64,000 nt of DNA from the NCBI RefSeq assembly GCF_030409055.1, contig NZ_CP116619.1, positions 5,161,969 to 5,225,968 of the forward strand. Reading direction: 5' to 3'. The stretch comes from Trichocoleus desertorum NBK24 (lineage in GTDB: Bacteria > Cyanobacteriota > Cyanobacteriia > FACHB-46). Below the pieces are notes generated by a model, which saw only the letters and a program-made list of their open reading frames with translations, was not told where the DNA came from and made no database searches. The translations under genes and the position numbers were made by a program. This document shows, in pieces, positions 1 to 64,000 of this stretch (the first letter of the stretch is position 1; every line of letters begins with the position of its first letter).

Positions 1-70
1 AAAGTTGGAGCCTGAAGACCCTGCCCAATCAGGCTTTCAGCCTTAGCGTTGTTTCTTGTTCCATTGCTAA

Positions 71-571
71 ACATACCCGGAATTGCGAGAGTTGAGCCAG
101 TGGTCGGAAGGCCAAGTCTGGTCTAGCCCAGAGATGCACGGTCAGATTTCAGGCATTCTGAAAAACCAAATTGACTGGATTCCCCTCAGCATTGGAGCGG
201 TTCGACCCACCCAAGGGAGAACTTTGGCAGTGATGCAGGTGAGTGGTGGTTCTCAATCCTTTAATGCCGTCAACACCATGCGGTTGCTCGGTCGCTGGAT
301 GCGGATGTTCACGATTCCCAATCAGTCTTCGGTTGCTAAAGCCTACCAGGAATTCAACGAAGATGGCACGATGAAAGATTCGCCCTACCGCGATAGCGCA
401 AGCGCTGACTTGTCAGTTCGCGTCGTGGATGTGATGGAAGAACTCTACAAGTTCACTCTGCTGTTGCGGGAACAGGTAGACTACCTCACCGATCGCTACA
501 GTGAGCGCAAGGAAAAGGCGGCTAAGCAAATCGCTGAAGTGGCGAACCAAGCCTTAGAAACGACTTGTTAG
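71..571 (+). pseudogene. arsH: arsH remnant: C-terminal part of an ArsH-type NADPH-dependent FMN reductase
   Basis: The frame reads ArsH signatures: [50 protein letters not shown] and the closing YSERKEKA. ArsH is a flavodoxin-fold reductase of arsenic-resistance operons, usually about 230 residues. Homology begins abruptly at about base 71, just after an in-frame TAA at 68-70, so the first third with the flavin-binding loop is missing. The bases before it match no ArsH sequence in any frame. An 8-residue segment (SASADLSV, bases 395-418) also interrupts the normally continuous YRDRVVDV motif. I therefore call it a decayed gene. A TTG at 83 could start a short product, but it would lack the FMN phosphate site. 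Confidence 0.8.
389..422. repeat. Small nested palindromic insertion inside arsH
   Basis: Bases 395-418 are an in-frame 24-bp insert relative to the ArsH family. The insert holds two abutting near-perfect hairpins, AGCGC-AA-GCGCT (395-406) and CTGAC-TT-GTCAG (405-416), enclosed by an outer CGCGA/TCGCG pair (389-393 and 418-422). The layout resembles a miniature palindromic repeat that landed in the gene without shifting frame. Confidence 0.6.
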
Positions 572-908
572 ATAAATCGGGTGGATATAGTCACCGCATT
601 TTCTCAGCCGTTTCCTAGGTAGATTCAAACTCTATAAATCTAGCAAAGCCACCTGCTACACCGATTAGATAGGCTTATTTTTGCTTGAGGCTCTCGTTAA
701 ACTTCTGAGAGTCTCATTTCGTTATGTAACAACTTAGGTTCTTTGTTAATAAATGTTGCAGCTATCTGATCCCGTTGTTAGGTTGTGAAAGTTCAGTTTC
801 TCACAGAGGTTCTTCTCATATCTCTGGACATACCGAGAGGATGACTTTACGAAGTTGTTCGGTTCGGTATTAGCTCACAACAAGACCTCAATTTTGGAGG
901 CTTTGGTT
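572..908. other. Intergenic, 337 bp, no gene seen
   Basis: The stretch is AT-rich, and I see no open frame with a ribosome site and no strong hairpin. It should hold the promoter of the SDR gene, but no clear -10/-35 pair stands out. Confidence 0.5.
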
Positions 909-1733
909 ATGGATATTCAAGGAAAAACAGCCCTCGTGACTGGGGCTTCTCGCGGAATAGGACGGGCGATTGCCTTAGAACTCGCTCAGCAAGGAATCAA
1001 ACGCTTGCTCCTAGTGGCCCGCGACCAGCAACGGTTAACCGCGATCGCCACAGAGATTGAAGCGCTGGATGTAGAAGTTGTGACTTTGGCTCTGGATCTA
1101 GCTCAACCTGTGGCAGTCAGTATTGCGATCGCTCAAGCTTGGCGGGATCATGGGCCGATTCATCTATTGGTCAACTGTGCTGGCATTGCCCATCAGGTGC
1201 CTTTTTTGCAGTCGAAGCTAGCAAATGTCCAAGACGAGATTGCTGTCAATCTGGTGGGGATGTATACCATTACTCGTCTGATTGCCCGACGCATGGCCGC
1301 CCAGCGACAAGGACAAATTGTGAATGTTTCTAGCTTGATGGGTAAGGTTGCAGCTCCCACAATGGCTACTTATTCCGCCACCAAGTTTGCAATTTTAGGA
1401 TTCACTCAAGCCTTAAGGGGTGAGTTAAGGGGTTACAACGTTCAGGTAGCAGCCTTGTTACCCTCTTTGACCGAAACAGATATGGTTAGAGACCTCCACT
1501 GGTTCCGCTGGGCTGTTCCTATGACTCCCCAGCAGGTAGCGCAGTCACTAGTAACGGGCCTCCGCAAGGAATCTGCTGAAATTTTAGTGGGATGGCAAGG
1601 TCATTTAGTTGCTTGGTGCCACCGGATTGCGCCTGGGTTATTAGAGAAGATTTTGCTGATCTCAGCTCCCTTGCCTCGTCATAGATATCCCATGCAGCAT
1701 ATCCCTGCTACTGATAGTCCAACGGAACTCTAA
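909..1733 (+). CDS. Short-chain dehydrogenase/reductase (classical SDR)
   Basis: This is a Rossmann-fold NAD(P)-dependent oxidoreductase. It shows the cofactor motif TGASRGIG near residue 12, NCAG where NNAG is usual, a serine in VSS, and the catalytic YSATK. The protein is about 274 residues, normal for the family. The frame opens at 855, but I choose the ATG at 909 because GGAGG lies about seven bases upstream and the nucleotide-binding motif then sits at the usual distance from the start. The substrate cannot be read from the sequence; the long C-terminus after the catalytic core resembles SDRs acting on lipids or retinol-like compounds. It is a single gene ending in a bidirectional terminator. 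Confidence 0.88.
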   Translation: MDIQGKTALVTGASRGIGRAIALELAQQGIKRLLLVARDQQRLTAIATEIEALDVEVVTLALDLAQPVAVSIAIAQAWRDHGPIHLLVNCAGIAHQVPFLQSKLANVQDEIAVNLVGMYTITRLIARRMAAQRQGQIVNVSSLMGKVAAPTMATYSATKFAILGFTQALRGELRGYNVQVAALLPSLTETDMVRDLHWFRWAVPMTPQQVAQSLVTGLRKESAEILVGWQGHLVAWCHRIAPGLLEKILLISAPLPRHRYPMQHIPATDSPTEL

Positions 1734-1740
1734 TCTCCAA

Positions 1741-1786
1741 GCTAGGCCCAAGCATTAGGATACTTCTCCTAGCACTTGGGGCTAGC
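1741..1786. terminator. Hairpin between convergent genes
   Basis: GCTAGGCCCAAG (1741-1752) pairs with CTTGGGGCTAGC (1775-1786) with one mismatch. An inner TAGGA/TCCTA stem extends it. It lies between the SDR gene and treZ, which converge here, and probably ends both transcripts. Confidence 0.65.
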
Positions 1787-1792
1787 GATGCC

Positions 1793-3619
1793 CTAGACAG
1801 AAGCTTCGTATAAAGCAAAAGTCTGGGCTGGAATCTCGACTGACTCCTGAACTGTCAATTTTTCAGGTAGAGTTGAGCCAGATCCTAGCCATTTTGGTTC
1901 AGAGCTATCGAGAATCTTTCGCCAGTTTTGGCTATGTGAATCTGCCTCAAACCTGGCAGCGCGATCGCCAAAATTGAGCACTAAAAGCACTTGGCTCTCC
2001 TCGGCATAGCGACGCATCAACAGCAGCTTATCGGCTTCGCAGCTAGAAACTTCTAAGCGATGTTTGTCTAGCTGCTTGAGCGCAGGATGGGTGCGGCGTA
2101 GGGTAATCAAATGCTGATGGAACTCCCATAGCACCTGATGTTTCCCTCCATATTGCTGTTCCCAATTCAGCTTACTCTTTTCAAATGGTTCTGGAGACTG
2201 CGGGTCATAGGGATCTCCCGCCACTCCTACTTTCTTAAACTCTTCCTCCTTCGATCGCTGCACTATTTCAATCAGCTCTGGGTCGGAGTGACTGATGAAG
2301 TAGAAGAACGGTGCTTCCTCTCCATATTCTTCACCCATAAACAACATCGGTAGATAAGGAGAAAGTAAAATTGTCCCTGCTGCTAACTTCAGACCCTTAA
2401 AGGAAGTGAGTTTTGGCAATCTTTCGGCCAATATCCGATTGCCTACCTGATCATGGCTTTGGATATAGACAATAAACTTCTCAGCAGGTTCAGCCGCCGA
2501 TGAATTGCCGTGGCAACGCTTGCGATGGGGTGCATATTGCCCAGAGTAAACAAAGCCTTCCCGCAAAGATTTTTCTAAATCCTGGCATTTACCAAAATCT
2601 TGGTAATAGTGCTGCTGTTCCCCCGTTAGGAGCGTGTGCAGAGAATGGTGAAAGTCATCACACCATTGAGCATCGAGCGCATAGCCACCTTGGGCTTTGG
2701 GACGAATAATTCGCACGTCGTTTAGATCACTCTCGGCAATCAGAAAGAGGTTTCTTCCCTGTTGTTGAGAGAGAGCTTGCACGCGATCGCTCAATTCATC
2801 CAAGAAGTGTTTAGCACCGAGATCAAAAATGCCCTGGACTGCATCTAAGCGCAAACCATCAATGTGAAAGGTCTCCAACCAATACAAAGCGTTGTCGAGG
2901 AAGTAATCGGTAACTCCATCACTGTAAGCACCATCAAAATTCAGGGCTTCTCCCCAATCGCCGCCATATTTTTTCGTGAAGTAAGGGCCGAAGTCACCCA
3001 GGTAGTTGCCTTCTGGCCCCACATGGTTGTAAACCACATCCAATATCACAGCTAATCCTGCTTGGTGACAGGCATCCACTAAACGCTTGAAGCCCTCTGG
3101 CCCCCCGTAGGAATTTTGCACCGCATAGGGATAGACACCGTCATAGCCCCAATTTCGCTCACCGGGAAATTGCGCTACAGGCATGATCTCGATCGCGGTA
3201 ATGCCGAGTTCTTTTAAGCGAGGGAGATGGGCGATCGCGGCTTCAAAGGTGCCCGCAACCGTGAACGTGCCAATATGTAGCTCATAGATGATCAAGTCTT
3301 CCTGAGCGATACCTGTCCAACCTGCATCTGTCCAGGCAAAGGCAGATTGATCGACCACCGCTGATGGGCCATGCACTCCTTCTGGTTGGAAATGGGATGC
3401 TGGATCAGGGCGATCGCTCTCACCATCTAGTTGATAGAGGTAGTTTGTACTGGGTGCAGCTCCCTCCGCTATCACTTGCCAATAGCCATATTCCAGTGGT
3501 TGCATCGGCAGAATTTGCTCGTGGGGAGACAAAATTTTCACGGCAACTTGTTCGCGCAATGGTGCCCAAACCGTAAACTGACACCGAGCACCACCTAAGT
3601 AATGAGCACCTACTTTCAC
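1793..3619 (-). CDS. treZ: Malto-oligosyltrehalose trehalohydrolase
   Basis: TreZ releases trehalose from maltooligosyl-trehalose. The protein has an N-terminal E-set/CBM48-like domain (about residues 1-90) and a GH13 barrel. Visible motifs are DVVYNHVGPEGNYLG, the nucleophile in LRLDA (D259), the acid/base in LIAES (E296) and SHDQVGNR (D390). At 608 residues it is the normal length. It starts with GTG and lies 42 bp downstream of an alpha-amylase gene on the same strand, which suggests one operon for maltodextrin use. Its usual partner TreY is not in the window and must lie elsewhere if the pathway works. Confidence 0.93.
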   Translation of the reverse strand: MKVGAHYLGGARCQFTVWAPLREQVAVKILSPHEQILPMQPLEYGYWQVIAEGAAPSTNYLYQLDGESDRPDPASHFQPEGVHGPSAVVDQSAFAWTDAGWTGIAQEDLIIYELHIGTFTVAGTFEAAIAHLPRLKELGITAIEIMPVAQFPGERNWGYDGVYPYAVQNSYGGPEGFKRLVDACHQAGLAVILDVVYNHVGPEGNYLGDFGPYFTKKYGGDWGEALNFDGAYSDGVTDYFLDNALYWLETFHIDGLRLDAVQGIFDLGAKHFLDELSDRVQALSQQQGRNLFLIAESDLNDVRIIRPKAQGGYALDAQWCDDFHHSLHTLLTGEQQHYYQDFGKCQDLEKSLREGFVYSGQYAPHRKRCHGNSSAAEPAEKFIVYIQSHDQVGNRILAERLPKLTSFKGLKLAAGTILLSPYLPMLFMGEEYGEEAPFFYFISHSDPELIEIVQRSKEEEFKKVGVAGDPYDPQSPEPFEKSKLNWEQQYGGKHQVLWEFHQHLITLRRTHPALKQLDKHRLEVSSCEADKLLLMRRYAEESQVLLVLNFGDRAARFEADSHSQNWRKILDSSEPKWLGSGSTLPEKLTVQESVEIPAQTFALYEASV

Positions 3620-3661
3620 AATTTATTATTTCCCGTATTTATGATTCTGTAATGATTCTGC

Positions 3662-5593
3662 TTATGATTCGCGCCCGGAAGACCAAGTATCCCGCCACTT
3701 CACAGTGCCTTCGCTGGCAATAACCCAACGACGAGAAACGATGTTTTCTCGGATGGGAGATTGGCCTTCGCGTAGCAAAACATATTTGTAATTAACCAGC
3801 TTGCCAGCGCTCTCATCAAACGGAATTTCGCCAAACCAAGTGTTGGTGTTGATGTACTCCAAGGGATAGGCTTTGGCAATATCCCAGTTGCCCAGCTCAG
3901 GACAGTCACCAATCACAGCAATTCGCTCACCCAATTTAGTTTGCACCCCGTTGAGTTGCGCCCGTACGATGGTTTGGCCCTTGACTCGTTCGCCCACATG
4001 GCTCAGGACAATGACATCACGAGGTTCTAGTTCTAAATTGATCAGTTTGCCATCTACCACTTCAAACTTGCGCCGAGTCAGAATGCAGGTATGTTCACCA
4101 TCCGGTAAATCAGTCACTACCTCTGGCACTTGGCTAGTTTCACCGCGATTCATTGCCACGAAACAGACAGAGTCACGATAACGTCGAATGTAACAATAAA
4201 CATTGGGAGTTAGGTATCTCTGCCACTGTCCCCCCATTGACACCGCAGGGTTGAGGCGGCGCAAACCAGACAGCAGACGGATATCTCGATATAGGGGCGT
4301 GTCGGTATCCCACTGGCTCATCATGGGGCGGTTGTAGGGGTCGTCACCACCATTGGTATCATCATGGAGATACTGCTCAGTGCCGTAGTAGATGCAAGGG
4401 ATGCCACGGCAGGTCATGATCAGCGCGATCGCCACCCTCACCAGATCTGGATCTGAATTCAGGCTTTGAAAGCGCGGCATGTCGTGATTATCAATAAAGG
4501 TAATCAGTTCATTCGCGCCTTTATAGCGGTGATCCAGGTCAAAGATGGTTTGAATCTCTTGAAATCCTAAATCTGACCCCTGAGCTAAGGTGGAGCGAAT
4601 GGCTAGACAAAGGCCAAAGTCTAGCATGGTCATGCCAGATTCGTTGGCAAACTCAACCGAGCGATCGCTGAAGGGGCTGCTAAAAATCCATTCACCAAAG
4701 ATGAACACATCCGGTTTGTGGCTGAGGATATCCGCGTTGAACTCCTGCCAAAACCAGATGGGCATGTGCTTAACTGTGTCTACCCGCAGGGCATCTACGC
4801 CGCGATCGAGCCACTGCTTAATCGCCGATTTGATATAGTTACGGTATTGGATATTGTTTTCATTAAAGGTAGCTAAACCGGATAACTCACAGTTTTGCAC
4901 CTGCCATTCATCTTCCCAATTGGTCACCTCGCCGTAGTGGTGATACCAATTGTCTTTGTCATCGTTGAAGTCGGCAATCTTGACTCCGTCGTCGTACAGT
5001 TCTCCTTTCTTGCCGCTGAAGTCTGGGTTGCTATGGTTACAGACAATATCCAGAACCATTTTCATCCGACGCTTGTGCATCTCCTCAATCAGGCGATCGA
5101 AGGTGGTATTTCTCGTCTCCTGGGTGTTGTTTAGGGAAGGATCTTCGCCTTCCGCAATAAACCGGGGGTTGATGCGCTTAAAGTCTTTAGTCCAGTAACC
5201 GTGGATTGCCGCCTGCGCCACAAACAGTTCTTCTACCTGCTCAAACAACGGTGTGAGCCAGATTGCCGTTACACCCAAATTTTTTAAGTAATCAAGTTTA
5301 TCGATCACACCCTGGAGATCTCCGCCCCAGTATTTGCCCCAGTCTTGCCGTTCTGGATCGTACAGTTCGGCATTGGGGCCAGCGCTGTTGTCTGGATCGC
5401 CATCATGAAAGCGATCGACCACGATGAAGTAAATCGTTTCCTGACGAAACTCAATATCCCTGGTGTAAAGAAACTCTAAATCAATCTCACTATCGGTTTT
5501 GGGAGCTGCTACTACCAGCGATTCAACTTTCTCTTGAGCGTTTGTAACTTCGTATTGTTCGGTAGAAAGTTGAGAGGGAGGTGTGGTTACCAT
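3662..5593 (-). CDS. GH13 alpha-amylase with C-terminal CBM20 starch-binding domain
   Basis: This is a glycoside hydrolase acting on alpha-1,4-glucans. The barrel carries VLDIVCNH, the nucleophile motif LRVDTVKH (D272), the acid/base in FGEW (E301) and FIDNHDMPR (D371). From about residue 540 to the end, the sequence (LGERIAVIGDCPELGNW, then NTWFGEI and YKYVL) is a CBM20. There is no evident signal peptide, so action on intracellular glycogen or its oligosaccharides is likely. It precedes treZ by 42 bp. Members of this family can also be cyclodextrin- or neopullulanase-like, so exact product specificity is open. Confidence 0.9.
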   Translation of the reverse strand: MVTTPPSQLSTEQYEVTNAQEKVESLVVAAPKTDSEIDLEFLYTRDIEFRQETIYFIVVDRFHDGDPDNSAGPNAELYDPERQDWGKYWGGDLQGVIDKLDYLKNLGVTAIWLTPLFEQVEELFVAQAAIHGYWTKDFKRINPRFIAEGEDPSLNNTQETRNTTFDRLIEEMHKRRMKMVLDIVCNHSNPDFSGKKGELYDDGVKIADFNDDKDNWYHHYGEVTNWEDEWQVQNCELSGLATFNENNIQYRNYIKSAIKQWLDRGVDALRVDTVKHMPIWFWQEFNADILSHKPDVFIFGEWIFSSPFSDRSVEFANESGMTMLDFGLCLAIRSTLAQGSDLGFQEIQTIFDLDHRYKGANELITFIDNHDMPRFQSLNSDPDLVRVAIALIMTCRGIPCIYYGTEQYLHDDTNGGDDPYNRPMMSQWDTDTPLYRDIRLLSGLRRLNPAVSMGGQWQRYLTPNVYCYIRRYRDSVCFVAMNRGETSQVPEVVTDLPDGEHTCILTRRKFEVVDGKLINLELEPRDVIVLSHVGERVKGQTIVRAQLNGVQTKLGERIAVIGDCPELGNWDIAKAYPLEYINTNTWFGEIPFDESAGKLVNYKYVLLREGQSPIRENIVSRRWVIASEGTVKWRDTWSSGRES

Positions 5594-5881
5594 AGGATGT
5601 TTTATATTTTTATAGATTTTTAATGGATTTTAGCGTCACCAGTCTGTAGAGAATGTAACGAATCGAGTCTCTGTTTGTATATCTATCTATGGGTAGGCGA
5701 TGGGGAGAGATGTTGTGAGTAGCGATCGCCGCTTGAGCACTTTTCTGCCTAGCTCCTGGTTACTAGCTCCTAAGGTGGACGCTCATATAAATTAGAGATA
5801 GCTATCCTTACTGAGCATGACCTGACAAAATCTCTTTCGCATCAGCGAGGATGGCATGGCAGTCTTGAGTAGTCAAACCTT
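5594..5881. other. Divergent intergenic region between the amylase gene and the 5882 gene
   Basis: About 290 bp between divergent starts, containing one HIP1 octamer. It must carry both promoters. I see no obvious operator or hairpin. Confidence 0.4.
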
Positions 5882-6394
5882 ATGAACGACATTCAGCGAG
5901 TTGGGGATTTGGAGATCATCCAAGACTTGGAGTTTCAGCGTCGGGCTTGGGTGGTACAGCGCCTAAGCTGGATTGGACTGGGATTGATTGCTCTAGGTGC
6001 ATTAGCGGGTTTATTTGGCTCAGGCCCCTTAAGCCAAGGTAAGGTTAGCAGTCCAAGCAGTTCGTTACAGTTAGAGTACGACCGTTTCGGGCGCTTCCAA
6101 GCTCCAGCTAAGCTGAAAATCATCTTGAAAGCAGGTACTGAGCAAAATGGCCAAGTGAAGGTCTGGTTGAGCCGCCATTATTTGGAGGCAACCGAGATCC
6201 AACAGGTGACCCCGCCGCCAGACTGGGTGGAAGCGAGTTCCGATCGCCTGACCTATGTTTTTCGCACTAATATTCGCGATCGCCCCACGGCAGTAACCTT
6301 TTATTTGCAGCCAGAGCAAGTCGGTCTACAAACTGGTCAGGTTGGGCTTACTTCAGGAGCAACGCTCAAGTTTAACCAATTCATTTATCCATAA
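5882..6394 (+). CDS. Hypothetical single-pass membrane protein
   Basis: This 170-residue protein is not recognised. Residues 25-47 form one hydrophobic segment ([19 protein letters not shown]) after a charged N-terminus, followed by a soluble domain rich in beta-prone sequence. That domain probably lies outside the membrane or in the thylakoid lumen. The gene is 17 bp upstream of the DUF421 gene on the same strand, so the two are probably co-transcribed and may act together. No good ribosome site precedes the ATG. Confidence 0.75.
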
Positions 6395-6411
6395 AGAATT
6401 CATCTATAACA

Positions 6412-6855
6412 ATGAACTCAGTGCTACGGGCTATTGGGATCTATGTTGTTTTACTGCTGCTCTTTCGTCTCAGTGGCAAGCGTTCTCTAGCCCAAATTAC
6501 AACGTTTGATTTTGTGCTGGTATTAATTGTGGGAGAGGCGACGCAACAAGCACTCTTAGGCGAAGATTTCTCTATCACGAATGCCTTTTTGGTTATTTTG
6601 ACTTTGGTGGGTTTGGACACCGCTATGTCCTTTTGGAAACAGCGATCGCCTCTAGTTGAGAAGTGGCTGGATGGGGTTCCTATCATTATTGTTGTGGAAG
6701 GCAAGCTGCTACAAGACCGGATGAAGCAAGCACAAGTAGATGCAGACGACATCCTAGCAGCCGCGCGAGAATTACATGGATTAGAGCGCCTAGATCAGAT
6801 TAAATATGCTGTTTTAGAACGGAGTGGCGGAATTTCTATCATTCCTAAATCGTAA
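6412..6855 (+). CDS. DUF421 (YetF-like) membrane protein
   Basis: An N-terminal membrane half carries the family motif [16 protein letters not shown] near residues 19-34. A cytosolic part follows, with WLDG.P and a final [10 protein letters not shown]. At 147 residues it is typical of the short cyanobacterial form. The family is found across bacteria, and its biochemical role is not established. It follows the membrane protein at 5882 closely. Confidence 0.9.
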
Positions 6856-6892
6856 TTGCTACTGCTGACTCTCGCTCCCCAGACCCAGCAAG

Positions 6893-7618
6893 CTATGTGT
6901 GCTCTAAAACATAGGGGAGAAAAGCTCGTCGTACTTCCGATGCCCCTCGTAAGCTTGGTTCAATGGTGGCTGTAAACCATGAGGGGTCGCCCGTCAGAAA
7001 GTGAGCATGAAGATCGACTAGCTCACCGTAACGGGTGGCGATCTCTTGAATCACTGTATTAATGCGTTGGAGATTAGTCCGGGCGATCGCGGGGGCAACG
7101 CCCAAAAAGTTGCGCTCGTCATCGCCAAACGTAGGATCGTACACATTCCCCAAGAACACAGGCCGAACGGGGAGCTTCTGCACAAATTCGTCAAGCGCTT
7201 TGCCAAAGGTTGTGATCCCTGCGCCCGTATCCTGAATTAATCCGCCTAGGAGATCGTTGCCGCCAATGGTGATCAGCGCGATGGCTGGCCCCTCCACTCG
7301 AATGCTTTGCCCTTGAGATGACAGCGCCCTTATTGTGGCTCCGTCTTGGGCGCGATGCTCCAGCCGAGCTTGCCCTCGTGATTGCAAATCCTGACCTTGA
7401 AATTCTGGAAACAGGCGATCGTCGTTGCGAACCAGCAGTTGCCCTGGATGAACCCCGTAGTCGTTGTACCGCGCACAATCTAAGATCGAATCACCAAAGG
7501 TGTATAGAGTTACCATGCTTTGCCCACCGCGTTCAACACAGCCGAGAAGTGTCAGCACACTTGCCTGTCCAGCGATCGCTTGAATAAACTGTCGCCTTGT
7601 AGGTCGAAATGCAGCCAT
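6893..7618 (-). CDS. SGNH/GDSL-type esterase with Tat/lipoprotein-like leader
   Basis: Secreted hydrolase with the GDSI block (YTFGDSILD), the GGND block (TIGGNDLLGG) and a C-terminal DLHAH motif providing the catalytic histidine. I start it at 7618 because AGGAGGAG lies just upstream. The leader then reads a twin-arginine pair (TRRQFIQ) and ends in LTLLGC, a lipobox-like site. The frame could extend to 7771, but that would overlap the upstream gene and drop this signal. The substrate is unknown. Confidence 0.85.
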   Translation of the reverse strand: MAAFRPTRRQFIQAIAGQASVLTLLGCVERGGQSMVTLYTFGDSILDCARYNDYGVHPGQLLVRNDDRLFPEFQGQDLQSRGQARLEHRAQDGATIRALSSQGQSIRVEGPAIALITIGGNDLLGGLIQDTGAGITTFGKALDEFVQKLPVRPVFLGNVYDPTFGDDERNFLGVAPAIARTNLQRINTVIQEIATRYGELVDLHAHFLTGDPSWFTATIEPSLRGASEVRRAFLPYVLEHT

Positions 7619-7712
7619 CACACTCTCCTCCTGAACTGAGGATAGCGTAGCCGCCGCGCCAAGATCCGAATCAGAGGGTAGATTTAAGTGGGTTAATCTT
7701 GGTCTAGGCGGT

Positions 7713-8486
7713 TCATGAATTGCCTTGAGCGGATCGATGCTGAAGTTTGCGCAGAATGGGAATCTTCTCATACTGGTCGGGTCGGATCACGTCCCAATAG
7801 AGTCCGATTGGGCGAGGGTGAGTGTTTTGAGTCGCGATCGCAGCGTCTGGAGTCACAATCCAGTTCAGCGGCCAGTCATGAGGTTGCATAGGTAATCGAG
7901 CTGACTCGGCAATTTGTAAGGGATGGATGGTAGTCACAATGGATGTATCTTGCCCAACTAGACCAAACTCCTGAAGCATGGCTAACTCCAAGTCAGCAAA
8001 GCCCGCTCCTTTGCCTGTGCGACCGCCATTGCGCGTCACAGCCACACAACCCACAACCACCAGATCGATCGCCTGCATCTCCTCAAAGCTCACTAAGCGG
8101 CCATACTGTAATGCTTTCCGAGCGATCGCGGCATCTTCTAGAGCAATCTGGCGTTGCTGCAAATCTTCAGCTTGCAACTCAACGAAACAGCAACTATTGG
8201 TTAAGCGTGGCACAGCCATGTAGAGGCGTTTTCCTGCTTGGAGTGCCCGGAGTCTCACCGGAATCTGAGTGGAGTCTGGATTACACTTAATCACCTGGGC
8301 TTGTTGCCATGCGGGTAAAGTGGTGAGTTGTGCTGCTGCCTGCTCAGCACCAACAAAGTTAGGGATATGCCCAAACGGTTCTCCGATGGCTGCTTGCGCT
8401 TGTTTAAGGCGTGACCAAATTTCCGCCCTTAAAGCATCTTTGTCAGCATGATAACCACTCCAAGCCGTTGAAACCGAGTTAACCAT
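7713..8486 (-). CDS. 5-formyltetrahydrofolate cyclo-ligase-like (MTHFS-domain) protein
   Basis: A roughly 257-residue protein with the MTHFS-type fold: an N-terminal helical part (KDALRAEIWSRLKQA), then VPRL near the middle and a G-rich loop RTGKGAGFADLE. True 5-FCL enzymes are shorter (about 190-200), and this longer form resembles the MTHFSD group, so enzymatic activity is not assured. I prefer the ATG at 8486 (MVNSVST) over the frame start at 8552, because the added residues cross a HIP1 octamer and look unlike the family. Confidence 0.8.
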   Translation of the reverse strand: MVNSVSTAWSGYHADKDALRAEIWSRLKQAQAAIGEPFGHIPNFVGAEQAAAQLTTLPAWQQAQVIKCNPDSTQIPVRLRALQAGKRLYMAVPRLTNSCCFVELQAEDLQQRQIALEDAAIARKALQYGRLVSFEEMQAIDLVVVGCVAVTRNGGRTGKGAGFADLELAMLQEFGLVGQDTSIVTTIHPLQIAESARLPMQPHDWPLNWIVTPDAAIATQNTHPRPIGLYWDVIRPDQYEKIPILRKLQHRSAQGNS

Positions 8487-8685
8487 AGCTAGATAAAGAG
8501 ATAAAAAATGGGCGATCGCTGTGGAGCCTTTCAAGTGTGGAATTCTCGCCACTTCTACGCTAATCCACCCTGTTGCTTCGTTTCAGGGAAATATAGACTA
8601 GGAAAGCATTGAATTTAACGATGCGCTTTTCATTTTTGTCCCTCTCCCGACAGTTGCTACCCCAGCTTACTTCAGGAACTGCCCC

Positions 8686-9756
8686 ATGCCTACCAGAGAA
8701 GAAATTCTGCAAAACTTCAACCCTAACGATATTGGCCTCGACAACGGCAATCTCTTAGGTCTGCCCTTTGACTACGAATCTGCTCAAACCATTGTCTTTG
8801 GTGTTCCTTGGGAAGTTACCGTCTCCTATGGAGCAGGGACAGCCTCAGGCCCACAGCGAGTTCTAGAAGCTTCTCGCCAATTGGATATCTATGACTTTGA
8901 CTATCCGGACGGCTGGAAGCAAGGTATCTTTATGGCTCCGATTCCAGAGCAAATTCAGCAGAAAAACGAAACACTGCGGCAAGAGGCGACTCGGATTATT
9001 GCTCATATGGAGCAAGGGAAACAGATTGAAGATGATCCAGAATTAGCTCAGCTCTTGCAAAGGGTAAATCAAGAATGTGAAGCCGTTAACCAATGGCTGT
9101 TTGAGCAAGCAAAAACAGCAATGGATCAAGGCAAGCAAGTAGCAGTGATTGGCGGCGATCACAGCGTTCCTCTGGGCTATATTCAGGCTTTAGGCAAGCG
9201 TTATCCAGATTTTGGCATTCTCCACATTGATGCTCATGCTGATCTGCGTCAGGCTTATGAAGGCTTTGAATATTCCCATGCCTCCATCATGTTCAATGCG
9301 CTGAAAGTCCCTCAAGTCTCAAAGTTGGTTCAGGTTAGCATCCGAGACTTTTGCCACGATGAGATTAATCTAATTCAGCAATCGGGTGGACGAATCTCAA
9401 CTCACTACGATCCCATGCTGAAGCAGAAACTCTATGCAGGGGTGCCTTGGTTAGACCTGTGCAAACAGATGGTGGCTGAGCTACCACATCAGGTTTACAT
9501 CAGCTTTGATGCCGACGGTCTAGATCCTAAACTCTGCCCCAACACTGGCACTCCCGTTCCTGGTGGCTTGGAATTAGAGCAAGCGTTTTGCCTGTTCCGA
9601 GAAGTGGTCAATAGTGGGCGGGAAATCATCGGCTTTGATGTTTGCGAAGTTGGCGATGATGAATGGGATGGTAATGTGGGCGCGAGGGCCGTTTACAAGT
9701 TGTGCAATTTGATGGCTCTATCACGCTCTGCGGCGGCTATCCCAGCCTTGACTTAA
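8686..9756 (+). CDS. Ureohydrolase (agmatinase/arginase family)
   Basis: This is a manganese- or nickel-dependent ureohydrolase. Metal ligands are visible in GGDHSVPLGY (H164 region), HIDAHADLR and SFDADGLDP. At 356 residues it is longer than typical SpeB (about 300). It carries the N-terminal block GNLLGLPF and a helical insert (about residues 95-150) seen in the long agmatinase-family group. Cyanobacterial relatives of this superfamily include agmatinases and the nickel-dependent guanidine hydrolase, so the substrate among agmatine, arginine or guanidine is not settled here. It is monocistronic and ends in a hairpin. Confidence 0.88.
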   Translation: MPTREEILQNFNPNDIGLDNGNLLGLPFDYESAQTIVFGVPWEVTVSYGAGTASGPQRVLEASRQLDIYDFDYPDGWKQGIFMAPIPEQIQQKNETLRQEATRIIAHMEQGKQIEDDPELAQLLQRVNQECEAVNQWLFEQAKTAMDQGKQVAVIGGDHSVPLGYIQALGKRYPDFGILHIDAHADLRQAYEGFEYSHASIMFNALKVPQVSKLVQVSIRDFCHDEINLIQQSGGRISTHYDPMLKQKLYAGVPWLDLCKQMVAELPHQVYISFDADGLDPKLCPNTGTPVPGGLELEQAFCLFREVVNSGREIIGFDVCEVGDDEWDGNVGARAVYKLCNLMALSRSAAAIPALT

Positions 9757-9809
9757 TCGTTTTGGGGCGATCGCTGAGTTTCTGTTTGCCGAAGAGTAAA
9801 CCAGCTTTG

Positions 9810-9844
9810 AGCCACAGCGAAGAATGGGAGTCTTTGCTGTGGCT
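9810..9844. terminator. Strong bidirectional terminator hairpin
   Basis: AGCCACAGC (9810-9818) pairs perfectly with GCTGTGGCT (9836-9844), and an inner AAGA/TCTT pair continues the stem. It sits between the ureohydrolase gene and the convergent DUF1810 gene. Confidence 0.75.
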
Positions 9845-9870
9845 TGCATCAGATGCGTCAAGACCAGCCA

Positions 9871-10347
9871 TTACTGGTTCTTACTGACTACATCCAACAG
9901 ATGCAGCGTTTTGTCATCGCGATCGCCTTGAAAAAACTTGTCCAGTAGTTGGTGAAATACTGATCCCTCAGGTGACACAGATGCAAACAGAGTGGCGCAG
10001 GATCTCAGCTTCATATCATCAGGAGAACCGAAAATCTGGTAGGCGGACTGTCCTTCCACCTTAAGAGCTGCCTCAGTGCAAGCGATGAGTCGTGGCCCTA
10101 GAATGGGGTGGCTGAGATATGCCTGAGCTTCTGCCAAGCTTTTAATTGAGTAATGTTTGGAGGTGGTGCTGAACCCCAAACCCTCAAACTGGGGGAAAAT
10201 ATACCACATCCAGTGCGATCGCTTCCGACCGCTCTTGATCTCAGCTAGTGCCCGCTCGTAATCATCTTTCTGAGCTTGCACAAAGCGATTCAGATCATAG
10301 GGATCATTCGCATTACCTGCTCCTTGTATCTTTGTCATATCATCCAC
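9871..10347 (-). CDS. DUF1810 family protein
   Basis: A 158-residue soluble protein with DUF1810 hallmarks: DLNRFVQAQ, the block RSHWMWYIFPQ, LGFSTTSKHYSI, and the aspartate-rich DDMKLRSCATLF. The family's function is unknown. The start at 10347 is supported by AGGAG seven bases upstream. Confidence 0.88.
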   Translation of the reverse strand: MDDMTKIQGAGNANDPYDLNRFVQAQKDDYERALAEIKSGRKRSHWMWYIFPQFEGLGFSTTSKHYSIKSLAEAQAYLSHPILGPRLIACTEAALKVEGQSAYQIFGSPDDMKLRSCATLFASVSPEGSVFHQLLDKFFQGDRDDKTLHLLDVVSKNQ

Positions 10348-10369
10348 TAGCTCCTAATAAAAAATCCTT

Positions 10370-11080
10370 ATGAACTCAAAATTAAATCAACCTTATCAAC
10401 CGTTTCTCTTTCGCTTGTTGCATGGTCTCACGGGTCTGTTTCTCGTCACCGCCATTCTGACCGCTTTCTGGACATACAACACCTATGATGGCCGCTGGGG
10501 AACTATTCCGCTCCCCTCCTACCGAGAGATTGAAGGAATACATGGGACCTTTGGGCTGTATACGTTATTGTTATTCCCGGCGTTTGTCATCTACTCCTTC
10601 CATCGAGGACAGCAGCGGTTGGTTCAGTCTGACTCATTCGCCAAGCTCACCCAGGTTGGTAAGCCGATTTGGTGGTATACCCTCAACCGTTTTGCCAATA
10701 CATTCGCTCTGCTGGCATTAACGTTTGCTCTCTTCAGCGGCAAAATGATGGATGAAACTTGGTTGCCAAAAGGAGAATTAAATCATACCTGGTACTATGC
10801 TCACCTAACTGCCTGGGTAGTGATGGTAGTGGCGATCGCCCTTCACCTATTGATGACCGCCAAAGTGGGTGGAGTCCCCCTACTGCTGTCTATGCTTCAA
10901 TGGCAATTCCGTGAGCAGGATAGCCCAACTCTATGGTCTACTCATGTGTCGCAATGGTGGTTAAGTGTCCGCCAAGGTTCTTGGTCAGCTTGGTCTTTAT
11001 TCTCGCACTCTTTAGGTGGGTTAGAGATGGCCATCTTCCTCAGCCTGATTGCAGCTTGGATCATACCGTTGTTTAAGTAG
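10370..11080 (+). CDS. Cytochrome b/b561-like integral membrane protein
   Basis: Four hydrophobic helices in 236 residues. Histidines lie at helix positions suited to b-heme ligation: RLLHG (H19), GIHGTFG, YAHLTAW and IALHLLM. This layout matches cytochrome b/b6-domain proteins of cyanobacteria that probably carry electrons in the membrane. No partner dehydrogenase is adjacent. Its 3' end overlaps the convergent AAA+ gene by 8 bp. Confidence 0.82.
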   Translation: MNSKLNQPYQPFLFRLLHGLTGLFLVTAILTAFWTYNTYDGRWGTIPLPSYREIEGIHGTFGLYTLLLFPAFVIYSFHRGQQRLVQSDSFAKLTQVGKPIWWYTLNRFANTFALLALTFALFSGKMMDETWLPKGELNHTWYYAHLTAWVVMVVAIALHLLMTAKVGGVPLLLSMLQWQFREQDSPTLWSTHVSQWWLSVRQGSWSAWSLFSHSLGGLEMAIFLSLIAAWIIPLFK

Positions 11081-12587
11081 TTAAGCTTTGCCAGTCCAGC
11101 TTCCCTGCATGGACTTTAACCACATCAACAGGAATATCTTCGGGAAGCAATGTGGTGAGAACCTCATCATCGAGTGATGTCAGAACAGCTAGTCGGTTGG
11201 CTTGTTGTTCAATACTCTTCTCAAACAAATTACGCACCACTCTAGCATTACCAAAGGTTCGATCTCGATTGGTATAGAGTTCTGAAAACAGGGTTCTTAG
11301 CTTCTCTTTGGTAGCGGAAGTCAAGCGAAAATGGCTTTTGCCAGACATCTTTTCAAAGATGGCCAGCAACTCTTCTGGTTTGTAGTGGTTGAAGTAAAAA
11401 TAGCGATTAAAACGAGATTTTAAGCCAGGATTTGATTCAATAAAAGTGGTCATTTCATCGGTGTAGCCTGCCACGATGATAACTAGGCGATCGCGATAAT
11501 CTTCCATCCGTTTGAGCAAAACATCGATCGCTTCTTGACCAAAATCACGTCCAGCTTCTTTAGGAACTAGAGCATAAGCTTCGTCAATAAACAGAACGCC
11601 ATCTAGAGCCGAGTTAATTAATTCATCTACTTTCTGTGCTGTTTGACCCACATAACCCGCCACTAAACCTGTGCGATCGGTCTCTACTAAATGTCCCTTC
11701 TTCAGAAACCCCAGGCCGTGGTAGATCCGCCCCATCAACCGAGCTACAGTGGTCTTCCCGGTTCCAGGTGGCCCACAGAATACAGCATGGAGTGATACTG
11801 AAGTTTGAGCTAAACCTCGCTCGGCTCGTACTTTCTGGATTTTGAGGAAATTAGTTAAAGTTCTGACCTCTTCTTTAATATTTTCCATCCCAGTCAGATC
11901 ATTCAGTTCAGCTAACGCCTGCTCCAGAATCTCTTCTGGTTTCTGTGTGCTAGGAGTGGCTGTTGAGTCAGGAGTTGCTCCAGCATTTGTAGCAGCGTTT
12001 GATGGGGAGCTTGGTGTGGCAGGAACTAGGTGAGAGATCGATTTTAATCCCGCCTGGTAATTCTCTAATTTCTGATAGGAATGTAGCCGCTGCCAGATGA
12101 GAGACAGAGATTCCAAATCTTGTAGATCGACGGTACTGTCTGCTTTAACGATAGTCTGGGCAAATTTGTAGAGAGCATTGGTTATATCTCCCAAATAGTT
12201 AGTGCCCTTCTCCTCATCCAGTTGATTCAAAATAGAAGGTAAGATCAACTCCTCAGGCTGTTGATCTTTAGTGAAGTCTAACAGTAACTGCAACGTGATT
12301 TTTTGATACTGTAACTGGACTTCGGAAGAAGTTTCCCATAGATTGACAGCGGCGTTGAGTTTGTCGGCATCCTGCTTAATTAGGGCATAGACCACCAAAT
12401 AGGCCATCAATTCCGCAGAACTCAAATTTCCAGTACTGCGGCCACAGAGTTGCACGATTTTGGCCAGATCGATCAAGATAGCGTCAGCGAATCTGGCATC
12501 TAAACTCAGGAGAGGCGAGAGAGACTTGTAGAGCAGATTTGCTTCTTTTCGCAGCAGTCGGAAATTCACAAAGTGTTTGAAATCCAC
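11073..12587 (-). CDS. AAA+ ATPase of the CbbX/SpoVK (CfxQ) type
   Basis: An N-terminal helical region (about 200 residues) and a low-complexity Ala/Thr/Pro linker lead to one AAA+ module. That module shows Walker A GPPGTGKTT, the pore-loop region AGYVGQTA, Walker B GVLFIDEAYAL and an arginine-rich sensor segment. The core matches CbbX/SpoVK-like ATPases, some of which act as Rubisco activases, but the long N-terminal extension is not that of CbbX. I start at GTG 12587 because GAGGAG lies six bases upstream; the frame extends to a TTG at 12626. Its specific target is unknown. Confidence 0.85.
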   Translation of the reverse strand: MDFKHFVNFRLLRKEANLLYKSLSPLLSLDARFADAILIDLAKIVQLCGRSTGNLSSAELMAYLVVYALIKQDADKLNAAVNLWETSSEVQLQYQKITLQLLLDFTKDQQPEELILPSILNQLDEEKGTNYLGDITNALYKFAQTIVKADSTVDLQDLESLSLIWQRLHSYQKLENYQAGLKSISHLVPATPSSPSNAATNAGATPDSTATPSTQKPEEILEQALAELNDLTGMENIKEEVRTLTNFLKIQKVRAERGLAQTSVSLHAVFCGPPGTGKTTVARLMGRIYHGLGFLKKGHLVETDRTGLVAGYVGQTAQKVDELINSALDGVLFIDEAYALVPKEAGRDFGQEAIDVLLKRMEDYRDRLVIIVAGYTDEMTTFIESNPGLKSRFNRYFYFNHYKPEELLAIFEKMSGKSHFRLTSATKEKLRTLFSELYTNRDRTFGNARVVRNLFEKSIEQQANRLAVLTSLDDEVLTTLLPEDIPVDVVKVHAGKLDWQSLTT

Positions 12588-12845
12588 AAAAAGCTCCTCT
12601 ATTGGCGATCGCTGATCAGCTAGCAACGCTTCTTTTCAATTCTGCTGAATTTTAATCTGTTTGCCTTTGGGCGTCAGCCTCATTAGGAGCGAATATAGCT
12701 CAGTTCAGAATTTGATTACCGATGAATTTCACCCAGTTGGATGATCTATTTGGGTCGTGACGCCACCTAACAATCCCGCCTAATCTAGATGCATCATTGA
12801 ATCATCAAGCCTAATTCAGTTGTCAGTCATCCTTAGGAGGCACTC

Positions 12846-13337
12846 ATGCTACATCATCTTTCTGTTTCCGTTAAAAACCCTCAGCACGTTGCCAGCGTCT
12901 TAGCAGAAGTTCTCCAGGGTCGAGTGCTGCCCTTTCCTCCCAATCCTGGTAGTTACCTTGTTTTCGCCGCTGATGAGTTTGGTACTGGAATTGAGCTGTA
13001 TCCTTTGGGAAGTGAATTAATTCCAGATGCCTGGGAAGGACAAGCAGGCTTCCAAGTGAATGAACAGCAGTCTTCTCCGTACACGCCTGTGCATGCCGCT
13101 TTTTCTGTCTCCCTCAGCTTAGAAGAGATTGAGCGCATTGGTGAACGAGAAGGCTGGCGGGTGTTTCCAGCTAACCGAGATGGCTTGTTTGATGTGATTG
13201 AGTTCTGGGTGGAAAACCGCTTGATGCTAGAATTCTTTACCCCTACAATGGCCCAAAAATATATGCATGTCTTTAGCCCTGCCAGCCTCGAACAGGCTTC
13301 CGAGCAATTTGTCACGACCGCAGAAGCCCGCCGCTAA
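12846..13337 (+). CDS. VOC/glyoxalase-fold protein
   Basis: A 163-residue protein whose start (MLHHLSVSVKNPQHVA) and strand pattern match the vicinal-oxygen-chelate fold. H4, E48 and E135 could be metal ligands. It has AGGAGG just upstream of the ATG. The reaction cannot be predicted. Its end is ten bases from the convergent peptidase gene. Confidence 0.75.
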   Translation: MLHHLSVSVKNPQHVASVLAEVLQGRVLPFPPNPGSYLVFAADEFGTGIELYPLGSELIPDAWEGQAGFQVNEQQSSPYTPVHAAFSVSLSLEEIERIGEREGWRVFPANRDGLFDVIEFWVENRLMLEFFTPTMAQKYMHVFSPASLEQASEQFVTTAEARR

Positions 13338-13347
13338 TCAGTTGATT

Positions 13348-14844
13348 TTAGGCGATCGCCTCCCGATAAAAGTTCTGCATCTCTGCAAACCACTGCTGGC
13401 GCGAGTCATCCCAGCTATAAAACATGTGTCCACCTTGGAAATGTTTCAGCCTCAGGTTGGGGCGGATCTCAGGGTTGAGCTTCATTAGATCTGCTAGATG
13501 ATTGGAGGCAAAGTAGGGAGTGACCAGATCAAAAAATCCGTGGGTGATATACACCTGCATATAAGGGTTCAGCGTCATTCCTACCCGCAGGTCATCAACT
13601 GCACCAATAAAGCCTTGTTTCAACTCTCCTTTGAGATCAAACTGCCAAGCTTTAAAGGTTTCCATATTCAGGAGGTGGTAGGTCAAATCTGTTTCCACAC
13701 CCAAGGTGTCGCGCAAGTGGCTGTTGATGGCTCCTGTAAACAGGCGATCGAGCCCATCCAAAGTGGGGTCAATGCCTTGGTAAACGGTGCGATCGGGAAA
13801 AGGATCGATCGCGGTAATAGAAGCATCATACAATCCGACAATTCGCTGGCGATCGCGCAACAGTTCTCTCGAAAAGACTTCAATGTCAACTCGTCCAGCT
13901 TGTCTTTCTACGAGGGATACAGGCAAGCCAATCAAATTGGCGATTTGTTGATAAGCTGTTTGACGTTCCTCAGAAGTCAGGGCATCTCCCATTGCTAGCA
14001 GCGGAATCAGCGTCTTACGGGCAAAGAGTTCGGCTGCGGTCATATGAGCGGATAGATTGCCTGGTTCTCCAGCCCACTGAGCGCGTCCATGATGAGCTGC
14101 GGCTGCGGCCAAGGAAGGCAATAGAGTTGCCCAAGAGGTGAGATTGTAATCGTTCCCGCCTAGCAAGCTGAATTCTAAGGCAGGAGAGATTAAGATCGCT
14201 CCGGAAAGACCAATGCCAAACTCTTGCTGTAACTTGCGAGCCAACTTGGCCACCCGGAAGCCACCATAACTCTCTCCCGCGATAAAGATGGGGGATAACC
14301 AACGTTTGCGGCGCGAGAGAAATCTTTGAATAAACTCTCCTAGCGCCTTCAAATCTCGCTCAACTTCCCAAAACTCTACTTCCTTGGGTTTATCACTTTC
14401 TTTAGAATTGGCTGACTCGCCCGACTTATCCTGTTTATCTTGATCCGCTGGTAAACTGCGGCTAAAACCAGTCCCAATGGGATCAATAAACACCAAATCC
14501 GTAAAGCTGAGCCAACTTTCGAAATTATCGACCAATCGCACCGGAGGCTTTGGCAAACCACCATTGGCATCAAAGTAGATCCGCTTTGGCCCTAACGCAC
14601 CCATGTGTAGATAGGCAGAAGCAGCCCCAGGCCCACCATTAAAGACAAAAGTCAGGGGGCGAGCCGTTGCTTCATCCGCTTCAGCTAGGTAAGCGACATG
14701 GAACATTTCCGCCACAGGTTTTTCTTGGTCAAACAAAGTTTGCCACTCGGCTGAGGCTGTATAGCGAATCCGGCGATCGCTCAGCGCCAGAGCATGTTCA
14801 GTAGTGCTGGACTTACGGACTACAGCGGGAGAAGTTTCAGACAT
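13348..14844 (-). CDS. Serine carboxypeptidase-like (peptidase S10) protein
   Basis: An alpha/beta-hydrolase fold peptidase. It carries FNGGPGAAS for the oxyanion region, the nucleophile GESYGG, the acid in GFFDLVTPYF and the histidine in GGHMFY. It is 498 residues, normal for the family. There is no signal peptide, which is usual for this bacterial branch. A charged KQDKSGES...KESDKPKE loop (about residues 135-152) is probably a flexible insertion. Confidence 0.9.
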   Translation of the reverse strand: MSETSPAVVRKSSTTEHALALSDRRIRYTASAEWQTLFDQEKPVAEMFHVAYLAEADEATARPLTFVFNGGPGAASAYLHMGALGPKRIYFDANGGLPKPPVRLVDNFESWLSFTDLVFIDPIGTGFSRSLPADQDKQDKSGESANSKESDKPKEVEFWEVERDLKALGEFIQRFLSRRKRWLSPIFIAGESYGGFRVAKLARKLQQEFGIGLSGAILISPALEFSLLGGNDYNLTSWATLLPSLAAAAAHHGRAQWAGEPGNLSAHMTAAELFARKTLIPLLAMGDALTSEERQTAYQQIANLIGLPVSLVERQAGRVDIEVFSRELLRDRQRIVGLYDASITAIDPFPDRTVYQGIDPTLDGLDRLFTGAINSHLRDTLGVETDLTYHLLNMETFKAWQFDLKGELKQGFIGAVDDLRVGMTLNPYMQVYITHGFFDLVTPYFASNHLADLMKLNPEIRPNLRLKHFQGGHMFYSWDDSRQQWFAEMQNFYREAIA

Positions 14845-14893
14845 AGGCTCAGGTGGGGCAATCTTCAGATGGGGGTAGTCTTTAGACTAGCAT

Positions 14894-15217
14894 TCAGAAT
14901 AATTCCTGAAAGTCAGCGATCATCACTGCCTCAAGGATTAAAAGGAGGATGAGGCCAATCCAGGAAAGTCGGTTAGATAGTTGGCTCAGATGGCGTTGCC
15001 GCCTAAATCCTAGGGCTAAGCTGCAAATCTGTAGAATTGAAGTCAAAAACAACAGCCCAAGCAGCCATAAAAATCCAGGCCCAGGACCGTAAAGCAAAAA
15101 GCCAGTGAAGTCCAGCGGTCTTACTCCAGGTGCCATCCCTAGGAGAACCAGGGAAAGAATCAGCAAACTACCCACTAGAGACAACAGCCAAAATAAAATT
15201 CTGATGACTAGGCTCAT
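14894..15217 (-). CDS. Small hypothetical membrane protein
   Basis: A 107-residue protein with three predicted hydrophobic segments (about 5-27, 42-66 and 83-103) and few soluble residues. No family is recognised. It lies 15 bp downstream of the glycosyltransferase gene on the same strand, so it is probably in the same operon. Confidence 0.65.
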   Translation of the reverse strand: MSLVIRILFWLLSLVGSLLILSLVLLGMAPGVRPLDFTGFLLYGPGPGFLWLLGLLFLTSILQICSLALGFRRQRHLSQLSNRLSWIGLILLLILEAVMIADFQELF

Positions 15218-15232
15218 AAACTAAGCAACACG

Positions 15233-16963
15233 TTATCTCGCAGTGCAACGATACAGTTGATAAGGCACGCCAATACGATGATAGTTCTCTTCGTCGCGAT
15301 CGCAAGTCACCGCTTCGGCTCCCAAGTTAGCTTGGCTCGGTAAACTCAACTGCGCTGGAAATTCTTGACGCCTTAAACCACTCCCGACAATCCACAAGTT
15401 CGGTGGACTAGAGACAGGCGGCTGCACTTTGGCTAGGTTTTGCCAGAATTGGCTGTAGGTCGGTCTGCGGCTCAAGAAACCAAAGGAGATGTTTTTGTTG
15501 ATGTCTGGAGAGACGAGCGATCGCCGATGCACTTCTAAGTCGAAGCTGAGTCCTAACGCTACTTCTAAGAGGGTGTCATACCCCGCTACGACTACTAGAG
15601 GTTTAGTAGGTTCCAGCAGGAAGTTTTCAACGACTCGTTGTGGCTGATAGGGTTTTTGAAAGGTTAAACCCAGTCCTAAAAAGATACAGCTAAGGAAACC
15701 GACCAATAAGACACTAAGCTGAACTCGGTAGGCTGTCCAGTAGTGCTGCCAAGATATTTTTTCAGGCCAGGGATGATTTTGAGACAGCCGAGCTAAACTG
15801 GTTCCTAGCAAAGCGCAAACTGCTGGATAGTAGACAAAGTTGTAGCGAGGTACCACTGTGATGTCTTTACCTAAGACATAAACAATTCCCAAAAATTCCA
15901 GCACCACGCAAAAGATAAAACTACTGAGAGTGATCGTGGCTAGATGGGTTTCTGGCTCTCTCCACAGCTGTTTTAAGCCGCGAATAACATAGCGCCCAAA
16001 CCAGACTGTAAACACTAACATTAGTAGAGCAGCTGGAATTGCGAGCCAGAGCGGCTGATTTTCAACAGGAAAGGAGACCACCATGATTAGCCAAGCCGCA
16101 GGCAGTTGATAGAGCGGTGCCAACTTGTCTAGCCAACTGGGTTGAAAAGGAGATAGCCAATCAGTCTCTGGACGACCTGTGTGGCTGAGTAATGTCGGAA
16201 TCCAAGGGAGATAACTCAAAGCCACGCCAGAAATGGCTAGGGCGATCGCTCCCCAATGATAACGAGAGATTCTAGAGCGTTGCCAAACTGCCATCCCGAC
16301 TAGAGTAACCACTTGCCCCACAAACGCTAACAAGAAAAAATAGTGGATGTAGAACCCAATGCCGTTGACCAAAATCCAACCGAGCCAAGGCAAGGGTCTG
16401 GTCCGCCGCGATCGCCACAGATCCTGTTGCATCTGCACTAATCCCAACAGGGCCAGCGTAATCAACAACATTGGCAAAGTATAGTGACGCGCCTCCTGCG
16501 AGAGATAAACTGCAAAAGGAGATACCGCCATCAGAGCTGCGGCCATCAACCCTGCTCTGGGAGAGAAAGCAACCCGATTTAGGCCATAGATAGCGATGAT
16601 GACTGCAACACCAAATAAAGCGGGAAGCGATCGCAGCTTCCACACCCAAGACTGCGCCAATGGATTAACCCACTGCAACCAACCATGCAGCAGGCAAAAG
16701 AACAGCGGCGGATGCACAGATTCGGTACTGACAGTTTGAGCAATTTGCGGGCAACTAATCCCCGCCTTGAGCGTAAACACTTGCTCCAGAACCGTATGGG
16801 GAAACAACACATTCAGCGGCACATCATAGTAGCTACGACCAAAGCTAAAAATGGCCGTAATCACTTCATCCAGCCAGAGGGGTTTGGCATCCAAATTCCA
16901 GAAGCGTAAGGCTGTCCCCAGAGCGATCGCCCCAACCAAAGCCAAATAGTGTAAACGTTTCAT
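15233..16963 (-). CDS. GT39-type (ArnT/PMT-like) membrane glycosyltransferase
   Basis: Ten or more membrane helices. An N-terminal luminal loop carries the acidic motif LDAKPLWLDEV that GT-C glycosyltransferases use for catalysis. The 576-residue length fits lipid-phosphate-sugar dependent enzymes that glycosylate proteins or cell-surface lipids. Its ATG overlaps the stop of the upstream epimerase gene by four bases (ATGA), so the two are translationally coupled. Donor and acceptor are unknown. Confidence 0.85.
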   Translation of the reverse strand: MKRLHYLALVGAIALGTALRFWNLDAKPLWLDEVITAIFSFGRSYYDVPLNVLFPHTVLEQVFTLKAGISCPQIAQTVSTESVHPPLFFCLLHGWLQWVNPLAQSWVWKLRSLPALFGVAVIIAIYGLNRVAFSPRAGLMAAALMAVSPFAVYLSQEARHYTLPMLLITLALLGLVQMQQDLWRSRRTRPLPWLGWILVNGIGFYIHYFFLLAFVGQVVTLVGMAVWQRSRISRYHWGAIALAISGVALSYLPWIPTLLSHTGRPETDWLSPFQPSWLDKLAPLYQLPAAWLIMVVSFPVENQPLWLAIPAALLMLVFTVWFGRYVIRGLKQLWREPETHLATITLSSFIFCVVLEFLGIVYVLGKDITVVPRYNFVYYPAVCALLGTSLARLSQNHPWPEKISWQHYWTAYRVQLSVLLVGFLSCIFLGLGLTFQKPYQPQRVVENFLLEPTKPLVVVAGYDTLLEVALGLSFDLEVHRRSLVSPDINKNISFGFLSRRPTYSQFWQNLAKVQPPVSSPPNLWIVGSGLRRQEFPAQLSLPSQANLGAEAVTCDRDEENYHRIGVPYQLYRCTAR

Positions 16964-17892
16964 GCGCCCCAGATCTCGTCATCCACTGAAAAGTCTACTG
17001 CTGCTTTGTCCCGACCAGAGACGAGATAATCATTCTGAAACGAGTCTTGCAGGCCAGAAACGAGATTGAACTTAGGCTGCCAGTTGAGTTCCGCGATCGC
17101 CTTCTGTATAGAAGCAAAGAAGTGTTGAGTTCGGAAGGGGAAAGCTTTCCGTTTACCAAAATCAAACTGCTTCGGGTCGTAATGCACAACTTCAACCGCA
17201 TCCGCAGACTTACCCGCAGCCACGGCACAAGCCCGCGCCAAGCCATCAAAGGTGACATAGCGATCGCCAGAGATATTGTAAATTTGTCCAATTGCCGCAG
17301 GATTGCCTAGCACATTTGCCATTGCCTGAGCTAAATCCTGCACATGCCCTAGTTGCGTCAGATGCAGCCCGTGTCCTGGGATCGGAATCGGGCGATCGCG
17401 CACAATGCGATCAAAAAACCAAGCTTCTAAGTCGTTGTAGTTTTGCGGGCCGTAGATATAAGTAGGACGAATTGAGGTAAACGGTAATCCCTGCTCCGCT
17501 AGATAAGCTTCCGTCTCATGCTTACCACGATGCCGACTTTTAGGATCTACTGCATCTCCCTCCACATGCGGCATCTGATCTGATTTCAGATACACCCCCG
17601 CCGAACTCATATAGACAAAATGTTGCACTTTATCTTTGAACAGTTCTGCTAACGGTTGGGTATCGCTCAACTCTCGACCGTTGTTATCAAAGATGGCATC
17701 AAATGATTCTGGGGCTAATTTTTCCTTGAGTTGAGCAGAGTCCGTGCGATCGCCATGAATTTGCTGCACCCCCGCTACCGGAGCAGGTTTATTCCCTCGG
17801 TTGAACAAAACCACTTCATGCCCTTGCTCCACCAGAATTCGGGTCAGGTAAACCCCAATAAATCGAGTACCACCCATAATCAAAATTCGCAT
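16960..17892 (-). CDS. CSP41-like NAD-dependent epimerase/dehydratase family protein
   Basis: Begins with the Rossmann motif MGGTRFIG, and later shows SSAGVY and the RPTYIYGP block. It closely resembles the cyanobacterial relatives of plastid CSP41, atypical SDRs that bind RNA in chloroplasts. Whether this one acts on RNA or a sugar nucleotide cannot be told from sequence. I choose the ATG at 17892 because AGGAG is nine bases upstream; the one at 17901 would have no spacing. Coupling to a glycosyltransferase gene hints at a sugar role. Confidence 0.87.
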   Translation of the reverse strand: MRILIMGGTRFIGVYLTRILVEQGHEVVLFNRGNKPAPVAGVQQIHGDRTDSAQLKEKLAPESFDAIFDNNGRELSDTQPLAELFKDKVQHFVYMSSAGVYLKSDQMPHVEGDAVDPKSRHRGKHETEAYLAEQGLPFTSIRPTYIYGPQNYNDLEAWFFDRIVRDRPIPIPGHGLHLTQLGHVQDLAQAMANVLGNPAAIGQIYNISGDRYVTFDGLARACAVAAGKSADAVEVVHYDPKQFDFGKRKAFPFRTQHFFASIQKAIAELNWQPKFNLVSGLQDSFQNDYLVSGRDKAAVDFSVDDEIWGA

Positions 17893-18022
17893 GTTCCACA
17901 TCTCCTCATAACACAGCTTTATTATCTTAGGATGTGGGCAGGAGAAGCTAGGAATCAGGAACCAGGAACTAGAAGCCAGAATTCAGGAATTGAGAGACTT
18001 ACTCCCTATATAAATAGTTCAA

Positions 18023-18048
18023 AACCCCTCTCCGAGCAGAGAAGGGTT
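18023..18048 (-). terminator. Terminator hairpin of the 18084 gene
   Basis: AACCCCTCTC and GAGAAGGGTT pair with one mismatch around CGAGCA. Read on the minus strand, TTTT follows the stem. Confidence 0.55.
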
Positions 18049-18083
18049 AAGAAAGAGAGCAGGTTTTTCACCATAGCCTGGAT

Positions 18084-18236
18084 TTATGCGTTTTGAAGCT
18101 TCCCCGTTTTAACTAGGCGATCGATGGCAGCTTTTACGTCTTGTTGGGGATAATTTAGCTGGTATGCAATCATCGTGGTACTCCAAACTGGACGGCGCTG
18201 GACTGCATCCAACACTCTTTGCTCTAAGTTATTCAT
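18084..18236 (-). CDS. Small winged-helix-like protein, 50 residues
   Basis: An ATG at 18236 with AGGAG eight bases upstream opens 50 codons ending in TAA at 18084-18086. The product starts MNNLEQRVLDAVQRRPVW and continues STTMIAYQLNYPQQDVKAAI to DRLVKTGKLQ. Helix, turn and helix spacing with a final L..L...GKL pattern looks like the core of a winged-helix DNA-binding domain (IAYQLNYPQQDVKAAIDRL). The good ribosome site and the downstream hairpin support it as real. It lies between the epimerase and surE genes on the same strand. The target is unknown. Confidence 0.72.
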   Translation of the reverse strand: MNNLEQRVLDAVQRRPVWSTTMIAYQLNYPQQDVKAAIDRLVKTGKLQNA

Positions 18237-18395
18237 TGGAATTGCTCCTTTGCAAAACTTTGGGCTGTCATTCTCTTGATATTAACTTTCGTGGTGAAGT
18301 TATAACTCCGTCAATCAGCGCAGATTTCGCTGCTACGAGAACGTCATGCCTACGATTAATCACCCTTAAGTTAGGAATTGAACCAATATTAAAGA

Positions 18396-19073
18396 TTATA
18401 GGTGGAGTTGAGTCACTGCGATTTTGCCAGAGAAACAAACATCCACATCACTTCCAAGGGTGCGATCGCGTTTCGAGTATTCTCCTTTATAAATCAGGGA
18501 ATCTCCCTCAACAGCATAATCAATGGGTAAGGGTTGCTTGCAGGAATCACAAAATACCATTTCTGGATCAGGATCACTGGGTTCTAAATGAGGGAGATTG
18601 ACATTCCAAAATCTACCCAGTTCCAGGGGGCGCTGACGCAGCTCTGCCAAGACCTGGGCAGTCCAACGAGCGGCTTTATCCCAATCCACAGGGCGTCTAC
18701 CTTTGCGGTAATGAGATATGGCAACCCCTGGAATCCCATGTAGCGCTGCTTCTCTTACTGCTGCAACGGTTCCAGAAATGTATACATCTGCGCCCAAGTT
18801 TCCCCCAGCATTAATGCCAGAGAGAACAAACTGGACTTTGGGAAAGAGATGACTGATGGCGACACGGATACAATCGGCAGGAGTGCCTGCGATCGCATAC
18901 TCGGCGGGCGATCGCTGCTCGATCTGAATCGGAGTGGTAGTCGTGACCCGATGCCCGCAGCCAGACCACTCCAGTTTGGGGGCGACCAACACCCCTGCTC
19001 CATTTACGGCCTTTTGCAAAGCTCGGATTCCAGGGGCATCGATACCGTCATCATTGGTGAGAATTAGAGTCAT
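18396..19073 (-). CDS. surE: 5'/3'-nucleotidase SurE
   Basis: SurE is a metal-dependent nucleoside monophosphatase. The metal site NDDGIDAPG opens the protein, followed by S..GH.VT, SGINAGGN and SGTVAAVREA. At 225 residues it is slightly short of the common 250 but complete. It is preceded by a short promoter-containing gap shared with the divergent kinase gene. Confidence 0.93.
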   Translation of the reverse strand: MTLILTNDDGIDAPGIRALQKAVNGAGVLVAPKLEWSGCGHRVTTTTPIQIEQRSPAEYAIAGTPADCIRVAISHLFPKVQFVLSGINAGGNLGADVYISGTVAAVREAALHGIPGVAISHYRKGRRPVDWDKAARWTAQVLAELRQRPLELGRFWNVNLPHLEPSDPDPEMVFCDSCKQPLPIDYAVEGDSLIYKGEYSKRDRTLGSDVDVCFSGKIAVTQLHL

Positions 19074-19207
19074 ACTGCGTTAGTGGCTGAATCAGTGCAA
19101 GCACAAGGGGAATTGGCCTTATTCTAAAGGGGCGATCGCGCAGTTGATTGGGCGACTGCTCAATTAGAATGAGGTCAAGGGTCTGCCCCATCTTCTTAAC
19201 TTGAGGC

Positions 19208-20413
19208 ATGATGGATTTTAGTCAATCGCTAGCTGACAAACGAGACACCATTGTCCAGAACTGGATCGATGCAGTTCGCCAGGATCTACAAATTCCCGTG
19301 GCTGATGAATTGACGCGCTCAGCGATCCGGGATCATCTGCCTGAGGTTCTCGTTGCAATGGTTAGTGTGCTCTCCCATTCTCAAGACAGTGATATTCAAT
19401 CTATTGTCTACAGAAGTTTGGAGCATGGAAGTTTGCGGGCAGCTCAGGGCTTTGCGCCCAACGAGATTGCCAGAGAATATCACCTCTTACGGCGGGTCAT
19501 TTTTTCGACTCTAGAGATTGATTTCCTAGAGGGAACCGTGCCCGAAGTGATGCGAGCCTACAACTTGATTGACACGACCATTGATGAAGCGATTACCCAA
19601 TGCTTCAACAGCTATGTGGAGGAACGCTTGTGTGAGTTGCAGCAACTCCAAAGCCAAGCAGAACTGACTAATCAGGAATTAACTCGCTTAGTGAAGGCGA
19701 ATCAAGATAATTTGTCGCAGCTAGCTCACGAGCTGAAAAATCCCCTCAATTCCATCATTGGATATTCAGAACTGGTTTTGCGGGCTTCTCGAAAAGCTGC
19801 TGAGCCACGAGATGCCACTCCTCACCTAGAGCACATTGAACAAGTGCTACGCAATGGTAGGCGACTGCTACGTTTGATCAATGATGCCCTAGAAATTTCC
19901 CGCTATGAGGCAGGGAAGATGGAACTGCATCTAGAAGCAACCGAGGTGCGTTATATCGTCAAGGATGTGGTGGAGATGCTCACTCCTTTAGCGGATACCA
20001 AATCCTTAGAGATCGTGATTGATTGCGATCGCGCCCCCGAAACAGTATTCACAGATTCGCTGCGCCTACAGCAAATTCTCACCAACCTGCTGAGTAATGC
20101 GATTCGCTACACCGAGTCGGGTACTATTTGGCTCACCTGTCAGATCTTAGGCGATCGCCAATGGTCGCTTATTGTCAAGGACACAGGGATTGGGATTTCT
20201 TCAGAAGAACAGTCGCTAGTTTTTGATCCCTTTTATCGAGCTGAGAACAATGACATGCATGTCCCGGATAGTACGGGATTAGGCTTGGCGATCGTCTCAC
20301 AGCTCGTTAATCTGATGCAAGGTAAAATTTCGCTGACATCAGAGGTTGGAGTTGGATCTACCTTCACTGTGATTTTGCCCCTAGAGACTAGCATTAAACC
20401 CCATACAACCTAA
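19208..20413 (+). CDS. Sensor histidine kinase with RsbRD-like N-terminal domain
   Basis: Residues 1-140 match the helical RsbRD_N sensor domain. A short coiled coil leads to the HisKA box AHELKNPLNSIIGYSEL (H174) and an HATPase with N (LTNLLSNAIRY), G1 (DTGIGIS) and G2 (GLGLAIV) boxes. There are no membrane segments, so it is cytosolic. The stimulus is unknown. A single-domain response regulator is encoded convergently just downstream, an obvious candidate partner. Confidence 0.9.
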   Translation: MMDFSQSLADKRDTIVQNWIDAVRQDLQIPVADELTRSAIRDHLPEVLVAMVSVLSHSQDSDIQSIVYRSLEHGSLRAAQGFAPNEIAREYHLLRRVIFSTLEIDFLEGTVPEVMRAYNLIDTTIDEAITQCFNSYVEERLCELQQLQSQAELTNQELTRLVKANQDNLSQLAHELKNPLNSIIGYSELVLRASRKAAEPRDATPHLEHIEQVLRNGRRLLRLINDALEISRYEAGKMELHLEATEVRYIVKDVVEMLTPLADTKSLEIVIDCDRAPETVFTDSLRLQQILTNLLSNAIRYTESGTIWLTCQILGDRQWSLIVKDTGIGISSEEQSLVFDPFYRAENNDMHVPDSTGLGLAIVSQLVNLMQGKISLTSEVGVGSTFTVILPLETSIKPHTT

Positions 20414-20496
20414 GGTTTTTACTGGAGAGTTGGGCTTTTCCAAAAGCGCAAAAAATTAACTCCCCGTGAAACCTGACCGCAAAACCTATTAACCTA

Positions 20497-20907
20497 TTAC
20501 GCAGGACTGAGGGTGTCTTTCAAACGCAAAAATGCGTTAATTCTCGCCATCAACTCGTCATATTCGATCGGTTTGCGGATGAAATCATTTGCTCCTAAGT
20601 CTAATCCCTCTGGAGCGCTAGCATCTTCAGACGCTGTAATTAGAATTACAGGGATAAACGGTAGTCTCTGATCTTGCCGAATCCGCCGAGTCAATTCGTA
20701 GCCATCCATACCGGGCATCATGGCGTCAATCAGCGCTAGATCTGGGGTAGAAGATTCAAGGATCTCTAATGCGGCTTTACCACTCTTGGCGCTATCAACT
20801 TCAAACCCCTCTTCGAGCAAGATTGCTTCTAAAAGGGACAAATTATCAGCGATGTCATCGACAATCAAGATGCGTTTAGTTTGGCGATGAGCTTGAGTAG
20901 GAGACAT
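20497..20907 (-). CDS. Single-domain CheY-like response regulator
   Basis: A receiver domain only, 136 residues. Acidic pair D17-D18 (VDD), phospho-acceptor D61 (ALIDAMMPGMDG), T/S in ILITAS and K in FIRKPIEY. There is no output domain, so it works by protein contact or phosphotransfer. It is encoded 83 bp from, and converging on, the histidine kinase gene. Confidence 0.92.
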   Translation of the reverse strand: MSPTQAHRQTKRILIVDDIADNLSLLEAILLEEGFEVDSAKSGKAALEILESSTPDLALIDAMMPGMDGYELTRRIRQDQRLPFIPVILITASEDASAPEGLDLGANDFIRKPIEYDELMARINAFLRLKDTLSPA

Positions 20908-21038
20908 AAAATTAATTTTTAGGTGGAGGTGTTATGGCCTTTCATCGTAGTGATGGAGTCATTGATTTACCTCCGTCTTAGGGTGATCTCAGTCGTGAGC
21001 TACTTCAAACTCAGATCGCTCAAAACTATTCCAAAACT

Positions 21039-21071
21039 ATTTCAAGACCGTTTCAAGGCCGTTTCAAGCCG
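21039..21071. repeat. Three tandem 11-bp repeats at the end of the pentapeptide gene
   Basis: Units ATTTCAAGACC, GTTTCAAGGCC and GTTTCAAGCCG run head to tail, and the last contains the stop codon of the pentapeptide gene. Confidence 0.6.
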
Positions 21072-21915
21072 AGACTAGCTTGTCCTCGTAGTATGCTCCT
21101 TGGGCGACTGGATCAAATTCGGGTGGGAAGTGGGTGGCTGCATCATAGATAGCTTGCTGAAAATTTGCCTCCGCTAACTCAGCACCCGATAAATTAGCTC
21201 CCTTTAAGTTGGCTGCTCTCAACCTGGCTTGAACTAAACTGGCAACCCGTAATTGCGCTTCGTGGAGATTGGCAGTCGTCAGGTTGCTTCCTTTCAAGTT
21301 GGCACCGTTGAGTTTGGCCTCACTCAAATTAACGCCAGTGAGATCTATGCCGCTCAAATCAACTCCATTTAAGTAAGCTTGGCTCAGCTTAGTCCCATTT
21401 AAACTAGCCCCTTTTAAGTTAGCTCCACTCAATCTAGCCGCGCTCAAGTTGGCCCAATTAAGGTTAGCGTTGCTCAAGTTGGCCGATCGCAAGTTAATGC
21501 CTCGGAGATCGGCACTACATAAGTTCACGCCTTGCAGATTAGCAGCGCTTAAGTTCACGCCAGATAAATTGGCACCGCTCAGCTTTGCTCCACTTAAATT
21601 GGCTTTCGCTAGGAATGCTCCTTTGAGATTGGCTTTGGTTAAATCGGCCTCAGCCAAGTTAGCGGATGCCAGTTTGGCAAAACTTAGGTTGGCTCCATAC
21701 AAAAAAGCTCGGCCTAGGTTGGCATCTGTAAGTAAGGCTCGGCTCAGATTAACCGTCGTGAGATATGCCGAGAATAGATTGACGGCAACTAAGTTGGCAG
21801 CAGCAAGGTTGATTCCGGCGAGGCTAGCGCCTGCTAAGTTAAGCCGACTAATATTCACTGAATGAAAGTCACGTTGGCCTTCTAAGTACCGCTGTAGCAG
21901 CTCGTAGTTGTACAT
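21064..21915 (-). CDS. Pentapeptide-repeat protein
   Basis: About 283 residues, almost all made of A(N/D)LXX repeats from about residue 25 on. These should fold as a right-handed quadrilateral beta-helix. The N-terminal cap YELLQRYLEGQRDF is the usual cyanobacterial leader of such proteins. I start at 21915 because GGAG lies nine bases upstream and the leader begins there; the frame reaches 21948. It has no signal peptide, so it is cytosolic. The molecular role is unknown. Confidence 0.9.
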   Translation of the reverse strand: MYNYELLQRYLEGQRDFHSVNISRLNLAGASLAGINLAAANLVAVNLFSAYLTTVNLSRALLTDANLGRAFLYGANLSFAKLASANLAEADLTKANLKGAFLAKANLSGAKLSGANLSGVNLSAANLQGVNLCSADLRGINLRSANLSNANLNWANLSAARLSGANLKGASLNGTKLSQAYLNGVDLSGIDLTGVNLSEAKLNGANLKGSNLTTANLHEAQLRVASLVQARLRAANLKGANLSGAELAEANFQQAIYDAATHFPPEFDPVAQGAYYEDKLVSA

Positions 21916-21948
21916 CTGCCGTATCTCCGAAGGTTGTCTGAACTCCAT

Positions 21949-22625
21949 TCAGCTCTAGAGTTCCCTTGCATCAGTACGCTGTGTATAGATTGTACAGAAA
22001 TTTACACTGCTATCTTTAACTACTGATCTCAGATTAGCGATCGCCATGCCTGAAGCGTTCTTACCTAGACCCTTTGCCGCAAGCTAGCTTTTACGCAACT
22101 CAAGGGATGCAACTCATAGGGATGCAGCTCAAGGATAAACAGGCATCGTTACGCCAGAAGTCATGCCAAAGCTTAGAAATGAGGGGGTTGCAGTATTTGC
22201 GGTCTCAGCGTTTCTTATGCCTAAACTTAGCAAGCCAGTGATGATCGTTGCTAGCAAGAGCTTTTCTGCCATGATTATTGGCCCTCTCAGCTGAATTCCA
22301 TAGTCCAAAGATACTTCTTAGTACGGGTATTGTATTTCGCCCATCTGCTGGAACCAGTCGGGTGAATGTGATCACCAATTGCGATCGCGATTAAATAAAT
22401 ATTAAAAAATGTTAAACAAATATCAAAAAGTGCCGTATAGAGCGGAGAAACTACTATATTTCTGCCTCCAAGGACGGATCTTTTAAGTCAAATTTGTGCT
22501 GGTTTATGAGAAAAATTGCCCCAGGAATAGGGCAACTTTAGTTCAAAATATTTCAAGCGATCGCTTTCTAAGACGAGAAACCAATTAATCATGGCAGTCA
22601 ACAGTCACTCGTTGCTAATTCAACA
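21949..22625. other. Long intergenic region, about 680 bp
   Basis: Mostly AT-rich. It holds a weak stem TTGCCC (22516-22521) with GGGCAA (22530-22535), and a possible 43-codon frame listed separately. No repeats or RNA family are recognised. Confidence 0.45.
22163..22294 (+). CDS. Possible very small hydrophobic protein, 43 residues
   Basis: ATG at 22163 to TGA at 22292-22294. The peptide contains VAVFAVSAFLMPKL and PVMIVASKSFSAMIIG, moderately hydrophobic. No convincing ribosome site precedes it and no family is recognised. Listed only because the surrounding 680 bp otherwise lacks a gene. Confidence 0.2.
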   Translation: MPKLRNEGVAVFAVSAFLMPKLSKPVMIVASKSFSAMIIGPLS

Positions 22626-22655
22626 TAAAAGCCCCAGCGATCACTGGAGCTTTTA
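22626..22655 (-). terminator. Terminator of the KGG gene
   Basis: TAAAAGCCCCAG (22626-22637) pairs with CTGGAGCTTTTA (22644-22655) with one wobble. The minus-strand reading ends in a T-rich tract. Confidence 0.75.
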
Positions 22656-22688
22656 TTATCAAAATTTAAGTGAATTCATGTCTTAAGC

Positions 22689-22928
22689 CTAGCGATTTTT
22701 GTGGCTATTACGACCACCTTCGCGACCAATCTCTGCCATGTGATCGCGGTCTTGGCTTACAACTTCGCCACCTTTACGGCCTGCTTCTCTGGCTTCTTCA
22801 GGAGTAAATTCATGAGCAGTTCCTTTTTCATGGGCCGCTTTTCCACCCATGCTGGCAATCTCGCGCTGCTTCTTTTCGTCCATGGAGGCAAAACCCTGCT
22901 TGCCTTTTTCTTCCTTCTTGTTTGCCAT
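22689..22928 (-). CDS. KGG-repeat general stress protein
   Basis: A 79-residue, highly hydrophilic protein with the KGG-type repeats GFASMD, ASMGGKAAHEKG, EAGRKGGEV and EIGREGGRNS. The family includes the GsiB-type and con-10-like stress proteins, small proteins that accumulate under desiccation or salt. A ribosome site (GGAG of CAAGGAGC) lies close before the ATG. It has its own terminator and upstream region, so it is monocistronic. Confidence 0.92.
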   Translation of the reverse strand: MANKKEEKGKQGFASMDEKKQREIASMGGKAAHEKGTAHEFTPEEAREAGRKGGEVVSQDRDHMAEIGREGGRNSHKNR

Positions 22929-23390
22929 AGAAAGCTCCTTGTTCTGACAGGTATTAAACTTTATTGAAATGCAAATTATTACAAGTTCTTCACTTGTTGT
23001 TTATAGCCTAGAAAAATGAATCTATTGCTTCCTCTGACTTAGGATTGATAATTAAGGCTGAAAAGAGGAAATTTATCATTCTAATGGTGTAGGCAAGTAA
23101 TGTGGAAATCCAAACTTGGAAATTAATTATATTTATCCCAACTATGTTATTAGAAGGTAAGCTCGAAACGCCGCTGTAGTGTATAGATCAGAACGACTGA
23201 AGCAATTTTTTGGGTAAAGAGTTGTAGAGACTTTGCTTAAAAAGTGCCTATACTCTCAACTCCATTCGTCGGTGGGCTTTCTGACTGCGCTCTCGGTTGG
23301 TTCTGTTTTCATTCTTTAATCTCTGTAATAATTGTTCATGATTTAGCTAAGCGGTGTATGGTGAAAACATTGGTTTAGAGATACGTGCGT
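22929..23390. other. Divergent intergenic region, about 460 bp, no gene seen
   Basis: AT-rich promoter region between the KGG gene and the psb32-like gene. No hairpin or repeat stands out. Confidence 0.4.
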
Positions 23391-24122
23391 ATGAGACAGT
23401 TCCTCATTCACATTCGCCGTTGGAGTGCCTTGCTTCAACGATTGGTTCTATCCCTAGTGCTAATGACGTTGGCTGTGCAATTAGTGGCCCTACCCGCTAG
23501 CGCCACTGGAATTTATGAAATGCCCAGTTCACCTCCGGACGCACTACTGCTAGATCAAGCTGATGTAGTCAGTCGCCTGAATGAAGGCAAAATTACAAAA
23601 GAGCTAGAAGATTTATCAAAGCAAACGGGGAACGAGGTTCGACTAGTAATTATCCGTCGCCTCGACTACGACGAGAACCCAGTAGGATTTACGAACAAGT
23701 TGTTTGAAAAATGGTTTCCAACCCCTGAGGCTCAAGCCAATCAAACATTGCTGGTGTTAGATAAGGTGACGAATCAGTCGGCGATCCGTACGGGCGACCA
23801 AGTAAAAATGGTGATGTCAGATGCGATCGCTGAAAGTGTAGCTCAAGAAACTCTCTTGGTGCCTCTAGTGCAGGGTGATAATTATAACCAGGCATTTTTG
23901 GATACTAGCGATCGCTTAATAGCGGTATTATCAGGACGGCCTGATCCGGGACCTCCCCAGGTGGTAGATAATGTGCGGACGGAAGGTACATTTGCCACGG
24001 CGGAGAAGACGGAACAAGAGCGTGGTAGTGCGATTGTTTGGGTGATCGGCTTGTTGGTTGCCGCAACTGTGATTCCGATGGCGACTTACTATTTCTACCT
24101 ATATTTGCAGTCTCAGGCTTAA
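23391..24122 (+). CDS. psb32: TPM-domain protein, Psb32-type photosystem II repair protein
   Basis: A signal-anchor (about residues 15-38, LVLSLVLMTLAVQLVALPASA) leads to a TPM domain in the lumen or periplasm. A tail helix (WVIGLLVAATVIPMATYYFYLYL) returns to the membrane. The middle carries ELEDLSKQTGNEVRLVIIRRLDY, KWFPTPEAQANQTLLVLD and DRLIAVLSGRPDPGPP, which match cyanobacterial Psb32, a protein that protects and helps repair photosystem II. GTG 23385 is an alternative start. A stable hairpin follows. Confidence 0.8.
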   Translation: MRQFLIHIRRWSALLQRLVLSLVLMTLAVQLVALPASATGIYEMPSSPPDALLLDQADVVSRLNEGKITKELEDLSKQTGNEVRLVIIRRLDYDENPVGFTNKLFEKWFPTPEAQANQTLLVLDKVTNQSAIRTGDQVKMVMSDAIAESVAQETLLVPLVQGDNYNQAFLDTSDRLIAVLSGRPDPGPPQVVDNVRTEGTFATAEKTEQERGSAIVWVIGLLVAATVIPMATYYFYLYLQSQA

Positions 24123-24147
24123 AGTCTCAGGCTTAGAACTAAACCCA

Positions 24148-24163
24148 GGGGGCATCTGCCCCC
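24148..24163. terminator. GC-rich terminator hairpin
   Basis: GGGGGCA and TGCCCCC pair perfectly around TC, between the convergent psb32-like and phosphoesterase genes. AAAA follows on the plus side. Confidence 0.65.
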
Positions 24164-24171
24164 AAAACCGA

Positions 24172-25761
24172 TTAAATGGTGAAAGGTTCGATCGCGTAGT
24201 TTTTCCATTGCCGTTGCGCCCACTCCGACACAAAGGGCCGAATCACAAATTTAAGCGGCTTACCTTCTTTGATATCGATCCGCAAAAACGAGTAAGGGCG
24301 ACGCTTTTGAGTGCCTGCTCCGGTACGTCCTACATAGAGGAGCGATCGCGCAACTAGGTGCTCATCATTGTTAACCACAGTGCCAATCGGTTCTCGCAAT
24401 TCTGGCCCTTCAATTCTTTGGCGACGCAAACTAAAGCCGCTACCACCACAGACAATCCAGTTGAGATGCGAATCGGCATGACCTGTATTGAGGGTGCGGA
24501 GATATTCTAGACAGTGAGCATGGCCGTTGAGAACTAAATCTACCAAAGGGCGATCGCGGAGAGTTTCTGTTAAGGCATCGCCTGCACCAATCTCATCTGC
24601 CACTGCATCTAAGACTTGGCGTAGGCGATGACGAATGGCTAATGTCTGCCCTTGGTACCATTTAGTCGCTTCTGTCACATAGGGGGGATGATGAAAGTAG
24701 ATGACACGCCCTCGCACTGATTCTGTGTGCCAAGACTCAACCAATCGCTGCTTCAACCAATTTAGTTGCTCATAGTCCACGACTGTCGTGCTATCTGCCG
24801 CTAGTTGTTTTTCAATATCCAACTTGGCTTCTTCCAATTGCTCTAGCTTGGTACGCAGATCATCTAGCCGCTCAGCTTGTTCTGGTTGATCGGGCTTTAG
24901 GGTCGTAGAAGTTGCCAATATTTGCTGTTTTTGCTGCTCTAATTCATTTAGTTGTTTTTCTAGCGTTTGGCGATAAGCTTCTCCTTCCCCTGTTTTAGGT
25001 AACGGTAGCGGCACATTAAATGTATTTGAATCGAGCGCAAAGAAATCAACACCGCCATAACGGAAGGTGTAATAGCGATTGGGTAGCCGTGTGAATTCTT
25101 TAGGCTCATAACGCAGACATAAGCCTGTGTTTGTTTTCTCGGTGTAGTGATGATCCAAATGTTGGGCGATCGCCTGAGGTGTACCCAGCCGATTTAAGCA
25201 GTCTAAAAAGGCTTGAGCATACACCTTGCCTTGCCCAGAACCCCGCCAACCCATATCAAAGTCTAAGTGCGATTGCAGTAAGCGCCGAATGGGTAGGGTT
25301 GCTTGCGCCAGCAGGCCCAAGCCTAACGGGAGATCATAATAATCGTGATTGCCAGGAGTCGGGAGAAAAGGGAGATTGAACACCATGCGATCGTAGGGAA
25401 TCTTTTCCGGTCGTTCCCCCCCGACTATAAACTCACGATACGGCTCAATGAAATTTTTTAGATAATACTCGCTAGAGCCAACTAAATAGATCACATCACC
25501 TGTATGCAGTACAAAACGGCAATCTTGGTGCTCCAGCATCTGCTCCGCCACTCGCCGCTGAGGGTTATGCCCGCGATGCTGCCCAGAGCCACTATCCCCC
25601 ACCACCATAAAGGAAAACTCTGTATCCTCCGATCCGCTATCTGCGATCGCTAGCCGAGTTTGATCAATGCCTCGCTCTAGCACCAGTGGGTCTTGCCACC
25701 GGACTCGCTGTTGCATTTGGCGAATCTTGACGGCGATCGGGGGATCAGAAACAAATTTCAT
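24172..25761 (-). CDS. Calcineurin-like metallophosphoesterase with central coiled coil
   Basis: Metal-binding motifs appear in order: GDSGSGQHRG (D-x-H variant), HTGDVIYLVG (GD), PGNHDYYD (GNHD), YFHHPPY and NGHAHCLEYL (GHxH). A coiled coil (about residues 265-320, LEKQLNELEQQKQQI onward) interrupts the domain. The substrate is unknown. It overlaps the upstream DUF2993 gene by four bases, so the two are co-translated. Confidence 0.88.
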   Translation of the reverse strand: MKFVSDPPIAVKIRQMQQRVRWQDPLVLERGIDQTRLAIADSGSEDTEFSFMVVGDSGSGQHRGHNPQRRVAEQMLEHQDCRFVLHTGDVIYLVGSSEYYLKNFIEPYREFIVGGERPEKIPYDRMVFNLPFLPTPGNHDYYDLPLGLGLLAQATLPIRRLLQSHLDFDMGWRGSGQGKVYAQAFLDCLNRLGTPQAIAQHLDHHYTEKTNTGLCLRYEPKEFTRLPNRYYTFRYGGVDFFALDSNTFNVPLPLPKTGEGEAYRQTLEKQLNELEQQKQQILATSTTLKPDQPEQAERLDDLRTKLEQLEEAKLDIEKQLAADSTTVVDYEQLNWLKQRLVESWHTESVRGRVIYFHHPPYVTEATKWYQGQTLAIRHRLRQVLDAVADEIGAGDALTETLRDRPLVDLVLNGHAHCLEYLRTLNTGHADSHLNWIVCGGSGFSLRRQRIEGPELREPIGTVVNNDEHLVARSLLYVGRTGAGTQKRRPYSFLRIDIKEGKPLKFVIRPFVSEWAQRQWKNYAIEPFTI

Positions 25762-26516
25762 AGAGCATCGGTTCCGGCAGAAGGGATTTGATAGACGTGA
25801 GCTTCAAGCTGTAACACCAGATTACCTGGTTGCACCTCCAAGTGCTGAATTTGGCACACGATGCCCTGCCACTCAAAATAAGGCACCTCTAGCAGTTCCT
25901 TGAGCTTTTGAAAGAAGGCGAAGGTGAGGGCGAAGGGTAGACCTTGACCGGGATGACAGCGAAATTCTTCTAGTAAAACAGGGCGATCGCTAGTTTTAGG
26001 CAAGATCACAGCCGAAAATTGGCTACGCTGCTCCTGATGGTGCTCTCGGCGCAACAAGTTTCCCGCAAATTGGATTTTGCCCCCGCTCAACAACCGGATC
26101 TCCATCGGCTGCTGCAATTCCACAGTGACAATTTCACCTTCAACATCTAGTTCCCAAGGAGATAGGTATTTGTGGATAGCATCTGAGTTTAGCGTTTGGT
26201 TGAGGTCTGCTTCTGTCATGACGACTCGCATCACTGTATTTACAGGATGCTCTAGCTTCACTTTTCCTAATAAAACGCTCAACGGGTTGATTTTGACTCC
26301 GTGGGTATGCACGTCTAGCTGTTGCACCCGGATATTAGGTTCGATTACCAACCCCTGACCTGCCACCGAGACTTCATTGGCTTGTCCCTGGACGATTTTT
26401 CCTAGGTCAGTATGCACATCTACCGCGATCGCTTCTGCGGCATCCAATTGGCTGGCTAAACCCGCTTCCATGAGTTGAGCCAAGATTTGTTCTTCTAGAC
26501 GCGGTTCTTCTGACAT
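25758..26516 (-). CDS. DUF2993 (LmeA-like) protein
   Basis: A 252-residue beta-rich protein matching cyanobacterial DUF2993 members: the N-terminal helix EEQILAQLMEAGL, the central VKINPLSVLLGKV and the final strands. Mycobacterial LmeA relatives bind lipids. No signal peptide is visible. It is coupled to the phosphoesterase gene by a 4-bp overlap. Confidence 0.82.
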   Translation of the reverse strand: MSEEPRLEEQILAQLMEAGLASQLDAAEAIAVDVHTDLGKIVQGQANEVSVAGQGLVIEPNIRVQQLDVHTHGVKINPLSVLLGKVKLEHPVNTVMRVVMTEADLNQTLNSDAIHKYLSPWELDVEGEIVTVELQQPMEIRLLSGGKIQFAGNLLRREHHQEQRSQFSAVILPKTSDRPVLLEEFRCHPGQGLPFALTFAFFQKLKELLEVPYFEWQGIVCQIQHLEVQPGNLVLQLEAHVYQIPSAGTDAL

Positions 26517-26574
26517 TGCTTTGTGATCCTAATCTTTGTGATCCTAAATACTTTTATCAGTCATCAAATAAAAA

Positions 26575-26595
26575 CAACGCCCCCCCTGGACGTTG
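26575..26595 (-). terminator. Terminator of the Pmp3 gene
   Basis: CAACG (26575-26579) pairs with CGTTG (26591-26595). Read on the minus strand, the stem is followed by TTTTTATTT. Confidence 0.65.
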
Positions 26596-26657
26596 CTTTA
26601 AAGTTTTTGAGTTTGAGAAACTCACCCGCAACTATGACAAATTGGTGAAGCGACAGG

Positions 26658-26849
26658 CTAGTAAACGCCTTCCTGACGGTTGAGTCGCTCGTCATGCTTG
26701 AAGATGACCCAAATTGCATGGATGCTGCCAGGTAACAGGCCCAACAAGGTGAGCAAAATATTGATGATTAAAGTCGGACCAACGCCTACGGTGAGGAAGA
26801 CGCCTAAAGGAGGCAAAAAGATACCTGCAAGAACACGAACTATTTTCAT
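26658..26849 (-). CDS. YqaE/Pmp3-family small membrane protein
   Basis: 63 residues with two hydrophobic helices. The family motif LPPLGVFLTVG is followed by NILLTLLGLLPGSIHAIWVI and a charged tail. Pmp3 proteins affect membrane potential and salt tolerance. A ribosome site (GGAAGGAA) lies before the ATG, and it has its own terminator. Confidence 0.93.
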   Translation of the reverse strand: MKIVRVLAGIFLPPLGVFLTVGVGPTLIINILLTLLGLLPGSIHAIWVIFKHDERLNRQEGVY

Positions 26850-27010
26850 AGAATTCCTTCCGTTTGTTAAATTTGTTTTGTGTGTACTCTGTTTTGTCTG
26901 TATTCTCCTAAACCCATCGCTCGAAATACTCCATCAAATGGGTTATTTCATGACCAGGACTGGATAGATCCAGGTTGTGAAAAACCAGCCCTAGGGTTCA
27001 GCAGTAAAAA

Positions 27011-27379
27011 CTAAACTTCAGTTTTGAGATCGACGCTTCTCTCAGCAAAATATCGGTTCATGAAAGTGCTGACGAGAGACAAGATCACAGGACCTAGCAA
27101 GAAGGCAATCAAACCATCGACTCTGAATCCAGGCACTAAAACTGAGGCGAGCCAGAAGCAAAGACCGTTGATGATGATCGAGAAGCCTCCTAGCGTCACG
27201 AAGTTGAGAGGCAAAGATAGAACGCTCAGAGCGGGCTTAACGCCTGCGTTTACTAAACCGATCGCGATCGCCGCAATTAGAGCCGCTGGAAATGTGGCGA
27301 TGTCAACGCCAGGAACGGCTAAATCTACCACTAGCAAGCTGAGTGCAGTCGCCACTAGCGTCAAAAGATTACTAATCAT
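27011..27379 (-). CDS. Four-helix phage-holin-IV-type membrane protein
   Basis: 122 residues with four membrane helices. It matches the mycobacterial 4-TMS holin-like family: LLVVDLAVPGVDI, VNAGVKPALSVLSLPLNFVTLG and FWLASVLVPGFRVDG. Despite the family name, such genes are widespread in cyanobacterial chromosomes and are not evidence of a prophage. No lysis gene is nearby. Confidence 0.88.
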   Translation of the reverse strand: MISNLLTLVATALSLLVVDLAVPGVDIATFPAALIAAIAIGLVNAGVKPALSVLSLPLNFVTLGGFSIIINGLCFWLASVLVPGFRVDGLIAFLLGPVILSLVSTFMNRYFAERSVDLKTEV

Positions 27380-27607
27380 CTTGTTTTTCCCTTAAACACA
27401 ACAGTAAAACGCTTTAAAAGTTCTCCCTCGATCTTGCAAGACCTAGGCTGTTTATTACCTCTCTAAGAAGACAGATCTTCCAGTGGGGCTTAAGTCATAG
27501 GCACGCATCTCTCTAAGTGCTGACTCAAGGCTGTGATTAAGACCTAAACCTCGTTTAAGATGTTGGGCGGAATAGGCCCTCTAATTAACCTCTAATTAAA
27601 AAGTGTG

Positions 27608-29071
27608 ATGAGTTGGAAACGGTGGGTTGTTTTAGTTCTGGCCTTGCTGATGATTGCGCTGGCTTGGGTTGGGATCGTTGCGGCTCGGAGCGGGCTAGTG
27701 GTGCGTCAGATAGAGCGCGACGATGTGCCTATGCTTTACCTGGCTCCACAAAATCAGGCTCGTATTCCTGGGGTGCTGATTGCTCACGGTTTTGCGGGTT
27801 CTAAACAACTAATGTTGGGCTATGGGCATGTATTAGCGCATGCTGGCTATGGAGTGATGCTGTGGGATTTCTCTGGGCACGGCGGCAGCACCCTGCCTCA
27901 GCGCGATTCTTTGCAAGCAGATTTACAGGTGGCTTATGATGCCCTGCTAGCTCAACCAGAAATAGATGCGACTCGATTAGCCCTGTTAGGGCACTCGATG
28001 GGCAGCGGCTCAGTGATGAATGCTGGCATTCAACAGGCCGATCGCTTTGCTGCCACTGTCGCGATTTCTCCTACCGGGGCCACTGTCACCCGTGAGGCAC
28101 CACGAAACTTACAACTCCAAGCAGGCAGTTGGGAAGGTGGATTCATTGCCAATGCTGAGCGATTGCTAGAGAGAGCAGGTGGAAAGAATGAGAACTTGGC
28201 AGCGGGACAAGGGCGATCGCTCGTCCTGATTCCCAAGGCCGAACACATCACCATTCTGTTTCGTTCTGCGAGTCACCAAGCTGCTTTGCGTTGGTTGGAT
28301 GCGACATTCGATCGCCAAAGCTCTAGTCTATATACAGATCGGCGCATGGCTTGGTATGGGTTGCATCTCTTTGGTTGGTTGCTCGCAATCGGGGCCGTCT
28401 TGCCTTCTTTTCCAGGGTTAAGCCCAGGGTTGAGACAAGATAGTAAATTTCAAACGCGATCGCCCATCCGCCGTTGGAGTAGCCTGCTGATTGCGACTTT
28501 AGCAGCCAGTTGGGTTTTACCGCTGTTGAGTCAGGAAGCGAACTTAGCAGCGCTGGGGGGTGTGCAAGTAGGCGGAGCCGTAGCCCTGTGGTTTGGCATT
28601 GCAGGAATTTTCTGGCTGGGGTTGTTAACTCAATTTCCACGACCGACGCTTCGCGCTTTGGTGTTGGGGATCGTTCTCTTCGTTCTCTTGTGGATTGGCT
28701 TTGGCCTTATGGCCCAACTCGTGTGGCTACAGTGGTGGCTTATTCCCACCCGCTTAGCGCTTTGGCCTTGGCTAGCACTGGGTTTCTTACCGTGGTTCTT
28801 GGCTTCTGGTATAGCTCAGCAAGATATCTCTGGCAGCTCCCGGATTCTGCGGTGGCTGAGTCAAAGCGTTGCCCTAGTTGTAGGGATTTATCTGATGCTG
28901 CAATCTGCCCCTCAACTCGGTTTTCTTTATATCTTGCTGCCTTTGTTTCCGCTGTTTATGGCTCTCTTTACTTATGTAGCGGCTCTGCTCAACAATGCTT
29001 GGAGTTATGCCTTGGGCTGTGCACTGTTCTTTGGGTGGGCGATCGCCGCAGCTTTCCCTCTCGCTTCATAA
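27608..29071 (+). CDS. Alpha/beta hydrolase fused to a multi-pass membrane domain
   Basis: An N-terminal anchor helix leads to a hydrolase domain (about residues 35-245) with HGFAGSK, the nucleophile motif LGHSMGSG and a late histidine in KAEHITI. The C-terminal half holds about seven to eight membrane helices. Such fusions are known in bacteria, but the substrate is unknown. ATG 27608 is preceded by an in-frame GTG (27605). It ends in a strong hairpin. Confidence 0.83.
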   Translation: MSWKRWVVLVLALLMIALAWVGIVAARSGLVVRQIERDDVPMLYLAPQNQARIPGVLIAHGFAGSKQLMLGYGHVLAHAGYGVMLWDFSGHGGSTLPQRDSLQADLQVAYDALLAQPEIDATRLALLGHSMGSGSVMNAGIQQADRFAATVAISPTGATVTREAPRNLQLQAGSWEGGFIANAERLLERAGGKNENLAAGQGRSLVLIPKAEHITILFRSASHQAALRWLDATFDRQSSSLYTDRRMAWYGLHLFGWLLAIGAVLPSFPGLSPGLRQDSKFQTRSPIRRWSSLLIATLAASWVLPLLSQEANLAALGGVQVGGAVALWFGIAGIFWLGLLTQFPRPTLRALVLGIVLFVLLWIGFGLMAQLVWLQWWLIPTRLALWPWLALGFLPWFLASGIAQQDISGSSRILRWLSQSVALVVGIYLMLQSAPQLGFLYILLPLFPLFMALFTYVAALLNNAWSYALGCALFFGWAIAAAFPLAS

Positions 29072-29086
29072 CCTTCTCAAAGCAAA

Positions 29087-29111
29087 AGCCTCTGCTGTAA
29101 ATGCAGAGGCT
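29087..29111. terminator. Bidirectional terminator hairpin
   Basis: AGCCTCTGC (29087-29095) and GCAGAGGCT (29103-29111) pair perfectly over a 7-base loop, between convergent genes. Confidence 0.8.
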
Positions 29112-29174
29112 CGAATTTCTCAGAAACTATTCAAAAAATCAGATCTCAAACTCTAGACGACTCAAGTCAGGAAT

Positions 29175-29450
29175 TTAGTAAACGCCACGACGGCCTGTTA
29201 CAGCGTAGTAGATGAACAGAGCTACGATCGCGCCCAAAACTGCGACTAAAATACCACCCAAGCTAAAACCAGCCGAGGTAAGGGCTAGCGATCCGGTGGT
29301 GAGGAAGCTAAAGAGGCTACCACCGACGAAAGCACCGATGATTCCTAGCAGCATGGTGCCGAGGATACCGCCACCCTGGCTACCAGGATAGATAGCTTTA
29401 GCAATAGCACCCGCAATTAAACCTAATACGATCCAAGCCAAAATATTCAT
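29175..29450 (-). CDS. GlsB/YeaQ/YmgE-family stress membrane protein
   Basis: 91 residues with three glycine-rich helices. Family features are WIVLGLIAGAIAKAI, the PGSQGGGILGTMLLGIIGA stretch, and a final GRRGVY. Members are induced by general stress in many bacteria. GGAG lies just before the ATG. Confidence 0.92.
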   Translation of the reverse strand: MNILAWIVLGLIAGAIAKAIYPGSQGGGILGTMLLGIIGAFVGGSLFSFLTTGSLALTSAGFSLGGILVAVLGAIVALFIYYAVTGRRGVY

Positions 29451-29816
29451 CGTTGTTCTCCTTTCTTAAAAACTATCGGTTCTAAATAAGATGTTCTAAG
29501 TTCTAAATTGGTTGATGCGTAAATTCTTGAACACATCTATAAGTTATCCGACTACCTAGAGCTTTTCGCACTATCACAAGAGAGAAAGCCATTCTTGCCT
29601 TCGGTAGAGTTTGCTGGAAGTCGGCCTCTACCCATTCATAGAGAAAACCTTGCTGTGGCGCTTGGTAGGGAAAATTGGTGGAGAGAGATGAGTTGTGGCA
29701 AAAAGTAAAGGCAGCAACCCTTTAGAAGTTACTGCCCCAGACTATAGATAGTACTCGCTATCTATTCAAAATTGAACGATCGCTTATGCGCTTGTGCAAG
29801 AATTAGAAGCGATCGC
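29451..29816. other. Intergenic region with one terminator
   Basis: About 365 bp. It holds the promoter of the GlsB-type gene on the right of that gene and the fasciclin terminator (listed separately). Nothing else is seen. Confidence 0.4.
29710..29736 (-). terminator. Terminator of the fasciclin gene
   Basis: GGCAGCAAC (29710-29718) pairs with GTTACTGCC (29728-29736) with one wobble. The minus-strand reading continues in TTTACTTTTTG. Confidence 0.65.
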
Positions 29817-30218
29817 CTATGCAGGAATTAGTACGGTATCAATGATATGAATGACACCATTGTCAGCAGCAACATCAGGGGTTGTGACTGTGGAATCATT
29901 GATTTTGACGCCACTGGAAGCATCGATTTTGACATCTGAACCTTCAACGGTAGTCGCTGATTTCAGCTTAGTGACATCCGCTGCCATCACTTTTCCAGAA
30001 ACGACATGGTAGGTCAAGATTTTCGTGAGTTTAGGCACGTCTTTTAGTAGTGCATCAACAGTTCCTGCGGGAAGCTTAGCAAATGCTTCATCCGTTGGTG
30101 CAAAGACTGTAAATGGGCCTTCGCCTTTGAGGGTGTCGACTAAATTGGCAGCCTTGACTGCGGCAACTAGGGTGCTGAATGAACCAGCATTAACGGCAGT
30201 ATCAACAATGTCAGCCAC
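29817..30218 (-). CDS. Fasciclin-domain protein
   Basis: A single FAS1 domain of 133 residues. It starts with ADIVDTAV and includes the H1 box [23 protein letters not shown] and the H2 block [10 protein letters not shown]. No signal peptide is visible on the predicted start, although FAS1 proteins are often exported. Cyanobacterial homologues are light-stress or adhesion-associated proteins. GGTGA precedes the ATG. Confidence 0.93.
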
Positions 30219-30739
30219 GTATTCACCTAGTTTTTTGTTTCTGTTGATCAGCTTAGACTACTTTTCAGAAAATAGCTCTTACTATTTCAAAATCCCTCGA
30301 ATTTTTGATCTGAACTATAAATATCTCTGGTGTTTTAATCTGCTTTTAATCAAGTAATAACTAAATATGTCTTTGCAACCTAAATATATTTGAGTCCTGA
30401 GCAGAAATTGGTTATAGCAGTTTCAGGTTGGCGACAAAACCAAATCTGCTTATAATGCAAACATCTTATCAACCACAGTTAATTTTTGCGATTCCAGCCT
30501 GATTTTTGTATATCTCTTCATTTAGGAAGAGGCTAAATTTTAGTTTGGATATTGAGCTTGGTTTTATATTGAATTATGTGGTCTTTTGGGTTTCTTTAAC
30601 CACCTTGAAAGCCAACATGCCTAATATTATTCTTTGTCTCAATTAATAATGTTGGTTTAGATGTTGGCGATTTTTGTGAGGCTAGTCATCTATAATTAGA
30701 TGGATTTATAGCTCAGTTTTTAGATTTGTAAATCTAGTT
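30219..30739. other. AT-rich intergenic region, 520 bp
   Basis: No open frame with a ribosome site. Two short hairpins lie near the right end: CATCTA/TAGATG (30687-30702) and TAGATTT-GT-AAATCTA (30721-30736). The second is just beyond the NACHT gene's stop codon and may act in termination. Confidence 0.45.
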
Positions 30740-33721
30740 CTATTCCAGATTCCAAGCCGTGTAAAAAGCAGCATAAGGTAATCGTTGGGCACAATGCCAA
30801 AGCAGTTTGTAGCACTCCTGGGCTTGAGAAGAAGGCTTTTCCTTGGGTTTGTCCTGGGACAGGTCTGTCTGAGTTGCAGAGCCAAAACGTTTCAGAGTAG
30901 AAACAATCATTGCTAACTGTTCTTGCAGGAGAATCTCCCTTAAGTCCTCACTGGTACGGCGGTAGAGAGTCGTGGAGTGTGGAGACTGCAAAAGTTGCAG
31001 CAATACCTCAACTGCTTGCGGATGTCCCGGCTGTAGATGTCCCAATTGACACGCTAGCCGCCGCTGGGTAGAAGCATCTGTCGCCGTTGCCAAACGCTGT
31101 TCTAAAGACGCGATCGCTTGAACTGGATCTCGTCGGACTTGAGTTTTGGCGTTTCGGGACGGTTTGAGAAAAGGTGTAGGTTTTTGATTCGCTTGAATGA
31201 ATTGGGTGGCGATCGCATTCCCTGGATCTAGCTGCAATAAATTCTCTGCTGCTTGCAGACGTAAAGCCTTGTCCACAGGTGATTCGATCAGGTTGATTAA
31301 AGTGGTGGAGGCGATCGCATTGTCTGAATCGATTTTACCGAGAGCGTAAGCAGCTTTCCGGCGCAGCGTATTTTGTTGGGTCGTGGCAATGAGTTCTGTC
31401 AGGGTGGTGATCGCCAACCCATTACCAGGGTCAATTTTGCCTAAGCCCTCACTAATTTGTAGCCGCAACGGTTCACTCTGTAGCGTTTGGAGGAGCTGTG
31501 TCATGGCTGCGATCGCTACTGAATTCCTCGGATCAAACGTTTTGCCCAAGCTATAGGCAGCATTCCAACGGGCAAAGAAATGGGAGGTAGATTGAATAAA
31601 TTGTTCTAGAGCCGCGATCGCTTGAGGGCGATCGGTTTGTAGTAGGGCTACTCTTGCTCCCTCTTGCACGGGGAATGGATAGCATTGCCAAGTTTGCTGC
31701 TGAGGGTCAAACTCACCAAACCGCCAGCGCAGTAACTGAGCCAAGATGGACTCTGCATCAGCATATTCAGGAAACTCTGCCAAACCTGCGGCTGCAAGAA
31801 AATAAGCTTGATAGTAATAGAACCCGCCACAGCCATCCTCCCACGCAGTTAAGGTTTGGAGAAAAACGGTTTTCTCTGTAGCGGCTATATCGGAGCGTCC
31901 TAACCACAACAAGATCACCTCTCGCCACTGAGAGGCAAAGACGAGTGGAGATGCCTCTAGCTCTACCGTTGAGCTTGGAGTAGTTGCAGGGAAAAAGCAA
32001 TGCCAATCCGCGATCGCTTGCGCGGCAAAATACTCCTGAAACGTAGGGTGATAAAAGGCATAGACCTTTTCTCCAGATGCAGTACAGATTCCCACTTGAT
32101 TCAGCCAGCCTAAATTGAGAGCTAGATCTAGCAATTCTGGGGATTGCTCTCTAAAAACTTGCTGCACAAACGACTGGGGCAATCGGAACTTAGTCTTTGC
32201 TTGAGCTAATCCCTGCAAAGCCAGATGTTCCAAGGCTTGATTTAGTTGCCAGCGTTGAGCCAAAGTCGTGGGAAAGCGATCTTGCTTCCACTCGTAGATG
32301 GTTTCGACAAACTGTTGATACAGCGCCGCTTTCGAGTGAGGCAGAGTTCCTTGGCTGAGTGACCAAGCTCGACAGAGCAAAGCCAACCGCAATGGATTTT
32401 TCACTACATCCTTAATCCGTCGCCGCTCCAGCTTATCGAGTTCTGCCTGCAAGCGATCGCCTAATGTCGGGTGTTGATGGAACCAGCCCTGGATAAATTG
32501 TCCTACCTGATCTCCACTTGCAGCATCTCCATGACTAAACGTGAGATTCCGATAGGTGGTAAAGGTTTCTAGCGCGTTTTTGCCACTATCCCAAACATTG
32601 AGGCGACAGGTAAGAATTACGTGGGCATCAGCTACCCAACCGCGCAACTGCTTCGCGATCGCCGCCAAAGCAGAACTCGCCTCCGTTGCCATCTCATCCA
32701 CCGCATCCAGTAGCAGCCACACTCGCCCTTGATTGAACTGCGCTCCCAAGGCTTCTTGTAACTCGGTTGAAACCGTAACTTTGTGAGTTGCCGCTTTCAA
32801 CCAATCTTGGAGTAGATACTGCTCTAGGCTAGCTCCCTGCAAATCTGCCAAAGAGATCCAAATTGGCAAAGCTTGTTGTTCCAGCAACCAACTGGCGATC
32901 TTTTGTAATAGTGTGGTTTTGCCTGCTCCCGGTTCTCCGGCGATCGCAATCCGCTTCGTTAATCCGGGCTGCTGCAACTGTTCTAGAAACTGCTTTAGAG
33001 CAAATTGAACCGTCTCTCCCTCCTCTGCCTCATATAATTTCGAGCCTTGATCTGCTCTCACCTCTGTGTCTCGCCGCTCCTGTTGTTTGCGCTCCACCAA
33101 TCCTAAAGGCACATAAACTTCATCCAACTCAAACGCAACGCCATCTCCTACCGTGAGCGGATTAGTCGTCAATCGTTGATACTGCTGCGCCTCTAAAACT
33201 TCTCGACACCACTGCCACCAAATATCCGGGTTGAGCGAATCATCTACTTCTACAACTGTTGTATTTGTATTTTGAGCACTTGTTTTCTGGGTTGTCTGCT
33301 GCAACTTTTGAGACCGCTGAGACCGCCGCTGCTCCCACTCCGCCTCAAACCGCTGCAAGTTGGCTTTGCGATCGCGCCGAGGATGCCAGAGCTTCAAGGT
33401 GAAATGCCAAGTCTCCGATCCACCCCGATTGGGGCGATTATCCTCCAGCAGCTCTAGAAAATCCTCCAACCGTCGCAACGCTTCCTTAATCTGTTCTCCG
33501 GTTAAAGGAGCAGTCGCAATCTTGGTTAAAGCCTCCAAAAACCGCACCTTCGTCCGTACCACCAATCGCTGTTCCGTCTGCCAATGCACCTGAATCTGCG
33601 ATCGCAACCCATCCAAAGCGACTTCATCATAGTCCAACTCATCATTGGCGTAATCCAACAACACCGCCAACAACTGCTGCGATCGCTTTTTTACTTCCGG
33701 GCCATAACTCAGACGTGCCAT
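30740..33721 (-). CDS. NACHT NTPase with C-terminal HEAT-like repeats
   Basis: A 993-residue STAND-type NTPase. An unassigned helical N-terminal region of about 250 residues is followed by Walker A GEPGAGKTTL (from residue 262) and Walker B VWLLLDAVDEM, a winged-helix segment ending HPTFQEYFAAQAI (about 565), and HEAT-like repeats at about 720-880 (LGKIDPGN, LGKIDSDN, LLQLDPGN). NACHT proteins are signalling switches, several bacterial ones being antiphage sensors. No separate effector gene is adjacent, so the N-terminus is the candidate effector. It is near mobile-element debris, which fits an accessory role. The defence role is inference. Confidence 0.88.
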   Translation of the reverse strand: MARLSYGPEVKKRSQQLLAVLLDYANDELDYDEVALDGLRSQIQVHWQTEQRLVVRTKVRFLEALTKIATAPLTGEQIKEALRRLEDFLELLEDNRPNRGGSETWHFTLKLWHPRRDRKANLQRFEAEWEQRRSQRSQKLQQTTQKTSAQNTNTTVVEVDDSLNPDIWWQWCREVLEAQQYQRLTTNPLTVGDGVAFELDEVYVPLGLVERKQQERRDTEVRADQGSKLYEAEEGETVQFALKQFLEQLQQPGLTKRIAIAGEPGAGKTTLLQKIASWLLEQQALPIWISLADLQGASLEQYLLQDWLKAATHKVTVSTELQEALGAQFNQGRVWLLLDAVDEMATEASSALAAIAKQLRGWVADAHVILTCRLNVWDSGKNALETFTTYRNLTFSHGDAASGDQVGQFIQGWFHQHPTLGDRLQAELDKLERRRIKDVVKNPLRLALLCRAWSLSQGTLPHSKAALYQQFVETIYEWKQDRFPTTLAQRWQLNQALEHLALQGLAQAKTKFRLPQSFVQQVFREQSPELLDLALNLGWLNQVGICTASGEKVYAFYHPTFQEYFAAQAIADWHCFFPATTPSSTVELEASPLVFASQWREVILLWLGRSDIAATEKTVFLQTLTAWEDGCGGFYYYQAYFLAAAGLAEFPEYADAESILAQLLRWRFGEFDPQQQTWQCYPFPVQEGARVALLQTDRPQAIAALEQFIQSTSHFFARWNAAYSLGKTFDPRNSVAIAAMTQLLQTLQSEPLRLQISEGLGKIDPGNGLAITTLTELIATTQQNTLRRKAAYALGKIDSDNAIASTTLINLIESPVDKALRLQAAENLLQLDPGNAIATQFIQANQKPTPFLKPSRNAKTQVRRDPVQAIASLEQRLATATDASTQRRLACQLGHLQPGHPQAVEVLLQLLQSPHSTTLYRRTSEDLREILLQEQLAMIVSTLKRFGSATQTDLSQDKPKEKPSSQAQECYKLLWHCAQRLPYAAFYTAWNLE

Positions 33722-33752
33722 TGGCAGAACAATCAGCGCTTAAAGGTGATTT

Positions 33753-33823
33753 GGTAGGGTGCATTGCAATGCACTGCTGGCAAGGGTCAACATTGACAGA
33801 ATACCCCGCGATCGCCCTTAGTA
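33753..33823. repeat. Dispersed imperfect repeat, copy 1
   Basis: A roughly 70-bp segment ending in GCGATCGCCCT resembles 36866-36938. The shared core runs from AGGGTCAA through ATTG to CGCGATCGCCCT. It is likely a non-coding element of a REP-like family near the RAYT remnant. Confidence 0.5.
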
Positions 33824-33832
33824 GCCCTTAGT

Positions 33833-33880
33833 AGGTTGGGTTGAAGCATGTAGCTTGCTTCCTGCAGGGTAACCCAACCT
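33833..33880. repeat. Palindrome with AGGTTGGGTT arms
   Basis: AGGTTGGGTT (33833-33842) and AACCCAACCT (33871-33880) are exact inverted arms around a 28-base loop. The same arm motif recurs at 34180-34209. Confidence 0.65.
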
Positions 33881-33901
33881 CTCTCTTATTCATCACAGTG
33901 T

Positions 33902-34093
33902 CTAAATACAATGCAGATGGTCTGGTAGAACGACGATTGCATCAATAGTAAAGGAATGAGTGGCTTTAACGGTGTGGAAGGCATTGCGTAGATTCTCAAC
34001 CGTCTCAGGAACGTGAAATAGCTTCTGTCGCTGATAAGTCACAACGGTAAAGAAATAGGTTGCGCCTGGAGTGGTGGCACGGCGATAGCGCAT
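33902..34093 (-). pseudogene. REP-associated tyrosine transposase (RAYT) remnant
   Basis: The frame reads MRYRRATTPGATYFFTVVTY, then FHVPETVENLRNAFHTVKA and IVVLPDHLHCI. These are the N-terminal features of Y1_Tnp/RAYT proteins, including the HUH-type HLH motif. The frame stops right after HLHCI, where full-length members (about 150-180 residues) continue with a tryptophan and a catalytic tyrosine helix. The tyrosine helix is missing, so it cannot act. Two palindromes lie on either side at 33833-33880 and 34165-34224. Confidence 0.85.
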
Positions 34094-34164
34094 CTCATGA
34101 CCCAATGGTAGGAATCACTAGTAAGTATGGACGATGAGGTGAGCGAGTTAACCATTGAAGCGTT

Positions 34165-34224
34165 GTGCGATCGCCCTGTAGGTTGGGTTGAGGTCACGAA
34201 ACCCAACCTACAGGGCGATCGCAC
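34165..34224. repeat. Perfect 25-bp inverted repeat, 10-base loop
   Basis: Arms 34165-34189 and 34200-34224 are exact reverse complements. Each contains a HIP1-like GCGATCGC and the AGGTTGGGTT motif, around the loop GAGGTCACGA. It could extrude as a cruciform or form a long RNA hairpin. It is next to the RAYT remnant and is probably a REP-like unit once moved by it. Confidence 0.85.
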
Positions 34225-34371
34225 TATGTTACTTCTGTTAACGAAGTTGAACGACAAACAGGCTATAACTTCTTTAACTTGATACCATCAAGTATTCAGG
34301 AGCTAATTGAAAGTAATAGCACAGTAATTCCTGTACCAGATACCGATATCCTTACACCTTTGTTGGCGGGC

Positions 34372-34926
34372 TTAGATGATGCCGATTTCTCCGTTTGGCA
34401 TCCTAGTATTGTGCAAAATAGTGGATTCTCTAATCTCCAAACCAGCAGCTCCACGGAGATCAGCACCACTCAAATTAACCTCGCGCATAATAGTCTCATT
34501 CAAAATGCTGCCACAAAGTTTGGCGTTACTCAGATTAGCCCCTCTGATGCCAACTTGCGCTATGTTAGTGCCGCTGAAATCGGTTTCCGTACAGATAGCG
34601 CCATCCATAGTGGCTTCTCCCATACTAGCGCCCCGGAGATCAGCACTCTGCAATCTAGCATTAATCAGCTCAGTTCCAATCATCTTGGCTCCTCTGAGAA
34701 TGCTATTTCGAAGATTGGCACCGTTCAGGATGCTGTAATCCAAATCAACTCCTCTCAAGTTAGCATTCTCCAAAATAGCATTCTCCAAAATAGCTCCGGT
34801 GAGAACAGCACCACTCAAGTTAATGGCGCTCAAGTTAGCCCCGGTCAAGTCACTTTCGCTCAAATCAATTCCTCTAAAATCCCTCTCCCCAGCAGCGTAA
34901 CGCTGCAACAATTCCTCAGCAGTCAT
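34372..34926 (-). CDS. Pentapeptide-repeat protein, 184 residues
   Basis: Standard cyanobacterial leader MTAEELLQRYAAGERDFRGI followed by A(N/D)LXX repeats to near the end (LSGADLRGAAG). A ribosome site (GAGAGG, eight bases before the ATG) supports it. The sequence upstream of this start is the secreted-protein fragment, so the promoter must lie inside that fragment. The complementary strand stays open across this gene, but that is expected from its codon use and is not taken as a gene. Confidence 0.8.
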   Translation of the reverse strand: MTAEELLQRYAAGERDFRGIDLSESDLTGANLSAINLSGAVLTGAILENAILENANLRGVDLDYSILNGANLRNSILRGAKMIGTELINARLQSADLRGASMGEATMDGAICTETDFSGTNIAQVGIRGANLSNAKLCGSILNETIMREVNLSGADLRGAAGLEIRESTILHNTRMPNGEIGII

Positions 34927-36135
34927 AACTACAACCTCTCAAACACAACCGTTCCTGCTTGGACATCATTCCTCCAGAGACAAATACCATTTAACCTCAA
35001 CTTCGAGGTCAAAGATCTCCCTGCCGGACAACTTGCTGAAGCTTCCCTTACAGGCTACGACTCTTCCAGTCGCCCCACCTCCGGTACTCTTCTCCTCGAC
35101 ATCGACGGCAATGGCTTAGGCTGGTTCATTGACCCCACCCCCTTTGAGAACAGCGAATTCAGTTTATCTCTCACCGACTCTGCCTTCAAAGCCACTCAAG
35201 GCTCTGCTGCCTTTGGTCGCTACGACCTTCTCACCACCATCCTGCACGAACTGGGACACCTCGCAGGCATCATCAGTGGCAACCCCGCCTACGATCGACA
35301 CATCCAAACGATCAACGGCTCTCCCGTCTTCATTGGCGATGGCTTCACCGCTCAGTTAACACCCGATCGCAGCCACCTTGACTCCCGTTACTACCCCTAC
35401 GACCTAATGAACACCCACCTCGCCCCTGGTGTTCGCAAACTCCCCTCCACCCTCGACCTGCAAATCCTCAACGCTATCCACAGCAGCACAGGTTGGGATG
35501 AAGCCATCCCCGCTCTCACTGCTCCCCTCATTGGCATCACCGATGGCACCTTCGACACCCCAGATGCCTGGGAGACTCGCGGCGGCACCACCCTCCTTAA
35601 TGGGCAAGCCACCCTTACAGAAGAATCTCGTTTCCTTAGCAACCTCTCCCAAACCTTCATCATTCCAGAAGGAGCCAAATACCTCCAGTTCACCCTGGTC
35701 GATACCAATCTTGGGACTAGCCACCTAGCCCCATCCGATGCCTTTGAAGTCGCCCTGCTCGATGCTTATAACCTCACTCCCTTAGTCAGTACTGCTGCGG
35801 GTCTGATCCAAACCGACTCCCTCCTCAACCTCCAGCACAATGGTCAGGCTTACTTTAGCTCCCAAGTAACCCTTGCAGGTGCCCCCACTTCCGGTGGCCA
35901 GATTTCCCTGAACTCTCCGCGCACGGTCAAGATTGACATCAGCGGCATCACCCCTGGTACCCTCGCCACCCTTTACTTTGACCTCCTCGGCTTCGGCAAG
36001 CGCGATGGCTCCGTCACCATTGATGATGTCGTCCTTCTTAAAGACGGACTGAGTGCCCCTACCGCTCAAAATGAACAGCCCTCACCGTGCGATCGCCTCA
36101 GCTTCCCATCTTCAACCAGCCAAAAACTTGATTGA
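34927..36135 (+). pseudogene. Fragment of a giant secreted metalloprotease-like protein
   Basis: From about base 34950 the frame reads WTSFLQRQIPFNL, LPAGQLAEASLTG, GNGLGWFIDPTPFENSEFS, then a zinc motif HELGHLAG, and SRYYPYDLMNT, LAPGVRKLPS and a final beta-rich domain ending DVVLLKDG. This is typical of one segment of very large cyanobacterial extracellular proteins, with its 5' end missing. Codons prefer C in third positions more than the neighbours. The open frame continues leftwards as the antisense of the pentapeptide gene with no sensible start, so I call a truncated remnant. The junction is somewhere in 34927-34960. Confidence 0.72.
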
Positions 36136-36252
36136 CTGTTAGGGTTAGTTCAATCCTTGGTAACACAGGCAAAAGTGAGGACAACGAGCGATCGCAATGA
36201 TTCAATCTTCAACGGGATATGACAACATCAATTTGCTAAGATTCTGCAATTA

Positions 36253-36486
36253 CTAGCTCGCAAGCCGTAAATCAGCGATTATAGGTAATTCAAACAAATT
36301 ATTGCTGAGCAAGCGTTTTGAGAAAAATAAAATTTCTAAATTCTCAATCTCACCAGATGTTGGATTGAATCGAGCAATGATTTCGTCACCAATCTCTTCA
36401 GATTCTTGCTCGGAGTAAGGAGGACATTTATCGATGTACAGAATATCTCCTGCACGATCATATCGAAAAGTTAGCTTTTCTTCCAT
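36253..36486 (-). CDS. DUF2283 protein, candidate antitoxin-like partner
   Basis: 77 residues with the DUF2283 pattern: FRYDRAGDILYI, GDEIIARFNPTSGEIENLEIL and a C-terminal helix. It overlaps the upstream gene by 16 bp, so the two are one transcription unit. The order, small size and overlap resemble a toxin-antitoxin pair, but that role is inference. Confidence 0.78.
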   Translation of the reverse strand: MEEKLTFRYDRAGDILYIDKCPPYSEQESEEIGDEIIARFNPTSGEIENLEILFFSKRLLSNNLFELPIIADLRLAS

Positions 36487-36797
36487 ACCACCTGACCTCC
36501 AGTCAGCTTACGAGCAGTATAAGCTGTCACAATCCAATATCTTGCCGAGCTTGCATCTGTAACAGTAACCACAACGAAGTGTCTTCCTGTTCGGATCGTA
36601 TCAAACCATTTGGAGAATAGTAGAGCATTTTCATCTCGTTCGCTCTGGCGGATCAGATCCGGATCTGCAATCGTGATGCTTAACTGCTCCAAATATTCAG
36701 GCAATGTACCTGGATGTGTCTGAATAATATGCTGCTCTCTTTCGTCTGTTAATTCAACGTCTGATCCTAGATGAGGACAAGGAAAAAATTGAGTCAT
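36471..36797 (-). CDS. BECR-like (phage-barnase-EndoU-ColicinE5-RelE-type) small protein
   Basis: 108 residues. The pattern ELTDEREQHIIQTHPGTLPEY, the DPDLIRQSERDENALLF stretch, and VVVTVTDASSARYWIVTAYT.R match small proteins placed in the BECR nuclease fold group. The conserved H.H/R/T positions (H28, H33, R60, T93) could be catalytic. It is encoded just before and overlapping a DUF2283 gene. Nuclease activity is unproven. Confidence 0.65.
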   Translation of the reverse strand: MTQFFPCPHLGSDVELTDEREQHIIQTHPGTLPEYLEQLSITIADPDLIRQSERDENALLFSKWFDTIRTGRHFVVVTVTDASSARYWIVTAYTARKLTGGQVVWKKS

Positions 36798-36865
36798 GGC
36801 TATTATTTAGCCTTTAGAAAGCCTAGCCTCAGTGTATAGGGTTGAATTGATAGTGCGATCGCCCT

Positions 36866-36938
36866 GGTAAGTTGAGTTGCAACGTACCACTTAGCCAGGG
36901 TCAATATTGGTAAAATAACTCGCGATCGCCCTATAGCA
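36866..36938. repeat. Dispersed imperfect repeat, copy 2
   Basis: Diverged copy of 33753-33823 in the same orientation. AGGGTCAATATTGG and CGCGATCGCCCT match its core, and the outer half is looser. The two copies flank the RAYT/pentapeptide/protease-fragment/TA-like block. Confidence 0.45.
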
Positions 36939-36966
36939 TGGGTTCTGAAGGCATTCACTTTAAAGC

Positions 36967-37172
36967 GGTGCGTCGCACGCACCTTCCGATTCTACGATTC
37001 TGGCAAAGAAACAACAAAACCTAGGGGAATCCCCCAGGTGAAATCATTCCCCTAGCACTCAAATCCCTGTCCTAGAAGCATTTTGGCTGTCACCTCATCG
37101 ATTCGCCTGAGGGAAGGTGGCCCGCCTATTCTGGATTCATCCAAGACAGAGAGGCAGCGAAAACGATGAATC
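36967..37172. other. Structured non-coding stretch before the first tRNA-like RNA
   Basis: Three hairpins lie in a row: GGTGCGT-CGC-ACGCACC (36967-36983), CTAGGGGAAT (37021-37030) with ATTCCCCTAG (37046-37055), and GATTCATC (37134-37141) with GATGAATC (37165-37172). No open frame or known RNA family is recognised. It could be a leader or an RNA gene upstream of the Y-RNA copies. Confidence 0.45.
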
Positions 37173-37210
37173 AGCAACGAAGTTAAACCACAAACCCAAC
37201 AACTTTGCAT

Positions 37211-37338
37211 GTGGCGGCTAGCTCAACAGTAGAGCACCAACTTTGTCCGTAAGGGCCGCAGATTGAGGGTTATCGCTTGAAAATCGACTCCCCCTTAATC
37301 GCCGGAGATGCGGGTGCAACCCCCGCGTCGCTACACCA
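37211..37338 (+). ncRNA. YrlA-type Y RNA with tRNA-like module, copy 1
   Basis: The ends pair as an acceptor-like stem, GTGGCGGC (37211-37218) with GTCGCTAC (37327-37334), including G-U pairs. A D-arm GCTC-AACAGTA-GAGC (37221-37235) and a T-arm GCGGG-TGCAACC-CCCGC (37310-37326) follow tRNA spacing; the T-loop keeps T54, C56 and A58. The anticodon arm is replaced by two hairpins: GTCC-GTAA-GGGC (37245-37256) and a long one, GATTGAGGG (37261-37269) with CCCTTAATC (37292-37300). ACCA follows the acceptor (37335-37338). It matches bacterial Y RNAs of the YrlA kind, which bind Rsr/Ro60, and lies upstream of rsr. Confidence 0.82.
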
Positions 37339-37340
37339 AG

Positions 37341-37371
37341 AATAATTCGTAATTCGCAATTTGCAGTTCGT
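37341..37371. repeat. Short repeat, left flank of the four-helix-bundle gene
   Basis: Repeats of AATTCGTAATT-type units. The complementary form (ATTACGAATT) appears at 37777-37810, giving an imperfect inverted pair around the gene. Confidence 0.5.
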
Positions 37372-37373
37372 AA

Positions 37374-37730
37374 TTATTTGTTTTTCAGTTTTTTAGTAGA
37401 GGTGATGAGTATTTTGGTGATTTCTGTTGCTTCTTGCAACAAGGAGTTAAACTTTGCGGTTTCTACCATACCTGATGCAATCAGCACTTCTATCCAATAT
37501 TGAGTTTCCCTGGCTTCTTTCAAAGCTATTTCTAATTTGCTCAAAAAATCTCGATGAGATTGTGCCGACTGAGCCTCATGGACATTTGCACCAATTGAGG
37601 TACCTGATCTCACCAACTGATTAGAAAGCGTTTTGAGTACTCCTGGTTGCTGCTCAAGAAAATGACAGGCTTTGATAATTCTGATAGCAAATTGTTTCGT
37701 TCGACTCGTAATTGAGACTTGCTCTTCCAT
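37374..37730 (-). CDS. Four-helix-bundle (23S rRNA intervening-sequence type) protein
   Basis: 118 residues matching the S23/IVP four-helix-bundle family: TKQFAIRIIKACHFL, LSNQLVRSGTSIGANVHEA, SHRDFLSKLEIALKEARETQYWIEVL and a last helix. I start at 37730 (MEEQVSIT), where GGAGG lies just upstream; the frame reaches 37751. These proteins occur inside rRNA intervening sequences, beside diversity-generating retroelements and as free genes; their role is poorly known. Here the gene lies between two tRNA-like Y RNAs, on the opposite strand, flanked by inverted short repeats. Confidence 0.85.
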   Translation of the reverse strand: MEEQVSITSRTKQFAIRIIKACHFLEQQPGVLKTLSNQLVRSGTSIGANVHEAQSAQSHRDFLSKLEIALKEARETQYWIEVLIASGMVETAKFNSLLQEATEITKILITSTKKLKNK

Positions 37731-37776
37731 GCCACCTCCGCTCTCAGTCATTCACTATCAAACAATTCCCATCTAG

Positions 37777-37810
37777 CAATTTCGAATTACGAATTCACAA
37801 TTACGAATTT
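37777..37810. repeat. Short repeat, right flank of the four-helix-bundle gene
   Basis: Repeats of ATTACGAATT-type units, inverted relative to 37341-37371. The pair brackets the four-helix-bundle gene and stops just before copy 2 of the tRNA-like RNA. Confidence 0.5.
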
Positions 37811-37813
37811 CAA

Positions 37814-37936
37814 TGGCAGGTCGCTTAACAGTAAAGCACCACTTTTTGCCCTTACGGGCCGCAGATTAAGGGTTATCGCTGTAGACGAAGTCCCCCTTAA
37901 TCGCCGGAGATGCGGGTGCAATTCCCGTCCTGTCAA
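37814..37936 (+). ncRNA. YrlA-type Y RNA with tRNA-like module, copy 2
   Basis: The same architecture as copy 1. Acceptor-like stem TGGCAGG (37814-37820) with CCTGTCA (37929-37935). D-arm GCTT-AACAGTA-AAGC (37823-37837). Hairpin GCCC-TTAC-GGGC (37848-37859). Long hairpin GATTAAGGG (37864-37872) with CCCTTAATC (37894-37902), fully paired. T-arm GCGGG-TGCAATT-CCCGT (37912-37928). No CCA is encoded. It ends about 40 bases before the rsr start, so it may come from the rsr transcript's leader or its own promoter. Confidence 0.82.
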
Positions 37937-37976
37937 TTTCTCAAATTGCCCCATCGGGCCGGAGACGTAGAAGATC

Positions 37977-39578
37977 ATGAACTACAAATTTTTTGTCCAA
38001 AACAAAACTCGTACTCCTCAAAATCAACCCATCCCTGGACGCGAAGAAATGGTTCAGGGACGCTCTGGGGGCTACATGTTCAAAGCGGGGTTGTGGCAAA
38101 ACTTGCGACGTTGCTTGCTGATTGGCACTGCTCAGAGCACTTACTACGCCGGGAAGCAAGAACTGACGAACGAGTTTGTCGATGTCCTAGAGCAGGCGAT
38201 CGCGGAGAATCCGGAGCGAGTTGCGACTGAGATTGTCTATGCTTCGGATGGTCGTGCCATCAACAACAGTGCGCCGATCTTTGCCCTGGTGCTGCTCTCG
38301 ATGGGGGCAGCACCGGAAGCGAAACAAGCCTTTCAAAAAATCTTTCCCAAAGTGGTGCGGACGGCTAGCCATTTCTATGAGTGGCTGAACTACACCAAGT
38401 CAGTGCGGGGATTTGGCAAAATTGTCCAGTCAGCGGGTCAACGTTGGTTATCACGAGAGAACGTCAAAGAATTGGCCTATCAATTGCTGAAATATCAACA
38501 ACGCCAAGGCTTCTCGCATCGAGATGCGTTACGTCTGTTCCACGTCAAGCCTCCGACTGAGGAACATAATCAGTTGTTTCAGTGGGCGACTCAAGGTTGG
38601 GAGACCTTACCTCAAGCGGCTCCCTCAGAGGCTTTGTCACAAATTTGGTGGTACGAGTGGCTGAAGCGACACCCAGAGCAAGCTCAAGAGGCGATCGTGA
38701 AAGGCCGTTTAACTCACGAAATGGCTGCACCTGTCGGCAAAATGGATAAGCAAGCTTGGCAGCTCTCGTTCAATGACATGCCGATTGGAGCCATGTTGCG
38801 AAACTTGGGTTCCCTGACGGAGCTAGGTGTTCTTCGGTTGGATCACCGTAAAAGCTTAGATAAAGTAGAGAGAGTCCTCAACAGTCGAGACCATCTCCGT
38901 AAAGGTCGTATTCATCCGATTGATGTGCTCAAAGCGCTGAAAACTTACCAGTCAGGCGGTAAATTAGGCCGCAGTCAGAAGACTTGGGAACCGATCCCGC
39001 GCATTGTAGACATTTTAGAAAAGGCGTTGGAACTCTCCTTTGATGTGCTGCAACCGACTGGAAAAGTATTTCTCCATGCGATCGATGTCTCTGGCTCTAT
39101 GTCTTACTACAGCGTCAGCTCCATCGGCTTAACCTGTTGCGAGATTGCTACCACAATGGCACTCGCCACGGCTAAAGCTGAGAAGAACTATGTGATTCGA
39201 GGTTTTGCAGAGAATTTTCGAGACCTGAATATCTCTGCTCAGGATTCCTTTAGTTCTGCGATCGCCAAAGCCAATAACCAAAACTTTGGTGGCACTGATG
39301 CCTCGGTCGCTTACGACTGGATGATTCAGCACAAGTTCAAAGCAGATGTAGTTTGCTTCTGGACGGATTGCGAAAGCTGGGCAGGACGACAACACCCTAG
39401 CCAAGCGCTAGCAGAATATCGTCGCAAGGTGAATCCTAACGTGAAGGCGGTGTATGCCACCCTAGTTCCCTACCAAATCTCCCTAGTTGATCCCCAAGAT
39501 CCCCTCTCCTGGGATATGGCAGGCTTTGATCCCAGTGCCCCTCGTCTCATCCAGATGCTAGCAACAGGTGAATTGTAG
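37977..39578 (+). CDS. rsr: Rsr, bacterial Ro60 orthologue (TROVE-vWA)
   Basis: Ro60/Rsr is a ring-shaped RNA-binding protein that holds Y RNAs and misfolded RNAs, and in bacteria helps exonucleases such as PNPase. The 533-residue length equals Ro60. Residues 1-350 form the HEAT-like TROVE ring (MVQGRSGGYMFKAGLWQNLR near the start). The vWA domain has the metal-adhesion site DVSGSMS (D370, S372, S374), GGTDAS (T440) and FWTDCES (D464). Two YrlA-type RNAs lie directly upstream on the same strand, as in known rsr loci. The ribosome site (AGAAG) is weak. Confidence 0.95.
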   Translation: MNYKFFVQNKTRTPQNQPIPGREEMVQGRSGGYMFKAGLWQNLRRCLLIGTAQSTYYAGKQELTNEFVDVLEQAIAENPERVATEIVYASDGRAINNSAPIFALVLLSMGAAPEAKQAFQKIFPKVVRTASHFYEWLNYTKSVRGFGKIVQSAGQRWLSRENVKELAYQLLKYQQRQGFSHRDALRLFHVKPPTEEHNQLFQWATQGWETLPQAAPSEALSQIWWYEWLKRHPEQAQEAIVKGRLTHEMAAPVGKMDKQAWQLSFNDMPIGAMLRNLGSLTELGVLRLDHRKSLDKVERVLNSRDHLRKGRIHPIDVLKALKTYQSGGKLGRSQKTWEPIPRIVDILEKALELSFDVLQPTGKVFLHAIDVSGSMSYYSVSSIGLTCCEIATTMALATAKAEKNYVIRGFAENFRDLNISAQDSFSSAIAKANNQNFGGTDASVAYDWMIQHKFKADVVCFWTDCESWAGRQHPSQALAEYRRKVNPNVKAVYATLVPYQISLVDPQDPLSWDMAGFDPSAPRLIQMLATGEL

Positions 39579-39720
39579 ATTGAGACCTAACCCCCAGTCC
39601 CTTTCCTGCTTAGCTTGCTTCACCGCAGGAGTGGGAAGGGGAGCTAAATTAAGTAACACCCTTCGAAACAATCTGATTTAATAGAGGCAGATCAAGTTAA
39701 GGGTGTTGAGAGTAGCTGCG

Positions 39721-42700
39721 ATGCACATTCTTCATGGCACTTGGATTCCAGAAGAGACAGCGAGCTTCGTCCAAAGTGGCGGATTCTATCTGTGGATTGA
39801 AACCGCAGACACACTGCGACGGCGTAAAACAGTTCCACTGCTCCACTTAAATCATCTGTCGCAAGAGAAGCTGGCAACATTTCTCACCGAAGCCCTCGGC
39901 ATCAAGCCTGCGGCCTATCAAAAACTCGAAACCGCGATCGCTCCGAAGTATTTCTTGCTGCCCACGGTGGGAGATCAACCTTGTCCCTCTCCAGAACTCG
40001 CTCGCTATCTGGAACTGGAGTCACCCGAACAATGGCAGTGGCAATACTGGCAAATAGATTGCTACCGTCCCACAGCCTATGTCAAAACTGGTACCCACAC
40101 CCATGTATCCGTCACGAATGTAATTAAGCTGCTCAATGAGCTACATTTCATTGCTCTGCACAATTTAGCTGAGATTCAGTTGGGTGCGGATCTCCTGTTT
40201 TGGTATCACTACACCCAATTCTTTAAAGAAATTATCCTGCACGATCAATATATTCCAGCACTGAAGTATCGATCGCTCACTCCGACAGAGCCACCTACTA
40301 AAGGTAGACGCAAAACCACATCCAAAACTGCGGCTAAAACTACTAAAACCACTAAAACCACTAAGAGTAAGAGCCAAACTGTAACCAAAACAGCGTCAGA
40401 AGAATTTGAAATTTATCAAGGTTGGGAAATTCTCTCAGCTCGGTATGAAGCAGAATTAGAACGCTATGTAGAACTCATGCCTTTGGTTTGCGTCGCAGGT
40501 TGTTCAGAGCCACAGGAGACACCGCAGCTCTACGACAAGATGACTTTGCTGCGCCATTTTTCGGAGGTATTGCTTGCAGAAATTGTTACCCATACTCCTA
40601 CTTCTACGGCCTTTGAGAAACAGATTAACGATACCTTGCTGTGGAGTTGCTTACATCCAGGGCATCCCTGGCAACATCCAGAAGGGCTGACCCAATATCA
40701 ACAGTGGAAAACTTGGCGCGATCGCATTGGTCGCAGCCAAACTGATCTCCCCTTTTATTTATGTTTTCAGCTCCAGTCTCCTGCCAATCCAGAGGAGGCT
40801 TGGACGCTGGAGTTTCAAGTGGCTTCCCGCCAAGATCCCTCGGTGCAGATTCCCTTACAGGACTACTGGCGACTCCGCACCAATCGCCACAAAGCTTTGA
40901 TCCAACAGTTTGGAGACAACTTCGAGCAACATTTGCTGATTCATCTCGGTTATGCTGCCCGGATCTACCCTCAGCTCTGGACTGGCCTAGAAACTGATCA
41001 GCCAGTTGGTATCTTTCTAACGATCGCGGAAGCTTCTGCCTTCTTGCAGGAATCGGCCTGGGTCTTGGAGGCAGCGGGGTACAAGGTTAGAGTGCCTGCC
41101 TGGTGGACTCCGCAAGGCTGGCGACGCACCAAGCTGCGGATGAAAGCGCGCGGTCGCACTCTTGGCGGAGACGACAAAAGTAAGAGCTACTTCTCCTTTG
41201 AAACCCTAGTAGATTATCGCTACGAGTTGTCGGTTGATGGCAAGCCTGTGAGCCAAGAGGAGTGGCAAGAGTTGGTCAATACCAAAACCTCCTTGGTGCA
41301 ATTTCGCGGACAATGGATGCAACTCGACCAAGACAAGATGCAGCAAATGTTGGAGTTTTGGAAAAAACATCAGCACGAGCAGCCAGAGCTGAGTTTACTC
41401 GATTTTATGAAGCTGTCCGGAGGTGGTGAGGATGGCATTGAGTTAGAAGTCGATCATGACGAAACCCTAGGGGAGATGCTGAGCAGGCTGAATGAGAAAA
41501 GCCATCTAGAACTACTGCCTGACCCTAAAACGCTCCAGGGAACGCTACGCACCTATCAGAAACGCGGCTTAGCTTGGCTACATTACCTCGAAACGTTAGG
41601 ACTCAATGGTTGCCTCGCGGATGATATGGGCATGGGCAAGTCGTTACAGGTGATTGCTCGCTTGGTGCAAGAGCGGGAACAAGCGCCCAAAAAGTCTAAA
41701 AAATCAGTAGGGATACCCCCCACTTTGCTCATTGCACCCACTTCGGTGGTAGGTAACTGGCAAAAGGAGATCGAGAAGTTCGCTCCACATCTTCGATCGC
41801 TGATTCATCATGGTAGCGATCGCCTTCAGAAAAAAGAGGAATTTCAAGCTGCGATCGCTAATTGTGATGTGGTCATCACTTCCTATACCCTGGTCCGCAA
41901 AGATACTGCTTTGCTCTCAGAAGTAGAGTGGCGACGGATTGTGATCGATGAAGCGCAAAATATCAAGAATCCCAAGGCGGCACAAACTAAAGCGATTTAC
42001 AAACTGCCAGGGCAATATCGTCTCGCCCTCACAGGTACTCCGGTCGAGAACCGTTTGCTCGATCTGTGGTCGATTTTCAATTTTCTTAATCCTGGTTATT
42101 TAGGCAAAGAGTCCCAGTTCCGCCAATCCTTTGAAATTCCGATTCAGAAAAACAATGATGTGGTGCGCTCTGCCACGCTGAAAAAGCTGGTGGAACCCTT
42201 TATTCTCCGCCGTGTCAAAACTGATCCCTCAATTATTCAGGATCTCCCTGACAAACTAGAACAAAAACTCTACTGCAATCTCACGAAAGAGCAAGCCTCT
42301 CTCTACGAAGCTACTGTTAAAGATGTAGAGAGGCAACTGCAAGCAGCGGAAGGTATTCAGCGTAAGGGTTTGATTCTCGCCACCTTAATGAAACTGAAGC
42401 AAATCTGTAATCATCCTATGCAGTTTTTGCAGGATGGCAGCGACTTTACGCCAGAGCGATCGCACAAACTAGAGCGGCTGACAGAGATGACGCAAGAAGC
42501 GATCGCGGAAGGAGAGAGCCTTTTGGTGTTCACCCAGTTTGCAGAGATTGGCGAAGCCTTAGAGAAGTATCTCAAACACACTCTCCGCTGCAACACCTAC
42601 TATCTCCACGGCGGCACCCCTCGGCCCAAACGAGAACAGATGATTGCCGAGTTCCAAGACCCCAATACTGAACCTTCTGTTTTTGTGTTGTCGCTGAAAG

Positions 42701-43002
42701 CAGGAGGCGTAGGTATTACCTTGACTAAAGCCAACCATGTGTTTCATTTCGATCGCTGGTGGAATCCGGCGGTAGAAGACCAAGCTACCGATCGCGCCTT
42801 CCGGATTGGACAGAAGAAGAATGTTTTTGTACATAAATTTGTAGCGATCGGCACTTTAGAAGAACGGATTGATCAGATGATTGAGGATAAAAAGAAACTG
42901 GTAGGTGCGATCGTCGGAGCCGATGAGTCCTGGCTGACCGAACTCGATAATGAAGCCTTTAAGCAACTCATTTCTTTGAATCGCAGCGCTGTTTTGGATT
43001 AG
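39721..43002 (+). CDS. SNF2-family ATPase/helicase with N-terminal SNF2-associated domain
   Basis: A 1093-residue protein. The start MHILHGTWIP is the family's standard N-terminus, so I use 39721 rather than upstream GTG 39703. A Lys/Thr-rich low-complexity linker (about residues 200-235) sits in the N-terminal half. The motor shows Walker A DDMGMGKS (about residue 638), the DEAQ box VIDEAQN, ALTGTPVENR, and motif VI DQATDRAFRIGQ. It is probably an ATP-dependent nucleic-acid translocase. It follows rsr by 142 bp, and a SWIM-domain gene follows nine bases after. Confidence 0.92.
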   Translation: MHILHGTWIPEETASFVQSGGFYLWIETADTLRRRKTVPLLHLNHLSQEKLATFLTEALGIKPAAYQKLETAIAPKYFLLPTVGDQPCPSPELARYLELESPEQWQWQYWQIDCYRPTAYVKTGTHTHVSVTNVIKLLNELHFIALHNLAEIQLGADLLFWYHYTQFFKEIILHDQYIPALKYRSLTPTEPPTKGRRKTTSKTAAKTTKTTKTTKSKSQTVTKTASEEFEIYQGWEILSARYEAELERYVELMPLVCVAGCSEPQETPQLYDKMTLLRHFSEVLLAEIVTHTPTSTAFEKQINDTLLWSCLHPGHPWQHPEGLTQYQQWKTWRDRIGRSQTDLPFYLCFQLQSPANPEEAWTLEFQVASRQDPSVQIPLQDYWRLRTNRHKALIQQFGDNFEQHLLIHLGYAARIYPQLWTGLETDQPVGIFLTIAEASAFLQESAWVLEAAGYKVRVPAWWTPQGWRRTKLRMKARGRTLGGDDKSKSYFSFETLVDYRYELSVDGKPVSQEEWQELVNTKTSLVQFRGQWMQLDQDKMQQMLEFWKKHQHEQPELSLLDFMKLSGGGEDGIELEVDHDETLGEMLSRLNEKSHLELLPDPKTLQGTLRTYQKRGLAWLHYLETLGLNGCLADDMGMGKSLQVIARLVQEREQAPKKSKKSVGIPPTLLIAPTSVVGNWQKEIEKFAPHLRSLIHHGSDRLQKKEEFQAAIANCDVVITSYTLVRKDTALLSEVEWRRIVIDEAQNIKNPKAAQTKAIYKLPGQYRLALTGTPVENRLLDLWSIFNFLNPGYLGKESQFRQSFEIPIQKNNDVVRSATLKKLVEPFILRRVKTDPSIIQDLPDKLEQKLYCNLTKEQASLYEATVKDVERQLQAAEGIQRKGLILATLMKLKQICNHPMQFLQDGSDFTPERSHKLERLTEMTQEAIAEGESLLVFTQFAEIGEALEKYLKHTLRCNTYYLHGGTPRPKREQMIAEFQDPNTEPSVFVLSLKAGGVGITLTKANHVFHFDRWWNPAVEDQATDRAFRIGQKKNVFVHKFVAIGTLEERIDQMIEDKKKLVGAIVGADESWLTELDNEAFKQLISLNRSAVLD

Positions 43003-43010
43003 AGGTAGCC

Positions 43011-43850
43011 ATGAAAAAATTCACAAAAACTTGGTGGGGCAATCGGTTTATTCAAGCTTTGGAAACATTTAGCGATCCGGCGCGCTTGAGTCGGGGACGT
43101 TCCTACGCCAACAGCAACCGTATTCGTCAGCTCGATATTATCGATTCCGTGATTCACGCGAAAGTTCGGGGCAACGTCAATCCTTATTTCGGCGTTTACA
43201 AAGAACCGACTTATACCATTGAGATTGTCATTCATCCGATTAGTCAAGCTCAATGGGCAGCGGCGATCGCTTACATTGCCTCAAAAGCCAGTTTCATCTC
43301 CAAACTGCTGCTGAATGAGATGCCAGATAATATCGAGGATGCCTTTCAGACCTTGGGTTTGCATCTCCTACCAAAATCAAAATTAGATTTTGAAACACAC
43401 TGTTCCTGTCCAGATTGGGGTAATCCTTGCAAGCATGTAGCTGGGGTTTATTATCGTGTCGCTAAAGATCTCGATCGCGATCCCTTTCTCTTGTTTGAGT
43501 TACGAGGGCTACCCAGAAAACAACTCCATGCAGAGCTAGCCAAATCACCCCTAGGTCAAGCTCTGATTGCCGAACTGAACGCCGAAGCCAGTTCTCCTGA
43601 CCCTGTTGCCTCCTACTACACTCGTCCTCAGCTCACGGTACTGCCACAGGAGATCAATCCTAAAACTTTTTGGCAGGGAGAGAAACCATTTCCCAAAATC
43701 GTTGAAGTGCTGCCACCGAGCGCCGTTTCTGGAATTTTGGTCAAAAAACAAGGAGACTTTCCTGCTTTCTGGCAAAAGGATAACTCGTTTATTGCGGCGA
43801 TCGATGAATTGTACGATCGCATCAAAACAAAAAATCGAGACCTACTGTAA
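43011..43850 (+). CDS. SWIM zinc-finger protein
   Basis: 279 residues. The SWIM motif CSCPDWGNPCKHVAGVYY (C.C...C..H, about residues 129-146) should bind zinc and DNA or protein. The N-terminus reads WWGNRFIQALETFSDPARLSRGRSYA, common in SWIM proteins encoded beside SNF2-family ATPases. It is eight bases downstream of the SNF2 gene, so it is almost certainly co-transcribed and works with it. Confidence 0.92.
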   Translation: MKKFTKTWWGNRFIQALETFSDPARLSRGRSYANSNRIRQLDIIDSVIHAKVRGNVNPYFGVYKEPTYTIEIVIHPISQAQWAAAIAYIASKASFISKLLLNEMPDNIEDAFQTLGLHLLPKSKLDFETHCSCPDWGNPCKHVAGVYYRVAKDLDRDPFLLFELRGLPRKQLHAELAKSPLGQALIAELNAEASSPDPVASYYTRPQLTVLPQEINPKTFWQGEKPFPKIVEVLPPSAVSGILVKKQGDFPAFWQKDNSFIAAIDELYDRIKTKNRDLL

Positions 43851-43977
43851 TCTCAGAGCAATATTGTAGCCTCTGTACAGCCTGCGTTTGATTGCTGAGT
43901 AATGTTGCAGATAGCTGAGTTTGGTTGACAAAAATGGAGCGGCAGCTTTAGAGTAGCCCCAGAAATTGCCCCAATTT

Positions 43978-44934
43978 ATGAAAGCAATTCCATCCCCTCT
44001 ACTAACTGTTGCCACAACGGATCAAACCGAGTTTGCCTACCATCTCTTCGATGCTCTCTTTAAGGTAGGTGTAGCTTATATTCCTGTATCACCCTCATTT
44101 CAGGGCGATGATCTGTCTAGGAGCTTACGAGATTTCTTTAGGCTGAGCGAGCTACAGAAGCGATCGCTGGCTCAACAGTTATCATCTCCCTGGCAAGGTG
44201 TGTTTCTCCCTCTGGGACAAGAGCAACTTGGAGATGAACAGGAAGACTATAAAGAAGTGTTAGATCTCAATCTAGAAAAAGGTACTTATGCTCAATGGCT
44301 CCGGCGCTGGAGCAAGCAGTCATCTGAGGATGCGAGTGCCCTAGAAGAGATTCTCCCTCACCCGGAGGAACTGGCGAAGCTAACCGCTCAACTTTATGCA
44401 ATCTTTCATGCCTTTCAAGAACAAGCAAATCGGGTCTTGGCAGCACTGGAGACGGTTTATCAGCAACCTTCAGGGAGTCTAGTAAAGCAGCATGGTCAGA
44501 ATAGTACCCTACGGCTCTTACATTATCCTCCTGCTCCTCACTTTACCCTCGACTCGATTCGCCTAGGAGCCCATCAAGATTATTCGGGCATTACTCTCCT
44601 TTGGCAGGACTCCACAGGAGGTTTAGAAGTTCTCACTCCCAATTATAAATGGGTTGCGGTGGATATTCCTCCAGGTTGCATTGGGGTGCTTGCCAGTGAG
44701 GTGATGCAGCGCTGGAGCGGAGATACCCTTCATGCTGCGCCTCATCGAGTTCGGGTTACGGATGCTCAGCAACTTCAGAAAACCCGATACTCGATCGCTT
44801 TCTTCTGTGAAACCAATCATGATTGCGTGGTTTATCCAGGCTCGCTGCTACAAGAAGCTAATGCAGCCGACAATCCAATCGTGATCAAAGAATTCCTTGA
44901 CCAGAAGTACAACCAGATTTTCAATAGATCTTAA
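43978..44934 (+). CDS. 2-oxoglutarate/Fe(II) oxygenase, isopenicillin-N-synthase-like
   Basis: 318 residues, DSBH fold. Iron ligands H-x-D in GAHQDYSGITLL and the distal histidine in GDTLHAAPHRV, with the 2OG arginine in HRVRV. It resembles plant/fungal-type IPNS-like dioxygenases; a role in secondary metabolism or modification of a small molecule is plausible but unproven. ATG 43978 is the likely start; the frame extends to TTG 43966. It is separated from the SWIM gene by 127 bp. Confidence 0.88.
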   Translation: MKAIPSPLLTVATTDQTEFAYHLFDALFKVGVAYIPVSPSFQGDDLSRSLRDFFRLSELQKRSLAQQLSSPWQGVFLPLGQEQLGDEQEDYKEVLDLNLEKGTYAQWLRRWSKQSSEDASALEEILPHPEELAKLTAQLYAIFHAFQEQANRVLAALETVYQQPSGSLVKQHGQNSTLRLLHYPPAPHFTLDSIRLGAHQDYSGITLLWQDSTGGLEVLTPNYKWVAVDIPPGCIGVLASEVMQRWSGDTLHAAPHRVRVTDAQQLQKTRYSIAFFCETNHDCVVYPGSLLQEANAADNPIVIKEFLDQKYNQIFNRS

Positions 44935-45058
44935 CTACAGTCCTAACCTATGGTCTAGTCAATAGTTAAAGAGAGTGAAAAGAGAGGGAGAAATAAGCTC
45001 ATCCCTCATTTCACACGGAAACGTCAAGGCGTATATCCTTTTATATCCTTTCAAGAAC

Positions 45059-46408
45059 TCAGTTTTGCGCCATCGAGACTGATTCTGCCTCAAACCAGGA
45101 GCGATCGAAGTTGCATCCCAAATGCTGTTGAATCCGCAGGAGATCCTGTTCAGCATTTCCTAAGCAGGTGGTAGCTCCGGGGGAAGGTGTGATATTAAAG
45201 CGAATCCCCTCTCCTGGATCAATTTCTGCTTGCCCTAGAATCAGCTTCCGCTGAGTGCGATCGATCAGTTGAGGCCGAATCCCTCCAATGCCGTGGGCGA
45301 ATTCTAAGTCTTCTAGCTGCAACGAGGGCACGATTTTACGAGCATCTTGCAAGAACAAGCGCCGATTCACTACGGGCACCTCAAAGGCTATGTTCTTGAA
45401 GATGTAGTTACGAATGTCTTTCACCTTTAGCAAGTCGCCCAAGACACTCGCCACAGTGCCATCCAGTTTTAGAACTTCTAAGTAATCAATTAAAGTTTTG
45501 AGGTTGTTTCGCTCTAGCAAGGGCAGTGGTAGTGCCGTTGGGCCAAAGCGCGTCTTACCAGGCATGGTGATATCTGGATCACCATGAATCGCCGCGAAGG
45601 GGAGCTTATCATTTTGGACAGTGTAAACCTTGCCGTTCAGCACCTCTGGTGTGAAGTAGAAGTTCCCTGCGACTGGCAAACAGGAATATTCCAACCCAAT
45701 GCCCATGCGGTGAGCAAATAGGAGGCTGTGACCGCCCGCCGAAACTACTACAAAGCGAGCAGTTACTGTGCCCTCAGCGGTGGTGACTTGGTAATGAGAT
45801 CCAACCTGCTCAATGGTTTGGACGGGGTAGCCCAACTTCAGGTCAACGGTTTTATCGGTTACAGCTTGCGCTTGCTCGACAAAAGACTGAGCTAAGGTTC
45901 CATAGTTGATTGCGGTGTATTCTCCTAGAATCGCGATCGCGACTAACTCTTCCGGGCGATCGCTGCCATTCACCTGCACAACCCTAGGCTCAATTTCCGC
46001 AATTCGGGATTTTTCTAGCAGTTCCATGCCGCTGAAATGGGGCTTGAACACCTCATAGCGCTGCTGCAAGAATTCACACTCTTGGGAGCCAACCCCTAAG
46101 ACCATCTTAGGAAACTGATAAATAATCTGATCTCGCACTGCGGGCGGTAGCTGGCTAGCGTAGCGAACTAGCATCTGAGCCGATCGCCGTACTTTAATTG
46201 CTTTTTCTAGCGTGTAGTTGGTCTCAATGTCGCCGCAATGGATCGTCTGGCTGTTATTCGTGGCTTTTGAGTTGACTGAGGCAACACTAGGATACTTTTC
46301 TATCAGCGCCACCCGCTTCAAATCTGTAAAAGTTGCCAAAGAGTAGAGCAGGGCTGCTCCTGCTACCCCACCCCCAATGACCACAACATCGTATTCCTGA
46401 TTGACCAT
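45059..46408 (-). CDS. Malate:quinone oxidoreductase-like FAD-dependent protein
   Basis: N-terminal FAD motif VVIGGGVAGAALLYSL, then TNNSQTIHCGDIETNY and a C-terminal TPSPGATTCLGNAEQDL, which correspond to Mqo blocks. At 449 residues it is shorter than typical Mqo (about 490-550), so it may be a related FAD-dependent 2-hydroxyacid oxidase rather than true malate oxidase. It would act at the membrane, reducing quinone. It is monocistronic. Confidence 0.8.
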   Translation of the reverse strand: MVNQEYDVVVIGGGVAGAALLYSLATFTDLKRVALIEKYPSVASVNSKATNNSQTIHCGDIETNYTLEKAIKVRRSAQMLVRYASQLPPAVRDQIIYQFPKMVLGVGSQECEFLQQRYEVFKPHFSGMELLEKSRIAEIEPRVVQVNGSDRPEELVAIAILGEYTAINYGTLAQSFVEQAQAVTDKTVDLKLGYPVQTIEQVGSHYQVTTAEGTVTARFVVVSAGGHSLLFAHRMGIGLEYSCLPVAGNFYFTPEVLNGKVYTVQNDKLPFAAIHGDPDITMPGKTRFGPTALPLPLLERNNLKTLIDYLEVLKLDGTVASVLGDLLKVKDIRNYIFKNIAFEVPVVNRRLFLQDARKIVPSLQLEDLEFAHGIGGIRPQLIDRTQRKLILGQAEIDPGEGIRFNITPSPGATTCLGNAEQDLLRIQQHLGCNFDRSWFEAESVSMAQN

Positions 46409-46674
46409 CCCAGAGCCTGCTGAATCCCTAAACTTCTTCAGCGTATCGTATTCAGGGGTAATTCAGGTCCGTAAACCTTGTACTAATGCCAAGTGTTTTT
46501 TGTTCAAAAGAGCAAGTGCCTTGGACATGCAGGGAAATATTCCTCAAGTCTAATGATCAACTAACGCGCCGTGAATTGAATGAGATACAGCACAGTATTT
46601 ACAAACTCCGAAAAGAGATCAGAGGGGCTAGGAAAGGTTGCTAGGGCGTCAATACAAACATTGAGGAGCGAAAA

Positions 46675-47070
46675 GTGAAAAATTCGGGATTCTGGAAATC
46701 TGTATTTCTCACAAAGTCTGTGATTACTAGCGTTGAGGGTGCAGCATTATTCGTCGGTGACGCTTGGTTGCGGGCATTCCTTCACACCGCTCCCTTGGTT
46801 AATGTTGAGTACTCCCAACTGTTCTTTGGGCTAGTATTCTTTATCGGTGTTGCTTATTGGTGGGTTGGTAGTGATCTTGACAGTAATCATGGAATTGTCA
46901 GGTTTGGTATTGGTGCCCAATCGCTCGTTTTCGCTCTCCTGGCTTATCACACGGCGATCGGTAATATTCACCCAATTTATCTACTTCCAGGGATTATTGA
47001 TTTGATCTACGCAGTTCTCTATAGCGCCTTTCTATATTTCTACAATCAAACCAAACCAGCGTTTGAGTAA
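46675..47070 (+). CDS. Hypothetical four-helix membrane protein
   Basis: 131 residues with four hydrophobic segments (about 12-32, 49-68, 78-98, 101-122). No family is recognised. It starts at GTG, supported by GAGGAG seven bases upstream. Confidence 0.72.
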   Translation: MKNSGFWKSVFLTKSVITSVEGAALFVGDAWLRAFLHTAPLVNVEYSQLFFGLVFFIGVAYWWVGSDLDSNHGIVRFGIGAQSLVFALLAYHTAIGNIHPIYLLPGIIDLIYAVLYSAFLYFYNQTKPAFE

Positions 47071-47223
47071 AAGGGAGCCTGAGGTAGCATTTTCCTAGGT
47101 AAGCTCTATTCCTTTAAGCTTCTGTCAAGGTTTTGAGATATAGCCAAAGTTAGAGGTAATTTCTGTGGTTAGCAGTAAGTTAGGGAATAAGTGAATCTCA
47201 AAGATAGCTCAAGGATATTTGAT

Positions 47224-47409
47224 ATGGAAACTACAAAAAAGAATTTTGCTCCAGGATCTAGTGAAGATCTTTCAACGGTGATTGATCATGGTCAGGACGG
47301 CCTGAATCCTAATAAAAGCCTTCCAGTGAAATTAACCTTTTGGCTGTCAATGGGAGCCTCAGCGATTGTCCTTTTGGCGACGCTTTATTATTACGGAGTT
47401 TTCTCCTGA
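47224..47409 (+). CDS. Small single-pass membrane protein, 61 residues
   Basis: A soluble N-terminus is followed by one C-terminal helix (LTFWLSMGASAIVLLATLYYYG). I start at ATG 47224 with AAGGA eight bases upstream rather than at the longer GTG 47191. No family is recognised. Confidence 0.65.
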   Translation: METTKKNFAPGSSEDLSTVIDHGQDGLNPNKSLPVKLTFWLSMGASAIVLLATLYYYGVFS

Positions 47410-47541
47410 TCAACTGATACCTAGCAAACCTCCTGGGTTGCTAAATTCATGGCAGCGCCTTTGATGTGTCAAGCAATCCTCAAAGCGCTGCCATAGTTTT
47501 GTGTTGATGTATCTAATTATTCGGTTTAAGGAGATAGAAGC

Positions 47542-47787
47542 ATGACTAAGAAGCGTGGCGAAAAAAGTGAGGAAGACCAAAACCAATCTCATCCAGCGGG
47601 CGATCGCCCTAAAGAGGTAGAAACCTATGATGTCCTCAAGTTAGTCCGCACAGGTGGCTTTGAGGGTGATCCACAAGAGATTTTAGGTAATCCCGCCGTC
47701 GCTCCAGAAATGATCCAAGAAGGCAGAGATCTGAGACCCGATTTGTTTAGAGAGGCGGACGAAGTTAGCCCCGATCAGCAAGCTTAG
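47542..47787 (+). CDS. Small hydrophilic hypothetical protein, 81 residues
   Basis: Highly charged N-terminus (MTKKRGEKSEEDQ), then EVETYDVLKLVRTGGFEGDP. It appears disordered. AAGGAG lies before the ATG. No family is recognised, but the good ribosome site supports translation. Confidence 0.62.
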   Translation: MTKKRGEKSEEDQNQSHPAGDRPKEVETYDVLKLVRTGGFEGDPQEILGNPAVAPEMIQEGRDLRPDLFREADEVSPDQQA

Positions 47788-47953
47788 GTAATTTAGAGTG
47801 GATTGGGGCGATCGCAAAAATTCCACCCAAAATTACTTCTCTGGGTCGCAACGTTTACTATTGAAGCTGGGGTAGTTCGATTCTTGCTAAGATTTTTTGG
47901 TAAAGTCCACCCCCTTCTACAGTAGACTTCAATTTTTCTGGGTTCCAAAGTCA

Positions 47954-49891
47954 ATGAGTATCTTCACACTACAGTCGGTTCAAAAAGACTTTGGCATCAA
48001 AGAAATTCTTAAAGATGCCAGTTTTAGCCTTAACCCCGACGACAAAGTGGGCTTAATTGGCACCAACGGCTCTGGTAAATCAACCCTTCTGAAAATGATT
48101 GCAGGGCTAGAACCGATTGATAGTGGACAAATTCTAGTCAATTCTGGTGCCAAGATTGTCTACCTCCCTCAGCAGCCTGACCTGGATGAAAACCACACGG
48201 TTCTAGAGCAAGTCTTTGCGGACAGTGGAGAAGGAATGACGCTAGTACGGGAGTATGAAGAACTCTCGGACAAATTGGCTCATGGGCAGGGTGATGCCAC
48301 TCAGCTCATGGCTAGGCTATCCGTTGTTTCCCAGCGCATGGATGCGGTTAATGCGTGGGAACTGGAGACCCAAGCCAAAATTGTTCTCACCAAACTGGGC
48401 ATTGAAGATTTTGAAGCGAAGATTGGCTCTCTTTCTGGCGGATACCGTAAGCGTATTGCCTTAGCTGCTGCGCTGATGGCTAACCCGGATGTGTTGCTGA
48501 TGGATGAGCCTACCAACCACCTAGATGCGCTCTCGGTGGAATGGTTGCAAAGCTATCTCAACCGCTTTCGGGGGGCACTCCTACTCATTACTCACGATCG
48601 CTACTTTCTCGATCGCGTGACTAATCGCATCATTGAAATCGACCGAGGAGATCTTTACAGTTACTCTGGCAACTATTCCTATTACTTAGAGAAAAAAGCC
48701 CTGGCTGAAGAATCGGCGGTGAGCAGTCAGCGGAAGCACCAAGGAGTTTTGCGGCGAGAACTAGAGTGGCTGAAGCGTGGCCCTAAAGCCCGCAGCACCA
48801 AGCAAAAAGCTCGGATTCAGCGCATTCAAGATATGCGATCGCAGGAATTCAAGCAAGGCCCAGGCAAAGTGGAAATATCCACTCCAGGCCGTCGCATTGG
48901 CAAAAAAGTTATTGACTTAGTTAATATCTCTAAAGCCTACGATGACCGTACCTTAATCAAAGACTTTACCTACAATTTCAACCCCGAAGACCGCGTGGGC
49001 ATTATTGGCGGCAATGGGGCAGGAAAGTCCACGCTGATGAATATCATCACTGGGCGGGTGCAGCCAGATGCAGGTACCGTCGAGATCGGTTCCACCATTC
49101 ACATTGGCTATTTTGACCAACACTCAGAAGAGTTGCTCACTGCGCTCAACGAAGATCAGCGGGTGATCGACTACATCAAGGAAGTGGGAGAGTTTGTTAA
49201 AGTCGCTGATGGCACTCAGATTAGTGCCTCTCAAATGCTAGAGCGCTTTCTGTTTCCTGGTAATCAGCAATATGCCCCCATTCACAAACTTTCTGGAGGC
49301 GAAAAACGTCGGTTATTTCTACTGCGGATCTTGATGGGTGCGCCCAATGTGTTGATCCTGGATGAACCAACCAATGATTTGGACGTGCAAACACTGGCAG
49401 TTTTGGAGGAATATTTAGAGGACTTTAATGGTTGCGTGATTGCTGTTTCTCATGATCGCTATTTCCTCGATCGCGCCATAGACACAATTTTTGCCTTAGA
49501 ACCAGACGGAACTTTACGCCAATATCCTGGTAGCTACTCAGTTTATCTAGACTTCAAGAAAAAAGAGGAAGAAGAAGAAACCAAGCAAGTTGCGACTGCA
49601 AAGCCAGACCAGGCAGCAGCTTCAGCCACCCCAGATCAACCCACTGCTAAATCGGCAAATGGCGATAAATCACGAAAAATCTCTTATAAAGAAAAGCGTG
49701 AATTTGAGCTACTAGAAACTAAAATTCCTGAGATGGAAGCAGAAAAAGAAGCGATCGAAAAGACGCTTTACAACAACCCACCTTCTGGTTTTAGTGAGGT
49801 GCAGAACCTCTCAGAACGCTTGGCAGAACTGACTCAAGCGATCGATGAGGCAACTGAGCGCTGGATGGAATTAGCAGAACTGGTTGCTTAG
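47954..49891 (+). CDS. ABC-F family ATPase
   Basis: Two ABC modules in one chain without membrane helices: Walker A GTNGSGKST and GGNGAGKST, signatures LSGGYRKR and LSGGEKRR, and Walker B segments VLLMDEPTNHLD and VLILDEPTNDLD. A charged linker joins them, and the C-terminal coiled coil is Uup-like. ABC-F proteins act on ribosomes. I start at ATG 47954 because it begins the conserved domain; an upstream in-frame start at 47897 adds an unlikely leader. Confidence 0.93.
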   Translation: MSIFTLQSVQKDFGIKEILKDASFSLNPDDKVGLIGTNGSGKSTLLKMIAGLEPIDSGQILVNSGAKIVYLPQQPDLDENHTVLEQVFADSGEGMTLVREYEELSDKLAHGQGDATQLMARLSVVSQRMDAVNAWELETQAKIVLTKLGIEDFEAKIGSLSGGYRKRIALAAALMANPDVLLMDEPTNHLDALSVEWLQSYLNRFRGALLLITHDRYFLDRVTNRIIEIDRGDLYSYSGNYSYYLEKKALAEESAVSSQRKHQGVLRRELEWLKRGPKARSTKQKARIQRIQDMRSQEFKQGPGKVEISTPGRRIGKKVIDLVNISKAYDDRTLIKDFTYNFNPEDRVGIIGGNGAGKSTLMNIITGRVQPDAGTVEIGSTIHIGYFDQHSEELLTALNEDQRVIDYIKEVGEFVKVADGTQISASQMLERFLFPGNQQYAPIHKLSGGEKRRLFLLRILMGAPNVLILDEPTNDLDVQTLAVLEEYLEDFNGCVIAVSHDRYFLDRAIDTIFALEPDGTLRQYPGSYSVYLDFKKKEEEEETKQVATAKPDQAAASATPDQPTAKSANGDKSRKISYKEKREFELLETKIPEMEAEKEAIEKTLYNNPPSGFSEVQNLSERLAELTQAIDEATERWMELAELVA

Positions 49892-49951
49892 GTTGTGGCA
49901 GCGCGATCGCCCTTAACTATGTTTTTGGGAATTGAGAAGCGATCGCTGACA

Positions 49952-50755
49952 CTACTGAAAAATTACTTCAGGCTCAAGCTCAAACACGTATTCGTAATCA
50001 AAACAAAAAGACTTTAAGTGGCGAATGATTGAGAAGCCAAAGTTAGTGACTACATCCGTCGTAAAGGTAGCCATTACCAACTCTATGAGTTTTTTCTCAG
50101 ACACCTTAGGCTTTTGAATAAAATGGTCGCGCTTGGCAAAGAACACATCTACATCTCTAGGAACAATAATCCCGTTAATTTGGTGGGCCTTTTGGATTGG
50201 CTTGATGTAGGTTTTAATAAAAGCTTCTTGATTTCGTTGTAGGCGATATAGTTTTTCGTGTTCCCACCAGCTCATCCGAAACATCATTTTGAGTAATTCA
50301 AAACCCAAAATGTAGTTAAAAACGTTGTTTCTCTCTTCAATATTAGTGACTAATTTAAGCGCAGATTCTAAATACAAATCTGGTTGCCGATGAGCATCCT
50401 GAGCAGAATGGATATAAAACTGCCGAATATAATTTCTTAATACTAATTCGCTCAGTTCTGTGTGAATCTGAAACTCATTGAGATAGTTTTTGACTCTTTC
50501 CTTGTTTTCCCGATCCTGTAAAACTCTACAGACCAAACCATCAGCGGTATAGTCGTCTAGAAACTCAGCCTGCTTTTCAGGAGGAGTTGCACAGATTAAG
50601 TGGCAGAGGGACAAAACATAACGACGCTGTTCCCAGGGCAAGCTCTCAGCCCATTTTTGTACTTCTAAAGGCAGCTTATTCAAAATGCTTTCTGCTGTTT
50701 GAGGTGCAGCAGTGAATCCTCCTTTATGCTTTTGCTGAGTCATAAGCTGAAGCAT
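49952..50755 (-). CDS. Conserved hypothetical protein, cytosolic
   Basis: About 267 residues, mostly helical, with WAESLPWEQRRYVLSLCHL and PPEKQAEFLDDYTADGLV near the start. I recall similar cyanobacterial proteins but no established function. The start is uncertain: TTG 50767, ATG 50755 and ATG 50743 are all possible, none with a clear ribosome site. Confidence 0.7.
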   Translation of the reverse strand: MLQLMTQQKHKGGFTAAPQTAESILNKLPLEVQKWAESLPWEQRRYVLSLCHLICATPPEKQAEFLDDYTADGLVCRVLQDRENKERVKNYLNEFQIHTELSELVLRNYIRQFYIHSAQDAHRQPDLYLESALKLVTNIEERNNVFNYILGFELLKMMFRMSWWEHEKLYRLQRNQEAFIKTYIKPIQKAHQINGIIVPRDVDVFFAKRDHFIQKPKVSEKKLIELVMATFTTDVVTNFGFSIIRHLKSFCFDYEYVFELEPEVIFQ

Positions 50756-50767
50756 TAGTGCGACCAA

Positions 50768-51169
50768 ATTAACTAAAAGGGATAAATCACTGTAAAACCT
50801 AAGAGAAAAACTAGAAATTTTTTCGGCTTGATGGAGAATTTACGTTACGGTATGAAGCTGACCTTGATAGAGTGGATGGGTTTAGCTGATAAGAAAGTTA
50901 ATAAAAACGAATCGTTCAGGATTTTATATAGCTACTTATTCACTAACAAATTAGGATCTGCGTTGTATTGGTAAATACCCTGAATATCAAGCCGAATTAA
51001 GTAAATATGCTGACCTTTGTCAGTAAAAGCTCGGTTGACGATCGCTAGACCCAACTAGATTTGGCTTTTCTAGTTCGAGCCTGGGAAAAGGAGTCCCGCT
51101 ATTTGTCCCAATTGGCATCGAAGCCTCGTACAATGAATGGCACGTATTCTGTGACTCAGGAGCTTAGCC
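50768..51169. other. Divergent intergenic region upstream of ccmK3
   Basis: About 400 bp, AT-rich on the left. It holds the ccmK promoter and ribosome site listed separately. No gene is seen. Confidence 0.4.
51129..51134 (+). promoter_or_regulatory. Candidate -10 element of the ccmK3-ccmK4 operon
   Basis: TACAAT at 51129-51134, about 36 bases before the ccmK3 ATG, leaves room for AGGAG (51159-51163). No strong -35 is seen at 17 bases. Confidence 0.35.
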
Positions 51170-51481
51170 ATGCCAGCGGCAGTTGGCGTTATTCAAACAC
51201 TAGGGTTTCCAGGGGTGCTAGCAGCAGCCGATGCGATGGTCAAGGCAGCGGCAGTGACCTTGGTGTATTACGGTCTAGCCGAAAGAGGTGAGTTTCTAGT
51301 TGCTGTGCGGGGACCAGTCTCAGAAGTGCAACAAGCAGTAAAGGCTGGAATTGCATCGGCAGAGCAAGTATTTGGGGCTCAAGTAGTGAGCCATTACATT
51401 ATTCCCAATCCTCCGGAAAATGTAGAACAGGTGCTCCCCATTCATTACACCGAGCAAGATGAGCCATTCCGCATGTTCTAA
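51170..51481 (+). CDS. ccmK3: Carboxysome shell protein CcmK3
   Basis: A BMC-domain protein (103 residues). It begins [20 protein letters not shown] and includes VTLVYYGLAERGEFLVAVRG and a C-terminal YTEQDEPFRMF. The pore loop (YYGLAERGEF) lacks the usual KIGSG-type sequence, which is typical of CcmK3, known from other cyanobacteria to associate with CcmK4. AGGAG precedes the ATG. It forms an operon with ccmK4. Confidence 0.93.
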   Translation: MPAAVGVIQTLGFPGVLAAADAMVKAAAVTLVYYGLAERGEFLVAVRGPVSEVQQAVKAGIASAEQVFGAQVVSHYIIPNPPENVEQVLPIHYTEQDEPFRMF

Positions 51482-51560
51482 TCAAGGCGGGATGAAGATC
51501 CACCTTTCTATGGCAGTTTTTAGCTCTCTTACTTAACTTTTTAATTCAGGAGATTTGGCA

Positions 51561-51920
51561 ATGCCTCCACAGGCGGGTAGTTCAGCACAAGCTATTGGAT
51601 CAATTGAGACGAAAGGCTTTCCAGCAGTACTGGCGGCAGCCGACGCCATGGTTAAAGCAGGTCGTGTCACATTAGTTGGGTATATTCGGGCTGGCAGCGC
51701 TCGTTTTACCGTTAATGTGCGAGGCGATGTCTCCGAAGTTAAAACTGCTATGGCAGCGGGTATTGAAGCAGTAGAAAGCGTTTACGGTGGTGCTTTGGAG
51801 ACTTGGGTGATTATTCCTCGTCCTCACGAAAACGTGGAAGCAGTACTACCCATTGGTTACACCAACGAAGTGCAACAGTACCGCGATGCCGTTAATCGCC
51901 CCATTGCGCCCCGGAGCTAA
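51561..51920 (+). CDS. ccmK4: Carboxysome shell protein CcmK4
   Basis: A BMC-domain protein (119 residues) with [19 protein letters not shown] and the pore loop [10 protein letters not shown]. The C-terminal [18 protein letters not shown] is long, as in CcmK4. The hexameric shell protein may form pores for metabolites. AGGAG eight bases before ATG 51561 fixes the start. Confidence 0.93.
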
Positions 51921-52062
51921 GCTTCTACCAGCTTGCTAATTCGTTATATTAGTTTGAGCGGCTGCCATTTGAGGTATTTTGCTGTAGGTTTCCAGAGTTT
52001 GAGAAACTAGCAGCGATCTCTATGGCTGGCCGCTATTTTATTTATTGCGATCGCTACACCGC

Positions 52063-53853
52063 ATGCCTAAGCCGCCCCAAAAACCCTCCGCGCAGCACCC
52101 CCTGCAACGCCTTTTCCAGTATGGTCATCGTTACCACGCCCAGATCCGTTGGGCGATCGCCTGCTCCATCCTGAACAAAATTTTTGATTTAGCACCCCCT
52201 GCCCTGATTGGAGCGGCAGTTGATGTGGTGGTACAAAAACAAAATTCTTGGCTGGCCCAATTCGGGGTGCAAGATGTCTTTTGGCAATTGGTCATTCTGT
52301 CGGTGCTCAGTGGTGTTATTTGGGCCTTAGAGTCAGCTTTTGAATATGCCTATGCTCGGCTCTGGCGCAATCTGGCGCAAAACATTCAACACGACTTGCG
52401 CTTAGATGCTTACGGACACCTGCAAGACTTGGAACTGGCTTTTTTTGAGGAACGCAGCACTGGCGGCTTAATGTCAATTCTCAGCGACGACATTAACCAA
52501 CTAGAGCGGTTTTTAGATTTCGGAGCCAACGAAGTGCTCCAAGTTGCCACTACAGTCGTGATCATTGGAGGAGCCTTTTTTGTTCTGGCTCCGAGTGTAG
52601 CTTGGCTCGCCATGTTACCCATGCCCTTTATTCTGTGGGGTTCGATCGCCTTTCAGAAGCGGTTAGCCCCCCGTTATGCCGAGGTGCGAGAAAAAGTTGG
52701 TTTACTCAACGGTCAACTCTCTAACAACCTCAGCGGCATCACCACGATCAAAAGCTTTACTACTGAGGGCTATGAGCGATCGCGGATTGCAGCAGAAAGT
52801 GAAGGTTATCGCCGCAGTAACTATCGCGCCATTCAGCTCAGTGCTGCCTTTGTCCCGCTGATTCGCATGATCATCTTGTTTGGCTTTATTGCCATTCTGT
52901 TGTTGGGTGGCATGGAGGCAGTCGCGGGTAGGCTCTCGGTGGGGAGTTATAGCGTCATGGTGTTTCTGACCCAGCGTTTGTTGTGGCCGCTGACTCGCCT
53001 AGGTGAAACTCTAGACCAGTACCAGCGGGCAATGGCTTCCACTAACCGGGTGATGAATCTGCTAGACACCCCGATTGAAATCCATTCGGGCCATTTATCG
53101 CTGCCTGTAAAATCAGTGCGCGGTGAAGTGGATTTGCAGCATGTTACGTTTGCCTATCGCGATCGCCAACCCGTAATTGAGGATTTGTCGCTACACATTC
53201 CTGCCGGAAAAACCATCGCCATTGTCGGTTCTACAGGCTCTGGTAAAAGCACTTTAGTCAAATTGCTGCTGCGACTGTACGAAATTCAGTCTGGAACCAT
53301 TACCCTCGATGGCATTCCTCTACAGGATTTGCAGTTACAAGACTTGCGCGGCGCGATCGGTCTAGTCAGTCAGGACGTATTTCTCTTCCACGGGACAGTC
53401 AGAGAAAATATTGCCTATGGTAGTCCCACATCAAGCTCAGACGAAATTATTGCCGCAGCCAAGGTCGCAGAAGCCCACGACTTCATCATGCAATTGCCTC
53501 AAGGTTACGACACGATTGTGGGTGAACGGGGCCAAAAGCTATCTGGAGGACAGCGACAACGTTTGGCGATCGCCCGTGCTGTCCTCAAAGACCCGCCGAT
53601 TTTGATTTTGGATGAAGCCACCTCTGCCGTAGACAACGAGACCGAAGCCGCGATCCAAAGATCCCTCGAAAGGATTACTCAAAACCGTACCACCATCGCG
53701 ATCGCCCACCGACTCTCCACCGTCCGGAACGCTGACTGTATCTACGTCATGGAGCAAGGCCGTTTAGTTGAAAAAGGTCGGCACGAACAACTCATAGATC
53801 GCTCAGGGATTTATGCCAGCTTGTGGCGTGTCCAGACTGGTTTAAGGGTATGA
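52063..53853 (+). CDS. ABC exporter, fused membrane and ATPase domains
   Basis: An N-terminal membrane domain with six helices (about residues 20-310) and a C-terminal NBD: Walker [11 protein letters not shown]-loop, signature [14 protein letters not shown], Walker [13 protein letters not shown] and an H-loop. It works as a homo- or heterodimer exporting lipids, drugs or peptides; the substrate is unknown. ATG 52063 is preferred over TTG 52045, which lies in a HIP1 octamer. It is monocistronic. Confidence 0.92.
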
Positions 53854-54016
53854 GGACTGGTTTAAGGGTATGAGTAGGTCTAGGGCGAATTCTTGAGACT
53901 GTTAGCTTAAGAACAGTCTTCTCAGCGGGAATCGCTAAAATTATATCTAGAGGGGATGACGACCCACCCCTTACGCAAGTTAACCTATCAGAGTTAGTTA
54001 GAAAACTAAGCCCTTT

Positions 54017-54214
54017 ATGGAATCAGGTGGCCAATCCGCCAACCCTCCGGATCGACCTAGTCATAGGTTAGCCGATGTTGTTGGCACTGTAATAGCCTTG
54101 TTGACCTTAACCTTACCGATTTACGTGATTGCTCATTATTCACCTAGCACCTCAGAATCCTTGCAACCGAAGCCGACTTACTCGCTGCCCAAGGCAAGGA
54201 ACCAGGAGAACTAA
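54017..54214 (+). CDS. Small single-pass membrane protein, 65 residues
   Basis: Soluble Pro/Ser-rich N-terminus, one helix (LADVVGTVIALLTLTLPIYVIAHY), and a Ser/Pro-rich tail. Similar small cyanobacterial proteins exist, but none has a known function. No ribosome site is clear. Confidence 0.55.
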   Translation: MESGGQSANPPDRPSHRLADVVGTVIALLTLTLPIYVIAHYSPSTSESLQPKPTYSLPKARNQEN

Positions 54215-54371
54215 TGTAAGTAACGTAAATCACTTTAAGTTGTTTTGGGCAACCCGGATAGCAGTTTTTAGCACCACTTCAATCATGAGCCTCCGTATTA
54301 GAAGTTCGGCATTAACCGTATTCCCCTAAAATGCTAAATAACTAGTGTGAACTGGTTACTTAGTTGGGTGG

Positions 54372-54414
54372 AAGTAAAGTGAAGAGTTTTATTACAAGAC
54401 TCTTCACTTTACTT
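54372..54414. repeat. 19-bp hairpin upstream of ppa
   Basis: AAGTAAAGTGAAGAGTTTT (54372-54390) pairs with 54396-54414 over the loop ATTAC with one wobble. The symmetry is far beyond a normal terminator. It may be a terminator for the 54017 gene or a mobile palindrome. Confidence 0.65.
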
Positions 54415-54459
54415 GTGCTTGCATAGGTTGGCTAGCTCAGCCAATCTACGGGTGTCTAT

Positions 54460-54487
54460 TTGACATCTGCTTGACATTTGCTTGACA
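54460..54487 (+). promoter_or_regulatory. Three TTGACA repeats on an 11-bp pitch upstream of ppa
   Basis: TTGACA at 54460, 54471 and 54482, each followed by TCT or TTT. The first two gaps equal one helical turn, as with tandem sites for OmpR/PhoB-type regulators, and any copy could serve as a -35. No single good -10 pairs with all of them. Confidence 0.5.
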
Positions 54488-54540
54488 TCTAACTATTTCC
54501 TGTAGACCGCTTCTGTATTCTGTTAACTTGGAGAAACACT

Positions 54541-55083
54541 GTGGACTTATCACGCATTCCTGCACAGCCTAAAGCAGGTTTGATCAACGTCCTAATCGAA
54601 ATTCCTGCGGGTAGCAAAAACAAGTACGAGTACGATAAAGACCTGCAAGCTATGGCGCTCGATCGCGTCCTCTATGCCTCTGTCCAGTACCCATACGACT
54701 ATGGCTTTGTGCCCAATACACTGGCGGATGATGGCGATCCCCTCGATGGCATGGTGATCATGGATCAGCCCACTTTTCCAGGGTGTGTGATTGCGGCTCG
54801 TCCCATTGGGATGCTAGAGATGATTGATGGCGGCGATCGCGACGAAAAGATTCTTTGTGTTCCTGATAAAGACCCTCGTTACGCTAACGTCAAGTCTCTT
54901 AAAGACATTCCTCAACACCGCCTAGATGAGATTGCCGAGTTCTTCAGAACTTACAAGAATCTGGAGAAGAAAGTGACCGAAATTTTGGGCTGGAAAGATG
55001 TCGATCAAGTCATGCCCTTGGTTGAAGAGTGTATCAAAGCGGGTAGTGAAAAGGGTCGAGATTCTGACTCTGGAACTCACTAA
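54541..55083 (+). CDS. ppa: Soluble inorganic pyrophosphatase
   Basis: Family I PPase, 180 residues. Active-site blocks are [21 protein letters not shown] and the metal-binding DGDPLDGMV, with later K-rich DKDPRY. It hydrolyses PPi to drive biosynthesis. It starts at GTG 54541 with GGAGA seven bases before it. Upstream phased TTGACA repeats may regulate it. Confidence 0.96.
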
Positions 55084-55157
55084 AGCTTTAGCACTTACCT
55101 AAAAAATATGGAGCAGGCGATGCCTAAAAGCCTAACCTGAGCTGACCTCTCCCCCGC

Positions 55158-55179
55158 CCCCTCTCCTACAGGAGAGGGG
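55158..55179 (+). terminator. Terminator hairpin after ppa
   Basis: CCCCTCTCC (55158-55166) and GGAGAGGGG (55171-55179) pair perfectly over TACA. No T tract follows, so it may instead be a common cyanobacterial intergenic palindrome. Confidence 0.5.
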
Positions 55180-55347
55180 TGCCGCAAGTGGGGCAGCAAC
55201 TCCTAGTATTTACTTAGCCGATCCCAAAAGCTTCCCGACTTTAATAACTTGTGCCAGTATAGACGAAATGGGAGTGTACATAATTAATTAAGGTGTTTGG
55301 GTGACCTGAGGCTTTAAACTTTTTCCTTTAGAAGACTTTTCTATACT

Positions 55348-55755
55348 ATGCATCGGACGCTCCTCTTAGCCAAAATTCACAGTTGCACCCTCACTGCTGC
55401 CAATCTCAATTATGTGGGTAGCATCAGTATTGATGAGGTTTTATTAAATGCAGCAGGGATTTTACCCTATGAGCAAGTGCAAGTCGTCAATGTGGCTAAT
55501 GGCGAACGACTCATCACCTATGCAATCCCAGCCCCAGCTAACTCTGGAGCGGTTGAACTTAATGGTGCCGCTGCTCGTCTCGGTATGAAAGGCGATCGCG
55601 TCATTATTATGACTTACGCACAGTTTGATGCGACAGAAGTCGAAACTCACTGTCCTACGGTTGTTTTAGTAGATGAGCGCAATCGACTAGCAGAAGTGCT
55701 CCGATACAATCACATGCTACCAAGGTCTGGTTTGATTGAAGATGTCAGAGTCTAA
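55348..55755 (+). CDS. panD: Aspartate 1-decarboxylase
   Basis: PanD makes beta-alanine for pantothenate and CoA. The self-processing site G24-S25 is visible in YVGSIS, and the family's ITYAIP and [10 protein letters not shown] are present. The pyruvoyl cofactor forms at S25. The 135-residue length is slightly above the common 127. Its end overlaps the next gene's start by 14 bp. Confidence 0.95.
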
Positions 55756-56650
55756 TTCACCCGCTCAAAACCCACAGTCTGCTCATGAGATTGGTCTCCA
55801 GACCACAGGTACTGGTTCCGACCAATTCTTGGTGCAATTTTGGGGTGTCCGGGGCAGCATTCCTGCTCCTGGGTCTGAAACAGTTCGTTATGGTGGCAAC
55901 ACGTCCTGTGTTGAAATGCGAGTCGGCGGTAAGCGGCTGATTTTTGATGGCGGCACTGGTCTACGTGTGTTAGGCCGTGAGCTATTGCAAGAAGTGCCAG
56001 TAGAAGCCTACATGCTGTTTACCCACTCCCACTGGGACCATATTCAAGGCTTTCCGTTTTTTACGCCAGCCTTTATTCCGGGCAACTGTTTTCACATCTA
56101 CGGGGCGATCGCGCCGAATGGGGCCACGATGAAACAGCGTTTGAGCGATCAAATGCTACACCCTAACTTTCCGGTACCGATTCAGGTGATGCAGTCAGAC
56201 CTTAAGTTTTATGACTTGACCCCTGGAGATGCGGTGTCCCTAGACGATATCGCGATCGAAACAGGTTCTTTGAACCACCCTAATACTGCGATTGGTTACC
56301 GCATTACTTGGCAGGGACGCACAGTGGTTTACGCCACGGATACCGAGCATTTTCCCGATCGCTTGGATGAAAACCTCCTGCATCTTGCCCGTGATGCAGA
56401 TCTGCTAATTTACGATGCCTGCTACACCGACCAGGAATACCACGATGCCAAAACCCCCAAAGTAGGTTGGGGCCACTCAACTTGGCAAGCAGGGGTTGAG
56501 GTGGCTAAAGCCGCCGGGGTAAAGCGTGTTGCTATGTTCCATCATGACCCCACTCACGATGATGACTTTTTAGATGAAGTGGGTGAGCAACTAAAAGCTG
56601 TATTTCCTACGGGATTGTTAGCCCGCGAAGGCATGATCTTGGAGATCTGA
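55742..56650 (+). CDS. Metallo-beta-lactamase-fold hydrolase
   Basis: About 302 residues, MBL fold. Metal site [10 protein letters not shown]; later blocks are [12 protein letters not shown] (histidine ligand), YATDTEH and MFHHDP. The start in the panD reading region is ATG 55742, overlapping panD by 14 bp, so it is translated with it. The substrate is unknown; the closest characterised relatives are phosphodiesterase-like. Confidence 0.87.
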
Positions 56651-57706
56651 GGCTAGCTCTGCTACTGCCTGTTGTACTTTTTGGAGTTGGGCGGCGGCTT
56701 GTCCTTGAGTGAGGGCGGCTTCGGCTTGGGTTAAGCCTGTGACCAGGTCAGCACAGGCTCCACAGCGCCAGAGATAAAATCCGCCATTCCAAATTGCCGA
56801 TCGCGCCAGCTCAGAACTCTGCCCTAGCAAAACAGCCTGCATGTCAGCAATGAGTTGAGCAGTATCCTCTAAGGGCACATCGACTCCAGCCAAGTCGTAG
56901 TCGCGAGGGGCCAGTAGTAACCGCTCCAAGGAAAAATTAGCTCCTCCCTGACCCAGACCGATAATAGCTGTGCGATCGCGTGGTAAGTCGCAACTGCCTT
57001 CTAGCCCTTTGACCGTAGTGAAACTCGTAGGAAATCCCCGCAACTGAAAGGCATCTTGTAACATCACTTCAGTGGGTGGGTGGACAAACCCAGACACCAC
57101 ATTGGCACTGCCTGCGTAAGGAGCCCACAGTAGCTCTAGAGTGGCGAAGGGAGGACGCTTACCAATTTGGTCACGGTAAGGCACTAACCCATGCGCTTGG
57201 GGAAAATGATGGGGCAAATAGACAAAACCCAGTTGAGTGGTGGCTAGCACTTGCTGCACTTGCTCTAGGGTCAGCCCTGTCCAGTCAATGCCTAACCCTT
57301 GCCAAATTTCGATCAATGGCAAGCCCTGCTTGGTGGGCATGCGATCGCCGCCATGTAGGAGCACTGGGTAGCCCGCTGCCGACACAATTAGCGCTGTTAA
57401 GGGACTAATGGGAGCGGTGCGCGATCGCCCGTCGTAAGGCGAGCTGAATACGAGTACGGTTTGCTCCGAGTCCAAAGACTGCACCTGGGGACCCAACTCT
57501 GCATAAGCATCCAGCATGCCTGCCAGTTCTTCTCCGGTGGGTCGCTTAATGCGGTGAGCAATCATGAAAGCTCCGATCTGAGCGGGCGTTGCTTCCTGCT
57601 GCAACATCATGTGTGTAGCTGCGGCTGCTTCTGAGCGATCTAAATTCTTCCCGGTATGGGGGCCACTGCCAACTTTTCGCAGTAGTTCTCTAAAGGCATC
57701 GCTCAT
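56618..57706 (-). CDS. Anthranilate phosphoribosyltransferase-family (TrpD2-like) protein
   Basis: A 362-residue protein with the TrpD-type alpha/beta domain: SRTAPISPLTALIVSAAG, HGGDRMP.KQG, and IGLGQGGANFSL. It lacks the canonical PRPP-binding details of true TrpD, as in the TrpD2/YbiB-like group, and its function is uncertain. It overlaps the convergent MBL gene by 33 bp. The LysR gene downstream-to-upstream neighbour suggests local control. Confidence 0.82.
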   Translation of the reverse strand: MSDAFRELLRKVGSGPHTGKNLDRSEAAAATHMMLQQEATPAQIGAFMIAHRIKRPTGEELAGMLDAYAELGPQVQSLDSEQTVLVFSSPYDGRSRTAPISPLTALIVSAAGYPVLLHGGDRMPTKQGLPLIEIWQGLGIDWTGLTLEQVQQVLATTQLGFVYLPHHFPQAHGLVPYRDQIGKRPPFATLELLWAPYAGSANVVSGFVHPPTEVMLQDAFQLRGFPTSFTTVKGLEGSCDLPRDRTAIIGLGQGGANFSLERLLLAPRDYDLAGVDVPLEDTAQLIADMQAVLLGQSSELARSAIWNGGFYLWRCGACADLVTGLTQAEAALTQGQAAAQLQKVQQAVAELASDLQDHAFAG

Positions 57707-57782
57707 GGTCGCAGCTCAAATAAAACGGTCTTAGGAGTTTTTGGCGTTTCGCTCAACCTGGGTTAGAAACGCCGCTAAAGCA

Positions 57783-58745
57783 TCATACAGCTTGCAGCGA
57801 ACCTGTGGAACCCAGTCCTAGTGTGCTGTCAGGAATTCCTGCAATGTGATCACGAATTAGTTGATAAACTAACTCACGAAATCGCTGGATGGGAGGAATT
57901 TGCAAGCGATCGCGGGTGGTGACTAAGACCACCTGCCGGATTAGCATTGGTTCGTCAGTCGGTCGGATCGCTAAAGTTGGGTCAATGTGAGCATCAAAGA
58001 TGGCTGCTTTGGGCAACAGAGCAATTAATTTTCCTTGGCGTACAATTCCCCGAAACGCATCCAAGGTATTTAATTCTAAAGCCGCATTTAAGGTGGCTCC
58101 TTGGCGCTGGAACTGCTCTTGTACCAACCGCTGCATGCCATAGCCGTCTTTAAATACCACTTGGGGATAACGCACCAACTCTGCCCAAGGCACCCGCTCA
58201 TATTCGGTTAGAGGGTGATCTGCGCCCATCAAAATTTCAATCGACTCATCATAAAGCGGATCAACCACAACTTCTGGCCCCGTCGTCAGCAAACGGTTGT
58301 TCATCACAATCGCCAAGTCTACCAAGCCATCTTTCAAGACTTTGAGGGCGCGATCACTACCTAGAGAAGTTACCCGTAGCTGCATGTCTGGGTAGTCCTG
58401 GCAAAACCGTTGTAAAACCGGGGGCAAGTAATGGGCACAAACTGAATGAATCGCAGCAATGCAAAGTTCTGGTTGTTTTCCCGCCATTAAATCGGCTAGT
58501 TCATTGGCCGCCAATTCCCATTCTTGACAAATTTTGCGTGCCCGTGGCAGCAATCGCTCGCCCCCTAAGGTGAGACGCGCCTGAGCGGTACGGTGAAACA
58601 GCAACAAGCCCAAGTCGGCTTCTAACGCCTGAATTTGGCGACTGATGGTAGATTGGGTGACTCCACATCGACGGGCAGCTTGCTGAAAACTAGTCGTCTC
58701 AGCCACGGCCAAAAAAGCTTGCAACTGCTCCAGACGCATAATCAT
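57783..58745 (-). CDS. LysR-type transcriptional regulator
   Basis: An N-terminal winged helix-turn-helix (MRLEQLQAFLAVAETTSFQQAARRCGVTQSTISRQI) and a C-terminal ligand-binding domain. 320 residues, standard length. The start is 58745 or 58739, both ATG; the frame extends to 58829. The effector is unknown. A near-palindrome (58743-58762) covers the start, and TrpD2-like neighbour co-orientation suggests it controls that gene or itself. Confidence 0.88.
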   Translation of the reverse strand: MIMRLEQLQAFLAVAETTSFQQAARRCGVTQSTISRQIQALEADLGLLLFHRTAQARLTLGGERLLPRARKICQEWELAANELADLMAGKQPELCIAAIHSVCAHYLPPVLQRFCQDYPDMQLRVTSLGSDRALKVLKDGLVDLAIVMNNRLLTTGPEVVVDPLYDESIEILMGADHPLTEYERVPWAELVRYPQVVFKDGYGMQRLVQEQFQRQGATLNAALELNTLDAFRGIVRQGKLIALLPKAAIFDAHIDPTLAIRPTDEPMLIRQVVLVTTRDRLQIPPIQRFRELVYQLIRDHIAGIPDSTLGLGSTGSLQAV

Positions 58746-58762
58746 GTAGCCTAAGTTACATG
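58743..58762 (-). promoter_or_regulatory. Palindrome at the LysR gene's start
   Basis: CATGTA-N8-TACATG at 58743-58762. It could be a self-regulatory operator of the LysR gene, since T-N-A-like dyads are typical for the family, or a chance palindrome. Confidence 0.35.
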
Positions 58763-58861
58763 TAGAGATGTAGCCGATCTGCCCAATCAGTTTGGTAAGG
58801 CTTGATACATACTGAGTGCGATCGCTCAACTGGTACCCAGATTCCTGAAGATTCTAGAAAA

Positions 58862-59818
58862 CTAAGCGATCGCTCTAGCAGGCGGTAGAGACTTAGTATT
58901 TGAGCCGTAGAGAGTGACAAACCGCCCAAATAGCCACATGGTTTCGTGAGTGGGGACTCGATTAGAGCTAAACAACCGTTCTAGGTTTCTCTGCGCCAGT
59001 CGGTGTAGATAGGGCAGATCCTCAAACAAAGTCAAGAAGGCGGAGACATGTAACAAGGCTTGCAAGAGGGGTTTGGGCCAGGGCAAATCACTGTAAATGT
59101 CGATGAGCAATTTATGTTCAGAGTTGCTGAGGGGAATAGCGTTAAATAGAACCGTGATTCTTTTTTCGTTATAAACCGGAATGCTTAACTCCACGGTGTA
59201 AGGGCTATGTAAGATCAAATCGACTTCCACAATGGGTTGCCGCCAGATTCGTAAGACATTAAAGGGAGATTCCAAAATAGTTTGAAATTTAATGTGTCCT
59301 CCAATGGAAGTTGGCTGAGCATGACTCACTTTCAGAATTCTAAGGTTATTTAAACTGAAACTATGAACATTTTCTAAATGCTTCAAGTTCAGCAAATGAT
59401 AGATCTGGCAAAGCTGGGGAAATGGCAGATCATATTCCTGCCTGATCATATGCTGCTCGGCTAGCTCAGTCATTCTGGCTTGAGCAGTCTGAAGAAAAAG
59501 CTCATGGGGTGATAACTCAGAACTCGACTCAACTTCGCTCAGCGCTTCGAGGGGAACCTTCGGCAATGCCTGTTCTGGCTTTAGACATAACCAACTGACA
59601 AAGAACACTGAAGCCATTGACAAATGTAGAATTTCAACGGCTGAAAAGCAGCTATCAGCCAAAGCAGAAAAGCTTCTGTCAACAATTGCAAATAGCCAAG
59701 AAGGAATGCCGAGTAACCAGATTCCGTTTCTAAAGTTGTCTAAAAGTAGCGAAAATTCTGTAACTTTTGTATTGTTAAGCAGACCCATAGGGTCTCGGAG
59801 AGAAATATTTTCCGACAT
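58862..59818 (-). CDS. Hypothetical protein, cytosolic or peripheral
   Basis: About 318 residues with one or two hydrophobic helices near residues 27-75 (IWLLGIPSWLFAIV, SVFFVSWLCL) and a soluble C-terminal part. No family is recognised. I prefer ATG 59818 (MSENISL) over the frame start at 59878, since the added leader is Arg/Gln-rich and unusual. Confidence 0.6.
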   Translation of the reverse strand: MSENISLRDPMGLLNNTKVTEFSLLLDNFRNGIWLLGIPSWLFAIVDRSFSALADSCFSAVEILHLSMASVFFVSWLCLKPEQALPKVPLEALSEVESSSELSPHELFLQTAQARMTELAEQHMIRQEYDLPFPQLCQIYHLLNLKHLENVHSFSLNNLRILKVSHAQPTSIGGHIKFQTILESPFNVLRIWRQPIVEVDLILHSPYTVELSIPVYNEKRITVLFNAIPLSNSEHKLLIDIYSDLPWPKPLLQALLHVSAFLTLFEDLPYLHRLAQRNLERLFSSNRVPTHETMWLFGRFVTLYGSNTKSLPPARAIA

Positions 59819-60221
59819 AGCAATAACTTCAAGCAAGAGAGAGTTTTGATGGGGTCGGGCACGCAAACTTGCTTGCAAAGCTTTACCAGTTAGATGAAAT
59901 AAAGCGAGAGGTTAGATGATAGAATTTGTACAACAATCAGAAAGTGTAAGCTAAGATACTGATGGCTGTTTTTCCTGGCAGCAAACCCTCGAAAAGTATC
60001 TTCCCGGAATTAAGTTGTGTGCTTAATTCTTAAGCTAGCATTCCCAATTTGAGGCACCCTCTATCTCAAGTTGAAACCGCTTGAGGCTGTTTTTTTGTCA
60101 AAGTATCTATTAAAGTAAGGGGTTGGTTAAACCCAACCTAAGTGCTGATTAGCCTACAAGCTTAGACCTGCAAGAGGCTGGTAGGCTCAAGCTAGATTTA
60201 AGCTAGGTTCAAACTACTAGT
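59819..60221. other. Intergenic region with candidate RNA
   Basis: About 400 bp between two minus-strand genes. The candidate RNA is listed separately. To its right lies a GGGTTGG/CCCAACC-type palindrome (60117-60140) reminiscent of the arms at 33833 and 34180. Confidence 0.45.
59954..60096 (+). ncRNA. Candidate small RNA or attenuator-like RNA
   Basis: Read on the plus strand: stem AGATACT (59954-59960) with AGTATCT (59995-60001), stem GAATTAAG (60007-60014) with CTTAATTC (60022-60029), then CTCAAG (60065-60070) with CTTGAG (60080-60085), GCTG and seven T's. The last is a classic intrinsic terminator. CAATTTGAG (60046-60054) can also pair with CTCAAGTTG (60065-60073), which would break the terminator. 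No plus-strand gene follows for 1 kb, so a small RNA is more likely than a leader. A TTGTAC/TAAGAT promoter-like pair lies just upstream. Confidence 0.5.
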
Positions 60222-60461
60222 TCAAACTATTTGATCATCCGTATCGAAAGTATTAGATAACGTGATTCCTAAGCGGCTCTGTAGTGCTTCGATTACTTCG
60301 TCTGCCGCTGTAGGGTCTAAAATTCTTAAGTCTTCTTGAGTGTAGTTCTCTAAATCAGCGATCGCATGAATTTGAGTTCGCTTCAAAAAACCGTAAGCTT
60401 GCATTGAAAGCTGTAATTCTTCAATCGGAATTTGAGGGAGAGAATCCATGTGATGGCTCAT
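60222..60461 (-). CDS. Stand-alone RNA polymerase alpha-CTD-like protein
   Basis: 79 residues resembling the C-terminal domain of RpoA (helix-hairpin-helix): PIEELQLSMQAYGFLKRTQI, IADLENYTQEDL and ADEVIEALQSRLGI. The DNA-contact positions equivalent to the alpha-CTD 265 determinant are only partly kept. It could contact DNA or transcription factors, or mimic the alpha-CTD. It is encoded far from rpoA. The start is M1 (60461) or M5 (60449). Confidence 0.8.
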   Translation of the reverse strand: MSHHMDSLPQIPIEELQLSMQAYGFLKRTQIHAIADLENYTQEDLRILDPTAADEVIEALQSRLGITLSNTFDTDDQIV

Positions 60462-60477
60462 TGCTTCAATTAATGTC

Positions 60478-60520
60478 GTCTAGTATCAGGGTTAGCCTTG
60501 ACCATCATGCCATACTAGAC
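60478..60520. repeat. Inverted repeat between the alpha-CTD-like and HMA-like genes
   Basis: GTCTAGTAT (60478-60486) pairs perfectly with ATACTAGAC (60512-60520) over a 25-base loop. It could be a terminator for the 60616 gene or an operator. Confidence 0.45.
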
Positions 60521-60615
60521 GGACACAGAAATTGATTGGCAGTGAGCCGCCACACACTGATTACGCAACCCCTAGTTACGCAAGAACTAGTACGCCACAG
60601 GGTTACAGAACAGAA

Positions 60616-60810
60616 TTACGCGATTTTGTGACCTGTCGCAGAAATCAACTGCTTAATGGTTTCGTCTGATGCATCAGTTTCTACGGTGACTGTCTTTGCT
60701 TCTACATCTACTTCAACTTTGGCATCAGGCTCAGTTGTTTTGATGGTTCTCTTGATGTCCTCAACAGAATCAGGGCCGGAAATAGTTGGGACATTGAGTT
60801 TGATCGCCAT
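60616..60810 (-). CDS. HMA-fold protein lacking the metal-binding cysteines
   Basis: 64 residues in the HMA (ferredoxin-like) fold: MAIKLNVPTISGPDSVEDIKRTI, VEVDVEAKTVTVETDASDETIKQLI and GHKIA. Where copper chaperones carry the CxxC metal site, it has GPDSVED, so it should not bind copper that way. It was perhaps reused as a protein-binding domain. ATG 60810 is preferred over the longer frame start at 60876. Confidence 0.78.
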   Translation of the reverse strand: MAIKLNVPTISGPDSVEDIKRTIKTTEPDAKVEVDVEAKTVTVETDASDETIKQLISATGHKIA

Positions 60811-61134
60811 AGTTTTTTCCAGATTAATGATTATAGGATGATGATATTTTCTGCCTCTATCGCCCTCTTTTGCCACTCCTCCGAAGACTTATCTTTTCTG
60901 AGCTTAAGCTGTTTCTAAAGTTAACTAAAGATAGAGCAGGAGATTGGCATCATGAGTCGCGATCGCCCTGACAGTAAGCCTTGTAGCCCTTAGACAAGTC
61001 TCGCAAAACACTTAGATCTGTCTGAGTTTGATTAGTTTGGGCTATATCTATGTACCTATACTTTTTTGCAGAGTGAGGATTTGTAGCTGTTCGTTAGAGT
61101 GGCAAATACATCAGACTGTATACGTTCTTTCCCT
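60811..61134. other. Divergent intergenic region, no gene seen
   Basis: About 320 bp with one HIP1 octamer near the middle. It should hold promoters of the HMA-like and topoisomerase genes. No hairpin stands out. Confidence 0.35.
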
Positions 61135-62259
61135 ATGCAACTGCAACGTCAGCGTTCCAAGCGATCGCGTCGGCAAAAATTTTTAGCCGCGCTGATCACC
61201 GATCCAGTCAAATCAGCTCAAGCGGCTGGGTTACGCTACGTGAATGACAACGTGCCTGGGATTCAGCGTCAAGCTAGGGGGAAGGGCTTTATCTACATTG
61301 ATGCAGAAGGGCAAAAAATTCGCGATCGAGCTGAGATTCAAAGAATTGAGTCCTTAGCGATTCCGCCTGCTTATCAAGAGGTTTGGATTTGTCCCGATGC
61401 GAATGGTCACATTCAAGCAACTGGGCGGGATGCGAAGGGGCGCAAACAGTATCGCTATCATTCGTTGTGGCGGCAGGTGCGAGATCAAACCAAATTTACC
61501 CGGATGATCGCCTTTAGTGATGCTCTGCCGATGATTCGTGAGCGTGTGGATCATGACCTCGGTTTACGCGGTTTGCCTTGCCAGAAGGTACTGGCGACAG
61601 TTGTACGACTTTTAGAAACCACCTGCATCCGGGTGGGGAACGAAACTTACGCCCGGACGAATCGATCGTTTGGCCTGACAACCATGCGCTGTCGGCATGT
61701 TGATGTTTCTGGCACCACGCTCCGATTCAAGTTTCGGGGGAAGAGTGGAGTGGATCATGACATTCAAGTCAGCGATCGCCGCCTAGCTCGCATCATTAAG
61801 CGTTGCCAAGAAATTCCAGGCTATGAGTTGTTTCAATATCTCGATGATGAAGGTCAACGCCAGTGTATTGATTCGGGTGCTGTTAATACTTACTTGCACG
61901 AAGTCACCCAGCAAGACTTTACTGCCAAAGACTTCCGCACCTGGTCAGGCACAGTCATGGCGGCTTTGGAGCTAGCAGAAATTGGCCCTTTTTCGTCACA
62001 GACCCAAGCGAAGAAAAACATCAATCAGGCGATCAAAAACGTGGCGGCTCATTTAGGCAACCGACCTGCAACTTGCCGCAAGTACTATGTTCACCCTGCT
62101 ATTCTCGATGCCTATCTAGACGGTTCTCTAGAGCCAACGTTAGAGAAGGTTATGCGACAACCTGCGACCGAATCTCCTTATGCCTTGAAGCCCGAAGAAA
62201 TGGCTATTGTGGCGATTTTGGAGCAGCAGCTCGAAGCCCAGCAACTCGCCGCTAGCTAG
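61135..62259 (+). CDS. DNA topoisomerase IB (poxvirus-like)
   Basis: 375 residues, bacterial TopIB. The N-terminal domain has YIDAEGQKIRD and the region ATGRDAKGRKQYRYH. Catalytic residues are the arginine in ETTCIRVGNE, the lysine in KFRGKSG, the block KDFRTWSGT and the nucleophile tyrosine in CRKYYVHP. It relaxes supercoiled DNA by nicking one strand. I use ATG 61135; GTG 61099 is possible. Confidence 0.93.
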   Translation: MQLQRQRSKRSRRQKFLAALITDPVKSAQAAGLRYVNDNVPGIQRQARGKGFIYIDAEGQKIRDRAEIQRIESLAIPPAYQEVWICPDANGHIQATGRDAKGRKQYRYHSLWRQVRDQTKFTRMIAFSDALPMIRERVDHDLGLRGLPCQKVLATVVRLLETTCIRVGNETYARTNRSFGLTTMRCRHVDVSGTTLRFKFRGKSGVDHDIQVSDRRLARIIKRCQEIPGYELFQYLDDEGQRQCIDSGAVNTYLHEVTQQDFTAKDFRTWSGTVMAALELAEIGPFSSQTQAKKNINQAIKNVAAHLGNRPATCRKYYVHPAILDAYLDGSLEPTLEKVMRQPATESPYALKPEEMAIVAILEQQLEAQQLAAS

Positions 62260-62287
62260 ACAGCCCTGATACTAAATTTAAGGGTGA

Positions 62288-64000
62288 TTATGGTAGATAG
62301 GGGTTCATGCAGATAGCGCGATCGCGTCCGGTAGCTTTGGCTCGATACAGGGCTTCATCAGCGACTGCAATTAATCCTGCATCCGATCGCTCATTGCTAG
62401 GAATGAGGCTAGCCACTCCTAAGCTCAGGGTGATGCACTGATAAATCGCATGTGCGTGAGGAATGCCTAACGCTCGAACCTGGAGACGCACTTTTTCCGC
62501 CACTTGATAGGCTGATTCCAAAGAAGTTTCTGGCAGAATGATGGCAAACTCTTCTCCCCCGTAACGAGCTACTAAATCCGCCGGACGTTGCACTGAGGCA
62601 CGAATGGCCTGGGCTACTTGCTGTAAACAGCGATCGCCTGCTTGATGCCCGTAGGTATCGTTGTAGAGCTTGAATTCATCGATATCGCACAAGATCAAAG
62701 CTAGCGGCGTTCGCTGTCGCTTGAGTCTACGCCACTCCTGATTGAGATAGGAGTCAAATCGATAGCGATTGGCTATTTTAGTTAAGCCATCACAGCCAGA
62801 AAGCTCTTGCAGCTCTCGATTAGCCGATTCTAGTTGCTGATACAGTTCACCTTGGTTAATCGCGATCGCAGCTTGGGTCGCCAATTGACTCATCAAACTG
62901 ATTTCATACTGTCGCCATTGCCGAGTTTCCCGACAGTGATGTGCAATCAACAGACCCCACAATTGGTCTCGATACATCACGGGAACGACTAAGTTCGCTT
63001 TGACTTCGTAGTTGGTCAGCAACGCCTTGTGACAATCACCTAAGCCCGCATTTTGCACATCGGCGATCGCCCGCACACGGCCTTGGCGATAGTACTTGAC
63101 ATAGTTTTCGCGGAAGCAAGGATCATCAATCGCAAATCCCATAATCGATAAGCAATCGGCTGCTACCGACTCTTGCACCACGTCTCCGCTCCAGTCGGGT
63201 CTAAAGCGATAGAGAATGACGCGATCGGTCTGGAAAAACTGCCGAATCTCATTGACTGTAGTGCTCAAAATTTCTTGTAGATCCAGAGACTGCCGAATCC
63301 TCTGCGCAATTTCTGCGACCAAATGCTCATGTTGAGTTTGCTGCTTCAACTCCTGCTTTAGCTGCTCATACTCCAAAATTTTCTTGGTCAGTTCTCGGCG
63401 TTCTTCTACCACTGAGTCTGTGGCGACTGGGGCCGTGGCGACTGAGGCCATGCCGACTACTGGGGCCGTGGCGATCGCTTGGGTGCCAGTCTTTTCCGTA
63501 GCAATCTTTTCCGTAGCAGTCTCTCCCGTGGTAGTTATCTCTGTCCCCGATGGCAGGGCAGCGGCATGGCTAATCGGTTGGTAATGAATCCGATGGCTAG
63601 GGGAGGGTTGTCGATATTTAGGGGATGCGATCGGACGTTCTAGCAACCAGTGCGTCATGGCATCGCTAGGCAAGGGCTGGCTAATCAAATATCCCTGGAT
63701 GCGTTCGCATTGAATTGCTCTCAGAAACTCTAATTGCTCCTTTGTTTCTACTCCTTCTGCAATCACTGGCAAATTCAACCCTTTGCCAAGAGCTGTAATG
63801 GCTTTGACGATCGCTGCTCCGCTGGCATCACTGAGCGCATCCCGGATAAAAGACTTATCAATCTTAAGCGTATGAATCGGTAGCTGTCGGAGCGTATTGA
63901 GAGAAGAGTATCCCATGCCAAAATCATCAATGGCGATGCGAATCCCCGCTTGGCTCAATTGCCGCAACGTAGCCAAAGTTTGGTTATAGTCTTGGATCGC
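62288..64000 (-). CDS. EAL-GAF-GGDEF signalling protein, 5' part cut by window edge
   Basis: The frame is open to the window edge, so this is the C-terminal part. It contains the EAL domain's DDFGMGYSSL, KIDKSF and EGVE (c-di-GMP phosphodiesterase), a low-complexity Ala/Thr/Val-rich linker, a GAF domain (LQEILSTTVNEIRQFFQTDRV) and a GGDEF domain with RYGGEEF (A-site) and RPAD five residues upstream (I-site). Both activities look possible. The order EAL then GAF-GGDEF is unusual; most bifunctional proteins are GGDEF-EAL. The signal and N-terminal domains lie outside the window. Confidence 0.9.
   Translation of the reverse strand, partial: AIQDYNQTLATLRQLSQAGIRIAIDDFGMGYSSLNTLRQLPIHTLKIDKSFIRDALSDASGAAIVKAITALGKGLNLPVIAEGVETKEQLEFLRAIQCERIQGYLISQPLPSDAMTHWLLERPIASPKYRQPSPSHRIHYQPISHAAALPSGTEITTTGETATEKIATEKTGTQAIATAPVVGMASVATAPVATDSVVEERRELTKKILEYEQLKQELKQQTQHEHLVAEIAQRIRQSLDLQEILSTTVNEIRQFFQTDRVILYRFRPDWSGDVVQESVAADCLSIMGFAIDDPCFRENYVKYYRQGRVRAIADVQNAGLGDCHKALLTNYEVKANLVVPVMYRDQLWGLLIAHHCRETRQWRQYEISLMSQLATQAAIAINQGELYQQLESANRELQELSGCDGLTKIANRYRFDSYLNQEWRRLKRQRTPLALILCDIDEFKLYNDTYGHQAGDRCLQQVAQAIRASVQRPADLVARYGGEEFAIILPETSLESAYQVAEKVRLQVRALGIPHAHAIYQCITLSLGVASLIPSNERSDAGLIAVADEALYRAKATGRDRAICMNPYLP

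What the first reader, a model, noticed from the sequence alone, without database searches (positions are those of the whole stretch)
37211..37936. Two tandem tRNA-like Y RNAs (YrlA type) upstream of rsr
Two segments share one structure: acceptor-like stem, D-arm with loop AACAGTA, T-arm with loop TGCAAYY, and two hairpins in place of the anticodon arm. They differ at many bases yet keep pairing (D-stem GCTC/GAGC versus GCTT/AAGC; hairpin GTCC/GGGC versus GCCC/GGGC; long stem with a G-U replaced by A-U). YrlA RNAs that mimic tRNA are known partners of Rsr. Two copies separated by a protein gene, in a cyanobacterium, is an uncommon arrangement and easy to miss, since gene finders report neither.
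Basis: partly seen in the sequence, partly recalled or inferred. Interest (0 to 1): 0.85.

Follow-up and report, generated by a model that had tools for sequence, protein, structure and literature searches.

The report
Unpermuted tRNA-bodied Y RNAs beside rsr
Next to the gene for the RNA-quality-control protein Rsr (bacterial Ro60), cyanobacteria carry one to ten small RNAs that keep a real tRNA body (acceptor, D-arm, T-arm) but have a Ro60-binding-type 'Y' stem in place of the anticodon arm, which is a circularly permuted version of the tRNA-like Y RNAs known from other bacteria.

Summary
The two RNA elements exist as described: window 37210-37338 and 37812-37940, just upstream of rsr (37977-39578). 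They are not an oddity of this genome. In about 110 cyanobacterial rsr loci the same element occurs 1-10 times per locus, with strong covariation in every helix (24 of 29 pairs compensatory; 0 of 500 shuffles). A covariance model finds strong copies (>=60 bits) in 32 of 386 cyanobacterial genomes. All 32 carry rsr, 71 of the 72 copies lie within 2 kb upstream of it, and 0 of 345 genomes without rsr have one. They are Y RNAs but not YrlA in the Rfam sense. RF02553 does not match, and the order of parts differs: YrlA runs Y-stem / T-arm / closed acceptor / D-arm / Y-stem, whereas these run acceptor / D-arm / Y-module closed by a hairpin / T-arm / acceptor, as in a true tRNA. Permuting the cyanobacterial alignment in silico makes a model that finds actinobacterial and phage YrlA (44-75 bits), mostly better than Rfam's own model. 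Two main forms pair the same Y strand with a partner on opposite sides; both window copies are the rarer form. The 'uncommon' two-copy arrangement is the norm. Rsr binding and expression of the RNAs are inferred, not shown.

The parts
37210..37338 (+). Copy 1 (type I): acceptor 37210-37218 (UGUGGCGGC) with 37327-37335 (GUCGCUACA), encoded CCA 37336-37338; D-arm 37221-37235; Y hairpin 37245-37256; Y strand 37261-37269 with the downstream strand 37292-37300; T-arm 37310-37326
   Evidence: R1 44.0 bits, E 5.9e-9
37812..37940 (+). Copy 2 (type I): acceptor 37814-37820 with 37929-37935, no CCA; D-arm 37823-37837; Y hairpin 37848-37859; Y strand 37864-37872 with 37894-37902; T-arm 37912-37928
   Evidence: RF00005 36 bits; R1 42.6 bits, E 1.3e-8
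37268..37275 (+). Invariant GGUUAUCG motif of copy 1 (holds UUAUC)
   Evidence: invariant columns in A2 (36 sequences) and A3 (18 sequences); note that units were collected through this motif
37871..37878 (+). Invariant GGUUAUCG motif of copy 2
   Evidence: as for copy 1
37946..37964 (+). rsr leader hairpin UUGCCC-CAUC-GGGC-CGGAG, abutting the ribosome-binding GGAG; near copy of the Y hairpin, conserved across loci
   Evidence: a regular expression for it matches 76 of 99 distinct leaders
37977..39578 (+). rsr (Ro60 orthologue: TROVE and vWA_Ro60)
   Evidence: PF05731 and PF25045; only TROVE gene of the genome
37344..37809 (.). Probable inserted cassette between the copies: 23S_rRNA_IVP gene (37374-37751, minus strand) inside inverted repeats
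   Evidence: in the relatives L035 and L025 the two copies are 2-3 bases apart

Best explanation
The two elements are genes for Rsr-bound Y RNAs of a cyanobacterial architecture: a tRNA body in canonical order (7-8 bp acceptor, often with encoded CCA, D-arm, T-arm) whose anticodon arm is replaced by a Y module. The module is a short stem flanked by CUU and CGA, then a longer stem and the invariant GGUUAUCG. Shown here: the structure, its covariation, its strict association with rsr, and its relation to YrlA by circular permutation. Inferred: the Y stem docks on the outer surface of the Rsr ring, and the tRNA-like body serves as the effector or gate domain that brings Rsr RNPs to enzymes that recognise tRNA or to an exonuclease such as PNPase, as in the Rsr/Y RNA/PNPase machine of Deinococcus. 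Also inferred: the arrays are co-transcribed with rsr and cut out by tRNA-maturation enzymes at their tRNA-like ends.
For: Covariation on a blind alignment of 36 type II units: 97% of cells paired, 24 of 29 pairs with two-sided changes, covariation score 0.586 against 0.248 shuffled and 0.12-0.14 slid, 0 of 500 shuffles reach it; type I including the window: 13 of 23. Association: R1 at 60 bits or more in 32 of 386 genomes, all rsr-bearing, 71 of 72 hits within 2 kb upstream on the same strand (Fisher p 6e-39). Permutation: the same 18 sequences in native order (R1) or cut in the Y hairpin and joined at the acceptor (R2). R2 finds YrlA in Nonomuraea (74.6 bits), Gordonia phages (64.3, 60.4), viral contigs and others where RF02553 scores 29-51 and R1 18-40, except 62 where R1 straddles two tandem copies. 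Cyanobacterial one-motif loci score R1 93-119 against R2 about 40-46 (L063, which holds further copies that lack the exact motif, excepted). Near-invariant CUUG...CGA and invariant UUAUC fit the Y stem (PMC4030889, PMC4726728). The TROVE gene transcript rises strongly with erythromycin in Chlorogloeopsis (PMC6424891).
Against: No expression data for the RNAs and no binding data. No sigma-70-type promoter beyond chance in the region. Window copies score only 43-44 bits with the type II model, in the range of ordinary tRNAs, because they are type I; their assignment rests on the Y module and on type I relatives. RF02553 does not match.
Confidence: 0.88

Rival explanations
1. They are ordinary YrlA RNAs whose true ends lie in the Y stem: adjacent copies are read so that T-arm, acceptor and D-arm of neighbours form the YrlA domain.
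For: RF02553 gives weak matches (26-38 bits, below its cut-off of 69) that span the T-arm of one unit and the D-arm of the next in several arrays; R2 also matches across junctions at up to 98 bits.
Against: Loci with one motif have full native-order units (R1 93-119 against R2 about 40-46). In the window the copies are about 470 bases apart. Acceptor strands covary within units. Encoded CCA follows the native acceptor. The Y-hairpin loop is 4-5 nt, so the native Y stem is closed.
Confidence: 0.05
2. They are tRNA pseudogenes, or tRNAs with an intron in the anticodon loop.
For: D- and T-arms are tRNA-like and copy 2 passes the Rfam tRNA cut-off.
Against: No anticodon arm (ARAGORN finds nothing). 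The insert is conserved in sequence and structure across the phylum, tied to rsr, and no intron family matched. Helices are maintained by compensatory change.
Confidence: 0.02
3. The elements act only in cis, as structured leader elements that control rsr expression (tRNA punctuation or an Rsr autoregulatory site), and are not stable trans-acting RNAs.
For: 71 of 72 strong hits lie within 2 kb upstream of rsr on the same strand. A Y-hairpin look-alike overlaps the rsr ribosome-binding site in most loci.
Against: Complete tRNA bodies with 8-bp acceptors and encoded CCA, up to ten diversified copies, and copies downstream of rsr point to excised RNAs. The related YrlA is a stable Rsr-bound RNA (literature).
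Confidence: 0.1
4. The tRNA bodies are decoys that soak up tRNA-attacking nucleases or tRNA-binding factors, diversified to resemble several tRNAs; Rsr binding is secondary.
For: D-arms equal those of Asn, Phe, Thr, Arg, Gln, Cys, Leu or Ser tRNAs, among others, in 70 of 253 units. A decoy role was suggested for Salmonella YrlA (PMC7790460).
Against: No anticodon loop, so anticodon nucleases have no target. Overall bodies are no closer to host tRNAs than different tRNAs are to each other (median distance 12 against 9; only the window's own host tRNAs were used).
Confidence: 0.15

Closest known systems
YrlA (Rfam RF02553), tRNA-mimicking bacterial Y RNA (Salmonella, Mycobacterium, phages; PDB 6CU1)
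   Same: Same domains (T-arm, D-arm, acceptor-like helix, Y stem with CGA and CUUG), near rsr, and one model finds both once permuted
   Different: Circularly permuted: YrlA ends in the Y stem and its acceptor is closed by a loop; the cyanobacterial RNA ends at an open acceptor, often with CCA, and its Y stem is closed by a hairpin loop. That YrlA is permuted relative to tRNA is published (PMC11472068)
[quoted passage not shown]
   Same: Ro60-type stem; GGGUUAUC after the 5' strand and AACUUG in the 3' strand, as in the RF01656 consensus, which matches a Gordonia phage YrlA at 31.8 bits (below its cut-off of 38), E 3.9e-5; [quoted passage not shown]
   Different: No tRNA body; ends in the Y stem
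tRNA
   Same: Acceptor, U8, D-arm and T-arm in canonical order
   Different: Anticodon arm replaced; eighth acceptor pair in 227 of 253 units; encoded CCA in 115 of 253 units but in none of 36 host tRNA genes
tmRNA
   Same: tRNA-like ends around an insert
   Different: No tmRNA found in the window; only partial matches of 14-17 bits (cut-off 47) in relatives

Membership tests
YrlA (RF02553) | Score at or above the family cut-off (69 bits) | tested here: not met
   No match in the whole genome; below 69 bits in all relatives scanned, cyanobacterial or not
YrlA (RF02553) | Order Y strand, T-arm, closed acceptor, D-arm, Y strand | tested here: not met
   tRNA-like order instead; native model wins in cyanobacteria, permuted model in actinobacteria and phages
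YrlA (RF02553) | D-arm and T-arm that mimic tRNA | tested here: met
YrlA (RF02553) | Modified by tRNA-modifying enzymes | not testable with these tools
   needs RNA
Y RNA in the broad sense | Encoded beside a Ro60/Rsr gene | tested here: met
Y RNA in the broad sense | Conserved Ro60-binding-type stem | tested here: met
   CUUG/CGA hairpin with covariation (helix 4); same elements in YrlA and RF01656
Y RNA in the broad sense | Binds Rsr | not testable with these tools
   needs pull-down
tRNA | Anticodon arm | tested here: not met
tmRNA | tmRNA model score and tag reading frame | tested here: not met
   ARAGORN finds no tmRNA in the window; no tmRNA match in the region

The most novel reading that the evidence does not exclude
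Y RNAs are built from two separable modules that nature joins in at least four ways: YrlA, its circular permutation in cyanobacteria, a strand-swapped form in which the partner of the Y strand moves to its other side, and a D-arm-less form downstream of rsr. In cyanobacteria the Y module sits in tRNA bodies of several types, making arrays of up to ten different Rsr adaptors with mature-tRNA-like CCA ends, while a copy of the Y hairpin on the rsr ribosome-binding site lets Rsr repress itself until enough Y RNA is made. The Y module itself (CUUG/CGA plus UUAUC) is shared with animal Y RNAs and sbRNAs.
Probability: 0.45. Interest if true: 0.85.

Novelty: new variant of a known kind. Interest (0 to 1): 0.72.

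Why it matters
It adds a large family of Y RNAs, up to ten per locus, that current tools miss or score as odd tRNAs, and shows that the tRNA-like Y RNA exists in both circular permutations. That points to tandem duplication as a route for permuting a structured RNA. An open acceptor with CCA makes new predictions: processing by RNase P and RNase Z, possible recognition by enzymes that act on the tRNA 3' end, and several adaptors per Rsr. The shared UUAUC and CUUG/CGA elements bear on whether bacterial and animal Y RNAs are homologous, which a review denies for the four vertebrate clades (PMC4726728), and the rsr leader hairpin makes Rsr autoregulation directly testable.

Tried and rejected
Rfam searches alone gave only a tRNA match to copy 2. 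RF02553 matches that straddle neighbouring units were considered as evidence of permutation but set aside, because neighbouring ordinary tRNAs would be expected to give similar matches (the same model rings in control genomes such as E. coli); the matched pair of models R1/R2 was built instead. Group I intron in tRNA, tmRNA and pseudo-tRNA were rejected. Counting all R1 matches per genome was useless, because R1 also matches real tRNAs at 20-52 bits, so 60 bits was used. A search for grafts from particular host tRNAs was inconclusive: D-arms match several tRNAs exactly, whole bodies do not. The key papers on YrlA (PMC4201824, PMC6047535, PMC6281776, PMC10870794) are not held, so I could not check whether they mention cyanobacteria or the unpermuted form. 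No model was built for type I alone.

Full report
What is there. The window belongs to a 5.46 Mb one-contig cyanobacterial genome with one TROVE gene. rsr is at 37977-39578 (+), with TROVE and vWA_Ro60 domains. Two elements precede it: copy 1, 37210-37338, and copy 2, 37812-37940. Each has acceptor strands at its ends, a D-arm (GCUC/GAGC or GCUU/AAGC around AACAGUA), a T-arm (UGCAACC or UGCAAUU loop) and, in place of the anticodon arm, a 4-bp hairpin followed by a 9-bp stem. Copy 1 ends in an encoded CCA. Between them lies a 23S_rRNA_IVP gene on the minus strand, inside inverted repeats of AATTACGAATT type. In the relatives L035 and L025 the two copies are only 2-3 bases apart, so the gene is best seen as an inserted cassette and not as part of the system.

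More than chance. Both copies fold better than shuffles, but the comparative evidence decides. In 111 cyanobacterial rsr loci (81 of them named records; some genomes occur twice), the stretch upstream of rsr holds the motif [AG]GGTTATCG 1-7 times in 107, and 95 loci have two or more; by model the most is ten copies, in Prochloron (L090). A parser that asks for a 7-bp acceptor, D-arm and T-arm finds one around 272 of 316 motifs, against 0 of 316 dinucleotide shuffles and 4 of 320 coding controls. A blind alignment of 36 diverse units gives a consensus with 24 of 29 pairs changed on both sides in some sequence; 97% of cells pair, and none of 500 shuffles or six slid versions comes near. The two helices of the Y module, which the parser did not use, covary as well (helices 3 and 4). 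The selection for pairing by the parser touches the acceptor, D- and T-arms, so covariation there is partly biased; the Y module is free of that.

Partner. A covariance model of 18 type II units (R1) was run over 386 genomes of the phylum. It matches real tRNAs at up to about 52 bits, so I used 60 bits. Above that there are 72 hits in 32 genomes; every one of these genomes has rsr, and 71 of the 72 lie on the rsr strand within 2 kb upstream. None of the 345 genomes without an rsr match has such a hit. All 31 other genomes with a near-full-length rsr of 68-79% identity have at least one; the window's genome has its two type I copies, found at 43-44 bits.

Relation to YrlA. The Rfam YrlA consensus, read from its alignment to a Gordonia phage RNA, runs: Y strand with CGAAU, T-arm, hairpin-closed acceptor, D-arm, Y strand with ACUUG. 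The cyanobacterial order is acceptor, D-arm, Y strand with CUUG, short loop, Y strand with CGA, T-arm, acceptor. To test the permutation I took the same 18 sequences, cut them in the Y-hairpin loop and joined them at the acceptor (model R2; R1 is the native order). On rsr loci of Actinobacteria, their phages and viral contigs, R2 finds RNAs at 74.6, 64.3, 60.4, 60.3, 57.8, 56.7, 48.6, 47.7 and 44.2 bits (best hit per locus), nearly all at the places where RF02553 scores 29-51; R1 scores 18-40 there, or 62 where it straddles two tandem YrlA copies. In cyanobacterial loci with one motif R1 scores 93-119 and R2 about 40-46 (in L063, where R2 reaches 96, the model finds further copies next door). 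So the two families are related by circular permutation. That YrlA itself is a circularly permuted tRNA mimic is known from its structure (PMC11472068); the unpermuted, tRNA-ordered form with an open acceptor is what I did not find described.

Forms. Type II (204 distinct units) pairs the strand before GGUUAUCG with an upstream partner (CCUUAUUC; a helix in 196 of 204). Type I (47 units, both window copies included) pairs it with a downstream partner (CCCUUAAUC; 44 of 47), with visible covariation. In mixed arrays type I is usually the distal copy. A third form without a D-arm and with an extra hairpin follows rsr in most Nostocales loci and ends in a run of T in many. The acceptor has an eighth pair in 227 of 253 units. 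CCA directly follows an 8-bp acceptor, with or without one discriminator base, in 115 of 253 units: 104 of 156 copies that are not the last before rsr and 10 of 95 last copies (two atypical units left out). None of 36 host tRNA genes encodes CCA.

Likely working. Established elsewhere: Y RNAs bind Ro60/Rsr through the stem with the bulged C, gate its cavity, and in Deinococcus tether it to PNPase (PMC8394870, PMC4726728, PMC4030889). Inferred here: the CUUG/CGA hairpin is the Rsr site and the tRNA body is the effector end. Because the acceptor is open, these RNAs could be trimmed by RNase P and RNase Z from a transcript that also carries rsr. The TROVE gene of Chlorogloeopsis rises strongly with erythromycin (PMC6424891), and a TROVE and an RtcB gene rise together in a stressed coculture (PMC11423583), which fits a role in RNA damage or translation stress.

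Side results. A hairpin almost identical to the Y hairpin (UUUUGCCYGNAARGGCYG) sits on the ribosome-binding site of rsr in most loci, a candidate site for autoregulation. The nematode sbRNA model RF01656 matches a phage YrlA (31.8 bits, below its cut-off of 38) through CGG.CCGGAG, GGUUA and AAC.UG; UUAUC is conserved and functional in sbRNAs and present in vertebrate Y RNAs (PMC4726728). This favours one ancient Y module, although convergence cannot be excluded.

Limits. No expression or binding data; type I was not modelled on its own; the primary YrlA papers could not be read, so novelty is judged against Rfam 15 and the open literature held here.

Noticed in passing
window 37946-37964 and the rsr leaders of L003-L115: A near copy of the Y hairpin (UUGCCYGNAARGGCYG) overlaps the ribosome-binding site of rsr in most cyanobacterial loci; possible Rsr autoregulation.
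   Followed up: partly
L050:4645-4759, L039:4588-4755, L085:4659-4775, L092:4958-5100 and others: A D-arm-less relative with an extra hairpin before the T-arm lies just downstream of rsr and often ends in a T run, possibly doubling as terminator. Not found in the window.
   Followed up: partly
L129:2310-2437 (Gordonia phage Cashline): The nematode sbRNA family RF01656 matches a phage Y RNA over its full length (31.8 bits, below its cut-off of 38), sharing GGUUA and AAC-UG elements with animal Y RNAs.
   Followed up: partly
window 37344-37809: A 23S_rRNA_IVP (four-helix-bundle) gene within inverted AATTACGAATT repeats between the two RNA copies; looks like a small inserted cassette.
   Followed up: partly
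window 30740-33721 (minus strand): A NACHT NTPase with an EAD4 domain and HEAT repeats, of the kind seen in bacterial conflict systems, about 3.5 kb from the RNAs.
   Followed up: no
window 36471-36797 (minus strand): A 108-aa protein with a weak, below-cut-off match to PBECR2, a RelE/Barnase-like nuclease domain.
   Followed up: no
L008 (unit near -261), L015, L060, L081, L085, L086: T-loops interrupted by short inserts such as GTACCCTACGGGAAGCAAGCTAC (compare the ordinary T-loop of neighbouring units); possibly a mobile repeat landing in the T-loop.
   Followed up: no
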